Shown here piece after piece: positions 1 to 64,000 of a stretch of 64,000 nt of DNA (position 1 is its first letter; every line of letters begins with the position of its first letter). The notes beneath the pieces are model-generated. The model had not been told where the DNA came from and ran no database searches. It worked only from the letters and a program-made list of their open reading frames with translations. This DNA comes from Sphaerochaeta globosa str. Buddy. GTDB taxonomy: Bacteria > Spirochaetota > Spirochaetia > Sphaerochaetales > Sphaerochaetaceae. The stretch covers positions 2,982,458-3,046,457 of the forward strand of contig NC_015152.1 of NCBI RefSeq assembly GCF_000190435.1, given 5' to 3'. The position numbers were made by a program, and so were the translations under genes.

Positions 1-573
1 TTCGACCTTGCCCTGTCCATATGGCAGGATGTGCAAGCCATCGGCTGCCAGACAGGTAAGACCTGAAAACGAGAAGAGTTCACAAAAAGAGTTCACCACC
101 GCCAAGGGACTCGCCGACACAAGAAAGACATCCCTCTTCGCTTGGAGACAGGTTTGGAGGATGGCAAGCATGTGAGCTTCCTTCTTTACATACAGCCGAT
201 GTGCAACCCCATCGAAGCTGAAAACAACAGGACTTCCACTGAAGGCATCAAAAGCCTGCTTACAAGCATGAAAGACCGTATCATACGGAAGATCCTGCAC
301 ATAATCGCTGGTGATTTGATATGCCCTGTCCATCCGGCCTTGCTTTACAGCACTACCATAGGAGGCAAGAATCTCAGGTACTCGACCAGTTTGGGCTTGT
401 GCAAGCAAGGAAATGTCGGCCTCTTTGATAGCCTGAGGCTCCTTTTGCAGTAACTCTGCGGCAAGCAACAGGAAAAATGAAGTCTCCCCAAGGTCCCCGG
501 CAAACAATGTACCATCCATATCAAAGAGAACAGGTCCCTCGCCTTCACGGCACAACAATTGTACATCCAGCAT
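1..573 (-). CDS. HAD-superfamily phosphatase (SerB-like, IB type), cut by the left edge
   Basis: An open frame of 191 codons runs from an ATG at 573 to the window edge, so only the N-terminal part is visible. HAD motif I (DMDGTLF, with nucleophile Asp and acid/base Asp) is at residues 18-24, and motif II (VSAS) is near residue 155. The roughly 120 residues between them would form the helical cap of subfamily I. Such enzymes dephosphorylate small metabolites such as phosphoserine; the substrate cannot be told from this part. A GGGAGG Shine-Dalgarno sequence precedes the ATG. An in-frame alternative does not exist at the ATG at 578, which is in another frame. It diverges from the MATE gene. Confidence 0.85.
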   Translation of the reverse strand, partial: MLDVQLLCREGEGPVLFDMDGTLFAGDLGETSFFLLLAAELLQKEPQAIKEADISLLAQAQTGRVPEILASYGSAVKQGRMDRAYQITSDYVQDLPYDTVFHACKQAFDAFSGSPVVFSFDGVAHRLYVKKEAHMLAILQTCLQAKRDVFLVSASPLAVVNSFCELFSFSGLTCLAADGLHILPYGQGKVE

Positions 574-624
574 CGCATCCTCCCAACCTAGACCATCCTT
601 GCATACCTTCTCTCAGATTGCAAC

Positions 625-653
625 TTGCATGATTGGCTATGATGGACTAGAGT
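625..653 (+). promoter_or_regulatory. Promoter of the MATE gene
   Basis: TTGCAT at 625-630, a 17-bp spacer and TAGAGT at 648-653 predict a start near 660, leaving a leader of about four bases before the ATG at 664. No strong Shine-Dalgarno sequence is seen. Confidence 0.4.
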
Positions 654-663
654 ACTACTCCAT

Positions 664-2004
664 ATGGGAACGCATTCAAAACTCATGACCACCGGCTCCA
701 TTCAAAGGAATCTACTCTCCTTTGCGATCCCCCTCTTTTTGGGAAATCTTTTTCAGCAACTCTACCACACCGCCGATTCCCTGGTGGTGGGGAACTTTGT
801 CGGTAAGGAGTCGTTGGCTGCCATCTCATCCATCGGTTCACTGACCATGCTCATGATCGGACTCGTTCAGGGTATTTTTGTGGGAGCCGGGGTTGTCATA
901 TCCAAAGCATTCGGGGAAGGTGATAAGGCTGCTGTGCAAAAAGCCGTCCATACCACCGTCGCACTCGGACTTGCAGGCAGCGTCCTTCTCACGTTGCTCG
1001 GGTACTACTTTGCTCCCCTCATTCTTATTTGGATGCAAACACCTGCCAGTGTTTTTGACGATGCCCAGCTCTATATACGCATCTATTTTTTGGGAGTGAG
1101 CTCGCTCATCCTCTACAACACCGCCAGCGGCATTCTCCAAGCAGTGGGAGATAGCAGGCATCCCCTGTACTTTCTCATCATTTCGGCAATAATCAACATT
1201 GTGCTGGATTTAGTGTTTGTTGCAGTATTTGACATGGGAATTGCAGGAACCGCCTATGCAACAATCATCGCCCAAGGGGTGAGCGCAATGCTCAGTTTCC
1301 GCCTGCTCTTCAACACAAGCGATATCATCAAGGTCAGACTCTCTCATATCCGTTTTCATAAGGGTTTCATTGGTCCCATCCTCAGGTTGGGAGTGCCTTC
1401 AGGTATCCAGAACTCGGTCACAAGCTTTGCAAACGTCATTCTTCAGTCCTCGATCAACCTCTTCGGACCATCGGCCATGGCCGGCAACGGAGCGTTCATG
1501 CGCATCCAAGGCTTTGCATTCATACCCATCACCGCCTTCGCCCTCGCCCTGACCACCTTCACGGGGCAAAACCTAGGAGCAGGTGAATACGAGCGAGTCC
1601 GCAAGGGAGCTCGTTTTGGCGTAGTCTTTGCCATGATCCTTGCTGAAACCATCGGGGCTTTGATGTACTTCGGTTCCGAGCCACTCATAGCCCTTTTCAG
1701 CCGTGATCCGGAGGTCCTCGCCTTCGGGGTGCAGAAATCACAGATTGCGAGTCTGTTCCTTTGGTCTCTCGCCCTCAGCCATGCGATGACAGGAATCTTC
1801 CGGGGGGCGGGCAAGTCCATCGTCCCGATGAGTGTCATGCTTGCTGTGTGGTGTATTTTCCGCATTATCTTCATCCAGGTGGGACTTGCCATCATCATGG
1901 ATATCCGCGTCGTATACTGGGCTTATCCGGTTACCTGGACGATCAGCGCAATACTATTTGTCCTCTATTACTTTCTGGTCGACTGGATGGGCCAAACAAA
2001 GTAA
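664..2004 (+). CDS. MATE-family multidrug/Na+ or H+ antiporter (DinF/MepA-like)
   Basis: This is a 446-residue polytopic inner-membrane protein with about 12 hydrophobic segments, the normal length for the family. The N-terminal block around residues 20-45 (PLFLGNLFQQLYHTADSLVV) is the usual MATE TM1 region, and the related segment near residues 240-275 (GVPSGIQNSVTSFANVILQS) is the second-half counterpart. The family exports cationic drugs or metabolites using Na+ or H+ gradients; the substrate is not predictable here. The start at 664 has no clear Shine-Dalgarno site and lies about four bases from the predicted transcription start. The next gene follows after 26 bp and may be cotranscribed. 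Confidence 0.92.
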   Translation: MGTHSKLMTTGSIQRNLLSFAIPLFLGNLFQQLYHTADSLVVGNFVGKESLAAISSIGSLTMLMIGLVQGIFVGAGVVISKAFGEGDKAAVQKAVHTTVALGLAGSVLLTLLGYYFAPLILIWMQTPASVFDDAQLYIRIYFLGVSSLILYNTASGILQAVGDSRHPLYFLIISAIINIVLDLVFVAVFDMGIAGTAYATIIAQGVSAMLSFRLLFNTSDIIKVRLSHIRFHKGFIGPILRLGVPSGIQNSVTSFANVILQSSINLFGPSAMAGNGAFMRIQGFAFIPITAFALALTTFTGQNLGAGEYERVRKGARFGVVFAMILAETIGALMYFGSEPLIALFSRDPEVLAFGVQKSQIASLFLWSLALSHAMTGIFRGAGKSIVPMSVMLAVWCIFRIIFIQVGLAIIMDIRVVYWAYPVTWTISAILFVLYYFLVDWMGQTK

Positions 2005-2030
2005 ACTAAAACCACCACGAGGAGGTTCTC

Positions 2031-2633
2031 ATGGACAAGACTACCTTCACCCTCTCCAAACTTCGCTGCATCCCCATGGTAAAGCAGTATACTCAAGAAC
2101 ATGCTGTGAAGCTTACCAACGCTTTTCTTGACAGCGGCATCCGAGCCATCAATGTCAGCCAACAAGGAAAAGACGGCCTTTCCCTGCTCGCCACCTTTGC
2201 CAAGGAGGAGTCCCTTTTGGTAGGAGCTGGCAATGTCCAGACATATGAGCAGGCGGTGAACGCTCTCCAAGCAGGAGCGGCCTTTGTATTCTCCCCTCTC
2301 TTTGACGAGCGTATGATTGATTTGTGCCTCAGTCGTTCCGTTCCCATCTATCCGGTCACCACACAAGCGAATCTGGCAACACTGCATCAGCTGAAAGTCC
2401 TTGGCTGTTACCCGGTCGAGGAACTGGGAGGGCTGGCTTTCATGGAAAGAATTGCTTTGGAAGGAGACTTTTCCTTCTTTGTTGCCGGACATATTGAAGA
2501 GTCGATGATGAATCACTACCTGGAGCACCCCCGTGTCCTGGGCATGACCGGCAGCTGGATGTTCAAGGATGCGGACAACTTCAAAGCAGTTACCGAGGCT
2601 CTGATTCGCACCAAGCAGTATTGGCTTTCATAA
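2031..2633 (+). CDS. KDPG/KHG-aldolase-fold protein lacking catalytic residues
   Basis: This 200-residue protein aligns by eye end to end with Eda. The phosphate-loop block GAGNVQ replaces GAGTV (residue ~64), GAAFVFSP replaces GAxFxVSP (~83), and YPVEELGG replaces FPAExxGG (~126). Eda forms a Schiff base through the Lys two residues before the FP pair (E. coli Lys133); that position is Gly here, in GCYPVE. The general acid Glu45 of LEVTLRT is Asn in INVSQQ. I therefore infer that it is not a working class I aldolase and may bind a sugar phosphate or use other chemistry. A GAGGAGG Shine-Dalgarno site precedes the ATG. Its 3' end overlaps the convergent DUF523 gene by 44 bp. Confidence 0.75.
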   Translation: MDKTTFTLSKLRCIPMVKQYTQEHAVKLTNAFLDSGIRAINVSQQGKDGLSLLATFAKEESLLVGAGNVQTYEQAVNALQAGAAFVFSPLFDERMIDLCLSRSVPIYPVTTQANLATLHQLKVLGCYPVEELGGLAFMERIALEGDFSFFVAGHIEESMMNHYLEHPRVLGMTGSWMFKDADNFKAVTEALIRTKQYWLS

Positions 2634-3063
2634 GCACCTCGATGGTTTGGGCTGTGTAGATGGCAAAACCCATCTGACGAAGCAGATGGGCAAACACCCC
2701 TTCGCCTTCGATCAAGGTGCCGCTGAACGTCCCATCATAGACGGTATGCGAGCCACAGGAAGGGCTACGCTCCATCAAGAGTGCTATGTTGCATGCTTGC
2801 AGTTGAGCAATGAGCAGTGCTTTCTTTGCGCCGGAAAGGAACTGCTCGGTAAAATCCAAAGCATCTTTCGTCAACACTCTTTCCTTTACCAACTCTGTGC
2901 AAGGACGGGGTGTCAGAAGTCCTCCCAATTGCTCGGGACAGACCTCAATAAGTTCATAGTGCTCCCTAAGTTCAGCAAGGCAGCTTAGGGTTGCCGAACT
3001 TGCATCGTAGCGGCAGTTTTTGCCTGCAAGACAGGCACTGATCAAAAGAGGCGGCTTTTTCAT
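2590..3063 (-). CDS. DUF523 family protein (YbbK-like)
   Basis: This 157-residue protein carries the family signatures ISACLAGKNCRYD at residues 8-20, EVCPEQLGGL at ~41 and MERSPSCGS at ~97, each with conserved cysteines that suggest metal or cluster binding. The biochemical role of DUF523 is not settled; it often occurs as a standalone cytosolic protein or fused to DUF1722. The ATG at 3063 has no Shine-Dalgarno sequence and sits exactly seven bases after a -10-like TATGCT on the minus strand, so the mRNA may be leaderless. It diverges from an AraC-type regulator whose ATG is only 36 bp away and overlaps the Eda-like gene at its end. Confidence 0.85.
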   Translation of the reverse strand: MKKPPLLISACLAGKNCRYDASSATLSCLAELREHYELIEVCPEQLGGLLTPRPCTELVKERVLTKDALDFTEQFLSGAKKALLIAQLQACNIALLMERSPSCGSHTVYDGTFSGTLIEGEGVFAHLLRQMGFAIYTAQTIEVLMKANTAWCESEPR

Positions 3064-3069
3064 ATCGAC

Positions 3070-3092
3070 AGCATAGCACAGTGTGGTATGCT
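3070..3092. promoter_or_regulatory. Symmetric divergent promoter between the DUF523 and AraC genes
   Basis: AGCATA at 3070-3075 and TATGCT at 3087-3092 form an inverted repeat and are the -10 elements of the two divergent genes. Each ends six bases before its own ATG (3063 and 3099). The rightward promoter has TCGACA at 3065-3070 as a -35 with a 16-bp spacer; the leftward -35 is poor. The two promoters occupy the same DNA and should exclude each other. Confidence 0.45.
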
Positions 3093-3098
3093 TCTGTC

Positions 3099-3950
3099 AT
3101 GAATGGGTATGACACTTTAGTTGAGACGCTTTCACGTTTCGAACATAGTCTGGCTTCCCTCAAGCCGATCACCACGGTAGGCGAACTGGCAAAAGAAAGC
3201 GGCTACAGTGTCCATCACTTTTCCCGCCTCTTCTTCTCCCATACCTCGCTTCACGTGAAGGAGTACCTGCAGGGCAGATTGCTTACCTCAATTTTTGAGC
3301 AGGCAGCAACCGACAATGCTCCGTTTGCAACGCTTGCTGCTCTATATGGCTTTCGTGACTACGAAACATTCTATCGTGCATGCAAGACCCGTTGGGACAA
3401 GAATCCCACCCAAATACGGGAGCAAGGGCTGGCAGAAGAGCAAAAGCAGCAGAGAATCTATCCACAAAGAAAAGAGCCAACAATCACCTTGGTCGGCGAG
3501 TTGGTACAGAAAGAGGCTATCAATCTCTGCGGGCTAAGCTTTTTCGTCGGCCCGGAAACAAAAACCTTTCATACCATCTGGGCGCAATTCAGTAGGTATG
3601 AGCACCTGATCGAGCATACTCTGGAAGAGGGGACGACCTATCAGTACAGCTCATGGGCAGATGAACCAATGCCGGGCATGAGTGTGCTCTGCGCAAAAGC
3701 CATAGAAGAAGCTTGGCTGGAGGAGGAACTCTTCACTATCCGAAAAGTTCCCCCCGCCACCTACGTTCGTTTTGTGCATACCCAGGATGTCATGCTCATA
3801 CAAGAAGCCTACCAGTACATCTACGGAACCTATTTTGCCCGGAGCCCGTTGCAGCCTCTGGGCAATTGGGAGTTCCAGCGGTACCCCCAAGGTCGATCGG
3901 AAATTGAAATCTACATTCCCGTCAGAACAGGAACTCCTCTTCCCAGTTGA
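3099..3950 (+). CDS. AraC-family regulator with GyrI-like effector domain
   Basis: The 283-residue product has an N-terminal AraC/XylS helix-turn-helix pair at residues ~20-105 (LAKESGYSVHHFSRLF, then ATLAALYGFRDYETFYRACK) and a C-terminal GyrI-like small-molecule-binding domain at ~125-283. This is the Rob/MarA-like layout of regulators that respond to hydrophobic or drug ligands. The MATE exporter 1 kb upstream is a plausible target, but that is inference. I chose the ATG at 3099, which coincides with the predicted transcription start; an upstream in-frame GTG at 3081 lies inside the -10 region and is less likely. The end overlaps convergent trmO by 29 bp. Confidence 0.85.
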   Translation: MNGYDTLVETLSRFEHSLASLKPITTVGELAKESGYSVHHFSRLFFSHTSLHVKEYLQGRLLTSIFEQAATDNAPFATLAALYGFRDYETFYRACKTRWDKNPTQIREQGLAEEQKQQRIYPQRKEPTITLVGELVQKEAINLCGLSFFVGPETKTFHTIWAQFSRYEHLIEHTLEEGTTYQYSSWADEPMPGMSVLCAKAIEEAWLEEELFTIRKVPPATYVRFVHTQDVMLIQEAYQYIYGTYFARSPLQPLGNWEFQRYPQGRSEIEIYIPVRTGTPLPS

Positions 3951-4389
3951 AATGCTCGCTGTCCTCGATCCACAAAGGCCAATGGGCACACCAAGAGGGA
4001 GTCTTGTACTCACGCACGCGATCCTCACTGCCGTGATACGGCTTGATATCCAGGACAGCCGTCCCTTCCAATGCGTCAATGTACCCAAGCTCCAGAACAC
4101 CCTGTTTCACATCGACTTTCACTACTTCGGCGATGCTGATGCACAATGAGTTGGGGCGATACGGGGAGCGGGTGGCAAAAACTCCCAGCTGTTCGGGTCC
4201 CTTTGCATAGGGTTTGGGTATGAGCGTCAGGGCAGAACCGGCATTTCCCAGCTGGTCGGCATACCAGATGACCAGTACATGGCCAAAGCCTTCCAAGGCG
4301 GTCAGGCCGTTTTTGTAGGGCTCCTCGAGTTGAAGTTGAAAGCCTTTTTGGGTATGCACCCTTCCAATTGCGGTACAGGTAATTTCCAT
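3922..4389 (-). CDS. trmO: tRNA (N6-threonylcarbamoyladenosine37-N6)-methyltransferase, TrmO/YaeB family
   Basis: The 155-residue beta-barrel-type SAM methyltransferase carries the diagnostic block FATRSPYRPNSL at residues ~76-87 and a C-terminal DIKPYH block at ~118. TrmO N6-methylates t6A37 in tRNAs that read ACY codons. The ATG at 4389 has a strong GGAGG seven bases upstream, so the in-frame upstream extension to 4464 is rejected. It follows the creatininase-family gene on the same strand after 84 bp. It is short for the family because the second domain found in E. coli YaeB (about 235 residues) is absent, which is common in other phyla. Confidence 0.88.
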   Translation of the reverse strand: MEITCTAIGRVHTQKGFQLQLEEPYKNGLTALEGFGHVLVIWYADQLGNAGSALTLIPKPYAKGPEQLGVFATRSPYRPNSLCISIAEVVKVDVKQGVLELGYIDALEGTAVLDIKPYHGSEDRVREYKTPSWCAHWPLWIEDSEHFNWEEEFLF

Positions 4390-4473
4390 AGGTAATCCTC
4401 CTGATACAAGCATGGCTCGCTTCGTGAAAGACAGCCATGACAAAACAGGAGACAGATATGACACTATCTGGTA

Positions 4474-5196
4474 TTACAATCCCAACTCCAACAACTTGCC
4501 TCCGATAGCATCAACAGTGGTCTGAATCAGGAACTCCCCATACGCTGCATCAGAAAGGCGGGGATCCTCACCTTTTACCCCAAGCGGCCATGCACCGCCG
4601 GCATCCTCAATGCGGCCTAAGTCAACCAAGTCTGGATAGAGAGCCATCATGACAGAGGTTTCATTGCGTCCTGCATGGTCCTGTTGGGTCAAAAAGGTCT
4701 GTGCCTCAAAATCATTGAGGGAAGAGAGCAGAATGATGTCATACTGCTTCTCCCATAGAGGAGCCATCTCCGCCCAAGCCTTGCGTGAAGGACCGTGTCC
4801 GTCGGCAATAAGGCACATGAAACCGGCTCGTTTTGCTTGGGCGATGAGAGCCTCCAGCATCTGAAGGAACAAACCTTTGTTGACCCAGTAACAACTTCCC
4901 TCCAGCCTTTGATGAGGTTTGGTGGCGTCGCTGAGGTCCATGCCTATCAACGTCGTTTCTTCCAAAGCGGTCTCAATTCGGTCGGGTCCGAGATAGAGAG
5001 GAGGGAATACTATGCCTCCAAACGCTCTCGCAGCACGGGCAAACACACCATCGGCCTGCAAGGCATCGGCTCCCAATACATTGTGTAGTCCATGCCACTC
5101 CAACGTACCCAAAGGGATGTAGCCGACCGGATGCTCTTTCAATCTCTTTGAAAAAGCCGGAATGCTCAAATATGCATAGTGTACACACTCATTCAT
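4474..5196 (-). CDS. Creatininase-family amidohydrolase
   Basis: This 240-residue protein has the family metal-binding pattern: LGTLEWHG at residues ~29-36 (Glu and His ligands), GADAL (Asp ligand), a GHG triplet at ~132 and the downstream GRNETS Glu near 176. The family hydrolyses cyclic or linear amide bonds (creatinine, formamidopyrimidine, mycofactocin peptides), so the substrate is open. The ATG at 5196 overlaps the end of the upstream diguanylate cyclase by eight bases and has a GGAGG about ten bases before it, so the two genes are probably co-translated. The usual NGHGGN motif is altered to DGHGPS. Confidence 0.82.
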   Translation of the reverse strand: MNECVHYAYLSIPAFSKRLKEHPVGYIPLGTLEWHGLHNVLGADALQADGVFARAARAFGGIVFPPLYLGPDRIETALEETTLIGMDLSDATKPHQRLEGSCYWVNKGLFLQMLEALIAQAKRAGFMCLIADGHGPSRKAWAEMAPLWEKQYDIILLSSLNDFEAQTFLTQQDHAGRNETSVMMALYPDLVDLGRIEDAGGAWPLGVKGEDPRLSDAAYGEFLIQTTVDAIGGKLLELGL

Positions 5197-6292
5197 GGGA
5201 GAGCCTCCGTTTCATCGCCTCCTTGTTACGATACATGGCATTGTCCGCAGCAATGTATGTGTTGAACAGATTGTCAATACACGTTTCACACCACGAAAAA
5301 CCTGATGCGAGGGAGAGGGGAATCGTCCTGCCGGTGTTGGCCATCTGAATCTGTGCATCCAACAACGAAAGAGCACGCTCAACATCGTTATTGTCATTTC
5401 TGGTGCTGATGACGGCAAACTCATCACCACCAACGCGGTAAACCTTGCCGAGGCCACGGAAACATCGCTCGATTAAGGCACTGGCATGCACCAATACCTC
5501 ATCACCGGCTTTATGCCCCCATGTATCGTTGGCTTGCTTGAGGAAGTTGACATCCAGAACCACGATGGAGGCAGCATCTTTTCGGGAATGCTGCAGGTCC
5601 AAAATGTCACGCATGAATACCGTTCTGTTTCTCAGCCCGGTCAGTGTATCGATCGAGTAGCGTTGTTCCAAAAAAAAGAGGTAGAAGAGAAGAAGCGAAA
5701 GGGCGATGCCCGGCCAAAGAGTAAGTACCCAGGGAAACATCAGCTGGAAGAGAAGGCCCAACAGAGGGGTGATTAAAATGCAAATAAGCAGCACCCGATC
5801 TGAACTCTCATAGCGGGTCAGTGATCGAATCAGATAGAGAATGCACAATGCATAGTAAAAAAGCGTAATTGTGGTTGTGACAAAAAAGAAAGTACCTCGT
5901 CGATAGATGTTCTGTTCATCAACGAAGAAAAACCACCCCGTCCAATAGCTTGCCAAGCTGAACATCGCGTTGACAATAAGGGGAAGCATCAAAAGGGGGC
6001 TATGTTTTCGGAAACTGAAATAGCCGATAAATTTCAGCAGGAAGAAGCAGACGACCGGGGAGAGGGAGAAACCGAGCACATTGGTAGCCCGGTGAAAGAA
6101 TATCTGGTTGGCATTTCCAACATCAGCTACCTGGTAGGCAAACAACTCGGTTCCCAGCAACACAAGCAAAGAGCACGCAGAGAGGATATACCAACGATTG
6201 CGGGGATTGCTCTGTACACTCCTGCTTGCCAAGGCGATGGCAAAAAGCATCATGACTGCTGAAAGCAGGTCCAATTCTATCGTTGCTTGCAT
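5189..6292 (-). CDS. Membrane diguanylate cyclase (GGDEF)
   Basis: The protein has 367 residues. Residues 1-205 contain about seven hydrophobic segments typical of an integral sensory module; residues ~210-365 form a GGDEF domain with DTLTGLRN at the start, VVLDVNFLKQANDTWGHKAGD and an intact GGDEF at ~306-310, so it should make c-di-GMP from two GTP. No clear I-site RxxD is visible in the usual place. The ATG at 6292 follows AAGGGG. It is divergent from the pseudouridine synthase and overlaps the creatininase gene downstream. The signal sensed is unknown. Confidence 0.9.
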   Translation of the reverse strand: MQATIELDLLSAVMMLFAIALASRSVQSNPRNRWYILSACSLLVLLGTELFAYQVADVGNANQIFFHRATNVLGFSLSPVVCFFLLKFIGYFSFRKHSPLLMLPLIVNAMFSLASYWTGWFFFVDEQNIYRRGTFFFVTTTITLFYYALCILYLIRSLTRYESSDRVLLICILITPLLGLLFQLMFPWVLTLWPGIALSLLLFYLFFLEQRYSIDTLTGLRNRTVFMRDILDLQHSRKDAASIVVLDVNFLKQANDTWGHKAGDEVLVHASALIERCFRGLGKVYRVGGDEFAVISTRNDNNDVERALSLLDAQIQMANTGRTIPLSLASGFSWCETCIDNLFNTYIAADNAMYRNKEAMKRRLSHE

Positions 6293-6349
6293 GAATTTCC
6301 CCTTGATTCGTATGATGACACACCCATTTCTGTTTGCCTAGGGGAAAGG

Positions 6350-6378
6350 TTGCCACACAAGCTTCACTTGCGTACTAT
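6350..6378 (+). promoter_or_regulatory. Promoter of the RluA-family gene (leaderless)
   Basis: TTGCCA at 6350-6355, a 17-bp spacer and TACTAT at 6373-6378. The predicted start falls on the A of the ATG at 6385. Confidence 0.55.
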
Positions 6379-6384
6379 ACGCAT

Positions 6385-7638
6385 ATGCACCCTCCACTTC
6401 CCCAGTATCCGGCAACACTGCATGCCCTCTATTTGCAACATCTGCTGCTGACCAAACGCTGTGTCGATTTCGATGCACAGTGTTCCTATTCCATCGACCG
6501 GTTTTTTGAAAGCGGCGGGGGTAGTATGTTCGGGGTGCTGGTTGCACAAGACAAGGATGGCAATGAGATACTGCTCAAAGCATTTTCCGGAAGTCTGGGA
6601 GGGAAGCGCAACCTACCGGGCTGGGCCAAGCATCTGGTAGAAGACCAAGCGTACGATTCCTATATGCAGATGTACGACCAGAGAATCAAAGAGCAGGAGG
6701 ATGAACTACAGCGCATCAAACTCTCCCAAAAGGCTCTTTGCCACTACTACAGCCTCTATCACCTGAGCACTATCGACGCAAAGCAGGTTTCGCTTGCCTC
6801 TTGCTTCCCCTCTGCCAATATACCCACCGGCAGTGGCGATTGTTGTGCGATCAAGCTGCTTCATGCAGCATTTTCCCAAGGACTGAAGCCGATCAGCATG
6901 GCCGAATTCTTCTTCGGCTCAAGCCCCAATCGTGAACATCTGGCCTTGTATGGTCCCTGTGACCAAAAATGCAAACCCATTCTCAAGCAAATGCTTGGTC
7001 TGGACATCGTCTATCAGGATGAACACATTGTGGTGGTCAATAAACCGTCCGGACTGCTTTCGGTACCCGGACGAACACAAGACAAGATCGATTCAGTGGA
7101 AACACGCATCCGTCTTCTGTATCCCCATGCTCCCTTGCAGTGTGCAACCCATCGCCTGGATATGGACACCTCCGGCCTCTTGGTGGTTGCACTCAATAAA
7201 CAGGCACACAGCAGGATGCATATACAGTTTCGTGAACAACAGGTAAAGAAGAGCTATATCGCCCTGCTTCAGGGTGTGGTTAAGCAAAAGAGCGGATCCA
7301 TCACGCTGCCCTTCCGAGTCGATATCACCAACCGCCCCCACCAAATCTATGATGAGGTACATGGCAAATGGGGAACGACTCACTATACGCGCCTTGGTGT
7401 GGAACGTACTGCAGAAGGTGAGCTCGTAACCCGGATGCTGTTTGAGCCGCAAACAGGCAGGACCCACCAGCTCAGGCTCCACAGTTCCCATCCCAAGGGG
7501 TTGGGAATTCCCATAGTTGGAGACCGACTCTACGGCAGCGGGATGACCGAACGGCTGTACCTGCATGCCCAGAGGATTAGCTTCTCACATCCCATCAGCG
7601 GCCAAATGATGGACTTTTGTACAGAAATACCGTTCTAA
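6385..7638 (+). CDS. RluA-family pseudouridine synthase with N-terminal extension
   Basis: The 417-residue protein has a C-terminal RluA catalytic domain at residues ~215-417: VVNKPSGLLSVPG, the catalytic HRLDMDTSGLL block at ~257-268 with its Asp, and RTHQLRLHSSH at ~362. The N-terminal ~200 residues include a charged helix (QRIKEQEDELQRIKL) and the block IPTGSGDCCAIKLLHAA. This extension occurs in a subset of RluA-like proteins and replaces the S4 domain. The target uridine in rRNA or tRNA is not predictable. The ATG at 6385 has no Shine-Dalgarno sequence and coincides with the predicted transcription start; the upstream in-frame TTG at 6334 would lie upstream of the promoter -35. Confidence 0.88.
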   Translation: MHPPLPQYPATLHALYLQHLLLTKRCVDFDAQCSYSIDRFFESGGGSMFGVLVAQDKDGNEILLKAFSGSLGGKRNLPGWAKHLVEDQAYDSYMQMYDQRIKEQEDELQRIKLSQKALCHYYSLYHLSTIDAKQVSLASCFPSANIPTGSGDCCAIKLLHAAFSQGLKPISMAEFFFGSSPNREHLALYGPCDQKCKPILKQMLGLDIVYQDEHIVVVNKPSGLLSVPGRTQDKIDSVETRIRLLYPHAPLQCATHRLDMDTSGLLVVALNKQAHSRMHIQFREQQVKKSYIALLQGVVKQKSGSITLPFRVDITNRPHQIYDEVHGKWGTTHYTRLGVERTAEGELVTRMLFEPQTGRTHQLRLHSSHPKGLGIPIVGDRLYGSGMTERLYLHAQRISFSHPISGQMMDFCTEIPF

Positions 7639-7712
7639 ACAACACATAGTCCCTACCTCGTACTTTCTTGGCCGTAAAAGCTGGTGTATAGTTGATGGTC
7701 AGGGGGCAATGC

Positions 7713-8513
7713 ATGCATAGGAAAAACAACGCACTGTATATCGACCTTGAGAACATACCATCAGGCCTTGATCTGAAGATGCTCTTCGAGGAGCTTACAC
7801 TCAAACATAATGAAAGCCCTGAGGAAGAGAATATTTTCGTCATTAAAATGGCTTGCGGCAACTCAGCATCGATTAAGAAACTGGAAAAACAGCTCGCTGA
7901 ATACAACTTTACCATTCGTGACACCCCGTCGATTACCACCAACTACAAGAACAGAGCCGACCTGATTATTAGCCTCGAAGCGCTGGAGACCATCATCATC
8001 AACACCCCGGTCATCGACCGTTATGTTTTCATCACCAGCGATAGCGATTTCACCGTCATTATGGAAGCGCTGAGAAAGTATGGAAAGGAAGTGTATTTGG
8101 TAACCAAGGAATCGGTAAGCGACAAGCCGATTTTCAACAATTGTTGTGATGAGATTTTGATCATTGAGTCCTTCATGCCCAAACCAAAAACAGAAGAACC
8201 GAAAGAGGCAGAGAAAGGCAAGGTTAAAAAGGCTGAAAAACCCGATGCGGCACATACCAAGAAAATGGACCTGCTGGTTGAGGATTTAATGAAAAAGGTG
8301 GTTGAATCCTTCGACCCTGATGCCTGGCAGCTTGTCAGCTATGCGGGGGTGAAGTTCCATCAGATGGATAAAAGCCGGATGATCGAGCGCAGCAGTTATC
8401 GGAGCCTCGGCAACTTGCTGTCCAAGCTGGAACAGGAGAGATTCATTGAACGGAAGCTCAACGAAAAAGGGCATCCTGAAATACGCAAAGCATCTGTATC
8501 TGTATCACCATAG
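7713..8513 (+). CDS. NYN-domain (LabA/DUF88-like) protein with C-terminal winged-helix/OST-HTH-like domain
   Basis: The 266-residue protein opens with YIDLENIP (residues ~8-15) and continues through NRADLIISLEAL, FITSDSDF (~107) and a basic strand, the acidic-triad layout of NYN PIN-like ribonucleases. A Lys/Glu/Pro-rich linker at ~160-185 leads to a C-terminal ~80-residue domain (YAGVKFHQMDKSRMIERSSYRSLGNLLSKLE, split across ~205-240) resembling OST-HTH/LOTUS RNA-binding folds. It probably cleaves or binds RNA; the substrate is unknown. The ATG at 7713 with AGGGGG eight bases upstream is preferred over the ATG at 7695. The next gene starts nine bases after the stop. Confidence 0.8.
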   Translation: MHRKNNALYIDLENIPSGLDLKMLFEELTLKHNESPEEENIFVIKMACGNSASIKKLEKQLAEYNFTIRDTPSITTNYKNRADLIISLEALETIIINTPVIDRYVFITSDSDFTVIMEALRKYGKEVYLVTKESVSDKPIFNNCCDEILIIESFMPKPKTEEPKEAEKGKVKKAEKPDAAHTKKMDLLVEDLMKKVVESFDPDAWQLVSYAGVKFHQMDKSRMIERSSYRSLGNLLSKLEQERFIERKLNEKGHPEIRKASVSVSP

Positions 8514-8522
8514 GAGTATACG

Positions 8523-10190
8523 ATGTCCCCCACCTCTTTTGATCAGCACCTGCAACGTACTCTGTTGCTCCTCGTCATGCTCATGCTTTGCCTGGCATTT
8601 TTCTTCGACTCATTCTTGTCCATTCCCGCGCTGGATAACGAGCCAACCACCGAATGGGAGGGACCTTGGACCATCTATGAAGGACAGCGTGTCCTGGCAA
8701 CCAAAGTCAAGCTTCCCTACACCATCGAAGGGCCCTTTTTGGGGAAAACCTTTACCGCTTCCTATACCCTGCCTTCCTCGTTCCCAAACCACAATACAGC
8801 CATAGCAGTCGATACCAGTATGTGCAGTCTTGTTGTTGATGTGGATGGAAAAGTCTTGTATCGCTACGAAGGACCTGCAGAAGGCTGGGCCCGCCCCGTT
8901 TATGGGGGATCTACTCCCCATTTTATTCGCCTTGACGACTCCTATCAGGGGAAAACGCTCTCCCTCACCTTCGAATATACCTCCAACAACTCGTTTGCAG
9001 GCCACATCCATGAGGTACGCGCCGGCAGCAAGGCCTCCCTCATCCTTTCCGAGTTCGTGGAATGGCCCTCGCTGTTCTTCGGCTTTTCACTGCTTTTGCT
9101 CGGCTTCCTCATTGCACTCTTCTCTTTTTCCATCCAGTCGAGGGAAGAGCGCAAGAGTTTTTTCTATTTCGGCATGGTGCTGCTCGCCCTCGGCGGGTGG
9201 GTGTTCAGCCAGACTCCCAGCAAATTCCTGCTATTTCGCAATCCCGCCCTCCCGATGAATCTCAGCTTCTTCGCCCTCTATACCCTTCCTACCTTTTTAA
9301 CCAACTACATCCTCTACTCCTATCCGGTACACCGAGGAATCAATCATTTCAAACGCACTTCAATGCTCTTTCTGCTTATGTATATAGTAATTGGCGTCTT
9401 GCAGGTGGTTGGGTTCATCCAATACACCGATGTATTACTGGTCTCCGGCTTGGCCCTCGCTCTCTTTCTGCTCTCCTTGTTCGCCTATCTCATCTATGCA
9501 TATGCAAAGGGAAACAGCCGTCTCAGTTCCTTTTTGCTCGCCCTTTCCTGCCTGCTTTTCTCCATCCTTACAGAAGTGGTGCTCCTTGCAATGAATATCC
9601 TACTCGAGAGCGCCGTCATCCTTCACTTTGGCATGGCACTTTCTGCAGCCATCCTGTTTTGGCACAGCCTCACCCTGATAAAGCTGAAAACACAACAACT
9701 GAGCAAAGAACTACTTTTGCAGCAGCTTGCCTTCACCGATACACTCACCGGTGTGGGCAACCGAACCTCCTACGACCGAGAGGTGGAACGAATCTGCAGT
9801 GATAGAAAAGCAGAGGTATTGGGTATCCTGATGATGGATATCAACAACCTCAAGGAGATCAACGATACCCAAGGGCACAAATCCGGGGATAGTGTCCTTC
9901 GAGATTTCGGCCAGCGAATCACCAGGCTGTTACCGGCCTCAGCAACTATCTATCGGTACGGCGGCGATGAGTTCATAGCCCTCATCCCTTGGGTTGATGA
10001 TGAGCAAATGGCAAAGTTGTCCGATGCAGTGCTCGCATTCTTCACCGCCAGCGGTAAAGCAAGCTATCAGGTTGCAGTAGGGTATGATATTTTCATCCCC
10101 AAGAAGAAAGAGAAGTTTGCCCAAGTAGTAAGTCGTGCCGATGTAGCCATGTATCGGTGCAAGAGTGCCATGAAGGTAAAGAAGGCCTGA
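8523..10190 (+). CDS. Membrane sensor diguanylate cyclase (7TMR-DISM-like plus GGDEF)
   Basis: The 555-residue protein has one N-terminal membrane segment (residues 13-33), a ~145-residue extracytoplasmic beta-rich domain, about seven membrane helices at ~185-395 and a C-terminal GGDEF domain with TLTGVGNR, MMDINNLKEINDTQGHKSGD and an intact GGDEF near residue 483. The layout matches 7TMR-DISM receptors, which bind extracellular ligands, possibly carbohydrates. It should make c-di-GMP. An AGGAG site precedes the ATG. It is the second of three c-di-GMP proteins here, and its gene sits nine bases after the NYN-domain gene, so the two form a likely operon. Confidence 0.9.
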   Translation: MSPTSFDQHLQRTLLLLVMLMLCLAFFFDSFLSIPALDNEPTTEWEGPWTIYEGQRVLATKVKLPYTIEGPFLGKTFTASYTLPSSFPNHNTAIAVDTSMCSLVVDVDGKVLYRYEGPAEGWARPVYGGSTPHFIRLDDSYQGKTLSLTFEYTSNNSFAGHIHEVRAGSKASLILSEFVEWPSLFFGFSLLLLGFLIALFSFSIQSREERKSFFYFGMVLLALGGWVFSQTPSKFLLFRNPALPMNLSFFALYTLPTFLTNYILYSYPVHRGINHFKRTSMLFLLMYIVIGVLQVVGFIQYTDVLLVSGLALALFLLSLFAYLIYAYAKGNSRLSSFLLALSCLLFSILTEVVLLAMNILLESAVILHFGMALSAAILFWHSLTLIKLKTQQLSKELLLQQLAFTDTLTGVGNRTSYDREVERICSDRKAEVLGILMMDINNLKEINDTQGHKSGDSVLRDFGQRITRLLPASATIYRYGGDEFIALIPWVDDEQMAKLSDAVLAFFTASGKASYQVAVGYDIFIPKKKEKFAQVVSRADVAMYRCKSAMKVKKA

Positions 10191-10317
10191 TTCGAGCCAT
10201 TACTATGGCAGTTTAGGGAAGGGTGTCCCCCCATTTTTGGGTTTCTTCTTGGATATCGCTGTCTTTCATCCTTGACCTATGCAAGGTAATTCGACACCCT
10301 TAGAGAAGGAGCATTGT

Positions 10318-11061
10318 ATGAAAAGAAGCATCGTTGTTTCCCTTGTTTTGCTGATATTCTCTGCCGGTCTTACAGCTAATACGACCCTTGCAGGGTCCTC
10401 AGGGTATATTGTCGTTCCCAGTGCCGAAGTAACGCCCAGCACCAATGCAAGTGCGGTCACCACCTCGTACAGTGCCACGTTCACCAAGGATGGGGCAGCT
10501 CATATTCCGTCGCTGCAGATTGCATTTTCCGATGCGATGGAGACAAGTTTCGCAGTCGATATTGCTGAGGATACCGACCTTTTATTACAGGCAAAATGGC
10601 GGTTCAGCAAGAAAGGAACCACCAGTCTTGCAGTCGGGCTGCTCGGACAATGGAGCGGGGTATCCATAACTGATGAGCTGGCTGCACAAATATACCTTGC
10701 TTCCACCTTCGACAGCTCAATCATGGACTTTCCCTCCAAGACCACGCTCCTGTTGGGCTACTCCCTGATGAAAGGCATGAACACCAACATCAACTTCGCC
10801 TTGGCCTTCCAGACTCCGCTTTGGCAGAAAACTTTCAAAGGCAAAGTCGACTTCCTTATGGATTTCGGCAATGTAAGTTACAGTGCCACCCCGTCGGCCG
10901 GTGATGCAGACAACCGCGGCTTGATTAATGTGGGCATACGAATCCTTCCCATCGAGTTTGTCAAATCGACCTTCATCGCCATGGATATCCGTGCCTTGGA
11001 CCTCTTCGACCACAAGGGAAGAGCTCTGAGTCTTGGTGCTTCCATCTCCTTCAGACCCTAG
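10318..11061 (+). CDS. Outer-membrane beta-barrel protein (YjbH-like)
   Basis: A Sec signal peptide (MKRSIVVSLVLLIFSAGLTA) is followed by a 225-residue domain of alternating hydrophobic/polar strands ending in LSLGASISFRP. The block GSSGYIVVPSAEV near residue 26 resembles the start of YjbH-type barrels, which carry GxxxxPTA. I chose the ATG at 10318 because AGAAGGAG precedes it; the upstream in-frame ATG at 10279 would bury the signal peptide. The TAG stop abuts the TAG stop of convergent pyk with no base between, so there is no space for a terminator. No precise function can be assigned. Confidence 0.7.
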   Translation: MKRSIVVSLVLLIFSAGLTANTTLAGSSGYIVVPSAEVTPSTNASAVTTSYSATFTKDGAAHIPSLQIAFSDAMETSFAVDIAEDTDLLLQAKWRFSKKGTTSLAVGLLGQWSGVSITDELAAQIYLASTFDSSIMDFPSKTTLLLGYSLMKGMNTNINFALAFQTPLWQKTFKGKVDFLMDFGNVSYSATPSAGDADNRGLINVGIRILPIEFVKSTFIAMDIRALDLFDHKGRALSLGASISFRP

Positions 11062-12495
11062 CTACTCTATCTCCACCACCTTGATCATATTGGTCTTGCC
11101 CGAGCTGCCAACCGGCACTCCTGCTGTTATGACCACCGACTGTCCCTTCTCTACCAAACCATGTTCCTTCAGATACCAAGGAGCATAGGCAAGCAACTGA
11201 TCGACCGAGTCCTGCGGTTCAATGAGTATGGGTGTGACACCCCACGAGAGGGCAAGGTACTGTACTACCTCTTTCAACGGGGAGAATGCAATGATGGGTA
11301 CCGAAGGACGGAATTTGGCAATCAAGCGGGCAGTCGATCCCGATTGGGTGAAGCAAGCAATATAGGAGGCGCCGATGGAGAGGGCGAGCTCGCGTGTGGC
11401 CAGTCCCACGGCCTCGGTTTTGGATTGCTTGCGCTGTGGGTCGAGGGTGCTGATCTGATTGAATACCTGACGGCGGAAGGCCGCGCTGCGTTCAACCAGG
11501 CTCGCTATGCGTGCCATGGTGGTTACAGCCTGTAGTGGATACTCTCCTGCCGCTGTTTCACCGCTGAGCATGACCGCACTGGTACCGTCAAGGACCGCAT
11601 TGGCAACGTCGTTCGTCTCTGCACGGGTGGGACGGGGATTGTGCATCATCGACTCCAGCATCTGCGTTGCGGTAATCACCGGAGTACCACTGTCTATGCA
11701 ACTGCGGATGATGGACTTCTGAATCAGGGGAACCTCCTCAGCAGGAACCTCCACCCCCAAATCCCCTCGGGCGATCATGATGACACTGGACTCCCTGATG
11801 ATATCGTTCAGGTTTTCCACCGCCTCGGGCTTCTCAATCTTGCTGATGACCGGAATCATCCTTCCGTAGTGTTGAAGCATATGAGCCTTCAGGGCGCGGA
11901 CATCATCGCCGCTGCGAACAAAGGAGAGGGCAACGTAATCAAGGTTGTTGGCAAAGGCGAAAGCCAAGTCCGCTTCATCCTTCTTGGTGAAGGAGCTGAG
12001 ATGCTTCAGCGGTACCTGGGGCAGGTTCACCCCTTTTCTGGGGAACAAAGTCCCTTCTTCTTGCATCCTGCAATGGATGTCCTGACCTTGTACTTGCTCA
12101 ACCACCAAACTTACGAGGCCATCGTTGATGAGAATGCGCTGACCGATGAGGATTTCCTCGTGGAGGTTCGGATAGTCGATGCTGATACGACTTCGGTTTC
12201 CCACACACGGTTGGGTGGTGATAATGAGCTTCTCCCCTTTCTTAAGTGTATAGGAGCTCGCTTCGAGTTGGCCGAGCCTGATTTTCGGACCCTGCAGGTC
12301 CATCAGGATGGTTACGGGAAACCCCAGTTTTTCGCTTGCCTTGCGCACAGTATCGTAGCGCTTTTGCTGTTCCTGGTGCGAACCATGGCTGAAGTTCAGC
12401 CTGATAACCCTGCACCCCGCTTCAAGGATGGACTGTATCATTTCATAGGATTCACTAGCCGGTCCGAGTGTGGCAACAATTTTGGTATAGTTCAT
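11062..12495 (-). CDS. pyk: Pyruvate kinase
   Basis: This 477-residue enzyme converts phosphoenolpyruvate and ADP to pyruvate and ATP, the last step of glycolysis. It has the N-terminal KIVATLGPASES block, RLNFSHGSH at ~34, MDLQGPKIRLG at ~65, the active-site segment VISKIEKPEAVENL near 215 with the catalytic Lys, MIARGDLGVEVP at ~237 and ATQMLESM at ~273. Its length is the usual one for bacterial PK without the C-terminal PEP-utiliser domain. The ATG at 12495 has AGGGGGA upstream, so the long in-frame extension to 12657, which would overlap the divergent exporter gene, is rejected. Confidence 0.97.
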   Translation of the reverse strand: MNYTKIVATLGPASESYEMIQSILEAGCRVIRLNFSHGSHQEQQKRYDTVRKASEKLGFPVTILMDLQGPKIRLGQLEASSYTLKKGEKLIITTQPCVGNRSRISIDYPNLHEEILIGQRILINDGLVSLVVEQVQGQDIHCRMQEEGTLFPRKGVNLPQVPLKHLSSFTKKDEADLAFAFANNLDYVALSFVRSGDDVRALKAHMLQHYGRMIPVISKIEKPEAVENLNDIIRESSVIMIARGDLGVEVPAEEVPLIQKSIIRSCIDSGTPVITATQMLESMMHNPRPTRAETNDVANAVLDGTSAVMLSGETAAGEYPLQAVTTMARIASLVERSAAFRRQVFNQISTLDPQRKQSKTEAVGLATRELALSIGASYIACFTQSGSTARLIAKFRPSVPIIAFSPLKEVVQYLALSWGVTPILIEPQDSVDQLLAYAPWYLKEHGLVEKGQSVVITAGVPVGSSGKTNMIKVVEIE

Positions 12496-12611
12496 GAGGT
12501 TCCCCCTGCAACAATCATCATAGATGTATCGCCTTTTGTAAAGCATGCGAAATAGGCAAGGTGAGAAGCCTCTCACCCATAAAGGTGATTCAAAATGCTC
12601 TGAATAGGCGA

Positions 12612-12639
12612 TTGTACCCTGGTTTGAAACGACTACAGT
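12612..12639 (+). promoter_or_regulatory. Promoter of the RND/LolA/OMP operon (leaderless)
   Basis: TTGTAC at 12612-12617, a 16-bp spacer and TACAGT at 12634-12639. The predicted transcription start is the A of the ATG at 12646. Confidence 0.5.
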
Positions 12640-12645
12640 ACAGGT

Positions 12646-14997
12646 ATGGAACACCAACGAACCCGAGATTTGATAATTATCGTCACCTGCCTGCTTGTGT
12701 CTGTTCTCAGCCTGCTGGGAATTGGAAGACTGAAGGTCGACTCCTCAACCGACGTGTTCATCCCTTCCAATGCGCCGGTGGTGGAGACAAACAATCGGAT
12801 CGAGGAGCAATTCGGCTCCCTCGATGCCCTTGTTGTAAGTTTGTATGACGAAAAGGGCATTCTTACAAAAAACAACCTTGAGCTCATAGCCTCCCTCACC
12901 GAGGAGATTGGGAAACTTGGGGGAGTGAAACAAGTCAGCTCGATAACCAACCTCAAGCACCTTGAGCCATCTGAGACCGGAGTGGATGTAGTGTTACTTA
13001 CACTAGGCAGCATTGCCGACTTGGAAAGCCGTATCGCCAACTGGCCAAGTCTCTATGAAGGGACCTTCCTCAGCAAGGACAGAAAGAGTGCATCCATACT
13101 CATCCAAACACAGATTGATTATGTGCCTACCGCCCTGCTTGCTTCGCTCAGGCAGGTGCTTGCTCCTGTAGAGGGAACCTTGGAGACTTCCATCCTGGGA
13201 CTACCGGTCGTAACCGAACAAATACGCATCAGTTTACTTGCTGACCTTGCTTTCCTCGTCCCGATTGTCGCCACTCTGATCATGCTCATTCTTTACCTCT
13301 TTCTGAAAAGCCTCAAAGCTACCCTGCTGTGCCTCGTACCCCTGATTTTCAGCAGTTCACTGACTTTGGGCATTATGAGCATCACCGGTATCACCTTTAC
13401 CATGGCAACCATGCTGATACCGGTTTTGCTTCTCATTGTGGGCAGTGCCTATACCATCCATATTTTCAGCCACTTCTTTGAGGAATATGAGGAACTGGGA
13501 GTCGAACCCGCCCTGGCCAAGGTAGTGAAGCGGAATACCTATCCCATTCTAGCCGCGGCAGCGACCACTGCCTTTGGGTTTCTTGCCCAGCTTTCCAGCC
13601 CGCTGTTGCCATTTCGGACCTTCGGGCTGCTCAGTTTCATCGGCGTAGTAATCTGTGCCGCAAGTTCCTTGATCCTGCTTCCGGCCCTTATTCGTCTGGT
13701 GTATAAGAAATCTGTACGCAAGGAAGTGCGTAAGAAAGTAGCGAGGGGTGTCTGGATAGGGGTGGGAAGCACCCTTTCAAATCACTACGGGAAAGCCGTT
13801 TTACTCAGCGCACTTCTGTTCCTGGTCATAGTCCTTCCACTCTCCTACAGCAACCTCGAGGAAGGCACGAATATCCTAGCCTTCTTCAGAAAATCATCCC
13901 CCTTGGTGCAGGATACCCTCTCGTACAACCGGCGGATGCAGGGAAGCTTCTCCCTATCGGTTATGATCAAACCGACACAGCAGGTACTGCACCCAAAGAC
14001 ACTCACTACGGTGGAAGCAGCAATTACCGCCATAGAAAAGCAGGAGCATGTCGGAGCTGTGCAGTCCATTCTTCCCTTTGTGAAGCGGATGAACCAGCTG
14101 CTCGGCCCAGGCGATGAAGTGAATGCCGTACAATCTGAAGAACCCGAACTGATATTCGATTTCTTCTCGGACTTATCCGCTGAAGAAGCCAGTGAGGAAC
14201 TGTATGAGCCATCACTTGACCAAGCGGGAGGAATGGGTCGGTATGAGATACCGCTTGATCCTGCTCGCTATGGACTTGAGAGTGAACAGCAACTATCCAA
14301 TCTCATAGCCCAATACCTGCTGCTCTACAGCTCTTCCCTCGACGCCTTCATCAACGACCCGCTGCAGCCGGACAGCATGCTTATCACCGTCCTGCTCAAG
14401 GATTCCGATACAAAAACCCTCAGAAATCTTACCTCCCTGATCCCCACCCTCTTTCCGAAAGACTGGTCAGTGGAGATTGGAGGCGGAGAAGCGGTGAGCC
14501 TTGCTCTCACTGACTTGGTAACCAAGAGCCAAGTCATCTCCCTGTTCAGTTCTCTCATCGCAGTTTGGTTTTTGGTGCTCCTTACCTTCAAGTCGGCAAA
14601 GCTTGCAACCCTCAGCCTTATTCCCTGTCTTTTTGCTCTTACTTCCATTTTTGCCGCCATGGCCATTTTTTCCATCAAGCTGGATATCATCACCAGCCTG
14701 CTTGCAGCTCTCTGCATCGGGGTGGGAGTGGATTATGCCATCCACCTGATAGCGGCATTCCAACGAAACGATCAGGACTTGGCGACCATCATGCAGACTA
14801 CGGGCAAGGCAATTCTTGCAAACGCGGCCTCGGTAGCCTTGGGATTCTCGGGATTGGTCTTCAGCCGATTCAGCCCGATTGCAAACATGGGACTGCTCTT
14901 TTCCATCGCCATGATCAGCGCATCGCTGAGCGCCCTGCTGGTTCTCAGTGCGATCAAGGTACATTACAGCTCACTCATTACCAGGAGGACTTCATGA
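12646..14997 (+). CDS. RND/MMPL-superfamily exporter (HAE3-like)
   Basis: This 783-residue inner-membrane protein has the internal duplication typical of RND pumps: one N-terminal helix (9-26), a periplasmic domain (~30-195), a cluster of five helices (~200-355), a second single helix (~385-402), a second periplasmic domain and a second helix cluster (~620-775). The pattern GVGVDYAIHLI at ~692-702 is the TM4-type proton-relay region, and LIVGSAYTIHI near 263 is its partner in the first half. The family exports lipids, hydrophobic compounds or hopanoids with the proton gradient. Its stop overlaps the start of the LolA-like gene (ATGA). The substrate is unknown. Confidence 0.9.
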   Translation: MEHQRTRDLIIIVTCLLVSVLSLLGIGRLKVDSSTDVFIPSNAPVVETNNRIEEQFGSLDALVVSLYDEKGILTKNNLELIASLTEEIGKLGGVKQVSSITNLKHLEPSETGVDVVLLTLGSIADLESRIANWPSLYEGTFLSKDRKSASILIQTQIDYVPTALLASLRQVLAPVEGTLETSILGLPVVTEQIRISLLADLAFLVPIVATLIMLILYLFLKSLKATLLCLVPLIFSSSLTLGIMSITGITFTMATMLIPVLLLIVGSAYTIHIFSHFFEEYEELGVEPALAKVVKRNTYPILAAAATTAFGFLAQLSSPLLPFRTFGLLSFIGVVICAASSLILLPALIRLVYKKSVRKEVRKKVARGVWIGVGSTLSNHYGKAVLLSALLFLVIVLPLSYSNLEEGTNILAFFRKSSPLVQDTLSYNRRMQGSFSLSVMIKPTQQVLHPKTLTTVEAAITAIEKQEHVGAVQSILPFVKRMNQLLGPGDEVNAVQSEEPELIFDFFSDLSAEEASEELYEPSLDQAGGMGRYEIPLDPARYGLESEQQLSNLIAQYLLLYSSSLDAFINDPLQPDSMLITVLLKDSDTKTLRNLTSLIPTLFPKDWSVEIGGGEAVSLALTDLVTKSQVISLFSSLIAVWFLVLLTFKSAKLATLSLIPCLFALTSIFAAMAIFSIKLDIITSLLAALCIGVGVDYAIHLIAAFQRNDQDLATIMQTTGKAILANAASVALGFSGLVFSRFSPIANMGLLFSIAMISASLSALLVLSAIKVHYSSLITRRTS

Positions 14998-15755
14998 AAC
15001 GCACGCTTACTACTCTGCTATTGCTCATCCTCGCTTCCAGCTTGGCATGGTCGGCCCCCTCAGCCGGCCAAATCATGGCCAAGGTGATGGAAATCCAAAC
15101 TTCACAGACATCCGCCCTCGACCTGAAACTCACCCTCATCGAACCCAACGGTCAGATGCGTGAACGCAGAATCCAAACCCTGAGTCAGACCAAGGATGGA
15201 TTGACATCCTCGCTGACAGTCTTTCTCTCCCCTGAAAATGTACGCAATACCCGTTTTCTCTCCCTTGAGATGGAAGGAGGAAAAAACGAGCAGTGGATCT
15301 ACCTGCCTGCCTTAAAGCGAAGCCGGCGCATCGGATCGTCCGAGGAGGGCGGCTCGTTCATGGGCAGTGACTTCTCCTATGCCGATATGGCTTCCACCAC
15401 CTATGACGAGAACCAAGCACAGCACCTGTTGCTGGATGAGGATGCAAAGAGCTGGCGTATTCAATCCACCCCGTACGAGCAAAAGACATACGGGAAAACC
15501 ATTACGGTAGTCGAGAAGACAACCTACCTGCCTTTGCGTGTCGAATTCTATGACCTCGATGGGGACACCTTGGTCAAAAGCTTGGTTACCGAAGAGACCG
15601 ATATCGTCAATGGGAAGCCCATTACCAAAATCCTAACGATGAAAACAGAGGCTACCGGCCATGCTACGCGCCTGGAAATGCTGCAAACCCGTTTCGATGT
15701 TCCGCTCAGCAACGGGTACTTCACCCAAAAATTCCTGGAAACCGGGAGGCTCTAA
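14994..15755 (+). CDS. LolA-like outer-membrane lipoprotein-sorting protein (PF17131 type)
   Basis: The 253-residue protein starts with a Sec signal peptide (first ~21 residues, ending WSAPSA) and continues as a LolA/LolB-type half-barrel. The block SFMGSDFSYADM near residue 121 is characteristic of the LolA_like family that accompanies RND/MMPL exporters. LolA-type proteins carry acylated cargo in a hydrophobic cavity across the periplasm. The ATG at 14994 overlaps the exporter stop (ATGA) with AGGAGG six bases before it, so the longer frame beginning at 14565 is a shadow. Its stop overlaps the next ATG by one base. A paralogue lies at 29872-30618. Confidence 0.85.
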   Translation: MKRTLTTLLLLILASSLAWSAPSAGQIMAKVMEIQTSQTSALDLKLTLIEPNGQMRERRIQTLSQTKDGLTSSLTVFLSPENVRNTRFLSLEMEGGKNEQWIYLPALKRSRRIGSSEEGGSFMGSDFSYADMASTTYDENQAQHLLLDEDAKSWRIQSTPYEQKTYGKTITVVEKTTYLPLRVEFYDLDGDTLVKSLVTEETDIVNGKPITKILTMKTEATGHATRLEMLQTRFDVPLSNGYFTQKFLETGRL

Positions 15756-16999
15756 TGAAACGCATACTTCTGACTCTCTTAGTCTGTCTTCTGTTGCTGC
15801 CGCTGTACAGCCTCGACCTGTTCTTCGAGGAGCAGCCTAGCAGAACAACCACCTTCCAAGTGGAAGCTGCCGGCGGGCTCTACCGTGACAAACAGTTTTT
15901 GAGGCAGGCAGACCTCTCATTTGCCTTGGAGCAGAACGAAGAGCGCTACCGTGCAGTGGCACAACTGCAATACGACTCGTTGGCGAACCGATTGGAGGCA
16001 ACCGACCTTTCAGTCTCGCTCTTTACCGGGAACATGACGATCAAAGGAGGGTTGTTCACCCATCCCTGGGGAAGTGCCAGCACAAACCATGTGGTCGATG
16101 TACTCTCATCCCGCAATCTTCGGGCGGGGTTCGTTGACGACCTGGAGGCAATGAAGCGGCCTTCCTTGATGGCGCTGCTCTCTTCCTATTGGGAGGACAG
16201 TTCTGTGGAGGTAGTGTTCAAACCAGGCTTTCTGCCCTCATATCTGGTCACCGAAGGCAGGTACAGCCTCATCCCCGCTGCCTTTGCCTCGGCTGCAGTT
16301 ACCGAAACGGATACCCTTGATCTCACCTCGTGGGAGGCGGGAGGACGGTATCGCCTTTCCTTGGGCACGTTGGATGCCGCTCTGCTGTACTACAACGGAC
16401 ACCATCCGGAGCCGGGCTTCAGTGTCACGGCATTTGATTCAGGAACGTTTGCCCCTACCGCTTTGACGTTGGTCTATACCCGCTACCAGCTCTTTGCTCT
16501 GGAAGGCAGCTTGTTTCTCGATCCCTTCACCCTGGCTTTCGAAGGAGGCTTTTTCCTCAGCGAGGACGAAGAGGGGACTGCCAGCAGCCTGTACAACAGC
16601 AAGTTCGCCTATCTTGCAGAGCTTTCGTACACCCATCCTGCAACTTCAGCCTTCCTTGCACTCGCTTACCAAGGCAAATATGTCCTGGATTTCAATACCA
16701 CCAACCCCATGGATGTGGACAACCTTGCCTCCTTTGATGGGAAAGCATATGAGAACACCCTCATACTGGTTGTTGAATACCCATTCCTTGAGCAACGACT
16801 GACAACCAGGGCCGCCCTCACCTACCAAGTCGAGAGCGAAGGATATGCCCTGTTGGCCGGTCTTTCCTATGCGTTGCTGGATGATTTGCAGGTATTTTTC
16901 AAGACAACAGTCTATGGGGCGCTGGGAAGCAAAAGCAGCATATATAAAACGTGGGATGACAATGATTCATTGAAGGTCGGGATGAGGGCATGGTTCTAG
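15755..16999 (+). CDS. Outer-membrane beta-barrel protein of the RND/LolA operon
   Basis: A signal peptide (residues 1-20, ending LPLYS) precedes about 395 residues of amphipathic strands finishing in MRAWF, a terminal aromatic residue as expected of a BAM-folded barrel. Overall it resembles the DUF1302-like barrels found beside MMPL and LolA-like genes. Its start (TAATG) overlaps the LolA-like stop, so the three proteins are likely made in fixed proportion. I infer that it receives or inserts the cargo delivered by the LolA-like protein. There is no motif for a specific substrate. Confidence 0.75.
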   Translation: MKRILLTLLVCLLLLPLYSLDLFFEEQPSRTTTFQVEAAGGLYRDKQFLRQADLSFALEQNEERYRAVAQLQYDSLANRLEATDLSVSLFTGNMTIKGGLFTHPWGSASTNHVVDVLSSRNLRAGFVDDLEAMKRPSLMALLSSYWEDSSVEVVFKPGFLPSYLVTEGRYSLIPAAFASAAVTETDTLDLTSWEAGGRYRLSLGTLDAALLYYNGHHPEPGFSVTAFDSGTFAPTALTLVYTRYQLFALEGSLFLDPFTLAFEGGFFLSEDEEGTASSLYNSKFAYLAELSYTHPATSAFLALAYQGKYVLDFNTTNPMDVDNLASFDGKAYENTLILVVEYPFLEQRLTTRAALTYQVESEGYALLAGLSYALLDDLQVFFKTTVYGALGSKSSIYKTWDDNDSLKVGMRAWF

Positions 17000-17036
17000 C
17001 TTCCCGGGTGTGATAGGATTGCCCTAGAGGGCCTCT

Positions 17037-17954
17037 ATGGTAATTCTATCGGACATCCTGCTCTTTTTGACGACAGCCTTGGTGGTCTCCATTACCTGTC
17101 TGTGCGTTCTCTTACGCATACGCATGAGCGATTCGTATACCGGTTCGTTTCTCACCGTGCTCATCCCGTTGAGTTTTCAAATGGGGCTGACCTTGCTGAC
17201 TACCTACCTGAGCAGGGTTCTGGATGAAACAAAACTTCTTTCAAGTTCCTATGAAACCTACGCGTTGGGGGCTACACTGCTTTCTATTTTACTTACCACC
17301 GTGCTGCTTCTGATGCTCAGCAGGTACCTGATCAAGCTTATCAGGGCAACTGAGGAACAGAAGCATCTGGGTAATCGCATTCTTACCCTCCTGATTCTTC
17401 TGTTCTTCATCCTCAGCCTCTGGATTGTGTTTGCAAAGAGCGGTGGCAGTTGGGTCAAGGCACTTACCGATACGATGCACTTCCACTTCTTCAGTGCCAG
17501 TATGTTCTTGGTCATCCATGGGGTTCTGGGGTATATCTATGCAAAAAAAGCAACAACCTGGGAGGAAGAACGCCTTCTGAAAGGCATCTGCTACACCTTC
17601 CTACCCCTCATCGGACTATTCCCCTTGGATCTGCTGTTCTTCAGGCAGGTTGCGTTCAAGCTGGTGTATCTGAGCTTTGCCGTACTTTCGGTCTATTTGT
17701 ATTACTTCATCAGCCGACGCTACTTCCTCACCTATGAGATGGCCGGCAGAGTCACGAAGACAAAAGTGAAGAAGCTGGGAATTTCAGACCGGGAAGCAGA
17801 GATCGTCAGCTTATTGGTGGAAGGGTTGAGCAATCAGGAGATTGCAAAGAAACTGTTCATTTCACCCAACACGGTAAAAACACACATCAAGAACATCTAT
17901 GCAAAGCTGGAGGTGAACAACCGCCTGCAGCTCTTCAATTCACTGAAGCAGTAG
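17037..17954 (+). CDS. Membrane-bound LuxR-family transcription regulator
   Basis: The 305-residue protein has about seven hydrophobic segments in residues 1-235 and a C-terminal LuxR/FixJ helix-turn-helix at ~243-303 (ISDREAEIVSLLVEGLSNQE, then SPNTVKTHIKNIYAKL). It has no receiver domain, so it probably senses a membrane signal directly. It lies 37 bp after the RND/LolA/barrel operon on the same strand, with AGAGGG before the ATG, and may control that operon. Its 3' end overlaps convergent zur by 20 bp. Confidence 0.85.
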   Translation: MVILSDILLFLTTALVVSITCLCVLLRIRMSDSYTGSFLTVLIPLSFQMGLTLLTTYLSRVLDETKLLSSSYETYALGATLLSILLTTVLLLMLSRYLIKLIRATEEQKHLGNRILTLLILLFFILSLWIVFAKSGGSWVKALTDTMHFHFFSASMFLVIHGVLGYIYAKKATTWEEERLLKGICYTFLPLIGLFPLDLLFFRQVAFKLVYLSFAVLSVYLYYFISRRYFLTYEMAGRVTKTKVKKLGISDREAEIVSLLVEGLSNQEIAKKLFISPNTVKTHIKNIYAKLEVNNRLQLFNSLKQ

Positions 17955-18336
17955 CATCCTTGCAGACCTTGCACACACCGGTCAAAAAGAAGGTGTGGTC
18001 GCAGACAGTAAAGCCATAGGCCTCTTCCCATCGGCTAAGCTGCTCTTCGTATTGGCAATCTCCCAAGTCGATGAACCGGTGACAGGTTTGGCAGTGGAAC
18101 CAGTGATGATGCACACCATTCTCCTTGCTTCGATAACTATAGTACCGCTCGGTACCATGCTCGGTGCAGTGAAGAATGAAAGAGTCGGCCATCCCCATCT
18201 GTTCCAGATAGTGGAGATTCCGATACACAGTAGCCTGGTCGAACTGAATAGAAGGATGCTGTACCAGAGAGGAAGCCGAAACCGGCTCCTTGCTCATCCT
18301 CAGCACCTCAAGCAGGGCTTTTCGTGCCTTGGTCAT
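17935..18336 (-). CDS. zur: Fur-family regulator, probably the zinc repressor Zur
   Basis: The 133-residue protein has an N-terminal winged helix (TVYRNLHYLEQMGMAD at residues ~36-51), the HHHWFHCQTCH metal segment at ~75-85 and a second CxxC (CKVC) near the C terminus; the two CxxC pairs form the structural zinc site. Fur-family identity is clear. The call to Zur rests on its being the last gene of an operon with a ZnuABC-type importer. Its ATG lies 29 bp inside the end of znuB. It should repress the operon at the candidate operator 20907-20929. Confidence 0.85.
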   Translation of the reverse strand: MTKARKALLEVLRMSKEPVSASSLVQHPSIQFDQATVYRNLHYLEQMGMADSFILHCTEHGTERYYSYRSKENGVHHHWFHCQTCHRFIDLGDCQYEEQLSRWEEAYGFTVCDHTFFLTGVCKVCKDATASVN

Positions 18337-19195
18337 GACTCTTCCTCCGTTTCTTCAGGAGATTTCCCCCAGCCCTTCCCAAAAAGAATGCCCCTGCAAC
18401 AACCACTACCATGGCTCCAACCGGGACGTCGGCCATCCAGCCTACCGCCAATCCGGAAAAGGAGAAGAAGAAGGCGTACAACGTAGAGCCGACCATCATC
18501 GAGGCCAGGTTCTTTGCTGTATAGCCGGCTGTTCCTGCCGGCAGGGTGAGCATGGCGATCACCATGACAATACCGACGAACGTCTGCAAAAGCACCACGG
18601 CAATTGCGGTCACCGAGAGGATGATCAGAAATACAGCGCGGGTGGGAATGCCCCGTACTTGGGCGAACTCTTCATCGAAGGCTGATGCCTCGATCTGGGG
18701 ATAGAAGCGCCAAGCAAGAAAAACCACCACCAAGTCGAGCAGGAAGAGCAACACGAGGTCTTGGTTGGATATCAAAAGAATGTTGCCGAAGAGGTAGCTG
18801 GACGGGTCGGTGTAACCGGGAGTCTTTGCCATGAAAAGCACCCCGATGCTCATTCCAATGGCCCAAATGGCTTGGATGACCGTATCCTCCCGTTGCTTTG
18901 ACTTCAAGGAAACCGTTCCGATGATGACTGCCGAAAGCAAGGCAAAGACTATCGCCCCCACCATCGGGCTGAGATTCGGGACCTTGCCGGTTGCACTGAG
19001 GTACAAGGCAATACCGATACCCCCGAGGACTGCATGGCTGATCGCCCCAGCAAGGCCTGCAATGCGTTTGACCGTCACCACCGAACCTAGGACGCCGAAG
19101 AGCACCGAGGAGAGCAGCCCGGCCAGAAAGGCATTTCGGACAAAGGGAAAATCGGGGGAGACCAAGGCGGTAAAGAAACTGAAGAAATTATCCAT
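18308..19195 (-). CDS. znuB: Zinc/manganese ABC transporter permease (ZnuB-like)
   Basis: The 295-residue inner-membrane protein of the ABC-3 family has about eight helices. The segments GLAGAISHAVLGGIGIALYL (residues ~47-66) and TPGYTDPSSYLFGNIL are typical of ZnuB/MntB permeases. It forms the channel for the metal delivered by ZnuA. I use the ATG at 19195, which follows AAGGAGAG and overlaps the znuC stop by eight bases; the longer in-frame extension is the antisense-like shadow of znuC. The zur gene begins inside its end. Confidence 0.93.
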   Translation of the reverse strand: MDNFFSFFTALVSPDFPFVRNAFLAGLLSSVLFGVLGSVVTVKRIAGLAGAISHAVLGGIGIALYLSATGKVPNLSPMVGAIVFALLSAVIIGTVSLKSKQREDTVIQAIWAIGMSIGVLFMAKTPGYTDPSSYLFGNILLISNQDLVLLFLLDLVVVFLAWRFYPQIEASAFDEEFAQVRGIPTRAVFLIILSVTAIAVVLLQTFVGIVMVIAMLTLPAGTAGYTAKNLASMMVGSTLYAFFFSFSGLAVGWMADVPVGAMVVVVAGAFFLGRAGGNLLKKRRKSHDQGTKSPA

Positions 19196-19955
19196 TGAGG
19201 CTCTCCTTCTGGCATTGGTCGCCTGAAAGCTGAACATCGTGGAGGATGCGCTTGGTTCCATCGTCGAAGTTTTCCAATGCATGCTGCACGACGGTCCTTC
19301 CCACCTTTCCTTCCTTGTGGGCATCGATGCAGAAAACCCGATCGGTGAGGTCGGATACCTGACGCATATCGTGGGTGACGATGAGAATTGTAGTTTCACC
19401 CTTGAGGTGGGCCAAGGTGGCATACAGGCGCCGCTCGCTCTCCTTGTCCATATTGGCAGCAGGTTCATCCAGTATAAGCATGCTCGGTTTGGCACAGAGG
19501 GCCCTTGCTACCAACACCCTGCGACGCTGCCCGCCGCTGAGCTCACTGTATGAACGGGATGCCAGGCTCTCAAGCTCTACTTGCTTGAGGGCCCACAGAG
19601 CTTGCTTTTGCATCGCTTCTCGCTTGCCCCGCTTGGTCGGGCTCACCAATCCCATGCTGACAACCTCCACCACCGTAATGGGGAAGGTCGGGTCGTAGGA
19701 TGCATGCTGAGGCACATAACCGATACGGTTTCGGTTCTTTTTCGGAGTTTGACCGAGCAAGCTTATCGTACCTGCTTGCGGCTCCTCAAGACCAAGGATC
19801 AACTTCAGCAGCGTTGTCTTACCCGATCCGTTGGGCCCGACAAGGGCGATGAACTCACCTGTATGAAAATGAAAGCTTACATCCTCAAGGACGTCCAAGG
19901 CGGGATAGGAGAAGGAGACTGAGGAGAATTGAAGCGCAATAGGTGCATTTTCCAT
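19188..19955 (-). CDS. znuC: Zinc/manganese ABC transporter ATPase (ZnuC-like)
   Basis: The 255-residue ATP-binding subunit has Walker A GPNGSGKTT at residues ~39-47, Q-loop VPQHASYDP, signature LSGGQRRR near 140, Walker B MLILDEPAANMD at ~159-170 and the switch His in VTHDMR. Metal importers of this family power uptake of Zn2+ or Mn2+. The gene starts four bases after the znuA stop. Its C-terminal tail of about 40 residues beyond the ATPase core is longer than usual and ends inside the znuB start. Confidence 0.95.
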   Translation of the reverse strand: MENAPIALQFSSVSFSYPALDVLEDVSFHFHTGEFIALVGPNGSGKTTLLKLILGLEEPQAGTISLLGQTPKKNRNRIGYVPQHASYDPTFPITVVEVVSMGLVSPTKRGKREAMQKQALWALKQVELESLASRSYSELSGGQRRRVLVARALCAKPSMLILDEPAANMDKESERRLYATLAHLKGETTILIVTHDMRQVSDLTDRVFCIDAHKEGKVGRTVVQHALENFDDGTKRILHDVQLSGDQCQKESLNG

Positions 19956-19959
19956 TGGG

Positions 19960-20862
19960 TTACCGTACCTTCAGCAGTGCATCGGCCATGGTCTGGATAC
20001 TCTCCATCCAATTGTAGGCAAGAGGATCGAGGCTTACCACGACGGCAGAGACAGTATCGGCGACGGTTTTCGCACTGGCAACGGGGAACTGCTTCTGCAC
20101 AAAGATTACCTTGGGCTGCTCAGCCTTTGCTTTTTCGATCAGGGCAGCAAGTGCTTTTGCAGTCGGCTCTTTCCCCCCTGTCTCTACGGCCTCTTGTTTG
20201 ATGGAAAAGGAGTCGAAGAAATAGCCGAAAGAGTTGTGATAGACGAAGACGGTGGAACCCGACAAATCCTTGAGCTGTGTTTGCAGTGAGCTGAACAAAG
20301 TATCTATTTCACCTACCAACGCCTGGTAGTTACTTTCGACACTATCTGCTTGGACAGGATCGAGTGCGGTCTGCAACGCTGTTTTGGTGTTTGCAAGCAA
20401 CACTTTTACCTGCTGGTGGCCTAGCCAGGTATGGCGGTCGATGTTCAGGCTATTTCCTTCATCCTCATCATGCTCACCCTCTTCTTCGTGGTCATGCTCC
20501 TCAAGCAGACGGAACGTCATGCCCTGGGTGCCGTCCACCACCAGAAGGTCGGGATAGAGATTGGCAACCTTCTCACGCAATGAAAGCTCAAAATCCGTAC
20601 CGCTGAGAACCCAAAGCTTGGCCTTTGCCAACTGGGCCATCTGCGAAGGGGATGGCTCATACGAGTGGGGATTCTGCCCCTCTCCTACCAACGTGACTAC
20701 TTCGACCATATCGTTGGCCAGTTGGTCGACAAAATAGGCGTGCGGCAGGATGCTCACTACCACAATCGGGTTTGAACGTGTATCTGTAGCTTCTTTTGCC
20801 CCACTGCCAAAGAGCAGAGCGGATGAAAGAAGGAGGAAAATGACAAAAATACGAGTACGCAT
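19960..20862 (-). CDS. znuA: Zinc-binding periplasmic protein (ZnuA-like)
   Basis: The 300-residue cluster A-I solute-binding protein has a signal peptide ending LLFGSGAKEA, with no lipobox Cys, so it is probably soluble in the periplasm. Metal ligands fit VSILPHAYF (His ~43), DRHTWLG (~143) and FVYHNSFGYF (~208). Between residues ~122 and 136 lies a His/Glu/Asp-rich loop (EEHDHEEEGEHDEDEG), the mark of zinc-specific ZnuA rather than manganese proteins. A GAGGAGG site precedes the ATG. First gene of znuACB-zur. Confidence 0.93.
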   Translation of the reverse strand: MRTRIFVIFLLLSSALLFGSGAKEATDTRSNPIVVVSILPHAYFVDQLANDMVEVVTLVGEGQNPHSYEPSPSQMAQLAKAKLWVLSGTDFELSLREKVANLYPDLLVVDGTQGMTFRLLEEHDHEEEGEHDEDEGNSLNIDRHTWLGHQQVKVLLANTKTALQTALDPVQADSVESNYQALVGEIDTLFSSLQTQLKDLSGSTVFVYHNSFGYFFDSFSIKQEAVETGGKEPTAKALAALIEKAKAEQPKVIFVQKQFPVASAKTVADTVSAVVVSLDPLAYNWMESIQTMADALLKVR

Positions 20863-20886
20863 GGTACCTCCTCAAAGGGTAGGTAC

Positions 20887-20915
20887 AAGATAGTGAAGTC
20901 TTACAATTTTTGCAA
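20887..20915 (-). promoter_or_regulatory. Promoter of znuACB-zur
   Basis: Read on the minus strand: TTGCAA (20910-20915), a 17-bp spacer and TATCTT (20887-20892). The -35 lies inside the candidate Zur operator. Confidence 0.6.
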
Positions 20916-20929
20916 GTCATTCGCAAAAT
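20907..20929. promoter_or_regulatory. Candidate Zur operator
   Basis: Imperfect palindrome TTTTTGC (20907-20913), a 9-bp centre and GCAAAAT (20923-20929), with partial symmetry also in the centre. It overlaps the -35 of the znuA promoter, the expected place for repression by a Fur-family protein. The match to any published Zur box was not tested. Confidence 0.5.
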
Positions 20930-20985
20930 CATCTCTATACATACGTACCGGAATATGATTCAATTCAGAGAGATGGAGAGATTAT

Positions 20986-21507
20986 ATGATAGCCGGACAC
21001 AATGACCATTTCCCCCTAATCGCAGAGACATGCTATATAGCCCCATCTGCCGACGTCATCGGAGAGGTGCAGCTCGATCAAGGGGCAAGCGTATGGTTTC
21101 ATGCCACCCTCAGAGCCGATGTGAACAGCATCACCATCGCCGAGCAGACGAACATCCAGGACAATTGCGTACTACACGTGACCAAGACCCGAGCTTTGGT
21201 TGTGGGAAAACGTTGCACCATCGGCCATGGTGCCATTTTGCATGCCTGCACGATTGAGGATGACTGTCTGATCGGCATGGGCTCAATCGTACTGGACGGA
21301 AGCCATATCGGAAAGCAATGTCTAGTCGGTGCCGGGTCGGTGGTCCCTCCCAACAAGCAGTATCCTGATGGAAGCCTCATTCTCGGCTCCCCTGCCAGGG
21401 TAATCCGTAAACTCAGCGAGGAAGAGCTTGTTCAAATCAGGGAGAATACCCAAGACTATTGGCAATTCGCCCAGGATTTATGCCTAGGGAAGCAGACTAT
21501 CCACTAG
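20986..21507 (+). CDS. Gamma-carbonic-anhydrase-like hexapeptide-repeat protein
   Basis: This 173-residue left-handed beta-helix protein has the conserved ring RADVNSITI (~residue 44) and NIQDNCVLHV (~56), with metal-ligand His residues in CVLHV and IGHGAILHAC (~83-92). All three zinc-ligand histidines of gamma-CA are present, but activity is unproven for this YrdA/CaiE-like branch. A GGAGAG site lies before the ATG. Its TAG stop shares a CTAG palindrome with the stop of convergent trkA. Confidence 0.88.
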   Translation: MIAGHNDHFPLIAETCYIAPSADVIGEVQLDQGASVWFHATLRADVNSITIAEQTNIQDNCVLHVTKTRALVVGKRCTIGHGAILHACTIEDDCLIGMGSIVLDGSHIGKQCLVGAGSVVPPNKQYPDGSLILGSPARVIRKLSEEELVQIRENTQDYWQFAQDLCLGKQTIH

Positions 21508-22175
21508 AGCTCGTTCGCCCGCTCAAACTTTTTAATCGCCTCATTGGAGCCGCCTACCACCAACACATCTCCTTCCAGCAAAACAAGCTCAGGACCGATT
21601 TCGCTGATGGCTTTATCGTTGCGTATCACCACGATGATATTCAGGTGGAACCGCTTGCGCAGATTCACCTGTGCCACGTTCTGGTTGGCGAACGTAGTCG
21701 ATAGAATAATATTGGCAATGGAAAAGTCCTCGCAAAGCTCTAGAAAGTCCAAGGTACCTGTGGAAACCAAGGAGTGTGCAAGTCGTGTCCCCATTTCCAC
21801 TTCAGGAAAGACTGCCTCGGCTCCGATTCTCTCAAGGACCTTGCCGTGATTGGTGCTGGTCGCCTTGGCGATGACGCGGGGAATGCCAAGCTCGACCAGG
21901 CTCATGGTTACCAGAATGTTGGATTCAATATCCTTGCCGATGCAGACAATGACAGTATGGCAATGGGAGATGCCCGATTCTTCCAGTACTTCGGCAGTAA
22001 TGGTTTTGATCGGATAAATATTCTCGATTTGGTCCTTGATCGCATCCAGCTTCTCGGCCTCGATCTCCAACACGATTACCTGCTTTCCCGCCTTGGTAAG
22101 CTCAAGGGCAAGGGCAAGGCCGAAGCGTCCCAGTCCAATAATTCCAAACGCATTCGGGTCGAACTCTTTCTTCAT
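21504..22175 (-). CDS. trkA: TrkA/KtrA-type potassium-uptake regulatory subunit
   Basis: The 223-residue cytoplasmic RCK protein has an N-terminal Rossmann nucleotide fold (GIIGLGRFGLALALELTKAG, residues ~11-30, with an acidic residue ending beta-2) and a C-terminal TrkA-C domain at ~140-220. With a single RCK unit it is closer to KtrA than to the duplicated E. coli TrkA. It gates the TrkH channel in response to nucleotides. It begins 18 bp after trkH and ends in a 4-bp convergent overlap. Confidence 0.93.
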   Translation of the reverse strand: MKKEFDPNAFGIIGLGRFGLALALELTKAGKQVIVLEIEAEKLDAIKDQIENIYPIKTITAEVLEESGISHCHTVIVCIGKDIESNILVTMSLVELGIPRVIAKATSTNHGKVLERIGAEAVFPEVEMGTRLAHSLVSTGTLDFLELCEDFSIANIILSTTFANQNVAQVNLRKRFHLNIIVVIRNDKAISEIGPELVLLEGDVLVVGGSNEAIKKFERANEL

Positions 22176-22193
22176 ATCCTGCTACTCCTCATA

Positions 22194-23492
22194 TCAACCG
22201 ATAAACACTTGTTCTTCTATATACCCAAGGTGGGAAGGCTTTGCCTTTAGGCTGGTGGCTATGGTAATGGGACCCACCCTTCCTGCAAACATAATAAGGC
22301 TGAGCACCACTTTTGAAACTGTTGAAAGTGACGGGGTAATGCCGCACGAGAGCCCAACGGTGGCAAAGGCGGAGACCGTTTCAAACAGAACGGCCAGAAA
22401 ATCAAAATTTCCACCTTCGATCAATACAAGGGTCATGCTCCCGAGCACGACCACCAGAAAAGAGAGCAACAATACCTGGAAGGCCTTCAGGATGCTATCA
22501 CTGTTCACCTTGCGCTTGAAGGCTGCCGGTTCGCGGCGGAACATGAGCGATCCGAGACTAAGCAACAAAGCAAAGGTTGTAGTAGTTTTTATACCTCCAC
22601 CGGTCGACCCGGGGGAAGCACCGATGAACATGAGAATCATTGCAAAGAACAGCCCGGCTTGGGAAAAGGCTGCAATATCGACGGTGTTGAAGCCCGCGGT
22701 TCGGGTTGTTACGCTTTGGAAAAAAGCGGCAAGGGGACTGAGATGCTCGACAGCCATGAAAAACAACAGGCCGAGGGTAATCAGCGAAGCATTCATTAGA
22801 ATGACAATTCTGCTGTGCATGCTCAAAGTAGACCATTTTCGGTTTCTTACGCAATCGGCAAGAACAAAGAAGCCAGATCCTCCAAGAATGATGAGCAAAG
22901 CAGTCGTCAGATTCATAACAAGATTGTCCTGATAGACAGTGAGACTGCGATAGCCTCCCATCAGGTCGAATCCTGCATTGTTGAAAGCACTGATGGTGTT
23001 GAACAAGGCGTGTCCGAAAGCGTCCAATGGCGAATAAGCCTGGCGGAATACAAAATACTCCACCACCGTCCCCACGCCCTGAATCAGAAAAGAGGAAATA
23101 AGCACTGCTCGGACAATCCCCAGCGTCCCCTTCATTGAGGAGAGATTATACGCTTCCTTGATGAACAGGCGCTTGGACAGGTTTACGTTCATGCCCAACA
23201 GCAGGCTGAAGGAGATGACTATGGCGGCAAAGCCCAAACCACCTAACAGGATGAGAACCGCGATGACGGTTCTTCCAAAAAGTGAGAACGTAAGCGCAAC
23301 ATCGACAGTGACCAAACCAGTGACACAGACTGCACTGGCTGAAATGAAGAGTGCGTCAATATAGGCAAGATCAATGCCTGGATTATGGGCGATGGGCAAG
23401 CTGAGTAATAACGATCCAAACAGAATAATCAGCAGGAAACCCACTAGTAACAAATGATTGGGTTGCATGCGTTTGCTCAAGGGTTTCTTCAT
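22194..23492 (-). CDS. trkH: TrkH/KtrB-type potassium transporter channel subunit
   Basis: The 432-residue inner-membrane protein has four pore-loop repeats, each with the filter glycine: SAVCVTGL, SAFNNAGFD, TRTAGFNTV and SAFATVGLS. It conducts K+ with the TrkA subunit. I chose the ATG at 23492; a GGAG lies 16 bases upstream, too far for a normal ribosome site. The promoter TTGCAC (23526-23531)-17-TAGACT (23503-23508) predicts transcription from about 23496, only four bases before this ATG. Confidence 0.93.
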   Translation of the reverse strand: MKKPLSKRMQPNHLLLVGFLLIILFGSLLLSLPIAHNPGIDLAYIDALFISASAVCVTGLVTVDVALTFSLFGRTVIAVLILLGGLGFAAIVISFSLLLGMNVNLSKRLFIKEAYNLSSMKGTLGIVRAVLISSFLIQGVGTVVEYFVFRQAYSPLDAFGHALFNTISAFNNAGFDLMGGYRSLTVYQDNLVMNLTTALLIILGGSGFFVLADCVRNRKWSTLSMHSRIVILMNASLITLGLLFFMAVEHLSPLAAFFQSVTTRTAGFNTVDIAAFSQAGLFFAMILMFIGASPGSTGGGIKTTTTFALLLSLGSLMFRREPAAFKRKVNSDSILKAFQVLLLSFLVVVLGSMTLVLIEGGNFDFLAVLFETVSAFATVGLSCGITPSLSTVSKVVLSLIMFAGRVGPITIATSLKAKPSHLGYIEEQVFIG

Positions 23493-23502
23493 GATGAAGC
23501 AT

Positions 23503-23531
23503 AGTCTACTCCTCAGAATATTGATGTGCAA
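23503..23531 (-). promoter_or_regulatory. Promoter of trkH-trkA
   Basis: Minus strand: TTGCAC at 23526-23531, a 17-bp spacer and TAGACT at 23503-23508. Predicted leader of about four bases. Confidence 0.5.
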
Positions 23532-23552
23532 CACCCCCCTCTTCGAATTACA

Positions 23553-23581
23553 TTGTCGATACCCATTCTTACTAGTATACT
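23553..23581 (+). promoter_or_regulatory. Promoter of ferritin
   Basis: TTGTCG at 23553-23558, a 17-bp spacer and TATACT at 23576-23581; the leader is about 33 bases and contains AAGGAG. Confidence 0.55.
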
Positions 23582-23620
23582 CTTAATATATCCAAACTTA
23601 CGATTCAAGGAGATGTAAGC

Positions 23621-24133
23621 ATGCTAGCAACCACTATTGCCAAACTGATCACCGAACAGATTAATAAAGAGTTTTTTTCAGCGTATCTTTATCTGGATAT
23701 AGCCAATTATTATGCCGAAAAAGGCCTTCTAGGCTATGAGAACTGGTTCAAAGTCCAGGCCCAGGAGGAAATGAGTCATGCCATGCTCATGCGCCAGTAC
23801 TTGCTGAACAATGGTCAGGCAGTCAAACTCACAGCCCTCGCTGACCCATCTAAAACCTATGCCGACCTCAAGGCTCCGCTTGTAGAAGCTTTGAAACACG
23901 AAGAGTATGTGACTGCATCCATTAATACCATCTATGAGGAATCCGTTAAGCTAAAAGATTTCAGGACTCAGCAGTTCCTCGACTGGTTCATCAAGGAACA
24001 GGGAGAGGAAGAGATGAACGCACAGGAGAACATCCAGAAGTTCGAAGTCTTCGGGTCGGATGCCCGCGGCCTGTATCTGCTCAACCAGGAGCTTTCAGCC
24101 AGGGTCTTCACACCACCTTCCTTGGTTCTGTAA
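23621..24133 (+). CDS. ftnA: Bacterial non-haem ferritin
   Basis: This 170-residue four-helix-bundle protein stores iron in a 24-mer. Ferroxidase ligands are visible: Glu in EQINKEFFSAYLYL (~residue 17), QEEMSHAMLM (Glu ~49 and His ~53), and Glu and Gln residues in KEQGEEEMNA (~126-135). Length and motifs fit FtnA rather than bacterioferritin, as no haem Met is evident. It has its own promoter and an AAGGAG site. A 10-bp perfect hairpin follows the stop. Confidence 0.95.
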   Translation: MLATTIAKLITEQINKEFFSAYLYLDIANYYAEKGLLGYENWFKVQAQEEMSHAMLMRQYLLNNGQAVKLTALADPSKTYADLKAPLVEALKHEEYVTASINTIYEESVKLKDFRTQQFLDWFIKEQGEEEMNAQENIQKFEVFGSDARGLYLLNQELSARVFTPPSLVL

Positions 24134-24150
24134 CCAGCTAAATTGTCCAG

Positions 24151-24179
24151 TGCCCGCCTGCTGCAATACCAGGCGGGCA
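24151..24179 (+). other. Strong hairpin between ftnA and the pirin gene
   Basis: TGCCCGCCTG (24151-24160) pairs perfectly with CAGGCGGGCA (24170-24179) around a nine-base loop. No T-run follows, so it is more likely a processing or attenuation element, or a 3' stabiliser, than an intrinsic terminator. Confidence 0.55.
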
Positions 24180-24210
24180 GCATGGTGTTTGAGTAGAGAA
24201 AGGAGTTTCC

Positions 24211-25047
24211 ATGCAACTAAAACCCATCAAGCGTATCACCGGGGGAACCGTACAGTATGACGGTGCAGGAGTGAAATTGGTCCGCATCATCGGCTATAAC
24301 GATGTCCAGAAGTTCGATCCCTTCCTCATGTTGGATGCTTTCGATTCTTCAGACCCGAAGGATTACCTTAAAGGCTTTCCCTGGCATCCGCACCGGGGCA
24401 TCGAAACAGTCACCTACCTCATCGAAGGGGAAATCGAGCATGGTGATAGCATGGGTAACATCGGCTCGATCAACAATGGTTGCTGCCAATGGATGACCGG
24501 TGGCAGCGGCATCATTCACCAAGAAATGCCTAAAACAAGCCCCCTGATGCTCGGCACCCAGCTGTGGATCAATCTGCCCAAGAAGGATAAAATGACCGAC
24601 CCTGCCTATCGGGACATCCGTGAGAGCCAGATTCCTGTGGTCAGGGCACAGGGATCCGAGGTTCGCATCATCAGCGGCTTTTATGAGGGCAAATCAGGAG
24701 CGGAGCAAGGTGACTATGTAAAGACGCTCTATCTCGACATCAAGCTGGAGGCGAACATAGCGTGGGACCTTTCTGTGAACCCAACGAACACGCTCTTCAT
24801 CTATATCGTGCGCGGTTCGGTGCACACCGACAACCAAGAGGTTCCCTTTCACAGGGCGGTCCTCTTCGGGGAAGGTGACACGCTTTCGCTGAAAGCAGGA
24901 TCAGAAGGTGCACGCATTTTCCTCTATAGTGCCAAACCACTGGGTGAGCCAATCGCCTGGGCAGGCCCTATTGTGATGAACACCCGTGAAGAACTCACGC
25001 TCGCCCAGCGGGAGCTGCGCGAAGGTACCTTCATCAAGCACACATAA
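24211..25047 (+). CDS. Pirin-family protein
   Basis: The 278-residue bicupin has N-terminal cupin metal ligands in PWHPHRGIETVTY (residues ~56-68, two His) and GIIHQEMP (~104-111, His and Glu). Some bacterial pirins are quercetin 2,3-dioxygenases; others regulate pyruvate metabolism. The role here is unproven. A strong AAGGAG precedes the ATG. It follows ferritin by 77 bp and ends before a clear terminator. Confidence 0.92.
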   Translation: MQLKPIKRITGGTVQYDGAGVKLVRIIGYNDVQKFDPFLMLDAFDSSDPKDYLKGFPWHPHRGIETVTYLIEGEIEHGDSMGNIGSINNGCCQWMTGGSGIIHQEMPKTSPLMLGTQLWINLPKKDKMTDPAYRDIRESQIPVVRAQGSEVRIISGFYEGKSGAEQGDYVKTLYLDIKLEANIAWDLSVNPTNTLFIYIVRGSVHTDNQEVPFHRAVLFGEGDTLSLKAGSEGARIFLYSAKPLGEPIAWAGPIVMNTREELTLAQRELREGTFIKHT

Positions 25048-25068
25048 GAGATACTTCTCCGTCCCTAC

Positions 25069-25098
25069 CAGCTGCCCTCTTTGGCAGCTGTTTTTTTT
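25069..25098 (+). terminator. Rho-independent terminator after the pirin gene
   Basis: CAGCTGCC (25069-25076), a six-base loop, GGCAGCTG (25083-25090) and eight T residues. Confidence 0.92.
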
Positions 25099-25121
25099 GG
25101 ATAGACACCCAGAAGCTTTTG

Positions 25122-25150
25122 TTGACATTGTACTAATACACCAGTACAAT
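25122..25150 (+). promoter_or_regulatory. Promoter and operator of the GntR/SPFH/ABC/LolA operon
   Basis: TTGACA at 25122-25127, a 17-bp spacer and TACAAT at 25145-25150 make a near-consensus sigma70 promoter. A perfect inverted repeat, ATTGTACT (25127-25134) and AGTACAAT (25143-25150) with an 8-bp centre, fills the space between the two hexamers. A further half-site AGTACAAG follows at 25151-25158. This is the expected position for autorepression by the GntR protein encoded next. Confidence 0.8.
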
Positions 25151-25172
25151 AGTACAAGAAAGGAGCTACACG

Positions 25173-25595
25173 TTGGCTAAGCTGAAAGAGGAACCAAAAT
25201 TGGAGTTCAGCCTGGATGTAAAGAGCGGAGTCCCGTTCTACAAACAAATCATTTTCCAGGTGGAGATGGCCATTTCCGATGGGAGGCTCGAGAAGGGGGC
25301 ACAATTGCCTACCGTGCGCAGCCTAGCCGTTGATTTGAGCATCAATCCCAATACCGTGGCACGTGCCTATGCTGAGATGGAAATTCGTAACATCGTGGTA
25401 ACCCAGCAAGGCTGTGGAACCTTCATCAGTGACAAGAAGGTAACCCTCGACGCTATCGAACGCGAGCGTATTCTCTCCCAAATCACCAAGGAATTTCTTA
25501 CCAAGGCTTCAAGCTATGGATTCACACTTGCTGAAATTCAACAATCCATTGTGGACCTAGGCACGGAAACCCAAAAAAACGAGGAAACATCATGA
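25173..25595 (+). CDS. GntR-family repressor, YtrA subfamily
   Basis: The 140-residue protein has an N-terminal winged helix at residues ~18-85 (GVPFYKQIIFQVEMAI, LPTVRSLAVDLSINPNTVARAY, GCGTFIS) and only ~55 residues after it, which is the short C-terminal helix pair of the YtrA subfamily rather than a large ligand domain. YtrA regulators typically repress ABC-transporter operons that they head. Translation starts at a TTG (25173) with AGGAG upstream. It overlaps the SPFH gene by four bases (ATGA). Confidence 0.92.
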   Translation: MAKLKEEPKLEFSLDVKSGVPFYKQIIFQVEMAISDGRLEKGAQLPTVRSLAVDLSINPNTVARAYAEMEIRNIVVTQQGCGTFISDKKVTLDAIERERILSQITKEFLTKASSYGFTLAEIQQSIVDLGTETQKNEETS

Positions 25596-26698
25596 ACCTG
25601 TATCAGAGAAAAATTGAACGAATCAAGAACATGAAGGGGTTTGTTCTCAAGCGAGACTTCAGCTATGGCTCAATCTCGTTTCTGTGTCTGGCCATCTTTT
25701 TGGCCCTTGGGGCGGTTCTCCAGCTCATGCTCTACCCCTACACAAACCTGCAAGCCATCGTATCGGTCAGTACGGCAACCTTTGTGAGCGCCTTGATGGT
25801 CGCCCTCATCCCCATTTGGGCGATTGTGATGGCTCTTATTCTCATGTTGTGGGTCGGCATTGTCGGCGGACTTTCGCTGTACCTCTACCCCATAGCACTC
25901 CTATCCACCCTTGGTCTTTTGCTCTCCGCCTCCTTCCAGCTGGTCTACCACTGGGACAAGGTCTTGGTCCTGAGACTGGGCAAATTCCATACGGTACGTG
26001 GACCTGGCCTCTTTTTCCTCATCCCGTTGGTCGACCGTATTGCTGAGTTCATCGACATGCGTATCAGGGCAACCGATTTCAGTGCGGAAAAGACTTTGAC
26101 CAAGGATACGGTGCCGGTACATGTCGACGCTCTCTCCTTTTGGATGATATGGGATGCAAAGAAGGCAATTCTGGAGGTCGAGGATTACACCGAGGCAGTC
26201 ATTCTCTCCGCCCAGACGGCACTGCGCGACTCCATAGGCAAACATCCACTATCCAGCCTGCTCAGCAAACGAGAAGAACTGGGCCGGGAGATCCAGCAGG
26301 CACTGGATGCAAAGACCAACCCGTGGGGGGTCACCATCCTCTCGGTTGAAATTACCGACATTATCATCCCCAAGGAGCTGGAAGACGCCCTGAGCAAACA
26401 GGCACAGGCGGAGCGGGAGAAAGAGTCACGCATCATTCTCGGAGCAGCCGAGGTGGAGATTGCCAAAAAGTTTACCGAGGCCTCAGCTCACTATGCAAAT
26501 GACCCCATTGCCCTGCAATTACGCTCGATGAATATGATTTATGAAGGGATCAGGCAGAATAATTCCATGATGCTTATGCCTGCATCCATTCTCGACCATA
26601 TGGATTTCGGTGCTGTCATGGGCACTGCCTCCATGCAAAAAATTGAAGAACTCAAGCACAAGCAATCCAAGACTGAAGAGGGAGAACCAAAGAAATGA
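25592..26698 (+). CDS. SPFH/Band-7 membrane protein (slipin-like)
   Basis: The 368-residue protein has about four hydrophobic segments in residues ~25-118, then an SPFH/PHB domain at ~118-300 starting VYHWDKVLVLRLGKFHTVRGPGL (split: motif YHWDKVLVLRLGKF near 118-131) with IDMRIRATDF and VEDYTEAVILSAQTALRD, and a helical C-terminal region rich in Glu/Lys/Ala. Slipins and flotillins oligomerise and organise membrane microdomains or regulate partner proteins. It is unusual to find one inside a LolCD-type operon, overlapping the ATPase gene by four bases, which suggests that it scaffolds or gates the ABC complex. Confidence 0.88.
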   Translation: MNLYQRKIERIKNMKGFVLKRDFSYGSISFLCLAIFLALGAVLQLMLYPYTNLQAIVSVSTATFVSALMVALIPIWAIVMALILMLWVGIVGGLSLYLYPIALLSTLGLLLSASFQLVYHWDKVLVLRLGKFHTVRGPGLFFLIPLVDRIAEFIDMRIRATDFSAEKTLTKDTVPVHVDALSFWMIWDAKKAILEVEDYTEAVILSAQTALRDSIGKHPLSSLLSKREELGREIQQALDAKTNPWGVTILSVEITDIIIPKELEDALSKQAQAEREKESRIILGAAEVEIAKKFTEASAHYANDPIALQLRSMNMIYEGIRQNNSMMLMPASILDHMDFGAVMGTASMQKIEELKHKQSKTEEGEPKK

Positions 26699-27375
26699 TC
26701 AAGGTTGAGAAGGTAAGTCGCAATTATAAAACTGGTGAGAGTATCGTTCGTGCCTTGAAGCAGGTCTCCTTGGAAATCCAAGGGGGAGAATTTCTTTCCA
26801 TTGCAGGGCCGTCGGGTTCAGGAAAAACCACCCTGCTCAACCTCATCGGATGCATCGATGCCATCGATGAGGGAGAGATCATCATCAACGACCAGAAGGT
26901 CAGCACGATGAACAAGGAAGAGAAGACTACCTTCAGAAGGCAAAATCTGGGATTCATCTTCCAGACCTACAACCTCATTCCCGTCCTCTCCGCCTACGAG
27001 AATGTCTCCTTCGTCCTCTCGCTGCTCGATGTAGCTGAATCCGAGATCAAGCAGAGAACCTACGAGGTCCTCAGGGAAGTCGGCCTAGAAGGTATGGAAA
27101 ACCGTCGCCCTTCTCGCCTCAGCGGGGGACAGCAACAGAGAATTGCCATTGCCAGAGCTTTGGTGAAGCGACCCCAGATTATTTTGGCCGATGAGCCGAC
27201 TGCCAATCTCGACTCCAAAACCGGTGAGGAAATTCTTAAACTGATGAAACGGATGAATGAGAAATATGGTACCACGTTCATTTTCTCCACGCATGACAAA
27301 ATGGTCATGGAGTACGCCACTCGGTTGGTGCAGCTCCACGACGGTTCCATCGTAAGCGATGAAAGGAGACAGTGA
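26695..27375 (+). CDS. LolD/MacB-type ABC transporter ATPase
   Basis: The 226-residue ATPase has Walker A GPSGSGKTTLLN at ~37-48, Q-loop FQTYNLIP, signature LSGGQQQRIAIARAL at ~140-154, Walker B ILADEPTANLDS and H-loop FSTHDK. It belongs to the mechanotransmission ABC class (LolD, MacB, FtsE) that moves cargo on the periplasmic side rather than through the membrane. It overlaps the SPFH gene by ATGA and the first permease by TGATG. Confidence 0.95.
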   Translation: MIKVEKVSRNYKTGESIVRALKQVSLEIQGGEFLSIAGPSGSGKTTLLNLIGCIDAIDEGEIIINDQKVSTMNKEEKTTFRRQNLGFIFQTYNLIPVLSAYENVSFVLSLLDVAESEIKQRTYEVLREVGLEGMENRRPSRLSGGQQQRIAIARALVKRPQIILADEPTANLDSKTGEEILKLMKRMNEKYGTTFIFSTHDKMVMEYATRLVQLHDGSIVSDERRQ

Positions 27376-28631
27376 TGAAATTCATCCTGCAACTGGCAGC
27401 GAAGAACCTGATGCGTTACAAGCGCAGGACAGCCATAACCGCTGTAGCCATCGCATTTGGTTTGATGATGTATGTTTTTGTCGATTCGCTTCTTCTTGGA
27501 GCCGAACTGGAGTCGATGCGCAACCTTCGCTGGTATGAGACTGCTTCCTTGAGAGTCCACGATTCCGCCTACTGGGAAGACCGGTACTTTTTCCCGCTGG
27601 AAGCTTCCATCGAGAAATCGAAGGAAATCCTTGATGTATTCAAGGCTGAGGGGATTGCTGCAACCGAACGCACGCTCTTTGCCGCCGATATGATCCTCTA
27701 CCAGGATGATTTTGGTGAGGATGGCAATATGAGTGTGCAGGTTACGGCCATCAATGCTGAGACCGACTTTGAGGTATATCGTTTTGAGGATACCCTTGTC
27801 GAAGGTCGATTCCTCAAAAGCGGAGAGATGGACGGAATCGTGCTCGGTAGATGGTTTGCCGAGGATATCGGAGCAAAGGTCGGCTACTGGGTAACCCTGG
27901 TCACCCGTGGCAAGGGAGGCTTCTACGAGGCTTTCGACATGCAGGTTGTCGGTATCGTCAACTGCCCCAACCCCAATGTGAACCGAACCTTGGTCATGAT
28001 GGACATCGAGGCTGCCGATCTCTACCTTGGCATGGAGGGGTCGGTGTCCAGCATCGACATCATGCTTGGGGAAAAAAGCGACCTTCAGCAAATCGCACAG
28101 CGTTTACAGACCAAGCTGAACGCCATCGAATCCGACCTGGTAATCTACACATGGCAGGACCTTGCCCGTGACTACTTGGCTATTCTGGAAGCCAAGCAGG
28201 GTGGAACCGGTTTGATTCTCTTTCTTGTATTCATCATTGCAGCCGTCGGAGTTTCCAATACCATGCTGATGGCCATGTATGAGCGTATGCGTGAACTTGG
28301 CATGATGCGTGCGTTGGGGATGAAGGACCGTGACATTCTCTTGGCCTTCCTCTTTGAAGCAGGGGGTATTGGATTGTTGGGTTCAGTGGTCGGCCTGCTG
28401 TTGGGAATTCTTGCCAATCTATACTTGGTGAATGTAGGTTTTGACTTCGGTTTCATGTTCAGGGATATGGACATCGGCTTCAGGATTCAGAATGTCATGC
28501 GGGGTGCATGGAGCCTGCCGACTTTTATAAAGGCATTTATAAGCGGTATCGGACTGTCCATGCTGGTTGCATTCCTACCCATCCGCAGGGCATTGAAGTT
28601 GGATATTCCCACCTGCCTGCACCATCAATAG
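27375..28631 (+). CDS. LolC/E (FtsX/MacB-core) type permease 1
   Basis: The 418-residue protein has one N-terminal helix (~residues 18-40), a ~230-residue periplasmic MacB-PCD-like domain and three C-terminal helices (~270-400) with the usual coupling block ERMRELGMMRALGM at ~297-310. This is the topology of lipoprotein-releasing permeases. The ATG at 27375 overlaps the ATPase stop and follows AAGGAG. It differs from permease 2 in sequence, so the pair resembles LolC/LolE heterodimers. Confidence 0.9.
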   Translation: MKFILQLAAKNLMRYKRRTAITAVAIAFGLMMYVFVDSLLLGAELESMRNLRWYETASLRVHDSAYWEDRYFFPLEASIEKSKEILDVFKAEGIAATERTLFAADMILYQDDFGEDGNMSVQVTAINAETDFEVYRFEDTLVEGRFLKSGEMDGIVLGRWFAEDIGAKVGYWVTLVTRGKGGFYEAFDMQVVGIVNCPNPNVNRTLVMMDIEAADLYLGMEGSVSSIDIMLGEKSDLQQIAQRLQTKLNAIESDLVIYTWQDLARDYLAILEAKQGGTGLILFLVFIIAAVGVSNTMLMAMYERMRELGMMRALGMKDRDILLAFLFEAGGIGLLGSVVGLLLGILANLYLVNVGFDFGFMFRDMDIGFRIQNVMRGAWSLPTFIKAFISGIGLSMLVAFLPIRRALKLDIPTCLHHQ

Positions 28632-28643
28632 GAGAAAAGGGCA

Positions 28644-29879
28644 ATGACGACAAAACTACCTGCTCTGGCATTTCGCAATATTTTTCGCAATCTTCGCCGT
28701 TCCTCGCTCTCGGCCATTGCCATTGCCGTGTCGGCCATGGCAATCATGGCACTCTTGGCCCTGCTTGAATGCATGGAAGCCGACATGCAGACCAACCTGA
28801 CCTCCTACTATACCGGTGAGGTAAGGATCCGGCATGAGTCATTTGAGAAATATGAACGGTACAATCCCTTGCATCTCAGCCTTGAAGTCGATGCAGTGCT
28901 TCCGCTTGCATCCTCCGTCGAAGGTGTTGAAGCGGCAACCAGCCGCATCAACTTTCCAGCTAATCTCTACCTCAACGGCAAAAACAATGGAGCCCTGGGT
29001 GTTGGTGTCGATTTTGCAACTGAAGTTGCATTCATTGACTTTCCTTCCTTGCTCACTGAGGGAAGAATTCCACAAGAGGGGAAAAACGAACTGCTTATCG
29101 GGGCCATCCTGGCACATGAACTGCGCCTGAACATCAATGATAAGGTTACAGTCCTTACCTCCACCGCCCTGAGGGGCTCGAATGCCATGACCTTTGAGAT
29201 CGTCGGGATCGCAAGTTTTCCGGTCGGCGGCTTGAGCTCAAAGACGCTGTACATCCCCTTGGACAGGGCACAGTACCTGTTGCGTATGCCAGGCCAGACT
29301 CAGGAGATACTGCTCCAGGTTGCCGAGGGCTTCAAGGAACAGGAGGTAGCGCAAGAGGTGAAGAGCCTCCTTGCAACCTCGCTTGGCTTGGAAACCGAGA
29401 CCAAGGCCTGGAAGGATTTGAATATGATGTACTCCCTGCTCTCCATGGCCAAGCTAATCTACTATGTCATGGCTGGTGTATTCTTCATTCTGGGCAGTAC
29501 GGTCATCATCAATACCACCATGATGGTCATTTATGAACGAATGCGTGAAATAGGAACGCTGGGGGCCTTGGGCATGCAAGGCAAGGAACTGACCCGTCTC
29601 TTTTTGCTGGAAGGTTCATTCATCAGCATGGCTGGTTCAACAATGGGAACCCTCATCGGTCTGATCATCATAGCCGTCCTGGGCAAAGTCGGATTGAATT
29701 TCACCGAAGCAATGAGCGGGGTGGATATGGAGATTTCTTCCATCCTCTATCCTCAGGTCAATTGGTGGATAGCTCTCTTTGTCTGGTTCTACGCTATTCT
29801 CATCGCAACGCTTTCGACGCTCATTCCTTCCAGGAGAGCATCAAAAATCCAAATAGTGGAGGCACTCCGTTATGTCTAA
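28644..29879 (+). CDS. LolC/E (FtsX/MacB-core) type permease 2
   Basis: The 411-residue protein has the same topology as permease 1: N-terminal helix at ~22-45, periplasmic domain, and three helices after residue ~275. It has the matching cytoplasmic coupling block ERMREIGTLGALGM near 300. The N terminus LAFRNIFRNLRRSSLSAI is typical of MacB/LolC permeases. AGGAG lies before the ATG, and the end overlaps the LolA-like gene by eight bases. Confidence 0.9.
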   Translation: MTTKLPALAFRNIFRNLRRSSLSAIAIAVSAMAIMALLALLECMEADMQTNLTSYYTGEVRIRHESFEKYERYNPLHLSLEVDAVLPLASSVEGVEAATSRINFPANLYLNGKNNGALGVGVDFATEVAFIDFPSLLTEGRIPQEGKNELLIGAILAHELRLNINDKVTVLTSTALRGSNAMTFEIVGIASFPVGGLSSKTLYIPLDRAQYLLRMPGQTQEILLQVAEGFKEQEVAQEVKSLLATSLGLETETKAWKDLNMMYSLLSMAKLIYYVMAGVFFILGSTVIINTTMMVIYERMREIGTLGALGMQGKELTRLFLLEGSFISMAGSTMGTLIGLIIIAVLGKVGLNFTEAMSGVDMEISSILYPQVNWWIALFVWFYAILIATLSTLIPSRRASKIQIVEALRYV

Positions 29880-30618
29880 TCGTACCCGTCTGGTTGCAGT
29901 CACCCTTGTGTGTCTGCTCTGTATACCGTTCTCCCTTGCGGCAATCACAGCCGAGGATATCATCCGTACCATGGACGGAATGCAGACCTTCGAGACTTCC
30001 TATTCAAATGGTTCCATCAAGACCACCGACCGTTTCGGTGTGAAGGAGAGTACCTTCAAGGCATGGTCGCAGGGCTCCAGTGATTCACTCATCGAATTCA
30101 CCAGTACCGCAGAGCGGGGGCAGAAAATTCTTAGGACCAAGGGTAGCTTGTATCTCTTCTATCCCGATGCCGAGGAGTTGATCAGATTGCAAGGGGCAGC
30201 GCTCAGGCAATCGATGCTCGGCTCAGATATCTCCTACGAAGACATGACCGAAGAGAAAAACACCCTGGATGACTATACGGTCAAGCTTGACGGTAGTGAG
30301 TTAGTCAACGGCCGGGACTGCCATGTTCTTACCTTGACGGCAAAAACACGCCAGGTAGCCTACCCGATTCAGAAAATCTGGGTGGATAAGGAAACCTATC
30401 TGGTATGGAAAGCTTCCTACTCAACAGCCCAAGGCAGACTGCTCAAAGAGATGCAAGTGCTTGCCACAATCGTAGTGGAAGGGCGAACACTTCCCAAGGA
30501 GAGCCGCATTGAGGACAAGATGAAGCGCGACAGCGCGACCATCATGGCCTTGGATACCTTGGAAGTAAATATTCCCTTAGATCGAAAAATCTTTACCTTG
30601 GAGAATTTGACATGGTAG
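29872..30618 (+). CDS. LolA-like outer-membrane lipoprotein-sorting protein of the ABC operon
   Basis: The 248-residue protein has a Sec signal peptide (~residues 1-23) and a LolA_like half-barrel. The block MLGSDISYEDM near residue 118 matches GSDFSYADM of the RND-linked paralogue at 14994-15755, tying the two operons together. In Lol systems an ABC complex hands acylated lipoproteins to such a carrier. Overlaps on both sides (eight and seven bases) imply translational coupling to permease 2 and the barrel protein. The cargo is unknown. Confidence 0.87.
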   Translation: MSNRTRLVAVTLVCLLCIPFSLAAITAEDIIRTMDGMQTFETSYSNGSIKTTDRFGVKESTFKAWSQGSSDSLIEFTSTAERGQKILRTKGSLYLFYPDAEELIRLQGAALRQSMLGSDISYEDMTEEKNTLDDYTVKLDGSELVNGRDCHVLTLTAKTRQVAYPIQKIWVDKETYLVWKASYSTAQGRLLKEMQVLATIVVEGRTLPKESRIEDKMKRDSATIMALDTLEVNIPLDRKIFTLENLTW

Positions 30619-31685
30619 GCAGACGTCTTCTACTTATCAGCATTCTCCTAACCGGTATCCTTGTTGGGACCAGTGCTGCACAGAGTCCTGTGGTGGAGAT
30701 GAATCTTTTAAGTGCATTCACCTACACTCCCTCAACCGAACAATGGGGCAACAGGATGATTCCTGATTTGAAGCTGACCATCAGTTCGGAAAATTCAGGG
30801 AATGTACGCGGAGAGATCTCCTTGGGGACTCCTAGTGTCGCTATACCTTCTGTTGACGATTTCATTCGAAAAGCATACCTACGGGCCCGCTTTCCTTCCT
30901 TTCGCCTGACTGTCGGAAAGACCCGGCTCAGCTGGGGGGATGGCATGTTGTTCAATGCAGGCGATATCCTGTATGGCAGTTCTTCTGTCTCAGTAAGCCT
31001 TACACAGGCGGAATTGAGAAGTGAAACCGACTGGATGGCAAGCGTGAATTATCCATTGGGATTCTTCAGCTTTGCCGAGGCTGTCGTACTTCCCAGTAAG
31101 ACCGGAAAGGCCGAGGATATAGGCCTTGGTGCACGTTTCTATACCAATGTAGGCGAGACTAAAGTCGAAGGTGGTTACCTGACTAAGGAAGAAACCGGCC
31201 GGGTGCACAAGCTCTACGCAAGCCTGCAGGGAAACATAGGGCCTGACTGGTACCTCTCATCCTCAGTCACCATTCCCCAGACCAATCCGAATGCTTCCGA
31301 TATTCAGGACTCATGGCTGATAAGCACAGGGCTGTTCCACGTGGTGTATTTGCCACAAGACAAGAACCTTTCTCTCAGGTTGGAACTGCTCGCACGGCCT
31401 TTCGGCAATTGGAAGTTTGAGAGCCAGAGCGATGCCACCTGTGCACTGCTTTTCTACCCTGAGGTTGTGTACAGCCCCACCAGCTCGCTCTCCTACAGCG
31501 TACGAGCCATTGTTTCCCCGCTGGATCTGAGTATCCTGCTTACAGGCGGAGCCTCCTGGTCGGTGTTTGAGGGCTTCAGCCTGATTACAAACATCGCCGC
31601 CCCGTTTGGAGAGAGCGGCGATGTATTCAACTGGAATGGTTCAAGTGCAGCAGGACTGACCTTGGGCGTATCCTGGATCTATTAA
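30612..31685 (+). CDS. Outer-membrane beta-barrel protein of the ABC/LolA operon
   Basis: The 357-residue protein has a signal peptide (residues 1-22, ending GTSAA), strands throughout and the C-terminal aromatic SWIY. The segment TVGKTRLSWGDGMLFNAGD (~101-119) is like that of DUF1302-type barrels. I infer that it is the outer-membrane end of the pathway formed by the upstream genes. Its TAA stop shares a TTAA palindrome with the stop of the convergent ferredoxin gene. Confidence 0.75.
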   Translation: MVGRRLLLISILLTGILVGTSAAQSPVVEMNLLSAFTYTPSTEQWGNRMIPDLKLTISSENSGNVRGEISLGTPSVAIPSVDDFIRKAYLRARFPSFRLTVGKTRLSWGDGMLFNAGDILYGSSSVSVSLTQAELRSETDWMASVNYPLGFFSFAEAVVLPSKTGKAEDIGLGARFYTNVGETKVEGGYLTKEETGRVHKLYASLQGNIGPDWYLSSSVTIPQTNPNASDIQDSWLISTGLFHVVYLPQDKNLSLRLELLARPFGNWKFESQSDATCALLFYPEVVYSPTSSLSYSVRAIVSPLDLSILLTGGASWSVFEGFSLITNIAAPFGESGDVFNWNGSSAAGLTLGVSWIY

Positions 31686-32377
31686 CGCAGGATCTCCCCT
31701 TCGGTGGAGATGGTCACCACCGCCAGGGGGATGATTTTGCCGCTGGCAGCGATGGCGCGCTTGACCGCCCCGTCGAGGCCTCCACAGCAGGGAACCTCCA
31801 TACGTGCCACGGTAATGCTTCTGATATCGTGGTTGGTAAAAATCTGGGTAAGCTTCTGTGCATAGTCTCCTTCATCGAGCTTGGGACAGCCGATGAGTGT
31901 GACACGGTTGCGAATGAAGGTATTGTGAAAGTCGCCATGCGCATACGCCGCACAGTCGGCCGCAATAAGCAGGTCACAGTTGTTGAAGAACGCTGCATTG
32001 GGGGCGGCAAGCTTGATTTGTACCGGCCACTGCCGCAACTGGCTGGCAGCAGGCGTTGAGGGGGTGCTGGGGCTACTTTCCCTTTGGCTCTCCTTCATGA
32101 CCTTGATTTGGCTGCCGGGGCAACTGAACACGGGTTTCTGATTCTGCATGAAAGCCTCAACCTCCTCATGGTTGAACGCAGGGGCTTCCCGCTCCTCAAA
32201 GCTGATGGCACCGGTAGGACAGACAGGCAGGCAATTGCCCAATCCATCACAGTAGTCTTCGCGTAAAAGAACTGCCTTGCCGTTGACCAGGCCGATGGCA
32301 CCTTCCTGACAAGCGCTGACACACAGGCCGCAGCCGTTGCACTTCTCTTCCTCTATCGTAATCATCTGTCTGATCAT
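31682..32377 (-). CDS. 4Fe-4S dicluster ferredoxin-like protein with C-terminal Cys domain
   Basis: The 231-residue protein begins with two cluster motifs: CNGCGLCVSAC (~13-23), and a spread second motif CDGLGNCLPVCP (~43-54), whose first spacing is CX5C instead of CX2C. A Ser/Thr/Pro linker (~100-112) leads to a C-terminal domain with CAAYAHG, IGCPKLD and MEVPCCGGL. The family is seen in anaerobes next to Crp/Fnr regulators. It is likely a redox carrier or cluster-based sensor. I use the ATG at 32377, which follows GGAGG. Divergent from the Crp/Fnr gene. Confidence 0.85.
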   Translation of the reverse strand: MIRQMITIEEEKCNGCGLCVSACQEGAIGLVNGKAVLLREDYCDGLGNCLPVCPTGAISFEEREAPAFNHEEVEAFMQNQKPVFSCPGSQIKVMKESQRESSPSTPSTPAASQLRQWPVQIKLAAPNAAFFNNCDLLIAADCAAYAHGDFHNTFIRNRVTLIGCPKLDEGDYAQKLTQIFTNHDIRSITVARMEVPCCGGLDGAVKRAIAASGKIIPLAVVTISTEGEILR

Positions 32378-32434
32378 AGTTTCCTCCATTGTCTCAAATC
32401 GAGGGGTATGGTAGCATGGGTACAGGTATTGTTA

Positions 32435-32450
32435 TGTTGTTTTTGCAACA
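32435..32450. promoter_or_regulatory. Candidate Crp/Fnr-type operator
   Basis: TGTTG (32435-32439), six bases, CAACA (32446-32450): the 5-6-5 geometry of CRP/FNR sites, 15 bases before the regulator's ATG and 58 bp from the ferredoxin start. Confidence 0.45.
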
Positions 32451-32464
32451 AAAAAGGAAATCCT

Positions 32465-33127
32465 ATGGAAATAGTACGCGTTCTGCTGCAATCAGTATTG
32501 TTTCAGCAAATCAACGCAGAAAATATTGAGCACCTGCTCACCTGTCTGAAAGCAAGAAAATCTGATTTCCCCAAGGATTACACCATCATCGGTGAAGGCG
32601 AGCACACCGAGGAGATGGGAATCATCCTCTGTGGATCGGCGAACATCGTACGCCACGATTTCTGGGGAAACCGAACGGTTGTTGCAAATCTTGGCTCTGC
32701 GGACAGCTTTGCCGAGACCGTCGCCTGCACACAACTGCCAAGCGAGGTTTCCGTCATCACGTGCGAACCGGCATCGGTGCTCTTCCTGAATATCCACCAA
32801 GTCATCACCACGTGCCAGAAAGGCTGTGTTTTTCATCAGGGGCTCATTGAGAACATGGTCAGGCTGCTATCCCAGAAAAACCTTGAACTGATGAAAAAAA
32901 TGAACCACATCACCAAGCGGAGCACCCGGGAGAAACTTCTTTCTTATCTCTCCGAAGAGGCAAAGAAACGAAACAATCGGACTTTCACCATTCCCTTCGA
33001 TCGCCAACAGCTGGCCGATTATCTTTGTGTTGAACGCAGTGCCATGTCCAGCGAGCTCTCAAAAATGCGTACCGAAGGCTTGTTGGAGTATCAAAAAAGT
33101 ACCTTTACCCTGCACGAGGAGGCTTGA
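32465..33127 (+). CDS. Crp/Fnr-family transcription regulator
   Basis: The 220-residue protein has a cyclic-nucleotide-binding-fold domain at residues ~10-125 and a C-terminal winged helix at ~145-215 (FDRQQLADYLCVERSAMSSELSKM). Cysteines are present (~res 24, 58, 84, 120) but not in the FNR N-terminal pattern, so cluster binding is uncertain. The start at 32465 has AAGGAAA upstream. Divergence from the ferredoxin gene and a TGTTG-N6-CAACA site suggest that it controls itself and that gene in response to redox or nitrosative stress. The lipoprotein gene follows with no gap. Confidence 0.88.
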   Translation: MEIVRVLLQSVLFQQINAENIEHLLTCLKARKSDFPKDYTIIGEGEHTEEMGIILCGSANIVRHDFWGNRTVVANLGSADSFAETVACTQLPSEVSVITCEPASVLFLNIHQVITTCQKGCVFHQGLIENMVRLLSQKNLELMKKMNHITKRSTREKLLSYLSEEAKKRNNRTFTIPFDRQQLADYLCVERSAMSSELSKMRTEGLLEYQKSTFTLHEEA

Positions 33128-33523
33128 ATGAACCGCAAAATATTGTTTTTGGCCCTTTTGGCCGTAATGCTGTTTACATCCTGCACAAGTACCAAACCCA
33201 AGAGCCTTGCCCTAGAGGTCGTCAACGCAACGGATAGACCGCTCTTTCAACTCTCTGTCAGTGAGAACGACTTGCTGCAGGCAGGCTACCGCCAAGGCGA
33301 CTGGGTGCTCATCGAACTGGGAGGAATGCTGATCAAGGCACTGGTCAGTGACCGTGCCATGCATCAGACTACAACCTTGGTAGCAGGCCCAACAAGCTCG
33401 TATTTGTACACACCCACCGCAATTGAAAACGGAAGTTCGGGCATTCTCTTCCCCTATGCACGGCAAGAAGAGAAAGCACAATCATCAGTGAGCTTTTCCG
33501 GCAACTTCGTCTTCAGCCTGTAG
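33128..33523 (+). CDS. Small predicted lipoprotein
   Basis: The 131-residue protein has a lipoprotein signal peptide ending LFTSC at residues 16-20. The mature part has no recognised domain; it is beta-rich and contains GDWVLIELGGMLIKAL. It begins directly after the Crp/Fnr stop codon with GAGGAGG upstream, so it is translated with the regulator and may be in its regulon. Its end overlaps the convergent 163-residue gene by 39 bp. Confidence 0.6.
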   Translation: MNRKILFLALLAVMLFTSCTSTKPKSLALEVVNATDRPLFQLSVSENDLLQAGYRQGDWVLIELGGMLIKALVSDRAMHQTTTLVAGPTSSYLYTPTAIENGSSGILFPYARQEEKAQSSVSFSGNFVFSL

Positions 33524-33976
33524 CTGGACGGGCTCTGAGAGAATATCGAACGTATCGCAAACAGTTTCCAACAGAAAAACCCTGATGCTTTGCAGATCCA
33601 TACCTCCCTCATAGGGGCCGAGGTCCTCACGCACCTGATTGGTGTAGACATATCCACGGAGTTCTGCAAAATTTCCCTTGGTATGGTAGTCCTCCTGCAG
33701 TTCACGCAGCGAACACCCCAGCTTGTAGGAAAGCGAACGCAAATCCTCCTGCTCGAGAGATACGGCAAGAATTACCTTCTTTCCGCGTTTGACAATCATT
33801 GAGTAGGGGATATTCACCAAATCTTCCCCGCTCTTGCTCGCAGGGTTCTTGAGTATGGTACAGACAAGCGTACCACACTTCCATATCTCATCTGCAAGGA
33901 TACCATCCTTCTCATCGGGAAACGAATGCCAAATGAGTGCGTCGATTGCAGGTTGGGTTTTCGGGTCTAACAACAT
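33485..33976 (-). CDS. Hypothetical protein, 163 residues
   Basis: I do not recognise this protein. It starts at the ATG at 33976 with GGAGG nine bases upstream; the longer frame to 34279 is the shadow of the ZIP gene. The sequence is charged, soluble and predicted alpha/beta, with a conserved-looking IPYSMIVKRGKKVILAVSLE segment (~58-77) and no signal peptide or cysteine motif. It overlaps the lipoprotein gene by 39 bp at the 3' end and diverges from the ZIP transporter. Confidence 0.6.
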   Translation of the reverse strand: MLLDPKTQPAIDALIWHSFPDEKDGILADEIWKCGTLVCTILKNPASKSGEDLVNIPYSMIVKRGKKVILAVSLEQEDLRSLSYKLGCSLRELQEDYHTKGNFAELRGYVYTNQVREDLGPYEGGMDLQSIRVFLLETVCDTFDILSEPVQLQAEDEVAGKAH

Positions 33977-34035
33977 AAGAGCCTCCACCCCCACATTAGC
34001 CTGAGCAAACACTTCTAGGCAAGAGGTATTGCATC

Positions 34036-34064
34036 TTGACCGCATGCAGGCCTCTTCGTATTCT
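34036..34064 (+). promoter_or_regulatory. Promoter of the ZIP transporter (leaderless)
   Basis: TTGACC at 34036-34041, a 17-bp spacer and TATTCT at 34059-34064. The predicted start is the A of the ATG at 34071. Confidence 0.55.
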
Positions 34065-34070
34065 AGTGGC

Positions 34071-34874
34071 ATGAGCAGCAATCCAATTTTCCTGGCATTT
34101 CTGGCTACTATGGGCACCTGGGCGATGACTGCCTTGGGCGCTTCGTTCGTCTTCTTTTTCAAGACCATCAAAAAGCATGTGATGAACACCCTGCTGGGCT
34201 TCGCCAGCGGTATCATGATTGCAGCATCTTTCTGGTCCTTGCTGGCACCGGCAATTGAATTGGCGCAAGGAGGTCCCATTCCCTCCTATGCGGTTGCTTC
34301 GATAGGTTTTCTACTTGGCGGACTCTTCCTGTACATCAGCGACCATTTGCTGCCGCATACCCACATCGGCTCCAAGGAAGGCCAGGAGGAAGGAATCCCA
34401 ACCCACCTTCGCAGATCCATCCTGCTGGTTCTCTCCATCACGTTGCACAACTTCCCTGAAGGTTTGGCAGTCGGTGTTGCCATCGGTTCTGCAGCCCTTA
34501 CCGGAGGCGACCTCAGTGCAGCACTCGTTGTAGCGATCGGCATCGGACTGCAAAACCTTCCAGAGGGAGCGGCAGTCTCCATCCCACTTCGTCGAGAGGG
34601 ATTGAGCCGGACCAAGAGCTTCATGTACGGACAGGCTTCAGGTTTGGTGGAGCCCATCGCAGGCGTGCTGGGAGCCCTTCTGGTCACCCGGGTGACCCCC
34701 ATTCTCCCCTACGCGCTTGCTTTTGCAGCCGGAGCTATGATCTATGTGGTGGTTGAGGAGTTGATTCCTGAAGCCCAAGCTGCTTCAGGCGACCACAAGG
34801 GAACCCACTATGCTACCTTGGGAACAATGCTTGGTTTCACTATCATGATGATTCTGGACGTTGCGTTAGGCTAG
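34071..34874 (+). CDS. ZIP-family divalent metal transporter
   Basis: This 267-residue inner-membrane protein has eight helices, the GufA/ZupT-type length. The binuclear metal site is seen in HNFPEGLAVG (TM4, ~residue 138) and QNLPEGAAVS (TM5, ~175). It has a short His-containing loop (DHLLPHTHIG) between TM3 and TM4. It probably carries Zn2+ or Fe2+/Mn2+ into the cytoplasm. There is no Shine-Dalgarno sequence. Its stop shares a CTAG with the convergent yihY stop. Confidence 0.92.
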   Translation: MSSNPIFLAFLATMGTWAMTALGASFVFFFKTIKKHVMNTLLGFASGIMIAASFWSLLAPAIELAQGGPIPSYAVASIGFLLGGLFLYISDHLLPHTHIGSKEGQEEGIPTHLRRSILLVLSITLHNFPEGLAVGVAIGSAALTGGDLSAALVVAIGIGLQNLPEGAAVSIPLRREGLSRTKSFMYGQASGLVEPIAGVLGALLVTRVTPILPYALAFAAGAMIYVVVEELIPEAQAASGDHKGTHYATLGTMLGFTIMMILDVALG

Positions 34875-36136
34875 ATTCTCTGAAGCAAGTTTTCTATGGT
34901 CAGGGCCCCAAGGCTGGCAATGCCGCGGTCCTGAACCTGCAATGCCACAGCCTCCCCGGCAGTATCGTGCTCCACTTCATCAATCGTCTCAAAGCCATAG
35001 AGCCCTGTTACCAAATCCTGCAGCCGCAGGCTTTCCAGCGGTTGTTTGGGAATGAAGCTGGTATGGCTGTTGTTGGTGGAGGTAATGAAGTTCAGTTCAG
35101 CCAATAGTGCCAAGAAACCCTGGAGACGATTGAACGGGATGGCAAGCCGGTCGAGCATCTCCCTAACCGAGGTCGCCCCCTTTCCATCCCTGAAATTGCT
35201 GCCGATGAGCATCATGATGTTGGTTCCCTCCGAGAGCTGCAGGGCGGGACTCTGCGGCAGGCCGATGAAACTGGCAGCATCGGGACGGAACTGGTGGACG
35301 TAGGCAAGCTCGACACTGAAGAATACCGTCGCCCAAAAGACGTAACAGAAGAACAGGAATAAGAAAACTGCAGCAAACGATCCGTAAATGACCGAAAAGT
35401 TGGTGGCCATCGCGGTAAGGATGGTGGTGAATTTGCTGAAAATACCGATGAACACCACCCCTGCAAGACTGCCCAGGAATGCGGCATCGAACCTTACTTT
35501 CGTATTGGGAACAAAATAGATGAGCAGAAAGAGTATGATGGCGACAATGAGCGAGGGAGCAAGTGTTCTCAGGACACTCGACCACCTGCCGATTGATACT
35601 CCCAACAAATCGAGATACCACGATGCCATCACCGACTGCACGCTCACATAAGCTGCCAACAGCAGACTTGCTATAATGAGGAAGGTGACATACCCGGCAA
35701 AGCGCTTGAGTGGATTACGGCTGCGCGATGAACGATAAATCCGATTGATCGCCGACCATACCTTATTGATGAGCAGGACCATGGTGATGAGAAAAGAAAC
35801 CAAACCGACCACCCCCAGGCTTGTTGCGTTGCGGGTATATCGGTCCAGAAGAAGCATCAACTCGCCTCCAGCCTGAGAACCGGCAAGTTCCCCAAGCCAT
35901 TGTGAAAGAAAGTCGGTCAGGGGTTCAAGAACCCCCAAAGCCTTGAAAAATGTAAACATAAACGTCAAGGCGGGAACAATGGCAAGGAGCGTTGAATACA
36001 CCAAACCCGAGGCCGCATTGAGAATGTCATCCTTCATCGCCTGTCTGAAGACGATGGAGAAAAACTTACCCAATCGTTTGAGGTTTTGCTGTACGACACT
36101 CCACAGCGTCACTGTTATATCCTTCTTCTCATCCAA
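34871..36136 (-). CDS. YihY/BrkB-family inner-membrane protein
   Basis: The 421-residue protein has about six helices in residues ~30-285 with the family blocks AAGLVYSTLLAIVPALTFMF (residues ~38-57) and YFVPNTKVRFDAAFLGSLAGVVF (split near 205-227), and a C-terminal ~135-residue cytoplasmic winged-helix-like tail. The family was once misnamed RNase BN and its function is unsettled (possible transporter or virulence factor). The alpha/beta hydrolase gene overlaps its start by 22 bp, so the two are co-translated. Confidence 0.88.
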   Translation of the reverse strand: MDEKKDITVTLWSVVQQNLKRLGKFFSIVFRQAMKDDILNAASGLVYSTLLAIVPALTFMFTFFKALGVLEPLTDFLSQWLGELAGSQAGGELMLLLDRYTRNATSLGVVGLVSFLITMVLLINKVWSAINRIYRSSRSRNPLKRFAGYVTFLIIASLLLAAYVSVQSVMASWYLDLLGVSIGRWSSVLRTLAPSLIVAIILFLLIYFVPNTKVRFDAAFLGSLAGVVFIGIFSKFTTILTAMATNFSVIYGSFAAVFLFLFFCYVFWATVFFSVELAYVHQFRPDAASFIGLPQSPALQLSEGTNIMMLIGSNFRDGKGATSVREMLDRLAIPFNRLQGFLALLAELNFITSTNNSHTSFIPKQPLESLRLQDLVTGLYGFETIDEVEHDTAGEAVALQVQDRGIASLGALTIENLLQRI

Positions 36137-37041
36137 TTGTAGAGGTAATCCTTGGTTGTCAGGCGGTTCGTCTCCTGCAGCAACTCATGCCTTGCGTCCG
36201 GGACGAGAAACAAGGTGAGGTCGGTGATATCTCGGTTACGATAGAGTTCGTATACCTTGCGAACGCCCTTTCCGTAATCACCCACCGGGTCCTTTGCCCC
36301 GCTGATGAGCAACATCGGCAAGTCAACCGGCAGTTTTTTCACCAAAACCGGATCGTTGGCCATCTGCACCCCGTCAAGCAAGTCCTCAAAGAACTTGGCG
36401 GTACATACAAAACCGCACAAGGGGTCTGCAATATAGGCAGCAACTTGCTCCTTGTCCCTGGAGAGCCAATCAAAAGGAGTCTGGGGGTTGGGAATTTTCT
36501 TGTTGTAGGAACCGAAGCTCATTTTGTCCAGGAGTGCATCGGGATACTTGGCGCCATGTTTGGATACGTGCGAGCGGGCGATCATTTTCCCTACTTTTCC
36601 CAACAGACCCTGTGAAGCACCGGTTCCCATAATAATGACACCATCGAAAAGGTCCGAGTGTTCAACCATCAGCGAACGGGCAAGAAAGGATCCCATGCTA
36701 TGGCCAAGGAGGAAGAGAGGTTTCTTGGGGAATTCAGCAAGAATTACATTGGTCAGGTCGAAGGCATCTTCAACTACACGCTGCCACCCTTCGCGCTCAG
36801 CAAAATACCCCAACGTCTGCCCTTCCTGAAGACCTGTCTGCCCATGGCCCCGATGATCGGGGGCATAGACAGCAATGCCTTTGGAATTGAGATAGGCAGC
36901 AAATCGCTGATAGCGCAGACTATGTTCAGCCATCCCATGCAAAATGAGGAGCACTCCGTCAATCTGCCTTTCTTCAGGAACCCAAACGCGATACTGAATT
37001 GTTTCCCCATCGCTGCAAACCAGCTCCCTGATACTGGACAT
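36115..37041 (-). CDS. Alpha/beta hydrolase, monoacylglycerol lipase/lysophospholipase type
   Basis: This 308-residue cytosolic hydrolase has an oxyanion segment LILHGMAEHS (~29-38), YAPDHRGHGQTG (~59), the nucleophile elbow GHSMGSFLA (~109-117) with Ser, and candidate Asp and His in ISGAKDPVGD and VPDARHELLQE. It matches PldB/YtpA-like enzymes acting on lysophospholipids or monoglycerides. The ATG at 37041 follows GGAGGGG. It overlaps yihY; a lipid-related joint role is possible. Confidence 0.9.
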   Translation of the reverse strand: MSSIRELVCSDGETIQYRVWVPEERQIDGVLLILHGMAEHSLRYQRFAAYLNSKGIAVYAPDHRGHGQTGLQEGQTLGYFAEREGWQRVVEDAFDLTNVILAEFPKKPLFLLGHSMGSFLARSLMVEHSDLFDGVIIMGTGASQGLLGKVGKMIARSHVSKHGAKYPDALLDKMSFGSYNKKIPNPQTPFDWLSRDKEQVAAYIADPLCGFVCTAKFFEDLLDGVQMANDPVLVKKLPVDLPMLLISGAKDPVGDYGKGVRKVYELYRNRDITDLTLFLVPDARHELLQETNRLTTKDYLYNWMRRRI

Positions 37042-37065
37042 AGGCCCCTCCCCGTCTTGTTTATT

Positions 37066-37094
37066 TTTATATAATTCCCGTATCATGATAGCAA
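37066..37094 (-). promoter_or_regulatory. Promoter of the hydrolase-yihY operon
   Basis: Minus strand: TTGCTA at 37089-37094, a 17-bp spacer and TATAAA at 37066-37071. Confidence 0.6.
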
Positions 37095-37161
37095 TATTGT
37101 GCGCACATCACAAGAACCAAATTTCCACTCTAAGGAAAATATTGTAGGAGAATGCAACCTC

Positions 37162-37692
37162 ATGCTTCCCACCCTGATTTTAGCAAGTGACATTCATGGA
37201 TCAGCTTTTGCATTACACCTGCTGGTCGGGCGTGCCAAGCAGTACCAAGCCGAGAAAATTCTCATAGCCGGAGATCTCTGTCCTCCCGATTCACCTGAAT
37301 TCAGAACGTTGCTCACACAAGAAGCCGAAACCCTATTGGTTCGGGGAAACTGCGACGGCTCCTACGAGTTCAGCAATGCCAAAATACATCTTCCGCCTTT
37401 GGTTCAACGATTGCAGTGGGGGGAGAGAACGCTGGTAATGACGCATGGAGACCGTTTTCCCTCTCCCTACGGCCTGGATATGAAAACCGGCGATATTTTC
37501 ATCAGTGGGCATACCCATACCCCGCATCTTGCGAGGCAGGAGGATGGGATCATTACGATAAATCCGGGCTCGACCACCTTCCCGAGAACTCCCTTGGGGC
37601 CTACTTATGCACTACTATTTGAAGAAGGGATAAGCATCCGCAGCCTTGATGATGACCGACCGCTACCCTCAATGCAATACTACTTCATGTGA
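37162..37692 (+). CDS. YfcE-family metallophosphoesterase
   Basis: This 176-residue phosphodiesterase has ASDIHGS (~8-14), GDLCPP, VRGNCDGS (~64-71), MTHGDRF and SGHTHTPHL (~113-121): the full calcineurin-like metal-ligand set, close to E. coli YfcE. The ATG at 37162 has AGGAG 12 bases upstream; the earlier GTG frame start at 37099 is less likely. It overlaps convergent aor by 13 bp. Confidence 0.92.
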   Translation: MLPTLILASDIHGSAFALHLLVGRAKQYQAEKILIAGDLCPPDSPEFRTLLTQEAETLLVRGNCDGSYEFSNAKIHLPPLVQRLQWGERTLVMTHGDRFPSPYGLDMKTGDIFISGHTHTPHLARQEDGIITINPGSTTFPRTPLGPTYALLFEEGISIRSLDDDRPLPSMQYYFM

Positions 37693-39419
37693 CGCAAAAG
37701 GCTCTGATAGGCATCCAACAATCTGGCAAGGGGAACAATTTGCGACCTTCGGTAGTTGCTTGTTCCGTTGACCAGAAGCTGATCGGGGAGCTTTGCTGTG
37801 GAATGCTGCGCGCCGTCGAACAGACTGTTGATGTGCTGCTCCAGCGTCTGTGCCTTTCTCCCGATTTCCATCATCCTTTGTGCGTGGATCTCATAGCCTT
37901 CCCCTAACGAGGCAAAGGCCGCTAGACACGTATAGTTTTTGCGTTTGTTTTTCCAGAAAGGGAAGTGAAAAAGTGGATGGGCGAAAGAAGTCAGCAACAT
38001 CAGGGGACAGAGACCCACACTTTCCATGGCCGAGGATAGTTGTTGGACATACAAAGCCCAGGAAGCAAGAATGCGCTCATTGCCTCGCCGGTAGCGGTTT
38101 CCCCACAGCAACTCTCCATATACCAACCGCTCATCCCCAAGTGACGCAAGCAGGGCCTGCACCGGAAGGGCACGGTAATCGAAAGGAGGGAGAGGAAGGT
38201 TGTCGACAGCGAAAGCGTGCTCGGCCCCCCCATAGGTACCAACCAACTCATCCATGGTTTTTCCCAACTGCTCCCCATTCCCATGCTGATAAGCCATAGC
38301 ATCGAGAAGCCTGAGCGAGAGCATGGCACTGGAACGCTGCATATCCGGCAGAAAGCCCAACAAACCATCCATACGGCTCTTGCGTGCCCACGAAAGGACT
38401 GCCCCTGCACTGATCGGATCAAGACCATTTTCCAAGCAACGGGTAACCAACTGTTGCACACTGCGGCTATCAAAAAGTTCAAGGTTGGAACCTAAAGCCA
38501 TAGCACTTTGCAGGTCCATCCCCGATTTCTCTTCTCCGACAGGGCAAAAGAATTCTTCTTCACCCACCTGCTCATCACAGGAGCGCGCGCACAGGCCCCA
38601 TAAGCGCCCATCGATACGCGTTGAATAATTGTCAATGGCAGCCCAACCATGGTGATTTGCCTTCGAAAGCAGTGCCAATGTGCCTTCCTTGGCCACCGTT
38701 CGTCCAATACGGCTCTTGCTCAATGCTTGCATATAGGACTTGTTAAGCAAGCCAAAACGATGGGGATCGTAAGATTCCCTACCGGTTGCAGCTACATCCA
38801 AAGTGAAGAATTTTATATTTTTCAGGCCGAAAACCAGTGCAACCCCACCGCATCTGATGTTCTGATTGTTTGCAACAAGCGAGGCATGGGCTACCTGATG
38901 CTCGCCCGCCGGCCCGATAGCGACCACATGGTTCGCTCCCGTCTTTTTGGCAACCTCGACAGTGGTCAGGTCATGGAACTCCTCAGCTGCAGCAAAGCTG
39001 ACACCCCCATCTTGGATTTTGAAGCTCAAAAGCCTTCGGGCACGACCGGTAATGACAATGGCGCTATAGCCTGCACCTGCAATTGCTTTAGCAAGGGATG
39101 AGCAGGCACTGCCGACGGCAAGCTTTCCGGTAAGGGGACTCTTGGTGACAATGGTATAGGAGGTGGGACAGGACATCGACAAATCAGAGGCAGAGCCGGG
39201 AGCAAAGACTACAGGATTACCGCTTTCATAGTGTCTGGGCCCAAGTTCATCAAAAACGGCAAATCGTCTCCATAGCTCGAGTGCGAGCAACCGCCCGCCA
39301 AGATATGCTTTCGCATCATCCTCGGAGAGGGGGATGATTTCAAATGATTCTGATGCAATATCTATATGCAATACCAAGCGTTGCCGATAAGGGAACGCTA
39401 ATGTACGCTTCTTTTTCAT
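37680..39419 (-). CDS. Aldehyde:ferredoxin oxidoreductase-family protein, divergent
   Basis: The 579-residue protein has the family length and order: an N-terminal pterin-binding half (GGRLLALELW; SKPLTG-like TKSPLTGKLAVGSACS; IAGAGYSAIVITGRA), the cluster region GLCARSCDE near residue 278, the helix MDLQSAMALGSNLELFD near 305, and a late Cys in SVGLCPLML. AOR normally binds tungstopterin and a 4Fe-4S cluster through CX2CX3C plus a distal Cys; here the first Cys position is Trp. It may have altered redox chemistry. Its leaderless-type promoter has a perfect TTGACA. It diverges from the uridine kinase gene. Confidence 0.82.
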   Translation of the reverse strand: MKKKRTLAFPYRQRLVLHIDIASESFEIIPLSEDDAKAYLGGRLLALELWRRFAVFDELGPRHYESGNPVVFAPGSASDLSMSCPTSYTIVTKSPLTGKLAVGSACSSLAKAIAGAGYSAIVITGRARRLLSFKIQDGGVSFAAAEEFHDLTTVEVAKKTGANHVVAIGPAGEHQVAHASLVANNQNIRCGGVALVFGLKNIKFFTLDVAATGRESYDPHRFGLLNKSYMQALSKSRIGRTVAKEGTLALLSKANHHGWAAIDNYSTRIDGRLWGLCARSCDEQVGEEEFFCPVGEEKSGMDLQSAMALGSNLELFDSRSVQQLVTRCLENGLDPISAGAVLSWARKSRMDGLLGFLPDMQRSSAMLSLRLLDAMAYQHGNGEQLGKTMDELVGTYGGAEHAFAVDNLPLPPFDYRALPVQALLASLGDERLVYGELLWGNRYRRGNERILASWALYVQQLSSAMESVGLCPLMLLTSFAHPLFHFPFWKNKRKNYTCLAAFASLGEGYEIHAQRMMEIGRKAQTLEQHINSLFDGAQHSTAKLPDQLLVNGTSNYRRSQIVPLARLLDAYQSLLRHMK

Positions 39420-39425
39420 ATACAA

Positions 39426-39454
39426 AGGGTACCTACCTCACTCGTTGCTGTCAA
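39426..39454 (-). promoter_or_regulatory. Promoter of the AOR gene (leaderless)
   Basis: Minus strand: TTGACA at 39449-39454, a 17-bp spacer and TACCCT at 39426-39431. The predicted start is the A of the ATG at 39419. Confidence 0.5.
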
Positions 39455-39519
39455 TGAAAATTCGGGGATTTGTATTGGAGCACTCAGTATAGCATGAAAT
39501 TGCAAAAAATGCTTTCCCC

Positions 39520-39548
39520 TTGCCGCATACAATTCCAACCTGTATTAT
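39520..39548 (+). promoter_or_regulatory. Promoter of the uridine kinase gene (leaderless)
   Basis: TTGCCG at 39520-39525, a 17-bp spacer and TATTAT at 39543-39548. The predicted start is the A of the ATG at 39555. Confidence 0.6.
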
Positions 39549-39554
39549 TTGTCT

Positions 39555-41240
39555 ATGAGAAATATGAATGTGACTATCCAGGGACAACGTATTACCTTGC
39601 CGATTGGAGCCACTGTTGAGGATGTCCTGCTTGAGGCCAAGATTGAGGGAACATGCCCCATCCCTGTCTACGAAAACGATCCGATCGTTGGCGCCTTGGT
39701 CAATCATGAACTACACTCCTGCTCTCGTTCCTTGGTTTCTGACTGCACCGTAGAGCCGGTACACCTGTTCGGAGATATGGGCAAACGCATCTACCGGCAC
39801 TCCCTGTGCTATCTCTTGTGTGCCGCAGTATCGATGCTCTATCCCCAGCGCCGTCTGGTAATCGGGCATTCACTGGGCGACGGGTATTATTTCAGCTTTG
39901 ATGACGAATTGATGCTCAGCGGCAGTGATATTCTTGCAATCGAGCAAGCTATGCGAACGCTGGTCGAACAAAACCTGAGTATCGAGGAGATCACCCTGCC
40001 TTATCAGAGTGCCCTCACCTATTTTGAACAGAATCATTTCGATCAAACCGCCGCCCTGCTGTCCACCCGCAATGAACCCAAGGTGAACCTCTACCGCCTC
40101 AGCGGGTACTTGGATATCTCCTATGAGCCGTTACTCAACAAAACCGGTCTGATGAAGGTATGGGAACTCAAGCCGTATCAGGAAAAGGGCATGCTGTTGC
40201 GCTATCCCCGGTCGCACAACATCAAGTCGCTGGACCCATTCGTGGACAATCCGCTGCTCTTCTCGGTCTTCAAGGAGTACAAGGCGTGGGGGAGCATCCT
40301 CGGAATCCAATCACTGGGTCAACTGAACCAGATGGGAAACCAAAACACGATTGAATCGTTCATCCGCCTTGCTGAAGCTCTGCAACAGAAGAAAATCGCC
40401 AGCATCGCCGACCAGATCAATTTGCACAGCAGTGTCAAAGCAGTCCTCATCGCAGGGCCTTCTTCCTCCGGCAAGACCACATTTGCCCATAAACTGGGCA
40501 TCCAATTACAGGTGCTGGGCAAGAATACCATAAAAATTTCATTGGATAGCTATTATCTCCCACCCAGCCAAGCACCCAAGGACGAGTTCAATAAACCCGA
40601 CCTTGAAGCGCTGGAAGCACTCGATGTTGCAAAATTCCAGGATGACCTTGCCTGCTTGTTCCGAGGGGAAGCAGTGCGGCTTTGCAAGTACGACTTCAAG
40701 ACCGCCACACGCAGTTATGAACCAGAACCTGTTCAGTTGGATAAACGGACGCTCATCATCATCGAAGGCATCCATGGGATGAACCCGCAATTGACAGCTT
40801 CGCTGGAAAGCGATCTTTTGTTCAGAGTCTATATCTCAGCCTTGACTCAGCTGAACCTCGATGACCATAACCGAATCAGCACGACTGACAATCGAATCAT
40901 CAGGCGCATGATTCGTGACAACCGCACGCGCGGGACCAAAGCAGAAACTACCCTCAACATGTGGCCTTCGGTGCAACGCGGTGAAGACCGTTACATTTTC
41001 CCCTATCAGAACAATGCAAATGTGCTGATTAACAGTGCCCTCGATTATGAACTGGGGGTGTTGACCACCTATGCCCAACCACTTCTGAAGATGGTGAAAC
41101 CGTCGGCCGGGTCAGCCTATGAGACTGCCCGCAGGCTGCTAAGGTTTCTGGAGCATGTGAATCCCATCCCCGACACGCTCGTTCCGCCGGATTCCCTGTT
41201 ACGGGAATTCATCGGTGGAAGCGAGTTTGACGTCATTTGA
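39555..41240 (+). CDS. TGS-domain uridine kinase-like nucleoside kinase
   Basis: The 561-residue protein is modular: TGS domain (residues 1-65), a ThrRS-like second additional domain (~70-230), then a uridine/phosphoribulokinase-fold kinase (~275-500) with Walker A AGPSSSGKTTFAHKL and a DSYY base-binding segment. The fusion is known in Spirochaetes, Thermotogae and Firmicutes; it should phosphorylate uridine or a related nucleoside. The ATG at 39555 lies at the predicted transcription start without a Shine-Dalgarno sequence; an ATG at 39564 is an alternative. UxaE follows after 13 bp. Confidence 0.88.
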   Translation: MRNMNVTIQGQRITLPIGATVEDVLLEAKIEGTCPIPVYENDPIVGALVNHELHSCSRSLVSDCTVEPVHLFGDMGKRIYRHSLCYLLCAAVSMLYPQRRLVIGHSLGDGYYFSFDDELMLSGSDILAIEQAMRTLVEQNLSIEEITLPYQSALTYFEQNHFDQTAALLSTRNEPKVNLYRLSGYLDISYEPLLNKTGLMKVWELKPYQEKGMLLRYPRSHNIKSLDPFVDNPLLFSVFKEYKAWGSILGIQSLGQLNQMGNQNTIESFIRLAEALQQKKIASIADQINLHSSVKAVLIAGPSSSGKTTFAHKLGIQLQVLGKNTIKISLDSYYLPPSQAPKDEFNKPDLEALEALDVAKFQDDLACLFRGEAVRLCKYDFKTATRSYEPEPVQLDKRTLIIIEGIHGMNPQLTASLESDLLFRVYISALTQLNLDDHNRISTTDNRIIRRMIRDNRTRGTKAETTLNMWPSVQRGEDRYIFPYQNNANVLINSALDYELGVLTTYAQPLLKMVKPSAGSAYETARRLLRFLEHVNPIPDTLVPPDSLLREFIGGSEFDVI

Positions 41241-41253
41241 CAAAGGAGCTCCT

Positions 41254-42747
41254 ATGGAACTATACGATTCCAAACAGATCAATACCCAAGTATTGGAAGC
41301 CAGACTGGGCAAGCCGGTCAGGCTGTATGAGAGATCGGTCACCAGCCTCGGAGAGTGCCTCATTGCCCTGATCCGAGCGGGAAGAAACAAATATTTGGTT
41401 TGTCAGGGCAGTGGTCCCGTGTTTGAGGAACTGAGTGGTGAGAATTTCCCTCTGTGCAAGATATGCCCGGCAAATCATGCAAACCGCCTCGTTCTCAACA
41501 AGTATCTGCCCTACACCATTCCGGTTGCCAATACTGCCAGACGACCCTCTCTTGGTTTGGGTGACCGACTCGGAGAAGCCACAGCCGGTCATATCGAGGC
41601 CCTTAAGGGTACCAATGTATTTCCAATCTTCGCACAGCAGTCGATCAGGGAGCTCAACTTCACCAACCGGACATTCGACGATGTCATCGATGCGGCTGCC
41701 TATGCTGTATTCCAGGAAGGCTATACTACCGGTTACGGAGCTGACGGTGATCACCTGAAGAAGTGCCCAGACATCGAGAAATCGCTCTCCCAAGGTGCTA
41801 CGATGATCACCCTTGACTCCTCCGAACAGATTGACAACTCCATTCAGTCCCTGGACGAGGATGCACTGCTCGCACGCTATCAGGCTGTTGAGGAGCAGAT
41901 ACGAGAGCTGTACGAGCGTCTCTATCAGGAACAGCTGCTGACCATCGGCGAATATACGCTCAAACTTGACCGCAAGCACTTGATGCAGGATGTACTGACG
42001 TACCACAAAGCTTTGGATTTTATCCAACTCGTGTATGAAACGTACATTAGCACATCACCAAAACCGGTTGATTTTGAAATCTCCATCGATGAGACCGACA
42101 CTCCGACCGATCCCAAAAGCCACTTGTTCATCGCCTTGGAGTTGAAACGAAGACACGTGACGATTGCTACGCTTGCACCCCGTTTTATCGGCGAATTCCA
42201 GAAAGGAATCGACTACATCGGAGACCTAAGCCTCTTCTCTGAGAATCTTGAGCAGCATGCTGTTATCGCGCGTCATTTTGGTTATCGGCTCAGCATTCAC
42301 TCAGGCAGTGATAAGTTCAGCATTTTCCCCATCCTGGCAAAGACGATCAAGGGAAGCTTTCATGTCAAGACTGCGGGAACAAACTGGCTTGAAGCGGTGC
42401 GCCTGGTCTCACAGAAGGACCCTTCGCTCTATCGCAGGATGCACAACCATGCATTGAAGCGGTTCGCCGATGCAAAAAAATTCTACCATGTGTCTACCAA
42501 ACTCGATGCCATCAGGGACCTGGATGAGGTACAAGACAACGAGCTTTGGCACTACCTTGAGGATGACAATGCACGCCAGCTTCTGCATATCACCTACGGC
42601 TACCTGCTGCTCGATGAGAATGAGTTGGGTGGAAAGCTGATCGGTGATGAGTTGTTTGACTTGCTGGTGCGAGAGGAAGAGGGCTATCGAGCCCTGCTCG
42701 CCAAGCACATCGCCAAGCATCTCGCACTGTTGGGATTCTCCCGGTAA
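41254..42747 (+). CDS. uxaE: Tagaturonate epimerase
   Basis: The 497-residue protein matches the UxaE family along its length: LGLGDRLGEATAGH (~105), FPIFAQQSIREL, DDVIDAAAYAVFQEGYTTGYGADGDH (split ~150-175), EISIDETDTPT (~278), ALRFIGEF-like APRFIGEFQKGIDYIGD and SIHSGSDKFSIFP (~348). UxaE (first shown in Thermotoga) interconverts D-tagaturonate and D-fructuronate in galacturonate breakdown, which points to pectin-derived carbon use. The ATG at 41254 follows AAAGGAG. No other hexuronate gene is in this window. Confidence 0.88.
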   Translation: MELYDSKQINTQVLEARLGKPVRLYERSVTSLGECLIALIRAGRNKYLVCQGSGPVFEELSGENFPLCKICPANHANRLVLNKYLPYTIPVANTARRPSLGLGDRLGEATAGHIEALKGTNVFPIFAQQSIRELNFTNRTFDDVIDAAAYAVFQEGYTTGYGADGDHLKKCPDIEKSLSQGATMITLDSSEQIDNSIQSLDEDALLARYQAVEEQIRELYERLYQEQLLTIGEYTLKLDRKHLMQDVLTYHKALDFIQLVYETYISTSPKPVDFEISIDETDTPTDPKSHLFIALELKRRHVTIATLAPRFIGEFQKGIDYIGDLSLFSENLEQHAVIARHFGYRLSIHSGSDKFSIFPILAKTIKGSFHVKTAGTNWLEAVRLVSQKDPSLYRRMHNHALKRFADAKKFYHVSTKLDAIRDLDEVQDNELWHYLEDDNARQLLHITYGYLLLDENELGGKLIGDELFDLLVREEEGYRALLAKHIAKHLALLGFSR

Positions 42748-42753
42748 GACAGA

Positions 42754-42777
42754 AAAGGCGGCCTTCCGGCCGCCTTT
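42754..42777. terminator. Bidirectional terminator between uxaE and nifU
   Basis: AAAGGCGGCC (42754-42763), a TTCC loop and GGCCGCCTTT (42768-42777): a perfect 10-bp stem with T-rich ends on both strands. Confidence 0.85.
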
Positions 42778-42792
42778 CTTCTCAACTCTCAA

Positions 42793-43401
42793 TCAGACGT
42801 TGTAGATATGCTTGAACTCATCAAAGAGTTCGCTGACCGCCTGCTTGCACTTTCCGCAGACTGTCCCGTACTCGGTAATTTCCTGCAGCTGCTCAAGCGT
42901 CTTGGCCTGTCCGGTCTTCACCAAGTCCTCAATTTGGACATCGGTAACACTCTTGCATTCACAAATAACCTTGGCTACATGTTTCTTGAAGGGATTCTCC
43001 CTGCCCTGCTTCTCCAAATAGTCGTCGATTGCGGCACGCAGTGCCTTGTCTCCAAGAACCGAGCAGTGGAACTTGTGTTCGGGAAGGCCTCCCAATGCTT
43101 CGGTGATCATGGCAGGGGTGAGGTGATACGCTTCATCAAGCGTAAGACCCAGGGCCATTTCACTCATCATCGACGTGCTGGCAATAGCCGAAGCACATCC
43201 ATAGGTAAGCCATCTCAGGTCCGCAATCTTGTCATCCTTGACTTTGATCATGACTTGCATCTGGTCGCCGCAGGCCAAGGAACCAACATCGCCGATTCCA
43301 TCAGCTTCGAATTGCTCATTCTCCTTGAGCGTATTCCTTGGATTCATAAAATGGTCTTTCACCACCGGGGTGTAGACCCATTGACTCATAAAATTGGTCA
43401 T
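42793..43401 (-). CDS. nifU: NifU-like iron-sulfur scaffold (IscU domain plus BFD domain)
   Basis: The 202-residue protein has an IscU-type domain at residues ~8-125 with the cluster cysteines in LACGDQ (~44), YGCASAIAS (~68) and FHCSVLG (~112), and a [2Fe-2S] BFD-like domain with CECK (~147) and CGKCK (~182). The C-terminal Nfu domain of classical NifU is absent. It builds clusters from sulfur given by the cysteine desulfurase just upstream, whose stop overlaps its ATG by four bases. Confidence 0.93.
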   Translation of the reverse strand: MTNFMSQWVYTPVVKDHFMNPRNTLKENEQFEADGIGDVGSLACGDQMQVMIKVKDDKIADLRWLTYGCASAIASTSMMSEMALGLTLDEAYHLTPAMITEALGGLPEHKFHCSVLGDKALRAAIDDYLEKQGRENPFKKHVAKVICECKSVTDVQIEDLVKTGQAKTLEQLQEITEYGTVCGKCKQAVSELFDEFKHIYNV

Positions 43402-44558
43402 CGTGTTGACATCTCCCTTAAACGCTTGATGATCGGCGGCAGCTTCTCAAGGACATATGCTACGTCCTCTTCGGTATTGTATCGGCCGAAACTGAACCGG
43501 ATGGAGCCGTGGGCAAGCTCTATATCCACCCCGGAGGCCAGCAGTACATAACTGGGCTCAAGCGACCCGCTTGCACAGGCACTCCCGGTGGAAACCATTA
43601 TTCCTTCCATATCGAGATAGAGCAGAATGGACTCCCCTTCTGCATGGGGGAACGAGACGTCGAGGGTGCCGGGCAGACAATGCTCTTGGTTGCCGTTGAC
43701 GACCACATTGCTGATGCGTTCGAGAATGCCGACTCTGAGCATTTCCCGGAGTTTCCAAAGTTTTTCGCATTCGGACGGCTGGTCACGCAAGGCGATTTTA
43801 GCAGCCACTCCCAACCCTACGATGGAAGCTGTGTTGTACGTTCCAGCACGCTTTCCACCTTCCTGGTGGCCTCCATGAACCAAGGGAGCATAGGGCGCTT
43901 TGGTCTTGACAACCAATGCTCCAATACCCTTCGGGCCATAGAACTTGTGTGCCGAGAGGCTGAGATAGTCCACTCCCAGCTCTTTCATTGAAACGGGAAT
44001 CTTGCCGATGGCCTGGGTTGCATCGGTATGCACATAGGCACCCACCTGATGTGCAAGCTCCGTTATCTCACCAACCGGTTGGATGGTACCGGTTTCGTTG
44101 TTGCCAAGCATCACCGAAACCAGGGCGACATCATCACCTAGAAGATTTTTCATTGCCTCCATATCAACGAGTCCGGTACTGTCAACCGGGCATTCGTCGA
44201 CCTTGCAGCCGAGTTGTTTCATATACTTGACTGTCTCAATGATTGAGGGATGCTCAATGGTGGTGGTGATAATTCGATTACGCTTCGAGCCAAGGTCGAT
44301 GCGTTCCTTGAAAATATTAAAGACGGTATTGTTTGCCTCGCTTGCACCACTGGTGAAGACAATCCACGAAGGCTCGGCATCGATGAGGGAGGCAAGGGCC
44401 TCTCTACTCTCTTCGATGGCAAGCGCTGCCTGGCGTCCGGCCATGTGCATGCTGGAAGCATTCCCGTAAAGCATATTGGCTTGATGCACTGCTGCAATGA
44501 CATCTTCATGCATCGCTGTAGTAGCATTGTTATCCAAATAGATACTGTGCTGTTCCAT
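43398..44558 (-). CDS. nifS: Cysteine desulfurase (NifS/IscS family)
   Basis: The 386-residue PLP enzyme turns cysteine into alanine and persulfide sulfur. It has YLDNNATTAM at the N terminus, TSGASEANN (~69), the PLP lysine in SLSAHKFYGPKG (~197) and the catalytic Cys in STGSACASGSLEPS (~321). With NifU it forms the main Fe-S assembly pair. GAGG lies before the ATG. The gene sits 60 bp after the CxxCxxCC-protein gene. Confidence 0.95.
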   Translation of the reverse strand: MEQHSIYLDNNATTAMHEDVIAAVHQANMLYGNASSMHMAGRQAALAIEESREALASLIDAEPSWIVFTSGASEANNTVFNIFKERIDLGSKRNRIITTTIEHPSIIETVKYMKQLGCKVDECPVDSTGLVDMEAMKNLLGDDVALVSVMLGNNETGTIQPVGEITELAHQVGAYVHTDATQAIGKIPVSMKELGVDYLSLSAHKFYGPKGIGALVVKTKAPYAPLVHGGHQEGGKRAGTYNTASIVGLGVAAKIALRDQPSECEKLWKLREMLRVGILERISNVVVNGNQEHCLPGTLDVSFPHAEGESILLYLDMEGIMVSTGSACASGSLEPSYVLLASGVDIELAHGSIRFSFGRYNTEEDVAYVLEKLPPIIKRLREMSTR

Positions 44559-44618
44559 ACTAAAACCTCATATACAACCATAGTGAAGCACGGCCCAAAG
44601 GGTCAAGCCGCACACATC

Positions 44619-44972
44619 TCAAGCACGAAATGCATCGTAGAGAGGGTCGTCAGAGTCTTCAGGGGGACAGGTCTTGCTATGGATGTAACGAATGAAGCGC
44701 CGCTTGGCAAAACGAAGGTGATTATGCCGTGCCCAGCCCACATAGCCGCAGCTATCAGGCAGGTAGGTGGCAAACATGGCCTTAAGCCGTGTCATTTTTT
44801 TGCAGCGGGCACACTGGACGAATCGCTTCGCATACACCGTGCACTGCTTGGTAGCCGGATCGAAAAATTCACACCAAGAATCCAAGTCTATTACGAGGTT
44901 TCGACCGTATACGGCCTTCTCATGGCAACAGAGTCCGCATTTGGTGCATTTTTCTTCCCAGCACTTACCCAC
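44619..44972 (-). CDS. YkgJ/YcgN-type CxxCxxCC zinc/iron-chelating protein
   Basis: The 117-residue protein has CTKCGLCC at residues 9-16, then SWCEFFDPATKQCTVYAKR and CARCKK, and a late CGYVGWAR, the pattern of the UPF0260/YkgJ family. Function is unknown in detail; the cysteines suggest metal or cluster binding, and it lies between surE and the Fe-S assembly genes. It starts at a GTG (44972) with GGGAGG upstream and overlaps surE by eight bases. Confidence 0.85.
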   Translation of the reverse strand: MGKCWEEKCTKCGLCCHEKAVYGRNLVIDLDSWCEFFDPATKQCTVYAKRFVQCARCKKMTRLKAMFATYLPDSCGYVGWARHNHLRFAKRRFIRYIHSKTCPPEDSDDPLYDAFRA

Positions 44973-45765
44973 GATCAGCCTCCCGGCTCATTGCATCGAG
45001 GGCCTCTTGCACCTTGTGGTGCACCGGGGGGAGAATGGAAAGTGCTGTTACACTGATATATCCGTCACGAACAGCTTGAAAGTCGGAAAATTGGGTATCA
45101 CAGCGTTGGATCGGTTGCACACCACCCTTGAGGGCGAGCACTACCGAGGTCCCGAACCGCACTGCAGCGGTATCGAAAAACCGATTTTCCTGTTCCCGCT
45201 TGGTCTCCACGGCATCATGATACTCGAGGTAGCTGAGCACCCCGCTTTTCCACTTGCCGTTGCCTTCTCCGGGAACATTGATATTGATGATGCATTCGCT
45301 GCTGGTCAATGGATAAAATTCCTGCAGGTGGTCCACCACAAACGCCGATGTGCGTGCAAAGGGGAATGTTCCATCCTTGCTGCGGCTGCAGCTGACCGCT
45401 ATGGACCTCAGGCCTGTCAAGGCTGCTTCACGAGCCGCCCCTACGGTACCGGAGTAAAGGATGTCGGTGGAGATGTTGTAGCCGTGATTGATGCCGCTGA
45501 TAACCAGATCGGGCTCCATGGGGAAAATCTTGCCTTTGGAGGCATAGAGGATGCAATCGGCAGGAGTGCCGCTGCAGTGGAACCGATTCTTCTCATATTC
45601 GGTAATGACAATTTCGCCTCGTAGTGTCATGGAGTGGCTGCTCGCACTGCGTTCTGAGGAAGGAGCACACACCCAAACATCGTGACCGCTATGCACCAAA
45701 GCCTCGGACAGCGCAGCCAGTCCTTCACTCTGATATCCATCGTCATTTGTCAGCAGTATTTTCAT
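44965..45765 (-). CDS. surE: 5'/3'-nucleotidase SurE
   Basis: The 266-residue metal-dependent nucleotidase/exopolyphosphatase has LLTNDDGYQSEGL (~4-16, metal Asp pair), APSSERSASSHSMTL (~35-49) and SGINHGYNISTDILYSGTV (~90-108). It dephosphorylates nucleoside monophosphates. The ATG overlaps the stop of the galactokinase-like gene (ATGA), so it is translated with that unknown protein. Confidence 0.95.
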   Translation of the reverse strand: MKILLTNDDGYQSEGLAALSEALVHSGHDVWVCAPSSERSASSHSMTLRGEIVITEYEKNRFHCSGTPADCILYASKGKIFPMEPDLVISGINHGYNISTDILYSGTVGAAREAALTGLRSIAVSCSRSKDGTFPFARTSAFVVDHLQEFYPLTSSECIININVPGEGNGKWKSGVLSYLEYHDAVETKREQENRFFDTAAVRFGTSVVLALKGGVQPIQRCDTQFSDFQAVRDGYISVTALSILPPVHHKVQEALDAMSREADRG

Positions 45766-46931
45766 CTATACTCAGGGAGAACAACTTTTGCAGCTTCATG
45801 CCCACTATAGATATGCCAACGTGGGTGGAAACCAAAGATGTGCTCATAATCCTCCAGACGGCTAATATAGCTTGGAAGCGCCTGTTTACTCAAGAGGACC
45901 ATGATATTGCCGGAAAATCCATTGGAAATCTGAACAGAACCAAGACACCCATTGAGTTCCGAGGCACGTTTGGTAAGCCAATCCACTTCAGGACAGGTAA
46001 CCTCAAGCAAATCTCTCAGACCCGCTTGGACGCGGTTCATCAGCTTGCCATACAGCGAGGCATCCTTGGTGGTCAGCAGGGAAGCTGCATCATTGGCCAG
46101 ATGCGACTCCATCAGCACATATTCACAGATATGGCGGGCTTCCTCGTCCAGGGGGACAACCCGGGCAGAGAGTTCACTTTCTGGAAAGTCACGCAAGAAG
46201 CCACCACTTTTCAGCTCCTTGAGCTTTCCGAAAGCACGCTCAATGGCCTTGCGTTTGCTGTTGATCTCCTCACGCATTGCATTAGGGGAAATCTTACTGT
46301 CGACCACAATGGCGACATAGTCCTCATTCTCTTCAGTGAAGGGAAAGGGAATCTCTTTGTAGGTCACATGCTGCAGATCAAAAAACAACACGTTGGAAGG
46401 CTTGCCATTGAGCATAGTAAGCAAATCGCTGACTCTGCACGGTTCACTGTTGAATGTGGTATTCGCTTGGTAGGCGATCCTGATCAGAGAAGTCAGTCCG
46501 AGCTTCAGGCCCATCAGGGCATCGAGTGCGAGGACAGTGCCCAGCGAGCACGAAGTGCTGACCATTTGGTTGTCGCTGTACAAGAGACTCCCCTCAACAG
46601 TGATGTTCAGCCCTGTAAAAACAACTCCCTCGCTAGAGAGAACAGAAATGACACCCTTGAGGTAATTGCCCCATCGGTCCTCTTTTCTATACTTGATATT
46701 CCCCAAGGAGAAGCGCTTTCGGTCATTGAGGGTGGCATTGGTGAGCCTCACCAGCTGATCATCTCGCAGCGAAACAGCCACAAAGAGTGTGGAGGCATCG
46801 GTGCCAACCAAGGACCACCCCTTGCATGCATCCGCATAGCTACCCAGCAGGGTACAGGTACCCGGCACTTGAGCTATTACGAGAGGAGTCTCTCCGTACT
46901 CTTTAACATGTTGTTTGATGACGTTATCCAT
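45762..46931 (-). CDS. Galactokinase-like GHMP-fold protein with degenerate motifs
   Basis: The 389-residue protein aligns by eye with galactokinase: PGTCTLLGSYADACKG (~23-38) replaces PGRVNLIGEHTDYNGG, STSCSLGTVLALDAL (~124-138) replaces the phosphate-binding GLSSSA loop, and VQISNGFSGNIMVLL (~352-366) replaces GAGFGGC. The sugar-contact Glu-His-Asp-Tyr set is gone. I infer that it is not a galactokinase and may bind another ligand or act as a regulator. It has a good own promoter and heads an operon with surE and the CxxCxxCC gene. Confidence 0.7.
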   Translation of the reverse strand: MDNVIKQHVKEYGETPLVIAQVPGTCTLLGSYADACKGWSLVGTDASTLFVAVSLRDDQLVRLTNATLNDRKRFSLGNIKYRKEDRWGNYLKGVISVLSSEGVVFTGLNITVEGSLLYSDNQMVSTSCSLGTVLALDALMGLKLGLTSLIRIAYQANTTFNSEPCRVSDLLTMLNGKPSNVLFFDLQHVTYKEIPFPFTEENEDYVAIVVDSKISPNAMREEINSKRKAIERAFGKLKELKSGGFLRDFPESELSARVVPLDEEARHICEYVLMESHLANDAASLLTTKDASLYGKLMNRVQAGLRDLLEVTCPEVDWLTKRASELNGCLGSVQISNGFSGNIMVLLSKQALPSYISRLEDYEHIFGFHPRWHIYSGHEAAKVVLPEYR

Positions 46932-46956
46932 GCCCCAACCTAATTTTTATGGGTCA

Positions 46957-46985
46957 ATTTTAGGATACTTGTAACGATAATGCAA
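46957..46985 (-). promoter_or_regulatory. Promoter of the galactokinase-like/surE operon
   Basis: Minus strand: TTGCAT at 46980-46985, a 17-bp spacer and TAAAAT at 46957-46962. Confidence 0.65.
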
Positions 46986-47069
46986 CAGAAAACCTACTTT
47001 TGTACATTTTGATGCCCTTGCATCTCTCAACCCAATCGAAAGATGCTCGAACTGTGTTGCAAATAGCGT

Positions 47070-47093
47070 AAAAAAACCACCATTGCTGGTGGC
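47070..47093 (-). terminator. Rho-independent terminator after rpmE
   Basis: On the minus strand CCACCA, a four-base GCAA loop and TGGTGG are followed by seven T residues. Confidence 0.92.
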
Positions 47094-47107
47094 TTCTTAC
47101 TACATGC

Positions 47108-47311
47108 TTATTTCTCCAGACCGTAGCGCTTCTTGAAGCGTTCGATACGTCCAGCGGTATCAACCATCTTCTGGGTACCGGTGAAGAAGGGGTGGCAAGC
47201 GGAGCAAATTTCCAGCTCCAAGCTCTTGGCAGTGGTCTTGGTCTTGATTACGTTGCCGCAAGAGCAACGAATCTCAGCTAATTCATAGCGAGGGTGAATT
47301 CCGTCTTTCAT
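47108..47311 (-). CDS. rpmE: Ribosomal protein bL31
   Basis: The 67-residue protein has [10 protein letters not shown] at the start, the zinc-binding cysteines CSCGN (~16-20) and [10 protein letters not shown] (~36-45), and an RFKKRYG tail, so it is the zinc-containing C+ form. It binds the 50S central protuberance. GGAGG precedes the ATG at 47311. It follows rho by 70 bp, a common arrangement. Confidence 0.96.
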
Positions 47312-47337
47312 GTTCAAATTCCTCCAGGGATATGTGT

Positions 47338-47359
47338 TCTGCTGGCTGTACGCAGCAGA
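47338..47359 (-). other. Hairpin in the rho-rpmE gap
   Basis: TCTGCTG and CAGCAGA pair around an eight-base loop upstream of the L31 ribosome-binding site, with no T-run. It could be a leader element for L31 control. Confidence 0.35.
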
Positions 47360-47381
47360 CTGGTTTCAAATTCTTTTGGAT

Positions 47382-49319
47382 CTAGTAGCCCGCAGAGTTC
47401 GTAGGAATCCCGGTATTAATAGAGCGTAAGAACGCCTCATTATCCTTTGTCTTCCGAATTTTGTCAATGAGGAACGGAGTCATCTCTTGGTCGTCCATAT
47501 CATTGACTGCATTACGGGTGAGCCATATCCTGGCCGCTTCATCAGGAGGCAGCAACAGATCTTCACGCCTGGTTCCACTTTTCTTGATATTGATAGCTGG
47601 GAAAAGGCGCTTGTCTGCGAGCTTGCGATCCAGAATGATTTCGTTGTTGCCGGTGCCCTTGAACTCTTCAAAAATTACCTCATCCATCCTCGATCCGGTT
47701 TCGATCAAACCAGTAGCAATAATGGTAAGGCTTCCTCCGAACTCAATGTTTCTGGCTGCACCAAAGAAACGCTTGGGCTTGTGCAGGGCATTGGAATCGA
47801 CACCACCACTGAGGATTTTTCCGCTTGCCGGTACTGTTTGGTTGTACGCACGGGCAAGACGGGTGATTGAGTCGAGCAGAATCACAACATCCTTCTTATG
47901 CTCAACAAGCCGCTTGGCTTTCTCAATGACCATTTCAGCAACCTGGACGTGACGACTTGCCTGTTCGTCGAAGGTTGAGGCAATTACCTCTCCGTTGACG
48001 TGACGGCGCATGTCGGTCACTTCCTCAGGCCGTTCATCAACCAAGAGGACCATGAGAACAACCTCCGGATGATTGGTGCTGATGGAGTTGGCAATCTTCT
48101 GCAAGAGGACGGTTTTACCGGTTCTCGGAGGAGCGACGATCAGAGAGCGTTGGCCTTTTCCGATAGGGCAGAACATATCGATGATACGAACCGACATATC
48201 CTCTTCAACAGTTTCCAATCGCAATCTCTGATCAGGAAAAAGCGGAGTCAGGTTGTCAAAAGGAACGCGCATCTTAGCAACAATCGGTTCATCACCGTTT
48301 ACTTTCAGAATTTTCAGGATGGCAAAAAAACGCTCACTCTCACGGGGAGTCCGCACCTGTCCATAGACTACATCACCTGTTTTCAAGTACAGGCTCTTGA
48401 TCTGAGCGGGAGAGACATAGACATCCTCGAGTCCAGAGAGGTAGCTGTTGGAGGGAGATCTCAGGAACCCAAAGCCGTCGGGAAGAATTTCCAGGGTACC
48501 GGTTCCCACAATGACGCCACCGGTTGCACTATGGATCCTTAGAATTTCAGCTACAATTTCCTGCTTTCGCAAATCAAGAATGGTTTCTGCATTCAGTCCC
48601 TTCTCTATGCCTACCTTGCGCAGTTCATCAATGGACATATTGGTATACTGTTCCAGCTTCAGAACGGGAGCTTCCGGATGTTCTTCAATATTCAGGTCAT
48701 ACGAAGGTTCTTCATTCGGGTTTTGACGCATTGAGCGGTTCGGACCAAAACTCTGGCTCTTCTGATAGGAGTTTTTGGGATGCCGATTTTGCTGGTTGCG
48801 ATTGTTGTTTTTATTAAATTGCGGATTCTTTCTATATTGATTCGGGTTCGGGTTCGGACTCAGATTTGGGTTCTGGTTCGGATTCTGGTTCTGGTTCTGG
48901 TTTTGATTCTGGTTTTGGTTCTGAGATCTTTGCTCACCCTGACTCTGCCTCTGATAGGGCTGCGAATCCTCTTGGGTTTCACCTTGAGTTTGTTGTACAG
49001 GAGCAAAAGAATCTTCTCGTACCGACTGATTTCTATCTTCAACATTCAAATCAAGTTGCGGTTGCTGATCATCTTGGGCTTGAGATCGATCTTCTCTCTG
49101 CTTGGTGGTGGCTTTTTTGGGTCTGCCTCTCCGTCTTTTCTGTTCCGAGGACTCTTTGTCTTCCTCTTGTACGGCACTCTGATCAGCAACATTTTCTGAC
49201 GCTTTTGCAACCACAGGGCTTTTTTTACGGGTGATACGCCGTACCGGTCTCTTGGCCTTATCAGGCTCAGAGGGTACTGACAACGCAGCTTCAGTTTGCA
49301 CTAATTCTTCGGAAGACAT
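47382..49319 (-). CDS. rho: Transcription termination factor Rho with a long N/Q-rich N-terminal extension
   Basis: The 645-residue hexameric RNA helicase is about 225 residues longer than E. coli Rho (419). The core starts near residue 222 ([16 protein letters not shown]), followed by the cold-shock RNA domain ([19 protein letters not shown]), P-loop [12 protein letters not shown]-loop [11 protein letters not shown] and R-loop [11 protein letters not shown]. The extension contains an AT-hook-like RRRGRPKK at 62-69 and an Asn-Gln/Asn-Pro repeat at ~133-160. The ATG at 49319 has GGAG upstream; the earlier frame start at 49358 is unlikely. Confidence 0.95.
48840..48923 (-). repeat. Hexanucleotide-type tandem repeat within rho
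   Basis: A run of AAC-CAG and AAC-CCG type codon pairs encodes Asn-Gln then Asn-Pro dipeptides, about 14 units with scattered variants. In-frame hexamers could change in number without a frameshift. Confidence 0.7.
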
Positions 49320-49459
49320 AGGATAAACTCCAACGGAACAGGGATTTACACGTACCAAAGAGGTACATTAATAGCCCGACTCCTAAACTGTGATACAGGA
49401 TGTAAGAATATGCGGGAACAAAATTAACGGTACACTGATAATTTCCCGCGATTGGTTCT

Positions 49460-50725
49460 CTAAATATATTGCCACTTCTTCACAGTGTCAAGCAAGCAAG
49501 CTCCTTTGATATACTGACTTGCAAGAATCAAGGCTACAACGGAAGCCTTTCTTCTGACAGAATCACGACCATAGGAAGTAAGTTGCACTCTCACTGCCGC
49601 ACTTGAACGGTGTTTGGAAGTAAAGCCGAACCATACGGTTCCCACCGGCTTCTCGTTGCTTCCGCCATCCGGACCGGCTATGCCACTGACAGACAAGGCC
49701 CAGTCGGTATTCGACGATTTGAGCATACCTTCAGCCATCTCCAAAACACAGGCCTCACTGACAGCACCATGATTCTGCAAGGTTGCATCACGTACCCCAA
49801 GCATCGCCATTTTCGCCTCATTGGCATAGGTGACTGCTCCTCCATAGAACCAGGCTGAACTCCCCTTCTGGTCGGTAAGCAGCTTCGCAATAAAGCCTGA
49901 GGTGCAACTTTCAGCACAGCTTATGGTCTCACCTCTTTCCACCAACAAATCGGTCAGCAGCTGAGCAGGCATTATATCACCGGCGACAAGCAATGAAGGT
50001 CCAACAAGAGAGTTGAGACGATTTGCCATCTCAGAGCGTTCTTCCTCATTCCCTCCCACCAGATACAGGCTGATCTTCAAATCCTGGAAACGAGTCCCCC
50101 ACTGTAGCCCATTAAATGTTGCTTGCCTGCAGAGTTCGTCGAGTTTTGCTTCAGGAATGAGAAAGGTTGAGTATTCACTACGCGAAAAATCATCATGACC
50201 GATCAACTGTGCCAAGTAGGGAAGAACCTGGTCGAAAAACATGGGGTCCATTTCTCTGGGAGGGCCCGGCATGGCAATGCAGACAATCTCTCGTTCGCCT
50301 TCAGGGATGATGCCCATAAAGCCGGCGGCTGTTCCATACGGGTTGGGAATGGCTGCAAAGCCTTGGGGAATCATAGTCTGCTGCTCGTTGGCTCCCCAAA
50401 TCCGCTCACCGATACGCGCATACAATGCATCAAAGGTTGCCTGGTCCCGTACCAAGGGAACTTGTGCCATTTGGGCTACGATGGAGCGGGTCAAATCGTC
50501 ACTGGTAGGGCCGAGGCCCCCGGTCAGAATGACAATATCACACGTATCAACGCATTCCTTGAGGACCTCGCCAATGGTTCCGTCATCAGGTACCAGCACC
50601 ATGCGGTCCACCCGGTATCCTAGTTGGGTCAGTTGGCTGGCTAGAACCTGACAATGTTTGTCCGCGATGACACCGCGGGTCAATTCAGTCCCGATAATAA
50701 AGAGTGCTGCACTGATATAGGTCAT
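49460..50725 (-). CDS. cinA: CinA-family protein (MoCF domain plus nicotinamide-nucleotide amidase domain)
   Basis: The 421-residue protein has both domains. The N-terminal ~170 residues have GTELTRGVIADKH and LTGGLGPTSDD of the MoCF/COG1058 fold (ADP-ribose pyrophosphatase type); the C-terminal ~160 residues have AESCTSGFIAKLL, YGGAVTYANEAK and SVSGIAGPDGGS of PncC, which deamidates NMN. It serves pyridine-nucleotide salvage. The stop of lnt lies within its start (four-base overlap). Confidence 0.94.
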   Translation of the reverse strand: MTYISAALFIIGTELTRGVIADKHCQVLASQLTQLGYRVDRMVLVPDDGTIGEVLKECVDTCDIVILTGGLGPTSDDLTRSIVAQMAQVPLVRDQATFDALYARIGERIWGANEQQTMIPQGFAAIPNPYGTAAGFMGIIPEGEREIVCIAMPGPPREMDPMFFDQVLPYLAQLIGHDDFSRSEYSTFLIPEAKLDELCRQATFNGLQWGTRFQDLKISLYLVGGNEEERSEMANRLNSLVGPSLLVAGDIMPAQLLTDLLVERGETISCAESCTSGFIAKLLTDQKGSSAWFYGGAVTYANEAKMAMLGVRDATLQNHGAVSEACVLEMAEGMLKSSNTDWALSVSGIAGPDGGSNEKPVGTVWFGFTSKHRSSAAVRVQLTSYGRDSVRRKASVVALILASQYIKGACLLDTVKKWQYI

Positions 50726-52386
50726 GTTCTCTTCTGCCTTCTCTCTCGAATAAAGTGTATAAGGTGATTGAGGGCTCCCAACCCAAGCAATAAATACGAC
50801 AAGTAGATTGCCAAGAAGGCGAACCAGTCGATGTGTCGTGTATAGAAGGTGGTACCATGGACTTCTCCCGTGAATACGGGAACGTCATAGATGCGCCAGC
50901 CTACCTTGAAGGGCTCCATGGGTTCAATGATCTTCCCTGTCACGTCGATTACACACGTCATGCCACTGTTGGTACCGCGTACGGTGGTCCGGCGGTTCTC
51001 GATGGAACGAAATACGGCCAGGCCCAAATGCTGCATCTCTGCAGACACGGCTTTCGACCAGCCATCGTTGGTCATGTTGACGATGACATCCGCCCCGTTG
51101 GCAACAAAGCGGGCATTCAAATATCCAAAGACATCCTCAAAGCAGATCGGAGTAGAGAATTTCACCCCTTCCTCGGTTTCGAAAACCACACTCTCATAGC
51201 CCTTTTCCCACCAGTTATAGTCATTGGCCAGCAACAGATTGTAAAGCAAAGGCAACTCTTTCTCGTAAGGAAAATGTTCGGTAAACGGAACAAGGTGTTG
51301 TTTACGGTACGTATTCTTAATCTCGCCATCCTCAAAGAAAATGACCGTATTGAAATCCTTGCGGTTCCAACTGCCGTCGGAAAGCAGAGCCGATTGGCCA
51401 GCATCGTCGATCACACCCTCGGGGTTACCGGTTACCAACGGAATGGGCAGGGATTTGCCAAAGGCAACAAATTCTTCGACTAAGGCCGAGGTGGCCGGGT
51501 CGGAGGGATAGTTCTCATGCCAGGCAACCGAAGGAACAAACGCTGTCTCCGACCAAAGGATAATGTCCGGATCAGATTGCAGAGCTTCAAGACTCATCCG
51601 CCGCAGGTTGTTGAAGTTGTTCTTATAGGTTGTGTACCCACCCTTCCAGGTGTCGGCACTGTGCTGGATGGTAGCAACCTTCCAGGTTTTTTCAGGCTCT
51701 TGTGCTCTCCAGTAGGAAATACTGGCAAAACCATAGATAAGGGTTGCCACCAGTACAATAGCGTAGGAAACCAAAAAAATCAGATGCTGCCTGCAGTACG
51801 CAGAAAAGCTCTCAAGACGGTTGCGCATCGTTTCCAAGAGGATGAAAGCCAAGAAGGTCTGAGGCAGGACCATGAGAAGGGTCACCCCCCAGATACCGGT
51901 AAATTCAGCAATCTGGATAAAGGGAAGATATTGGTAGGCGGCGGTGCCCAACGTCCCATAGGGATAACCGGCAAACCAGTCCTGGCTTATATACGAATAG
52001 GCCACCCAGATTATGCCCTCGACCACATACCCATACTTCTTGAACAACTTCTGTGCAGCCTTGAGGGCTGGAAACAACACGACCATCTCACCGCCCTTGA
52101 TAATGGGGACGATCAGAATGGCAAGCGGGTGAAATGTCTTCAGCCAGTAATTGAAGAAGAGGTAGAACACGAAGCCGTAGAAAAAGCCATACACCGGTGT
52201 CAATTTCCAGGTGGTGTTACGAATCACTGCAAAAACTGGGACTAAGGCAAAGAACCCAATAAAACCCAACCCATTGGCCGATACAAGGCCCGGAAAGGCA
52301 AATGAGTAAAGAAATGCCGCTGCCAATAACACAAGAACCTCAGAACAAACCGTTCTGAGGTTCCGTTTGGGATTCAAATCAATCAA
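50722..52386 (-). CDS. lnt: Apolipoprotein N-acyltransferase
   Basis: The 554-residue inner-membrane enzyme has about seven N-terminal helices (to ~residue 215) and a periplasmic nitrilase domain with the catalytic triad in WSETAFVPS (Glu), YRKQHLVPF (Lys) and PICFEDVFG (Cys), plus one C-terminal helix. It adds the third acyl chain to lipoproteins, which in diderms allows their release to LolA-type carriers. That makes it relevant to the two LolA-like operons. It starts at a TTG (52386) with GGAGAG upstream. Confidence 0.94.
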   Translation of the reverse strand: MIDLNPKRNLRTVCSEVLVLLAAAFLYSFAFPGLVSANGLGFIGFFALVPVFAVIRNTTWKLTPVYGFFYGFVFYLFFNYWLKTFHPLAILIVPIIKGGEMVVLFPALKAAQKLFKKYGYVVEGIIWVAYSYISQDWFAGYPYGTLGTAAYQYLPFIQIAEFTGIWGVTLLMVLPQTFLAFILLETMRNRLESFSAYCRQHLIFLVSYAIVLVATLIYGFASISYWRAQEPEKTWKVATIQHSADTWKGGYTTYKNNFNNLRRMSLEALQSDPDIILWSETAFVPSVAWHENYPSDPATSALVEEFVAFGKSLPIPLVTGNPEGVIDDAGQSALLSDGSWNRKDFNTVIFFEDGEIKNTYRKQHLVPFTEHFPYEKELPLLYNLLLANDYNWWEKGYESVVFETEEGVKFSTPICFEDVFGYLNARFVANGADVIVNMTNDGWSKAVSAEMQHLGLAVFRSIENRRTTVRGTNSGMTCVIDVTGKIIEPMEPFKVGWRIYDVPVFTGEVHGTTFYTRHIDWFAFLAIYLSYLLLGLGALNHLIHFIRERRQKRT

Positions 52387-52418
52387 GAGATGCTCTCCTA
52401 ATTCAAACGCGTGAAACT

Positions 52419-52745
52419 TCAGTCGTTCTCGTTCACTGGTTTGTTGTCACGCAATTCCCACACAAAATCCTTAAGCTCTTTGCCAGGACGGAAGATGGCG
52501 ACCCCGTGTGTCTCGACTGCAACAATAGCACCAGTCTTGGGGTTGCGAGCTTTCTCCCTGCCCTTGCGGGTACGAACCTCGAAGGTTCCAAATCCACGGA
52601 GCTCGATGACTTGATCATTCTTCAGACCATCTTTCACTTCTTCGAAGAACTCGTCGATAATCTGATGGATATCGGCTCTATTCAGTCCATGCTTCTCATG
52701 GAGACTCTCAATAATGGCTGCTTTTGTCAATTTTGGTCCTGCCAT
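52419..52745 (-). CDS. HU/IHF-family DNA-binding protein
   Basis: The 108-residue protein has an N-terminal helical dimerisation region (TKAAIIESLHEKHGLNRADI), GFGTFEVRTRKGREKARNPKTG with the DNA-intercalating RNPKTG arm at ~67-72, and an ~15-residue acidic-basic tail longer than standard HU (90). It compacts and bends DNA. AAGGAG lies before the ATG; it is 32 bp upstream of lnt and 74 bp after rpsT. Confidence 0.94.
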   Translation of the reverse strand: MAGPKLTKAAIIESLHEKHGLNRADIHQIIDEFFEEVKDGLKNDQVIELRGFGTFEVRTRKGREKARNPKTGAIVAVETHGVAIFRPGKELKDFVWELRDNKPVNEND

Positions 52746-52819
52746 GGTAACTCCTTAACTCACAGTATTTGCATAAGAACATAAGCCGATACCACTATCG
52801 GCTAGGGAAAACATGGCCG

Positions 52820-53101
52820 TTATGCCTGGATAGCGGCCTGGTTGCTCAATTTGTTGAACCTTGCCTGCAATCTGGACTTTTTGCGGCTGGCAGTGTTCTG
52901 GTGGATAATTCCCTTGCTTGCGGTGGAGTCAAGCAGTTGAAGACTCAGCGCCAGAGCAGAAGCAGCAGTATCCTTGTCATTGGAGACCACAGCGGCTTCA
53001 AACTTCTTAATAGCAGTGCGCATGGTACTCTTTGCTGCACGGTTCCTCATTCTCCTGACGCTGTTCTGTCGCTCTCTTTTCTCAGCAGACCTGTTAATCA
53101 C
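52820..53101 (-). CDS. rpsT: Ribosomal protein bS20
   Basis: The 93-residue basic helical protein has SAEKRERQN, RMRNRAAKSTMRTAIKKFE and the late KGIIHQNTASRKKSRL that binds 16S rRNA. It starts at a GTG (53101) with GGAGG upstream; a weak start codon is also used by E. coli rpsT, where it supports autoregulation. Its leader is about 77 bases. Confidence 0.95.
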   Translation of the reverse strand: MINRSAEKRERQNSVRRMRNRAAKSTMRTAIKKFEAAVVSNDKDTAASALALSLQLLDSTASKGIIHQNTASRKKSRLQARFNKLSNQAAIQA

Positions 53102-53184
53102 GTAAGACCTCCAAACATATTACCTTGAATACGTAGTTATTTAAATGAAATATGAAGTCGGCAACACAGGGCCGACGGTGTAAA

Positions 53185-53213
53185 AACATATCACAGTCTA
53201 TAAAATCGGTCAA
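53185..53213 (-). promoter_or_regulatory. Promoter of rpsT
   Basis: Minus strand: TTGACC at 53208-53213, a 17-bp spacer and TATGTT at 53185-53190. Confidence 0.65.
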
Positions 53214-53227
53214 TACAATGCTTTACT

Positions 53228-54328
53228 TCAATTTGACAAAAATTCATCCGCATACTCCTTCGTTATCTCCCAACGAGCAGATTCCTCGTTAAAAAATACC
53301 GCTGAATGAGGGATTGCCAACATGCGGCCTTCGCTTCCATTGAGTAAAATTCGCTTGGACAGTATGTTGACTTCCGTAACTTTCATCAACTCAAATCCGA
53401 CTTTTAATTTACTTCCTTCCGGGGGATAGTTGCGTTTCTCCTCTACATAGAAGTCAAATTCGTAAGAAAGGCAACACAGAAGTCGACCGCAGGGACCTGA
53501 AATTTTCATTGAATTCAGGGAAAGATTCTGTTCTTTCGCCATTTTGATGGAAACCGGGTTCAATTTGTCGGTCACACTATGGCAGCAGAAATCCCTTCCG
53601 CAGACAGCCAAACCGCCAAGCACGCGACTTTCATCACGCACCCCGATTTGCCGCAGTTCAATGCGGATTCGGAAAACAGAAACCAAATCTTTTACCAACT
53701 CCCGAAAGTCCACTCGTACGTCTGCAGTAAAAAAGAAAATAATTTTCGGTTCACCGATCAAAAAGTGTGCAGTGACCAACTTCATGTCCAGTTTGTGACT
53801 GGCAATCTTTTCGCGGCAAACGCGCATGGCCTCGTCTTCTTTCTCCACCAGTTCCTGATACCGATTCAAATCAGCAGGCGTTGCCAAGCGGTCAATCCAC
53901 AGGGTTTCTCCTGAGAGATCAACTTCCTTGGGCTCGGGATGGGGGTTGCATCCTTTGCAGGAGTCGCAGGGATCTTCATCCGCTTCGCTGCTGTACAGAA
54001 TTTCAATTTCTTCTTCAGGTTCGGCGATTATTGCTTCTTCTTCCTGTTCTTCCTTAGGAAGGCACTCACCGTGCAGGCAAGCACCCTGACACTGGTCGCA
54101 ACCGGGAGTATACTCCTTGCCCAACCTGTCTGCACTTGCCACGATTATCCCCAAATCAAGTCCATACCGCGTAGGGGCCACCACTGACGTACCGGGGTAC
54201 AATACGGAATCCCAGGCACAGATGCTGCTTTCGTTGGAAGAGGGGTTTTTCACCAAATATATATAGGCTCGTGAAGGTCTGGTCCGTTGACCTTGGCCTT
54301 CTGGAGCACGCATTCGTTCTTTTTTCAT
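53228..54328 (-). CDS. PSP1/RicT (YaaT)-like protein with cysteine-rich insertion
   Basis: The 366-residue protein has the PSP1 core in its C-terminal half (GVRDESRVLGGLAVCGRDFC near 250-270, SGPCGRLLCCLSYE near 295). In Bacillus, RicT is part of an Fe-S-containing complex that directs RNase Y. The N-terminal half has an inserted acidic region with seven cysteines at ~77, 80, 84, 89, 121, 124 and 127, split by a poly-Glu stretch; this resembles a metal- or cluster-binding site. The ATG at 54328 has AAGGA upstream; the longer frame to 54391 is less likely. Confidence 0.85.
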   Translation of the reverse strand: MKKERMRAPEGQGQRTRPSRAYIYLVKNPSSNESSICAWDSVLYPGTSVVAPTRYGLDLGIIVASADRLGKEYTPGCDQCQGACLHGECLPKEEQEEEAIIAEPEEEIEILYSSEADEDPCDSCKGCNPHPEPKEVDLSGETLWIDRLATPADLNRYQELVEKEDEAMRVCREKIASHKLDMKLVTAHFLIGEPKIIFFFTADVRVDFRELVKDLVSVFRIRIELRQIGVRDESRVLGGLAVCGRDFCCHSVTDKLNPVSIKMAKEQNLSLNSMKISGPCGRLLCCLSYEFDFYVEEKRNYPPEGSKLKVGFELMKVTEVNILSKRILLNGSEGRMLAIPHSAVFFNEESARWEITKEYADEFLSN

Positions 54329-54353
54329 GCAAATCCTTTGCCAAAAGGGCACT

Positions 54354-54441
54354 AACGTTGTAAAGCTACCACGTGCACAAGAAATTGTCAAACTGTATAT
54401 ACATCTCTATAAGTGATTGACAGTATACGAGTTACAACGTT
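54354..54441. repeat. Perfect 10-bp inverted repeat framing the RicT/TatD divergent promoters
   Basis: AACGTTGTAA (54354-54363) and TTACAACGTT (54432-54441) are exact inverted copies. The left copy touches the -10 of the minus-strand promoter, the right copy overlaps the -35 of the plus-strand promoter. They are candidate operator half-sites for one regulator. Confidence 0.55.
54363..54391 (-). promoter_or_regulatory. Promoter of the RicT-like gene
   Basis: Minus strand: TTGACA at 54386-54391, a 17-bp spacer and TAGCTT at 54363-54368. Confidence 0.6.
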
Positions 54442-54468
54442 GACGACCCTGTTTGGCCATGCTATAGT
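54440..54468 (+). promoter_or_regulatory. Promoter of the tatD-dus operon
   Basis: TTGACG at 54440-54445, a 17-bp spacer and TATAGT at 54463-54468. Confidence 0.7.
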
Positions 54469-54515
54469 TTAGTCATATCTCCCAATATGTTGAGAAGGCA
54501 TCTCAAGGAGTCGGT

Positions 54516-55301
54516 ATGCAACTGTTTGATACGCACGCCCACATCGGGTTGTTGCAGGATGACAAGATGGAACAACTGCTGGCAGTCCAACTTGCAAAAG
54601 TCAAGTCGGTCAAACACGTTGTAAGTATCTGCAATAGCCTGTCTGACTTCGAACGTACGTATGCCAACTTAGAGAGTGCCGATTCCATCTATCATGCGGT
54701 GGGGGTCTCTCCCACCGAGGTCGCCAATCCCGGCAAGGATTGGGAGGAACGGGTAATCGCCCACGCCCAGCAGAAGAAACGCATTGTAGCAATCGGGGAA
54801 ACCGGCTTGGACTACTATCATATGTTCGGCGGTGACAAAACGCTGCAGATTGAGTTGTTGCTCAGGCACCTGGAAATCGCCCGTCACCTCGATCTGCCGG
54901 TGATCATCCACAACCGGAGTGCAGCCGAGGACCTGCTTCCTATTCTTGCTGAGAAACTTCCTCCTAAGGGTGGAATCCTTCACTGTTTCGGCGAAGACTG
55001 GAATTTTGCCAAACAAGCCCTTTCTATGAATTTAATGTTCTCATTTGCAGGTAACCTCACATTCAAAAATAGTAGAAGCCTTCAGGAGGTCGCCATGAGA
55101 CTTCCCTCGGATAGGATTGTCATTGAAAGTGAGGCCCCTTTCATGACTCCCTATCCGTATAAAGGTGAGCGTAATAAAATCCACTATCTGATTGAAACAG
55201 CCAATGTCCTTGCCTCCCTCAGAGAGATCTCTCTTGAAGAGCTTTCTGAAAGCCTTTATGCTAACAGCCTGAAGGCATTTGCACTTCCAAAGGACGTATG
55301 A
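54516..55301 (+). CDS. tatD: TatD-family metal-dependent hydrolase
   Basis: The 261-residue TIM-barrel hydrolase has DTHAHIG (~4-10, two His), GETGLDYYH (~93-101, Glu), VIIHNRSA (~127, His) and ILHCFGED (~152, His). The final metal-ligand Asp of the usual ETDAP motif is Glu here (IESEAPFMTP, ~205). The family has 3'-5' DNase or D-aminoacyl-tRNA-type deacylase activity depending on branch. AAGGAG lies before the ATG. It overlaps the dus gene by four bases. Confidence 0.9.
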   Translation: MQLFDTHAHIGLLQDDKMEQLLAVQLAKVKSVKHVVSICNSLSDFERTYANLESADSIYHAVGVSPTEVANPGKDWEERVIAHAQQKKRIVAIGETGLDYYHMFGGDKTLQIELLLRHLEIARHLDLPVIIHNRSAAEDLLPILAEKLPPKGGILHCFGEDWNFAKQALSMNLMFSFAGNLTFKNSRSLQEVAMRLPSDRIVIESEAPFMTPYPYKGERNKIHYLIETANVLASLREISLEELSESLYANSLKAFALPKDV

Positions 55302-56296
55302 ACGAACAGCAACTTTATCACCCTGTCCAGATAGGTGCGGTACACACAACGGGAAATCTCTTTCTTGCACCGCTTGCCGGCTATACGGACATTCCATTCA
55401 GAACGCTCTGCATCGAACATGGAGCCGATTTCACTTTCACCGAGATGGTCAGCGCAGAAGGGCTCTCCCGTGAGGGTGAAAAAACCATGGAACTGATGTA
55501 CCGTGCCCCAAATGAGAAGCAATATGCAATCCAGCTCTTCATGAGCAATACCGATTCGCTGAAGCAAGCACTTGAGCAATTGCTACCTTTCCATCCCGAA
55601 GTCATCGATATCAACTGCGGATGTCCAGTCCCCAAGGTTACCAAAACAGGGGCAGGTTCTGCGATGATGAAAACGCCATCGCTGATCACCGATGTGGTGA
55701 GAACCATTACCGCTGAGGTCGATATCCCGGTTTCGGTCAAGTTCCGTACCGGGTGGGATGCACAAAGTGAAAACTTTCTTGAGTTCGCCCAAGCTGCCTT
55801 GGATGGTGGAGCATCGGCACTCACCCTGCATGCCCGTACGCGAAGCCAAGGCTATGCCCCGTTTGCAGACTGGTCCAAGCTGAGGGCTCTCAAGCAATAC
55901 TGCCTTACGCATGGATATACTGTTCCCGTCTTTGGTTCTGGAGATCTCTTCATTGCCGAGGATGCCATACGCATGCTGCAGGAAACTGGAATCGATGCTG
56001 TCATGTTCGCACGCGGCGCTATTGGAAACCCCTTCATTTTTTCTCAGGCTAAAGCTCTTCTTGAAGGCAGGGAAAAGCCGGAGATAACAAAGCTAATGCG
56101 TGTAGAAGCCATTATCCGACATTTGGATTTGATGATCGAAACCTTCGGGGAGAAAACCGCCTGCACCTTAATGCGCAAGCACACCTGTTCCTACCTCAAG
56201 GGAATAGCCAATACGTCACCGATAAAACAGGCTGTTGTGCAGGCTGTAAAGCGTGAGCATTACCTCGACGCTCTCAGCCCACTTGTTGACCTGTGA
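55298..56296 (+). CDS. dus: tRNA-dihydrouridine synthase (DusB-like)
   Basis: The 332-residue FMN-dependent TIM barrel reduces uridines in the tRNA D-loop. It has LAPLAGYTDIPFR (~24-36), the catalytic Cys in INCGCPVPKVTKTGAG (~102-117), VKFRTGWD, LHARTRSQGYAPFADW (~176-191) and GSGDLF, then FARGAIGNPFIF. It is co-translated with tatD. In many bacteria dusB precedes fis; here purD follows instead. Confidence 0.94.
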   Translation: MNEQQLYHPVQIGAVHTTGNLFLAPLAGYTDIPFRTLCIEHGADFTFTEMVSAEGLSREGEKTMELMYRAPNEKQYAIQLFMSNTDSLKQALEQLLPFHPEVIDINCGCPVPKVTKTGAGSAMMKTPSLITDVVRTITAEVDIPVSVKFRTGWDAQSENFLEFAQAALDGGASALTLHARTRSQGYAPFADWSKLRALKQYCLTHGYTVPVFGSGDLFIAEDAIRMLQETGIDAVMFARGAIGNPFIFSQAKALLEGREKPEITKLMRVEAIIRHLDLMIETFGEKTACTLMRKHTCSYLKGIANTSPIKQAVVQAVKREHYLDALSPLVDL

Positions 56297-56346
56297 AGCC
56301 GTAAAATGGTACGTTTATGAGAGTAAGCTGAGAGTAAGGAAGTGCA

Positions 56347-57603
56347 ATGAGAGTATTAGTGTTAGGTTCCGGAGCCAAAGACCATGCCATTGCATGGTGG
56401 TTCTCCCAAAGCCGCCTGATCAACGGATTGTTCGTTGCTCCGGGCAATGTGGGGACGCAGTCCATCGCCACCAATCTTGCTATTGATCCCTCAGACCCCA
56501 AGCAGGTCTATGAAGCTTGCAGCACCCATGGGATCGACTTTGTCTTCGTTGGTACTGAAGCCCCCTTGTTCACCGGAGTTATCGATTACCTTAATGAAAG
56601 GGGCATCGACACCTTTGGAGCCCCAAGCCGAGCATTGAAACTTGAGGGTGATCGAAACTTCAGCCGTATGTTTACCGACCGGCACAACATCCCCACCCCC
56701 ACCCATGCTCTCTTCGACGATGAGCAGAAACTTTCTGAATACCTTAAGCGCCATGAGGGTGAGCGATTTGTCGTAAAGAGTAATGCCATTGCACCGAGTC
56801 GTGTCATGATTGACTCCTCGGATTACCACTCCTTGATGGAGTTTTCAAAAAACATCCTTGCAACCAGCCCTATCATATTGGAAGAGCACCTCAACGGCCT
56901 TCCCATTACTGTCACGTTGTTTTTGGACAACAAAGGCTACCTCGCCCTGCCCACCAGCAGCGATTACATGAAAGCTGAAGAGGGAGGTCTTCCTACAGGA
57001 GGTATGGGCTCCATTTGCCCTGTGCCGCTCCAGGAGGAGGTAAGCCAAGCCTTGGTCGATACCATCATCGAGCCCACTCTGTTCGGATTGAAGGCCGAGC
57101 GCATGGCCTACAAGGGTGTATTGACGATCAGCGTCATCATCACCAAGCGTGGTCCGATTCTTGTTGACTACCACGTGCGTTTCAACGATCCGGCAGCCCA
57201 GGCTTTTGTACCCCTGATCAAAACAGACATTGTCGATATTCTCAATGCAATGAAGCACGATACCCTTTCCTCAATCACCCTCGAAGCATCCACCAAGTCC
57301 ACGGTAGCTTTGGTTGTCGCCTCCGAAGGCTATCCGGAGAAGCCAATCATCGGCAAGGACCTGGAGCCAATGCCTGCTTCTTTGATGCTCAACACCTTCG
57401 AAGGAGCCCCTCGCTATTACTTCGGCGGTGTTCAGGAAATTGAAGGTAAATTGGTCACTACCGGTGGCCGTTGTGTCACAGTTGTCGGTGTCGGCTACAA
57501 TATCATGAATGCGAATAAGAATGCCTATAAAGGCGTCAAGCATGTACATTTTGAGGGTGCATGGTTCCGCAAGGATATCGGCGACCGTTTCTTCGAGAAC
57601 TAA
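56347..57603 (+). CDS. purD: Phosphoribosylamine--glycine ligase
   Basis: The 418-residue ATP-grasp enzyme joins phosphoribosylamine and glycine in the second step of purine synthesis. It has VLVLGSGAKDHAIAW at the N terminus (RLGSGGREHA in most homologues), APGNVGT (~34), TGGMGSICPV (~218) and a late DYHVRFNDPAAQ (~276-287; usually EYNVRFGDPE). The last motif is altered (VDYHVRFNDP in place of EYNVRFGDPE), and GREH is KDH, so this is a divergent PurD. AAGGA precedes the ATG. No other pur gene is nearby. Confidence 0.87.
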   Translation: MRVLVLGSGAKDHAIAWWFSQSRLINGLFVAPGNVGTQSIATNLAIDPSDPKQVYEACSTHGIDFVFVGTEAPLFTGVIDYLNERGIDTFGAPSRALKLEGDRNFSRMFTDRHNIPTPTHALFDDEQKLSEYLKRHEGERFVVKSNAIAPSRVMIDSSDYHSLMEFSKNILATSPIILEEHLNGLPITVTLFLDNKGYLALPTSSDYMKAEEGGLPTGGMGSICPVPLQEEVSQALVDTIIEPTLFGLKAERMAYKGVLTISVIITKRGPILVDYHVRFNDPAAQAFVPLIKTDIVDILNAMKHDTLSSITLEASTKSTVALVVASEGYPEKPIIGKDLEPMPASLMLNTFEGAPRYYFGGVQEIEGKLVTTGGRCVTVVGVGYNIMNANKNAYKGVKHVHFEGAWFRKDIGDRFFEN

Positions 57604-57671
57604 CTACAAGCAACATAGCTTTGATTTTTTGTATTCAGCACAGCACATTTTTGATGCGGGGCTGAATTAAT

Positions 57672-57701
57672 TTGCATGCCTTCCACATTTAAGAGTAGAA
57701 T
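57672..57701 (+). promoter_or_regulatory. Promoter of the GGDEF-EAL gene
   Basis: TTGCAT at 57672-57677, an 18-bp spacer and TAGAAT at 57696-57701; leader about 19 bases with a GAGG site. Confidence 0.45.
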
Positions 57702-57726
57702 TGAGCCACAGGAAGTAGAGGACCCA

Positions 57727-59655
57727 ATGGAGTTAATTGTAGCTGAGATTATATCGTTCTTTATTGTAGCTGCCATACTCATCGAACATCGGCGCTCCCA
57801 AAAAGATTCCAAACACCCAAAGCAAGACTCCATAACCTCGGTTGCGTTCTCCTATCTGTTCTATCTCGGTATTTCCATCATCGTCCACCTATCCATGCGG
57901 GGCTACCTTACACTGTTTCCTTGGTTTTCAAGAGTAGCAACCCTTATACACATGCTGGCCATTCCTACCTATATCCTTTTTTGGATGCGTGCCATCGAAC
58001 GCCGTCTCCTTCATCAAAGGACGGCACGCATTCTCGAACGGGTACAGGTCAGCATCCTCACCCTGGCTGCTATTGTCACATTTACCGACCTCGCTTTCAA
58101 CAGACTGTTTATCTTCTCTGATGCCGGAAGATTCATAGAAGGACCCGGCCTGCTGTATATGCACTTACTGAGCAGCTTATTCATTCTTATTCAGGTAATT
58201 TCCTTGTTCTCTCGTTGGCGACAAATACCCAGTTACATCCGCATACTGTTTCTCTTCTCGTCCCTCTTTCTGCTTCTCTCCCTCATCTTCTTTCAGTGGT
58301 TCCGCCAACCGTATCTCTTAGGTCTCAGCAGCACCTTCATGCTGTTGCTCAGTTACCTGGTTTGGCAAAGAAGAGAACTCACCTTGGATTTGTTGACGAG
58401 AATCCCCAACTACACTGCCTACTATGAGCACCTCAAGCATATCGTGCACACCCGTCATGAAACGACGATTCTGATGTTGGATATCGAAAACTTCCGATTG
58501 ATCAACGAACGCTACGGCAATTCCTATGGGGATCGCTTCCTCCAGCTTTTTGCAGCCAAACTCAGCACATTTACTACACTGGGTTCTGTATATCGGCTAT
58601 TCGGCAATCGGTTCGCTCTCATTCTTCCACGCCAAACCCATAATGGCGTAGTGCGAATTGTTCAAGGCATCAGAGCCATCACCAATGAAGGGTTTATCAT
58701 TGAAGACGTGCCTATCGTCTGTCACATCAATATTGCTATTGTCGAGACTCCCCTGAAAACGAATACCTTGGAAGAAATCGCTGACTCACTGGACTTTACC
58801 ATGGTCAAGATCAAGGAGAGGCGAAGGGTTTCGGTAATCATTTTCAACCAGAAACTGATCCCCTTGCGCCAGAGAAAACTCGATATTCTCTCGGTCCTCA
58901 GAAAAGCAGTGAGGGATGAGTCGATGGTGAAGGTCCATTATCAGCCAATCATCGATATGCAGGACCACCATATTATCGCTGCTGAAGCGTTGATGCGCAT
59001 CGAGGACGAGCGTCTTGGAATGATTTCTCCCGGAGAGTTCATTCCCGCCGCAGAGATGGCAGGCCTCATTTCTCCACTGACAGAGATTATCATACGAAAG
59101 GTCTGCACACTGTTGAAAACTCATGAGCAGCAGACATCCCATCTATCTCACATTTCCATCAACATCTCTGCTGATGACTTGAACTCTTCAGAATTTGCCC
59201 ATCGGATTCTCGACGTCATCGAGCAGACCCGGGTGGATGCAAGAAAACTTAGTTTTGAGGTAACGGAGTCAGTGCTTCTCAGCCCCTCTGATTCCGTACA
59301 AAAGAATTGGAATGCCTTTTCTGAACGAGGAATACATTTTCTCCTCGATGATTTCGGTACCGGGTATTCCAATTTGGAGACGCTGGTAAGCAAGCCGTTC
59401 GACTTCGTCAAGCTTGACAGAAGCGTGGTTTCGAACGCAACCAACAACTATGAACTACTCGTCCTTATTGCCGGAATGCTGAAATATCTTGGTAAAAGCA
59501 TGGTCGCCGAAGGAGTGGAGACGGAAGAACAGCTGCAAATGGTGAAGGGACAGGGGATTCAATTCGTACAGGGATACTACTTCTCCAAGCCGGTACCGGA
59601 AGCCCAACTTTTGGCATGGCTGTCAGGTAATTTGAGAATCAATCCCAAAGTCTGA
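57727..59655 (+). CDS. Membrane GGDEF-EAL protein, probable c-di-GMP phosphodiesterase
   Basis: The 642-residue protein has about seven N-terminal helices (to ~residue 220), a GGDEF domain whose signature is degraded (RLFGNRFALI where GGDEF should be), and an EAL domain at ~390-630. The EAL domain keeps all catalytic motifs: AAEALMRIE, NISADDLNS, FEVTESVLL, DDFGTGYSNLE, FDFVKLDRS, AEGVETEEQL and QGYYFSKP. I infer an active phosphodiesterase with a sensory or GTP-binding pseudo-GGDEF, opposing the two cyclases in this window. The ATG at 57727 follows GAGG. Confidence 0.92.
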   Translation: MELIVAEIISFFIVAAILIEHRRSQKDSKHPKQDSITSVAFSYLFYLGISIIVHLSMRGYLTLFPWFSRVATLIHMLAIPTYILFWMRAIERRLLHQRTARILERVQVSILTLAAIVTFTDLAFNRLFIFSDAGRFIEGPGLLYMHLLSSLFILIQVISLFSRWRQIPSYIRILFLFSSLFLLLSLIFFQWFRQPYLLGLSSTFMLLLSYLVWQRRELTLDLLTRIPNYTAYYEHLKHIVHTRHETTILMLDIENFRLINERYGNSYGDRFLQLFAAKLSTFTTLGSVYRLFGNRFALILPRQTHNGVVRIVQGIRAITNEGFIIEDVPIVCHINIAIVETPLKTNTLEEIADSLDFTMVKIKERRRVSVIIFNQKLIPLRQRKLDILSVLRKAVRDESMVKVHYQPIIDMQDHHIIAAEALMRIEDERLGMISPGEFIPAAEMAGLISPLTEIIIRKVCTLLKTHEQQTSHLSHISINISADDLNSSEFAHRILDVIEQTRVDARKLSFEVTESVLLSPSDSVQKNWNAFSERGIHFLLDDFGTGYSNLETLVSKPFDFVKLDRSVVSNATNNYELLVLIAGMLKYLGKSMVAEGVETEEQLQMVKGQGIQFVQGYYFSKPVPEAQLLAWLSGNLRINPKV

Positions 59656-59849
59656 AGAAATGAGGCTCCGTACCCCTACGAAGCCTCATTGCCGACCATC
59701 CACCTTCTCTCAAGACAGGCGGCCACCTCCCCAGGCAGCCGCCAACTGTTCGATCCCCCCACGCAAAGGGAACGGTCTGAAGAAATCGTCTCAGAACTCT
59801 CCCAGAAAGAACAATGTCTAGAAGGAAACACAAAACAGAGTCTTTCTGT
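59650..59849 (-). ncRNA. Candidate structured non-coding RNA
   Basis: On the minus strand, TTGACG (59880-59885)-18-TAGGAT (59856-59861) predicts a start near 59849. The RNA could form an ACAGA/TCTGT hairpin, a closing stem (59816-59825 with 59703-59716) enclosing hairpins including GGCGGC/GCCGCC (59718-59743), and ends in a strong stem at 59659-59690 followed by TTTCTT. A 72-codon frame on this strand has no protein-like composition. It could instead be the 3' region of the barrel-protein mRNA. It does not match 6S, SRP or RNase P motifs that I can recall. Confidence 0.35.
59656..59690 (-). terminator. Terminator hairpin at the GGDEF-EAL/barrel convergence
   Basis: AATGAGGCT (59659-59667) pairs with AGCCTCATT (59682-59690), with an inner CGTA/TACG stem and a CCCC loop. 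On the minus strand TTTCTT follows; on the plus strand no T-run follows. Confidence 0.7.
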
Positions 59850-59885
59850 ACCTTCATCCTATCCTCAGTTACCCTCTGCCGTCAA

Positions 59886-60038
59886 TCAATACCGTATCTG
59901 AGGCACTCATAATTCTCGCAGTGTACTATGGATTTTCAGAAACAAAGGGGATCATGGGACGTTCCAGAATCCCGATTATTCTTGCTATACCATTCCTTTA
60001 TATACATATACTTGCCGATTATCTATACATATTCTCCT
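59886..60038. other. AT-rich spacer without a gene
   Basis: This stretch between the candidate RNA promoter and the barrel-protein stop has two TATGTATA copies on the minus strand at about 60005-60030. I see no coding frame, RNA motif or repeat family in it. Confidence 0.5.
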
Positions 60039-61814
60039 TTATATTCGATACATAGCACCAAGGGTCAGTTGCACATCTCCGGCGGTAACACCGCTCTTGT
60101 TCTTGTAGTTGCTGATGCTGATGTAATCAACCTGGCCAAAGACCGAGAGACCGTTGGTAAGCTGATAGGAGCCATTCACACCTGCAACAAAGGTATAGGA
60201 TACTGCGTTTCGGGATGCATAGGTATTGTCGTTGTAGTTTCCTGCACTATCACCACCATTGTCAGTGGGAGTAGTAACCAAGGGAGATCCCGTGCTGCCT
60301 CCTACACGATCCCAGATAGTGAACATGTCGAAAGTACCGTGAGCCATATAGAATATATTGGATGAGACACTCCATCTTCCAAACGACTTCACGCCCCCAT
60401 TGAGATTCACAACCAAAGCATCGTTGCCATAGGTATAGCCAAGGAACTCCGGGTTGTAGCGTGTACCTTGGTAATTGGTGAATTCGCGGATTACCCCTAC
60501 ATACTGTATCCCATAGGCGTCATACGCACTCGTATCAGGCTCGCTTGTAGAGGCATAACGAAGGTAGAGATACGGATCTGTATAGGCAAACTCAAGCGAT
60601 GCGTACCCTACATGCTTCTTCATGGGCAGTACTCCTTGGATTCCTGCAAGGTACCCAAACGTATTCGGATAATTGGTAACCGTTGCACTTGGTACGGGTT
60701 CACCGGGAAGCGAAAATTCATCAACGGCGACTTGGGCATAGATGTTCAAGCCACGAAATGGGGTGAAGTCTAGCTCAAAGCCAAGGATGGAGTTGGCATT
60801 GCTTCTGATGTAGTAGTCATGGAAAATCATGGCAGGATTGAAGATCCTCAGATCCAAAAGATTTTCTTCACTCTGGTACATGATGCTTTCAGTGACAGTA
60901 AGCCCCAGTTTGTCCTGAAGCATTCTCCACTCCAAGCGATGGGCCATGAACATGTAGATTCCCTTGAGTACAGATCCTTGTCCATCACCCAGAAGAGGGC
61001 CATCAGTCTGTGAATTTGTCGGGGTATCGAAATAACTCGAAGGATGCGGGAAAAACGATGCCACAAAGGTATATTTGAACTTGTCAGAAAACGTGGTGAG
61101 ACGGGCCATGTTGTGATACTTCAGTGTATCACTGAGCATAAGGTTGCCACTCGTTCCTGCACCCCAATTCAGCCTATCACGACCAAGCTGGAAGGTCCAA
61201 TGGTCCCCTCCTGCTGCAACGAAGGCCCTATAAGGCATGTTGAAGTCCAAATCCGGCATCAGAGCTGGAGGCAGCATGATCACATTACTGGCGAAGGGGG
61301 TAGTCCCAAACCCATTCTCCAAGGTATTGGTGTTTGCCACAGTAAATTCCGAATACCCATAGAAATGGTCGGCAGGCCAGGTTTCCAAGCCGATGGCCAA
61401 AAGAGGTTTCTGATCAATATACCCTCTTTCCCAGGTATCCCTGCCGGTGAAATTGGTGGTATCGGTATGGTAATAGGCTTCCAGGTTTACATCGAGGTTC
61501 CAGGAGAGGCCTATGCCGTCACCCAAAACTTTAGGCTGGATATCCAGTTGTTGAACTACATAGTCATAGGTTGCAGCAAGACTTCCTCTCAGGTTGTCAG
61601 GTTTGAGCTTCGTTAGCATCAAGGCCAACTCAGCTTGGCTATAAGGTCCGGTTGTTGAAGGGAGGGAGAGCCCTTGGGCAATATAGAGAGTTTGTATGGC
61701 TGAATAGACATCGCTATCCAAACTAAATATTTTCTGCTGATTTGAGAATGCAGAAAGTGGTGAAAGCGTCAGTGCAATAAGCAAAACGAGTAACGATGCA
61801 CGAAACATTCGCAT
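60039..61814 (-). CDS. Large outer-membrane beta-barrel protein (capsule-assembly Wzi-like)
   Basis: The 591-residue protein has a signal peptide (first ~25 residues, ending PLSAFS), a short helical segment with YSQAELALML (~60) and then barrel strands. QLGRDRLNWGAG near 200 and the alternating Trp/Tyr-rich strands are like Wzi/capsule-assembly barrels that show surface polysaccharide. The ATG at 61814 has AGAGG upstream. It lies after the DUF/ABC operon behind a hairpin, so may be separately expressed. The exact family is uncertain. Confidence 0.7.
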   Translation of the reverse strand: MRMFRASLLVLLIALTLSPLSAFSNQQKIFSLDSDVYSAIQTLYIAQGLSLPSTTGPYSQAELALMLTKLKPDNLRGSLAATYDYVVQQLDIQPKVLGDGIGLSWNLDVNLEAYYHTDTTNFTGRDTWERGYIDQKPLLAIGLETWPADHFYGYSEFTVANTNTLENGFGTTPFASNVIMLPPALMPDLDFNMPYRAFVAAGGDHWTFQLGRDRLNWGAGTSGNLMLSDTLKYHNMARLTTFSDKFKYTFVASFFPHPSSYFDTPTNSQTDGPLLGDGQGSVLKGIYMFMAHRLEWRMLQDKLGLTVTESIMYQSEENLLDLRIFNPAMIFHDYYIRSNANSILGFELDFTPFRGLNIYAQVAVDEFSLPGEPVPSATVTNYPNTFGYLAGIQGVLPMKKHVGYASLEFAYTDPYLYLRYASTSEPDTSAYDAYGIQYVGVIREFTNYQGTRYNPEFLGYTYGNDALVVNLNGGVKSFGRWSVSSNIFYMAHGTFDMFTIWDRVGGSTGSPLVTTPTDNGGDSAGNYNDNTYASRNAVSYTFVAGVNGSYQLTNGLSVFGQVDYISISNYKNKSGVTAGDVQLTLGAMYRI

Positions 61815-61854
61815 GAGAGACCTCTTTTTGATAATTTTCACCAGTATAAATGAA

Positions 61855-61877
61855 GGGGGGCCAAATAGCACCCCCCC
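61855..61877 (-). terminator. Hairpin terminator after the ABC/161-residue gene operon
   Basis: On the minus strand GGGGGGG, a ten-base loop and CCCCCC are followed by TTCATTTAT, a weak T-rich tail. Confidence 0.55.
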
Positions 61878-61904
61878 AATAATTCAATTCTTTTTCTGTT
61901 GAAG

Positions 61905-62390
61905 TTACAATTCGGTAATCAAGCCGGCCAGGTCATCGGTTACTACTGATTCCTCCACTTGAGCTGCGGTAATAGCATAGGTAGGAGGAGCATAGTTCTG
62001 AAGCCAGACGCTTTGATCCGCATCTGCATTGGCAACCAAGGCAGGAACAAGAACCATAACCATGTCCTGCATCAAGGGGACTGTAAACTTTCGGGTAATC
62101 GTGTGCTCTTCCCAATTGGAGTCCGTATAGATTACGGTCACCTTATGGGTCTGGCCGGTTACCTCGAACTTGTCACGGTCGCGGGCGGCTAGTTCAAGTC
62201 CATCAAGCTTGTTGAGCTGAACCTCCACCAACTGCAGAGCCTTGACCTCGGTTCCATTGACCGTAACAGTCTTGTTGTCGACGAGAACTGTATGCATTCT
62301 TCCGATGAAGAAGAGGAAAACGGAGAATACAAGAATTAAAACAATACAGGCAAGACGAATCCATGTTTTTCGATTGAAGGTAATACTCAT
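61905..62390 (-). CDS. Single-pass membrane protein with periplasmic domain, ABC-operon associated
   Basis: The 161-residue protein has one N-terminal helix (~11-30) and a ~130-residue beta-rich extracytoplasmic domain. I think of the DUF6672-type proteins seen with spirochaete importers, but am not sure. It overlaps the permease stop by four bases (ATGA), so it is made with the transporter and probably assists it or its binding protein. No enzyme motif is visible. Confidence 0.65.
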   Translation of the reverse strand: MSITFNRKTWIRLACIVLILVFSVFLFFIGRMHTVLVDNKTVTVNGTEVKALQLVEVQLNKLDGLELAARDRDKFEVTGQTHKVTVIYTDSNWEEHTITRKFTVPLMQDMVMVLVPALVANADADQSVWLQNYAPPTYAITAAQVEESVVTDDLAGLITEL

Positions 62391-63502
62391 GCTTTCACCT
62401 CCTGCTCGGCTGCAAGCTCAAGACCTGCAATATTCTCGTCCCGCTTCTTTCTCACTTCATAAAGAACCAGTGAGATGGTGATGACGCCATAGGAGACAAA
62501 GACCCGGAAATACTCGCCAAGCTGGGCTTGTCCGATGAGGTTCTTGCCTGCCATCGGAGAAACAATGAACATCAGGTGGAACAGAATGACACCAAGAAAT
62601 ACGTTTCTGATATTTGCCTTTGCAACCGTTGCGCCACCTACAAGAAGGGCCGCCACACTGAACATACCAATCTGCATATGACTGTTGTAGGTGTTAAGCG
62701 TTCCAATATTCTGCATGTACACAATCATGCCAAAGCCGGCAAATACGGTGGAAATGATAATCGAGATAATACGGGTATGCTCAACGCGTATTCCAGCTGC
62801 CCGTGCAACCTCCATATCCTGGCCAACCGCCCGCATATCCTGTCCGAGCTTGGTTTTCTTGAACCAAAGCACAAATAGACAGAGAATCGCAATGAGAGCA
62901 AAGGTGGCAAGAGGGATGGGAATATTGAAAAGCCTAACCGTCAACAGGTCATCCAAGCTCTTGCGGATACCAATCAAGTTGACGGTATTGCGAATACCAT
63001 ACCCACGGGGAAGCAACAAGGCGTTTGAACGGATTGGAATGATGGCTCCCATACCATAGAGAACGATCAGCTGATAAATACCGTTCATGAAAAAACCGAT
63101 GATATAGCTGGTAACCATCTCACGGCCTTTGGCCATGTTCAGGATTTTACCGCACCACCACCCCAGCACAATGGAGATGGGGGTGGAAATAATCATCGCC
63201 AGCAGCATACCCGGAATACCTACGATGCCCCAGTCGCTGATGAAGATCAAGCCGATTTGGCCTGCCATCGCGCCTAGAGTCATACCGAAGTTCAGCCCCA
63301 TGCCCGCCAAAATGGGAATCAGGAGGCTTACAATCAAAAAGGAGTTCCTGACAATACGGATAATAATTTCACTTAGCAAATAATTAGCAGAGTATCCACT
63401 GAGAGGAATACCAAATGCACAAATCACCAAGAATAGGATTGGCACGGTATTGTTTGCCATAAAACGAAGTACTTTTTGCATAGTAGTCATCTGGAGTTTC
63501 AT
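62387..63502 (-). CDS. ABC importer permease (RbsC/BmpD-like branch), subunit 2
   Basis: The 371-residue inner-membrane protein has about nine helices. The family block KTKLGQDMRAVGQDMEVARAAGI (split near residues 220-242) is the coupling region of sugar/nucleoside-type permeases, and VGGATVAKANIRNVFLGVILF (~295) is the usual helix near the end. Together with the next-upstream permease it forms a heterodimeric channel. The ATPase and binding-protein genes would lie beyond the right edge. It overlaps both neighbours by four bases. Confidence 0.9.
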   Translation of the reverse strand: MKLQMTTMQKVLRFMANNTVPILFLVICAFGIPLSGYSANYLLSEIIIRIVRNSFLIVSLLIPILAGMGLNFGMTLGAMAGQIGLIFISDWGIVGIPGMLLAMIISTPISIVLGWWCGKILNMAKGREMVTSYIIGFFMNGIYQLIVLYGMGAIIPIRSNALLLPRGYGIRNTVNLIGIRKSLDDLLTVRLFNIPIPLATFALIAILCLFVLWFKKTKLGQDMRAVGQDMEVARAAGIRVEHTRIISIIISTVFAGFGMIVYMQNIGTLNTYNSHMQIGMFSVAALLVGGATVAKANIRNVFLGVILFHLMFIVSPMAGKNLIGQAQLGEYFRVFVSYGVITISLVLYEVRKKRDENIAGLELAAEQEVKA

Positions 63503-64000
63503 CGTACTGCCTCCGTCTTTCTGGTCAGGGCGTAGAGGATCATACCGTTTGAAACCACAATTCTGATAACCTCGCTCATGTCAGTGTGAATCATCGAGTT
63601 CATGACTGACGGAGTCATGGTGACAATACCCTGGAACAAGAAGGTACCGATTACAACATTCAGGATCGAAGCCTTATTAACCGAAGCACCTCCGATAAGG
63701 ATTGCCGAAACTGCCGGCAAGGCCATGTAGAAGGGACCCATATAAAGCTGGATGAATCCGAAGCTTTGCTGATACACCAGAATGCCGATTGCCCCGAGCC
63801 AGGTTGACATGACCACACTCAAGGTCCTGATACGGTCGACGTTGATGCCGCTAGCTCGGGCAAACACCGGGTTCGACCCGACAGCGGTCATAGCGGTACC
63901 TGTTTTGGTATGCAGGAAGGCCCAAATGGCAAAGGCAAGAAGAGCAAAGAACAAAATCATACCGGTAGGAATGAGCAAATGGTCACTAACCCGAATCGAC
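63499..64000 (-). CDS. ABC importer permease (RbsC/BmpD-like branch), subunit 1, cut by the right edge
   Basis: The frame is open to the window edge, so the N-terminal part is missing; about 167 residues are visible. They include TKTGTAMTAVGSNPVFARAS followed by GINVDR, and IGGASVNKASILNVVIGTFLF, the same blocks as the downstream permease. The substrate is likely a sugar or nucleoside by family. Its stop overlaps the next start. Confidence 0.88.
   Translation of the reverse strand, partial: SIRVSDHLLIPTGMILFFALLAFAIWAFLHTKTGTAMTAVGSNPVFARASGINVDRIRTLSVVMSTWLGAIGILVYQQSFGFIQLYMGPFYMALPAVSAILIGGASVNKASILNVVIGTFLFQGIVTMTPSVMNSMIHTDMSEVIRIVVSNGMILYALTRKTEAVR

Follow-up and report, generated by a model that had tools for sequence, protein, structure and literature searches.

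A conserved inverted repeat as candidate operator of a YtrA-type GntR regulator and its ABC export cassette in Sphaerochaeta globosa and other Spirochaetia

The gntR gene of Sphaerochaeta globosa is preceded by a perfect inverted repeat lodged in a promoter. Is this repeat the operator of the regulator encoded next to it, and how many genes would it control? In the window (the whole stretch of 64,000 nucleotides analysed) the candidate operator ATTGTACT-N8-AGTACAAT covers positions 25127-25150, with no strand assigned, and is composed of ATTGTACT (25127-25134), AATACACC (25135-25142) and AGTACAAT (25143-25150). The other features of the region are on the + strand. The -35 hexamer TTGACA (25122-25127) has its last base in common with the repeat, and the -10 hexamer TACAAT (25145-25150) is formed by the right arm. 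This TTGACA/TACAAT pair is the sole promoter found by a scan of 24900-25300 (11 of 12 matches, 17-bp spacer; shuffled sequences give 0.4 on average). It sits between a terminator-like hairpin with a T run, 3' of the upstream pirin gene (25069-25098; stem-loop 25069-25090, then the T run), and the TTG start of gntR at 25173, itself preceded at 7 nt by a probable ribosome-binding site AGGAG (25161-25165). A third half-site, AGTACAA, lies 8 bp beyond the right half-site (25151-25157). The initial annotation had described a perfect N8 palindrome at consensus promoter hexamers followed by a third half-site, and both hold in letters and coordinates. It had also placed the operator as exactly filling the -35/-10 spacer: the 17 spacer bases are indeed covered, but the repeat extends over the final base of the -35 and the entire -10 as well. 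An Rfam search of 24900-25400 for an RNA element in the leader gave no match.

Other arrangements can be read in the same letters. The third half-site takes part in a second perfect repeat, TTGTACTA-N14-TAGTACAA (25128-25135 and 25150-25157). The conserved centre AATACACC is a weak half-site in its own right, so that AATACACC-AGTACAAT-AGTACAAG (25135-25158) is readable as a threefold direct repeat with a period of 8 bp.

By itself the repeat would prove little, since the entire window contains 31 perfect 8-bp-arm repeats with centres of 0-20 bp. When the 125-bp intergenic gap is resampled with a first-order Markov model, 0.115% of the resamplings contain a perfect repeat with 8-bp arms set exactly 8 bp apart, and 2.5% contain one whose arms are anywhere from 0 to 20 bp apart. 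A search of the window for the exact pattern, with as many as 3 mismatches tolerated, gives one hit where 0.10 would be expected; as the pattern searched was derived from the site itself, this only means that the window has no second copy. Conservation among relatives is far stronger evidence than these single-sequence figures.

The product of gntR (25173-25595) is a YtrA-type small GntR regulator of 140 aa, according to Pfam, the predicted fold and a fold search. A GntR winged helix-turn-helix occupies its N-terminus (PF00392, E 1.1e-13, residues 23-85) and is followed in the AlphaFold2 model (mean pLDDT 83.5, pTM 0.59) by two C-terminal helices (94-114 and 119-139), i.e. by what is predicted to be a reduced C-terminal domain of about 50 aa. 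These are traits of the YtrA subfamily, as are the location of gntR in a row with ABC-transporter genes and a long inverted repeat whose GT and AC lie well away from the centre (GT-N14-AC), the gap of which is kept in relatives. The modelled fold class is the YtrA-type architecture as outlined in PMC4494728. In the fold search short GntR structures come out on top, including 4ham, 4r1h and 6sbs (YtrA of Sulfolobus), with 2du9 (C. glutamicum) lower; whole-chain rmsd to short GntR structures runs from 2.7 to 6.9, so the C-terminal helices agree loosely and their placing is not fixed. More specific names do not fit. The protein is below the NCBIfam cut-off of each of the 18 matched models, among them the PmtR equivalog (59.5 against 200 bits) and the Rv1152 equivalog (69.1 against 170 bits). 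BusR, in its published outline, recognises a bipartite motif with a 22-bp separation read by a coiled-coil ruler; the BusR type was discarded for a protein that ends after two helices and has a preferred half-site gap of 8 bp.

The gene row continues on the + strand with an SPFH/Band 7 membrane protein as second gene (25592-26698; PF01145, E 3.7e-35), a LolD/MacB-like ABC ATPase (26695-27375; PF00005), two FtsX/MacB-type permeases (27372-28631 and 28644-29879; PF02687 and PF12704 in both), a LolA-like outer-membrane lipoprotein-sorting protein (29872-30618; PF17131, E 3.1e-49) and, at its end, a 357-aa protein (30612-31685) with no Pfam or NCBIfam match. The ABC ATPase stays below each NCBIfam cut-off among the matches listed (25 of 190 models). 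For the 357-aa protein, place and composition allow the guess of an outer-membrane barrel, perhaps a partner of the LolA-like protein. Since the genes overlap or lie close together, gntR is presumably co-transcribed with the ABC-transporter genes, and the predicted target is gntR-SPFH-ABC-FtsX-FtsX-LolA-like plus the putative barrel. The cassette is kept in relatives: an SPFH gene comes after the regulator in 121 of the 125 rows with enough sequence, the ABC ATPase is present in 64/74 rows and the first permease in 55/68, two non-spirochaete rows being among the misses.

In a class sample of 394 Spirochaetia genomes, an orthologue of GntR (E<=1e-20) is found in 122 and the pattern TTGTAYT-N8-ARTACAA in 114. 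The two go together: 90 of the 122 regulator-bearing genomes have the pattern, versus 24 of the 272 others (Fisher p 1e-38, ignoring shared ancestry). The reversed pattern, used as control, has no link to the regulator (9/122 vs 10/272, p 0.13). Thirty-two regulator-bearing genomes are without the exact pattern; many of their rows have it with 1-3 mismatches. Upstream regions of the regulator in which a recognisable gap-8 site is absent include L123, L127, L133, L064, L175, L177, L181, L182 and L205, among others. As to the 24 pattern-only genomes, one (G303) has a dispersed repeat and some have the pattern 5' of ABC genes; in others the motif looks like chance. G303, in which no orthologue was detected, has the pattern at 23 places, nearly all of them TTGTACTACCCCCTCAATACAA-like or TTGTATTAAACCCTAAATACAA-like copies, apparently of a repeat unrelated to GntR.

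We then consider the spacing of the half-sites in 131 distinct upstream regions, counted after removal of rows with identical last 120 bases and of rows shorter than 60 bases; the set includes L146 and L022, whose upstream stretches were truncated in error at the end of a contig, matches that are partial or have a broken frame, and two rows from outside the spirochaetes (L022, L023). At gap 8 the number of regions with a perfect site is 75, rising to 93 when one mismatch is tolerated. Of the 23 gaps tried (0 to 22), the remaining ones yield far fewer perfect sites: 22 for gap 16, four for gap 0, two for gap 13 and none for the rest. This preference designates the inner repeat as the conserved unit. 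Its half-sites are nearly invariant across 72 distinct site strings, with the consensus ATTGTACTA-N6-TAGTACAAT.

The place of this unit relative to the promoter varies. Counted from first base to first base, the left half-site precedes the -10 by 17 bp in 33 of the 93 good-site regions, so that the -10 hexamer is the operator's right arm (spacer-type; 30 of the 33, with at least 10/12 promoter matches, are called strong). In 42 the left half-site follows the -10, counted likewise, by 10 or 11 bp (downstream-type); nine regions show other registers, and in nine no promoter was found. When the flanks are shuffled and the operator is kept, the means per 93 regions are 0.28 strong spacer-type and 0.56 downstream-type. 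The registers follow taxonomy: all 28 Sphaerochaetaceae rows are spacer-type, with TTGACA immediately 5' of the operator and a spacer of 17-18 bp; the two strong spacer-type rows that remain belong to family f42; and the downstream type occurs in 16 further families, most of the other spirochaete families sampled. A protein tree was built with 39 downstream-type rows (three of the 42 were dropped for short translations) and 30 spacer-type rows, leaving out 21 rows of neither class (three weak spacer-type, nine in other registers, nine without promoter). In it the Sphaerochaetaceae rows form one group (98/91), and a long branch carries the two f42 rows. A single register change, in which f42 would share, fits the tree, weakly supported by 34% of 200 bootstrap trees. 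The downstream type may be the older. In Sphaerochaetaceae the promoter may then have been rebuilt inside an older operator, the right arm becoming the -10 and TTGACA being set before the left arm, i.e. a clade-wide promoter shift of 27 bp around a constant operator; we hold this scenario evenly balanced between right and wrong.

The third half-site, ARTACAA 8 bp after the right half-site, is present in all 19 same-genus rows. Allowing one mismatch it is found in 21/30 spacer-type rows and 9/42 downstream-type rows, and is mainly a feature of the genus. Accessory half-sites beside GntR operators are a pattern described in PMC4494728 and PMC6746942. An extra half-site at offset -5 in 26 of the 42 downstream-type rows was rejected as a separate box, because it overlaps the operator and the TTATA before it. 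Another arrangement is seen 5' of the gntR orthologues at L180, L183, L187 and L189 (families f42, f11 and f13), which have a tandem of two repeats: an almost gapless one like TTGTACTAGTACA within the promoter spacer and a gap-8 one just past the -10. To judge by these sequences, the tandem suggests two bound units.

Does the motif mark other genes? Away from the orthologue start, there are 42 further pattern sites among the matches listed (the 23 places of G303 excluded). Sixteen of them are followed at a distance of 16-243 bp by an ABC-ATPase or FtsX-permease homologue, measured to the start of the tblastn match and not to the start codon, and 26 have no such homologue alongside, again among the matches listed. 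The first 16 sites were chosen by eye and 10 of these precede ABC/FtsX homologues; among the 26 examined apart from them, 6 do. Sites with the undegenerate half-sites TTGTACT/AGTACAA account for most cases (14/21, versus 2/21 for degenerate ones, among the matches listed). At L190, in another Sphaerochaeta genome, an extra FtsX permease gene (3701-4978) is located between pirin and gntR and has its own spacer-type operator; this operator is flanked by TTGACC and GGTCAA, which extends the symmetry beyond 24 bp. L191 is a duplicated permease with a downstream-type site, and L193-L195, from three family f26 genomes, are sites before separate genes for an ABC protein or a permease. The sites L198-L200, L221-L223, L225, L229 and L230 precede ABC proteins only 23-32% identical to that of the window, in part in genomes where no orthologue was detected, and may therefore answer to other YtrA-type regulators.

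A scan of the window's own genome, proposed initially as a way to find other targets, gives a narrower picture. Within 2 core mismatches there are 15 other places (8 with the reversed-pattern control). The motif score is 34.4 bits at 25127-25150 and 18.5 bits at the best other place, which is inside a reading frame; the lowest score among the sites of relatives is 23.4 bits, a level that none of the 15 reaches. Twelve of the 15 are inside open reading frames of at least 90 aa, while L005, L213 and L214 lie 21, 127 and 24 bp 5' of reading frames with scores of 4.7, 7.4 and 13.7 bits. L213 (C1:2626684-2626705) is a partly similar repeat, ATTGTACATGAATTTACGTACAAT, and the frame that follows it looks, from its first residues, like a sugar-type ABC ATPase. 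A wide regulon was thus not found within 2 core mismatches. Since the scan yields this single strong site, the regulon predicted in this genome is one operon instead of the many targets first envisaged.

Two other readings of the repeat have to be weighed at this point. It could be that the true operator is TTGTACTA-N14-TAGTACAA (25128-25157), the outer repeat, in which AGTACAAT would be an inner accessory box: all 8 of its 8 bases are paired, its half-sites are separated by about two helical turns, and it is kept in the genus (19/19 rows). But the relatives' gap counts (22 perfect regions of 131 for gap 16, versus 75 for gap 8) led us to reject it as the main site; relatives outside the genus mostly lack the third half-site but retain the inner repeat, and the inner GT-N14-AC resembles the AGTGTA-13bp-TACACT operator reported for B. 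subtilis YtrA (PMC8060467). We consider this reading unlikely. It appears most unlikely that the repeat belongs to a different regulator, or that it is a promoter element kept for RNA polymerase. Both hexamers are overlapped, so its conservation may partly be that of the promoter; nevertheless the motif is kept outside the hexamers, just past the -10, in 42/93 rows, and it tracks the regulator gene.

The reading as GntR operator is the best one because the motif tracks the regulator gene and keeps its 8-bp gap, because its promoter position varies by clade, and because it recurs before ABC/FtsX genes. The comparison with relatives thus supports what had been proposed from the letters alone, a GntR operator at its own promoter: 25127-25150 is very probably the operator of the adjacent YtrA-type GntR repressor, which would control its own gene together with the export cassette. 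What has been computed is the sequence and how far it is conserved, its association with the regulator and with ABC/FtsX genes, and the class of the fold; binding, repression, dimer stoichiometry, co-transcription and induction can be pictured from this as follows. A dimer would sit on the half-sites TTGTACT and AGTACAA, the GT and AC steps of which are 14 bp apart. The operator spans both spacer and -10 in the one promoter that is visible, so the bound protein would exclude RNA polymerase, and by this exclusion the regulator would repress itself and the cassette. An envelope signal or ligand, which we assume, would release GntR and turn the operon on. In the genus, the third half-site would probably help to keep additional protein positioned over the start region. 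The comparison does not tell activation from repression, and HpaR1, of the YtrA subfamily, is reported to activate some processes (PMC4730234); GntR might then bind the site and activate or merely tune the operon. This we regard as very unlikely: polymerase is expected to be blocked by a protein that covers the -10 and the spacer, or the start site, YtrA, PmtR and YtrASa are described as repressing their own operons (PMC8060467, PMC5080381, PMC6746942), and HpaR1 is reported also to autorepress its own gene (PMC4730234).

YtrA-type autoregulation of an ABC operon is a familiar kind of control, of which the Sphaerochaeta site is a new example; some modest extra interest comes from its being conserved across the class and placed in two promoter registers, a natural instance of a single operator at two main promoter positions. 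Among the papers listed on Sphaerochaeta GntR, spirochaete YtrA or a GntR/SPFH/FtsX cassette, titles and first lines of abstracts contain no description of it. The YtrA-subfamily motifs of Suvorova et al. 2015, as presented in PMC4494728, are alike in being long, mostly single sites of single ABC operons, with extra half-sites near the palindrome in some groups. The taxonomy table of that survey has no Spirochaetes among 229 YtrA-subfamily regulators, so the present motif gives a class-wide operator to a regulator type without spirochaete representatives there, and ties it to one envelope-export cassette (SPFH plus a Lol/MacB-like ABC transporter). B. subtilis YtrA, in the account of PMC8060467 (citing Salzberg 2011), is likewise a small GntR repressor acting through a long inverted repeat on its own ABC-transporter operon, one of two target operons. 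Its operator differs from TTGTACT-N8-AGTACAA; the cassette of the window has SPFH, FtsX permeases and a LolA-like protein, and its operator is inside the promoter spacer. S. aureus PmtR is described as a YtrA-type regulator encoded by the first gene of an ABC operon, with a 36-bp footprint overlapping the start site that is comparable to the downstream register of other spirochaetes (PMC5080381). YtrASa of Sulfolobus acidocaldarius (PDB 6SBS) shares the short GntR fold (TM-score by target 0.83 for 6sbs_A and 0.63 for 6sbs_B) and, following PMC6746942, the autorepression that we propose here and the accessory half-sites beside a core repeat, but this core is 14 bp with close half-sites, at an archaeal promoter where the site lies over the transcription start.
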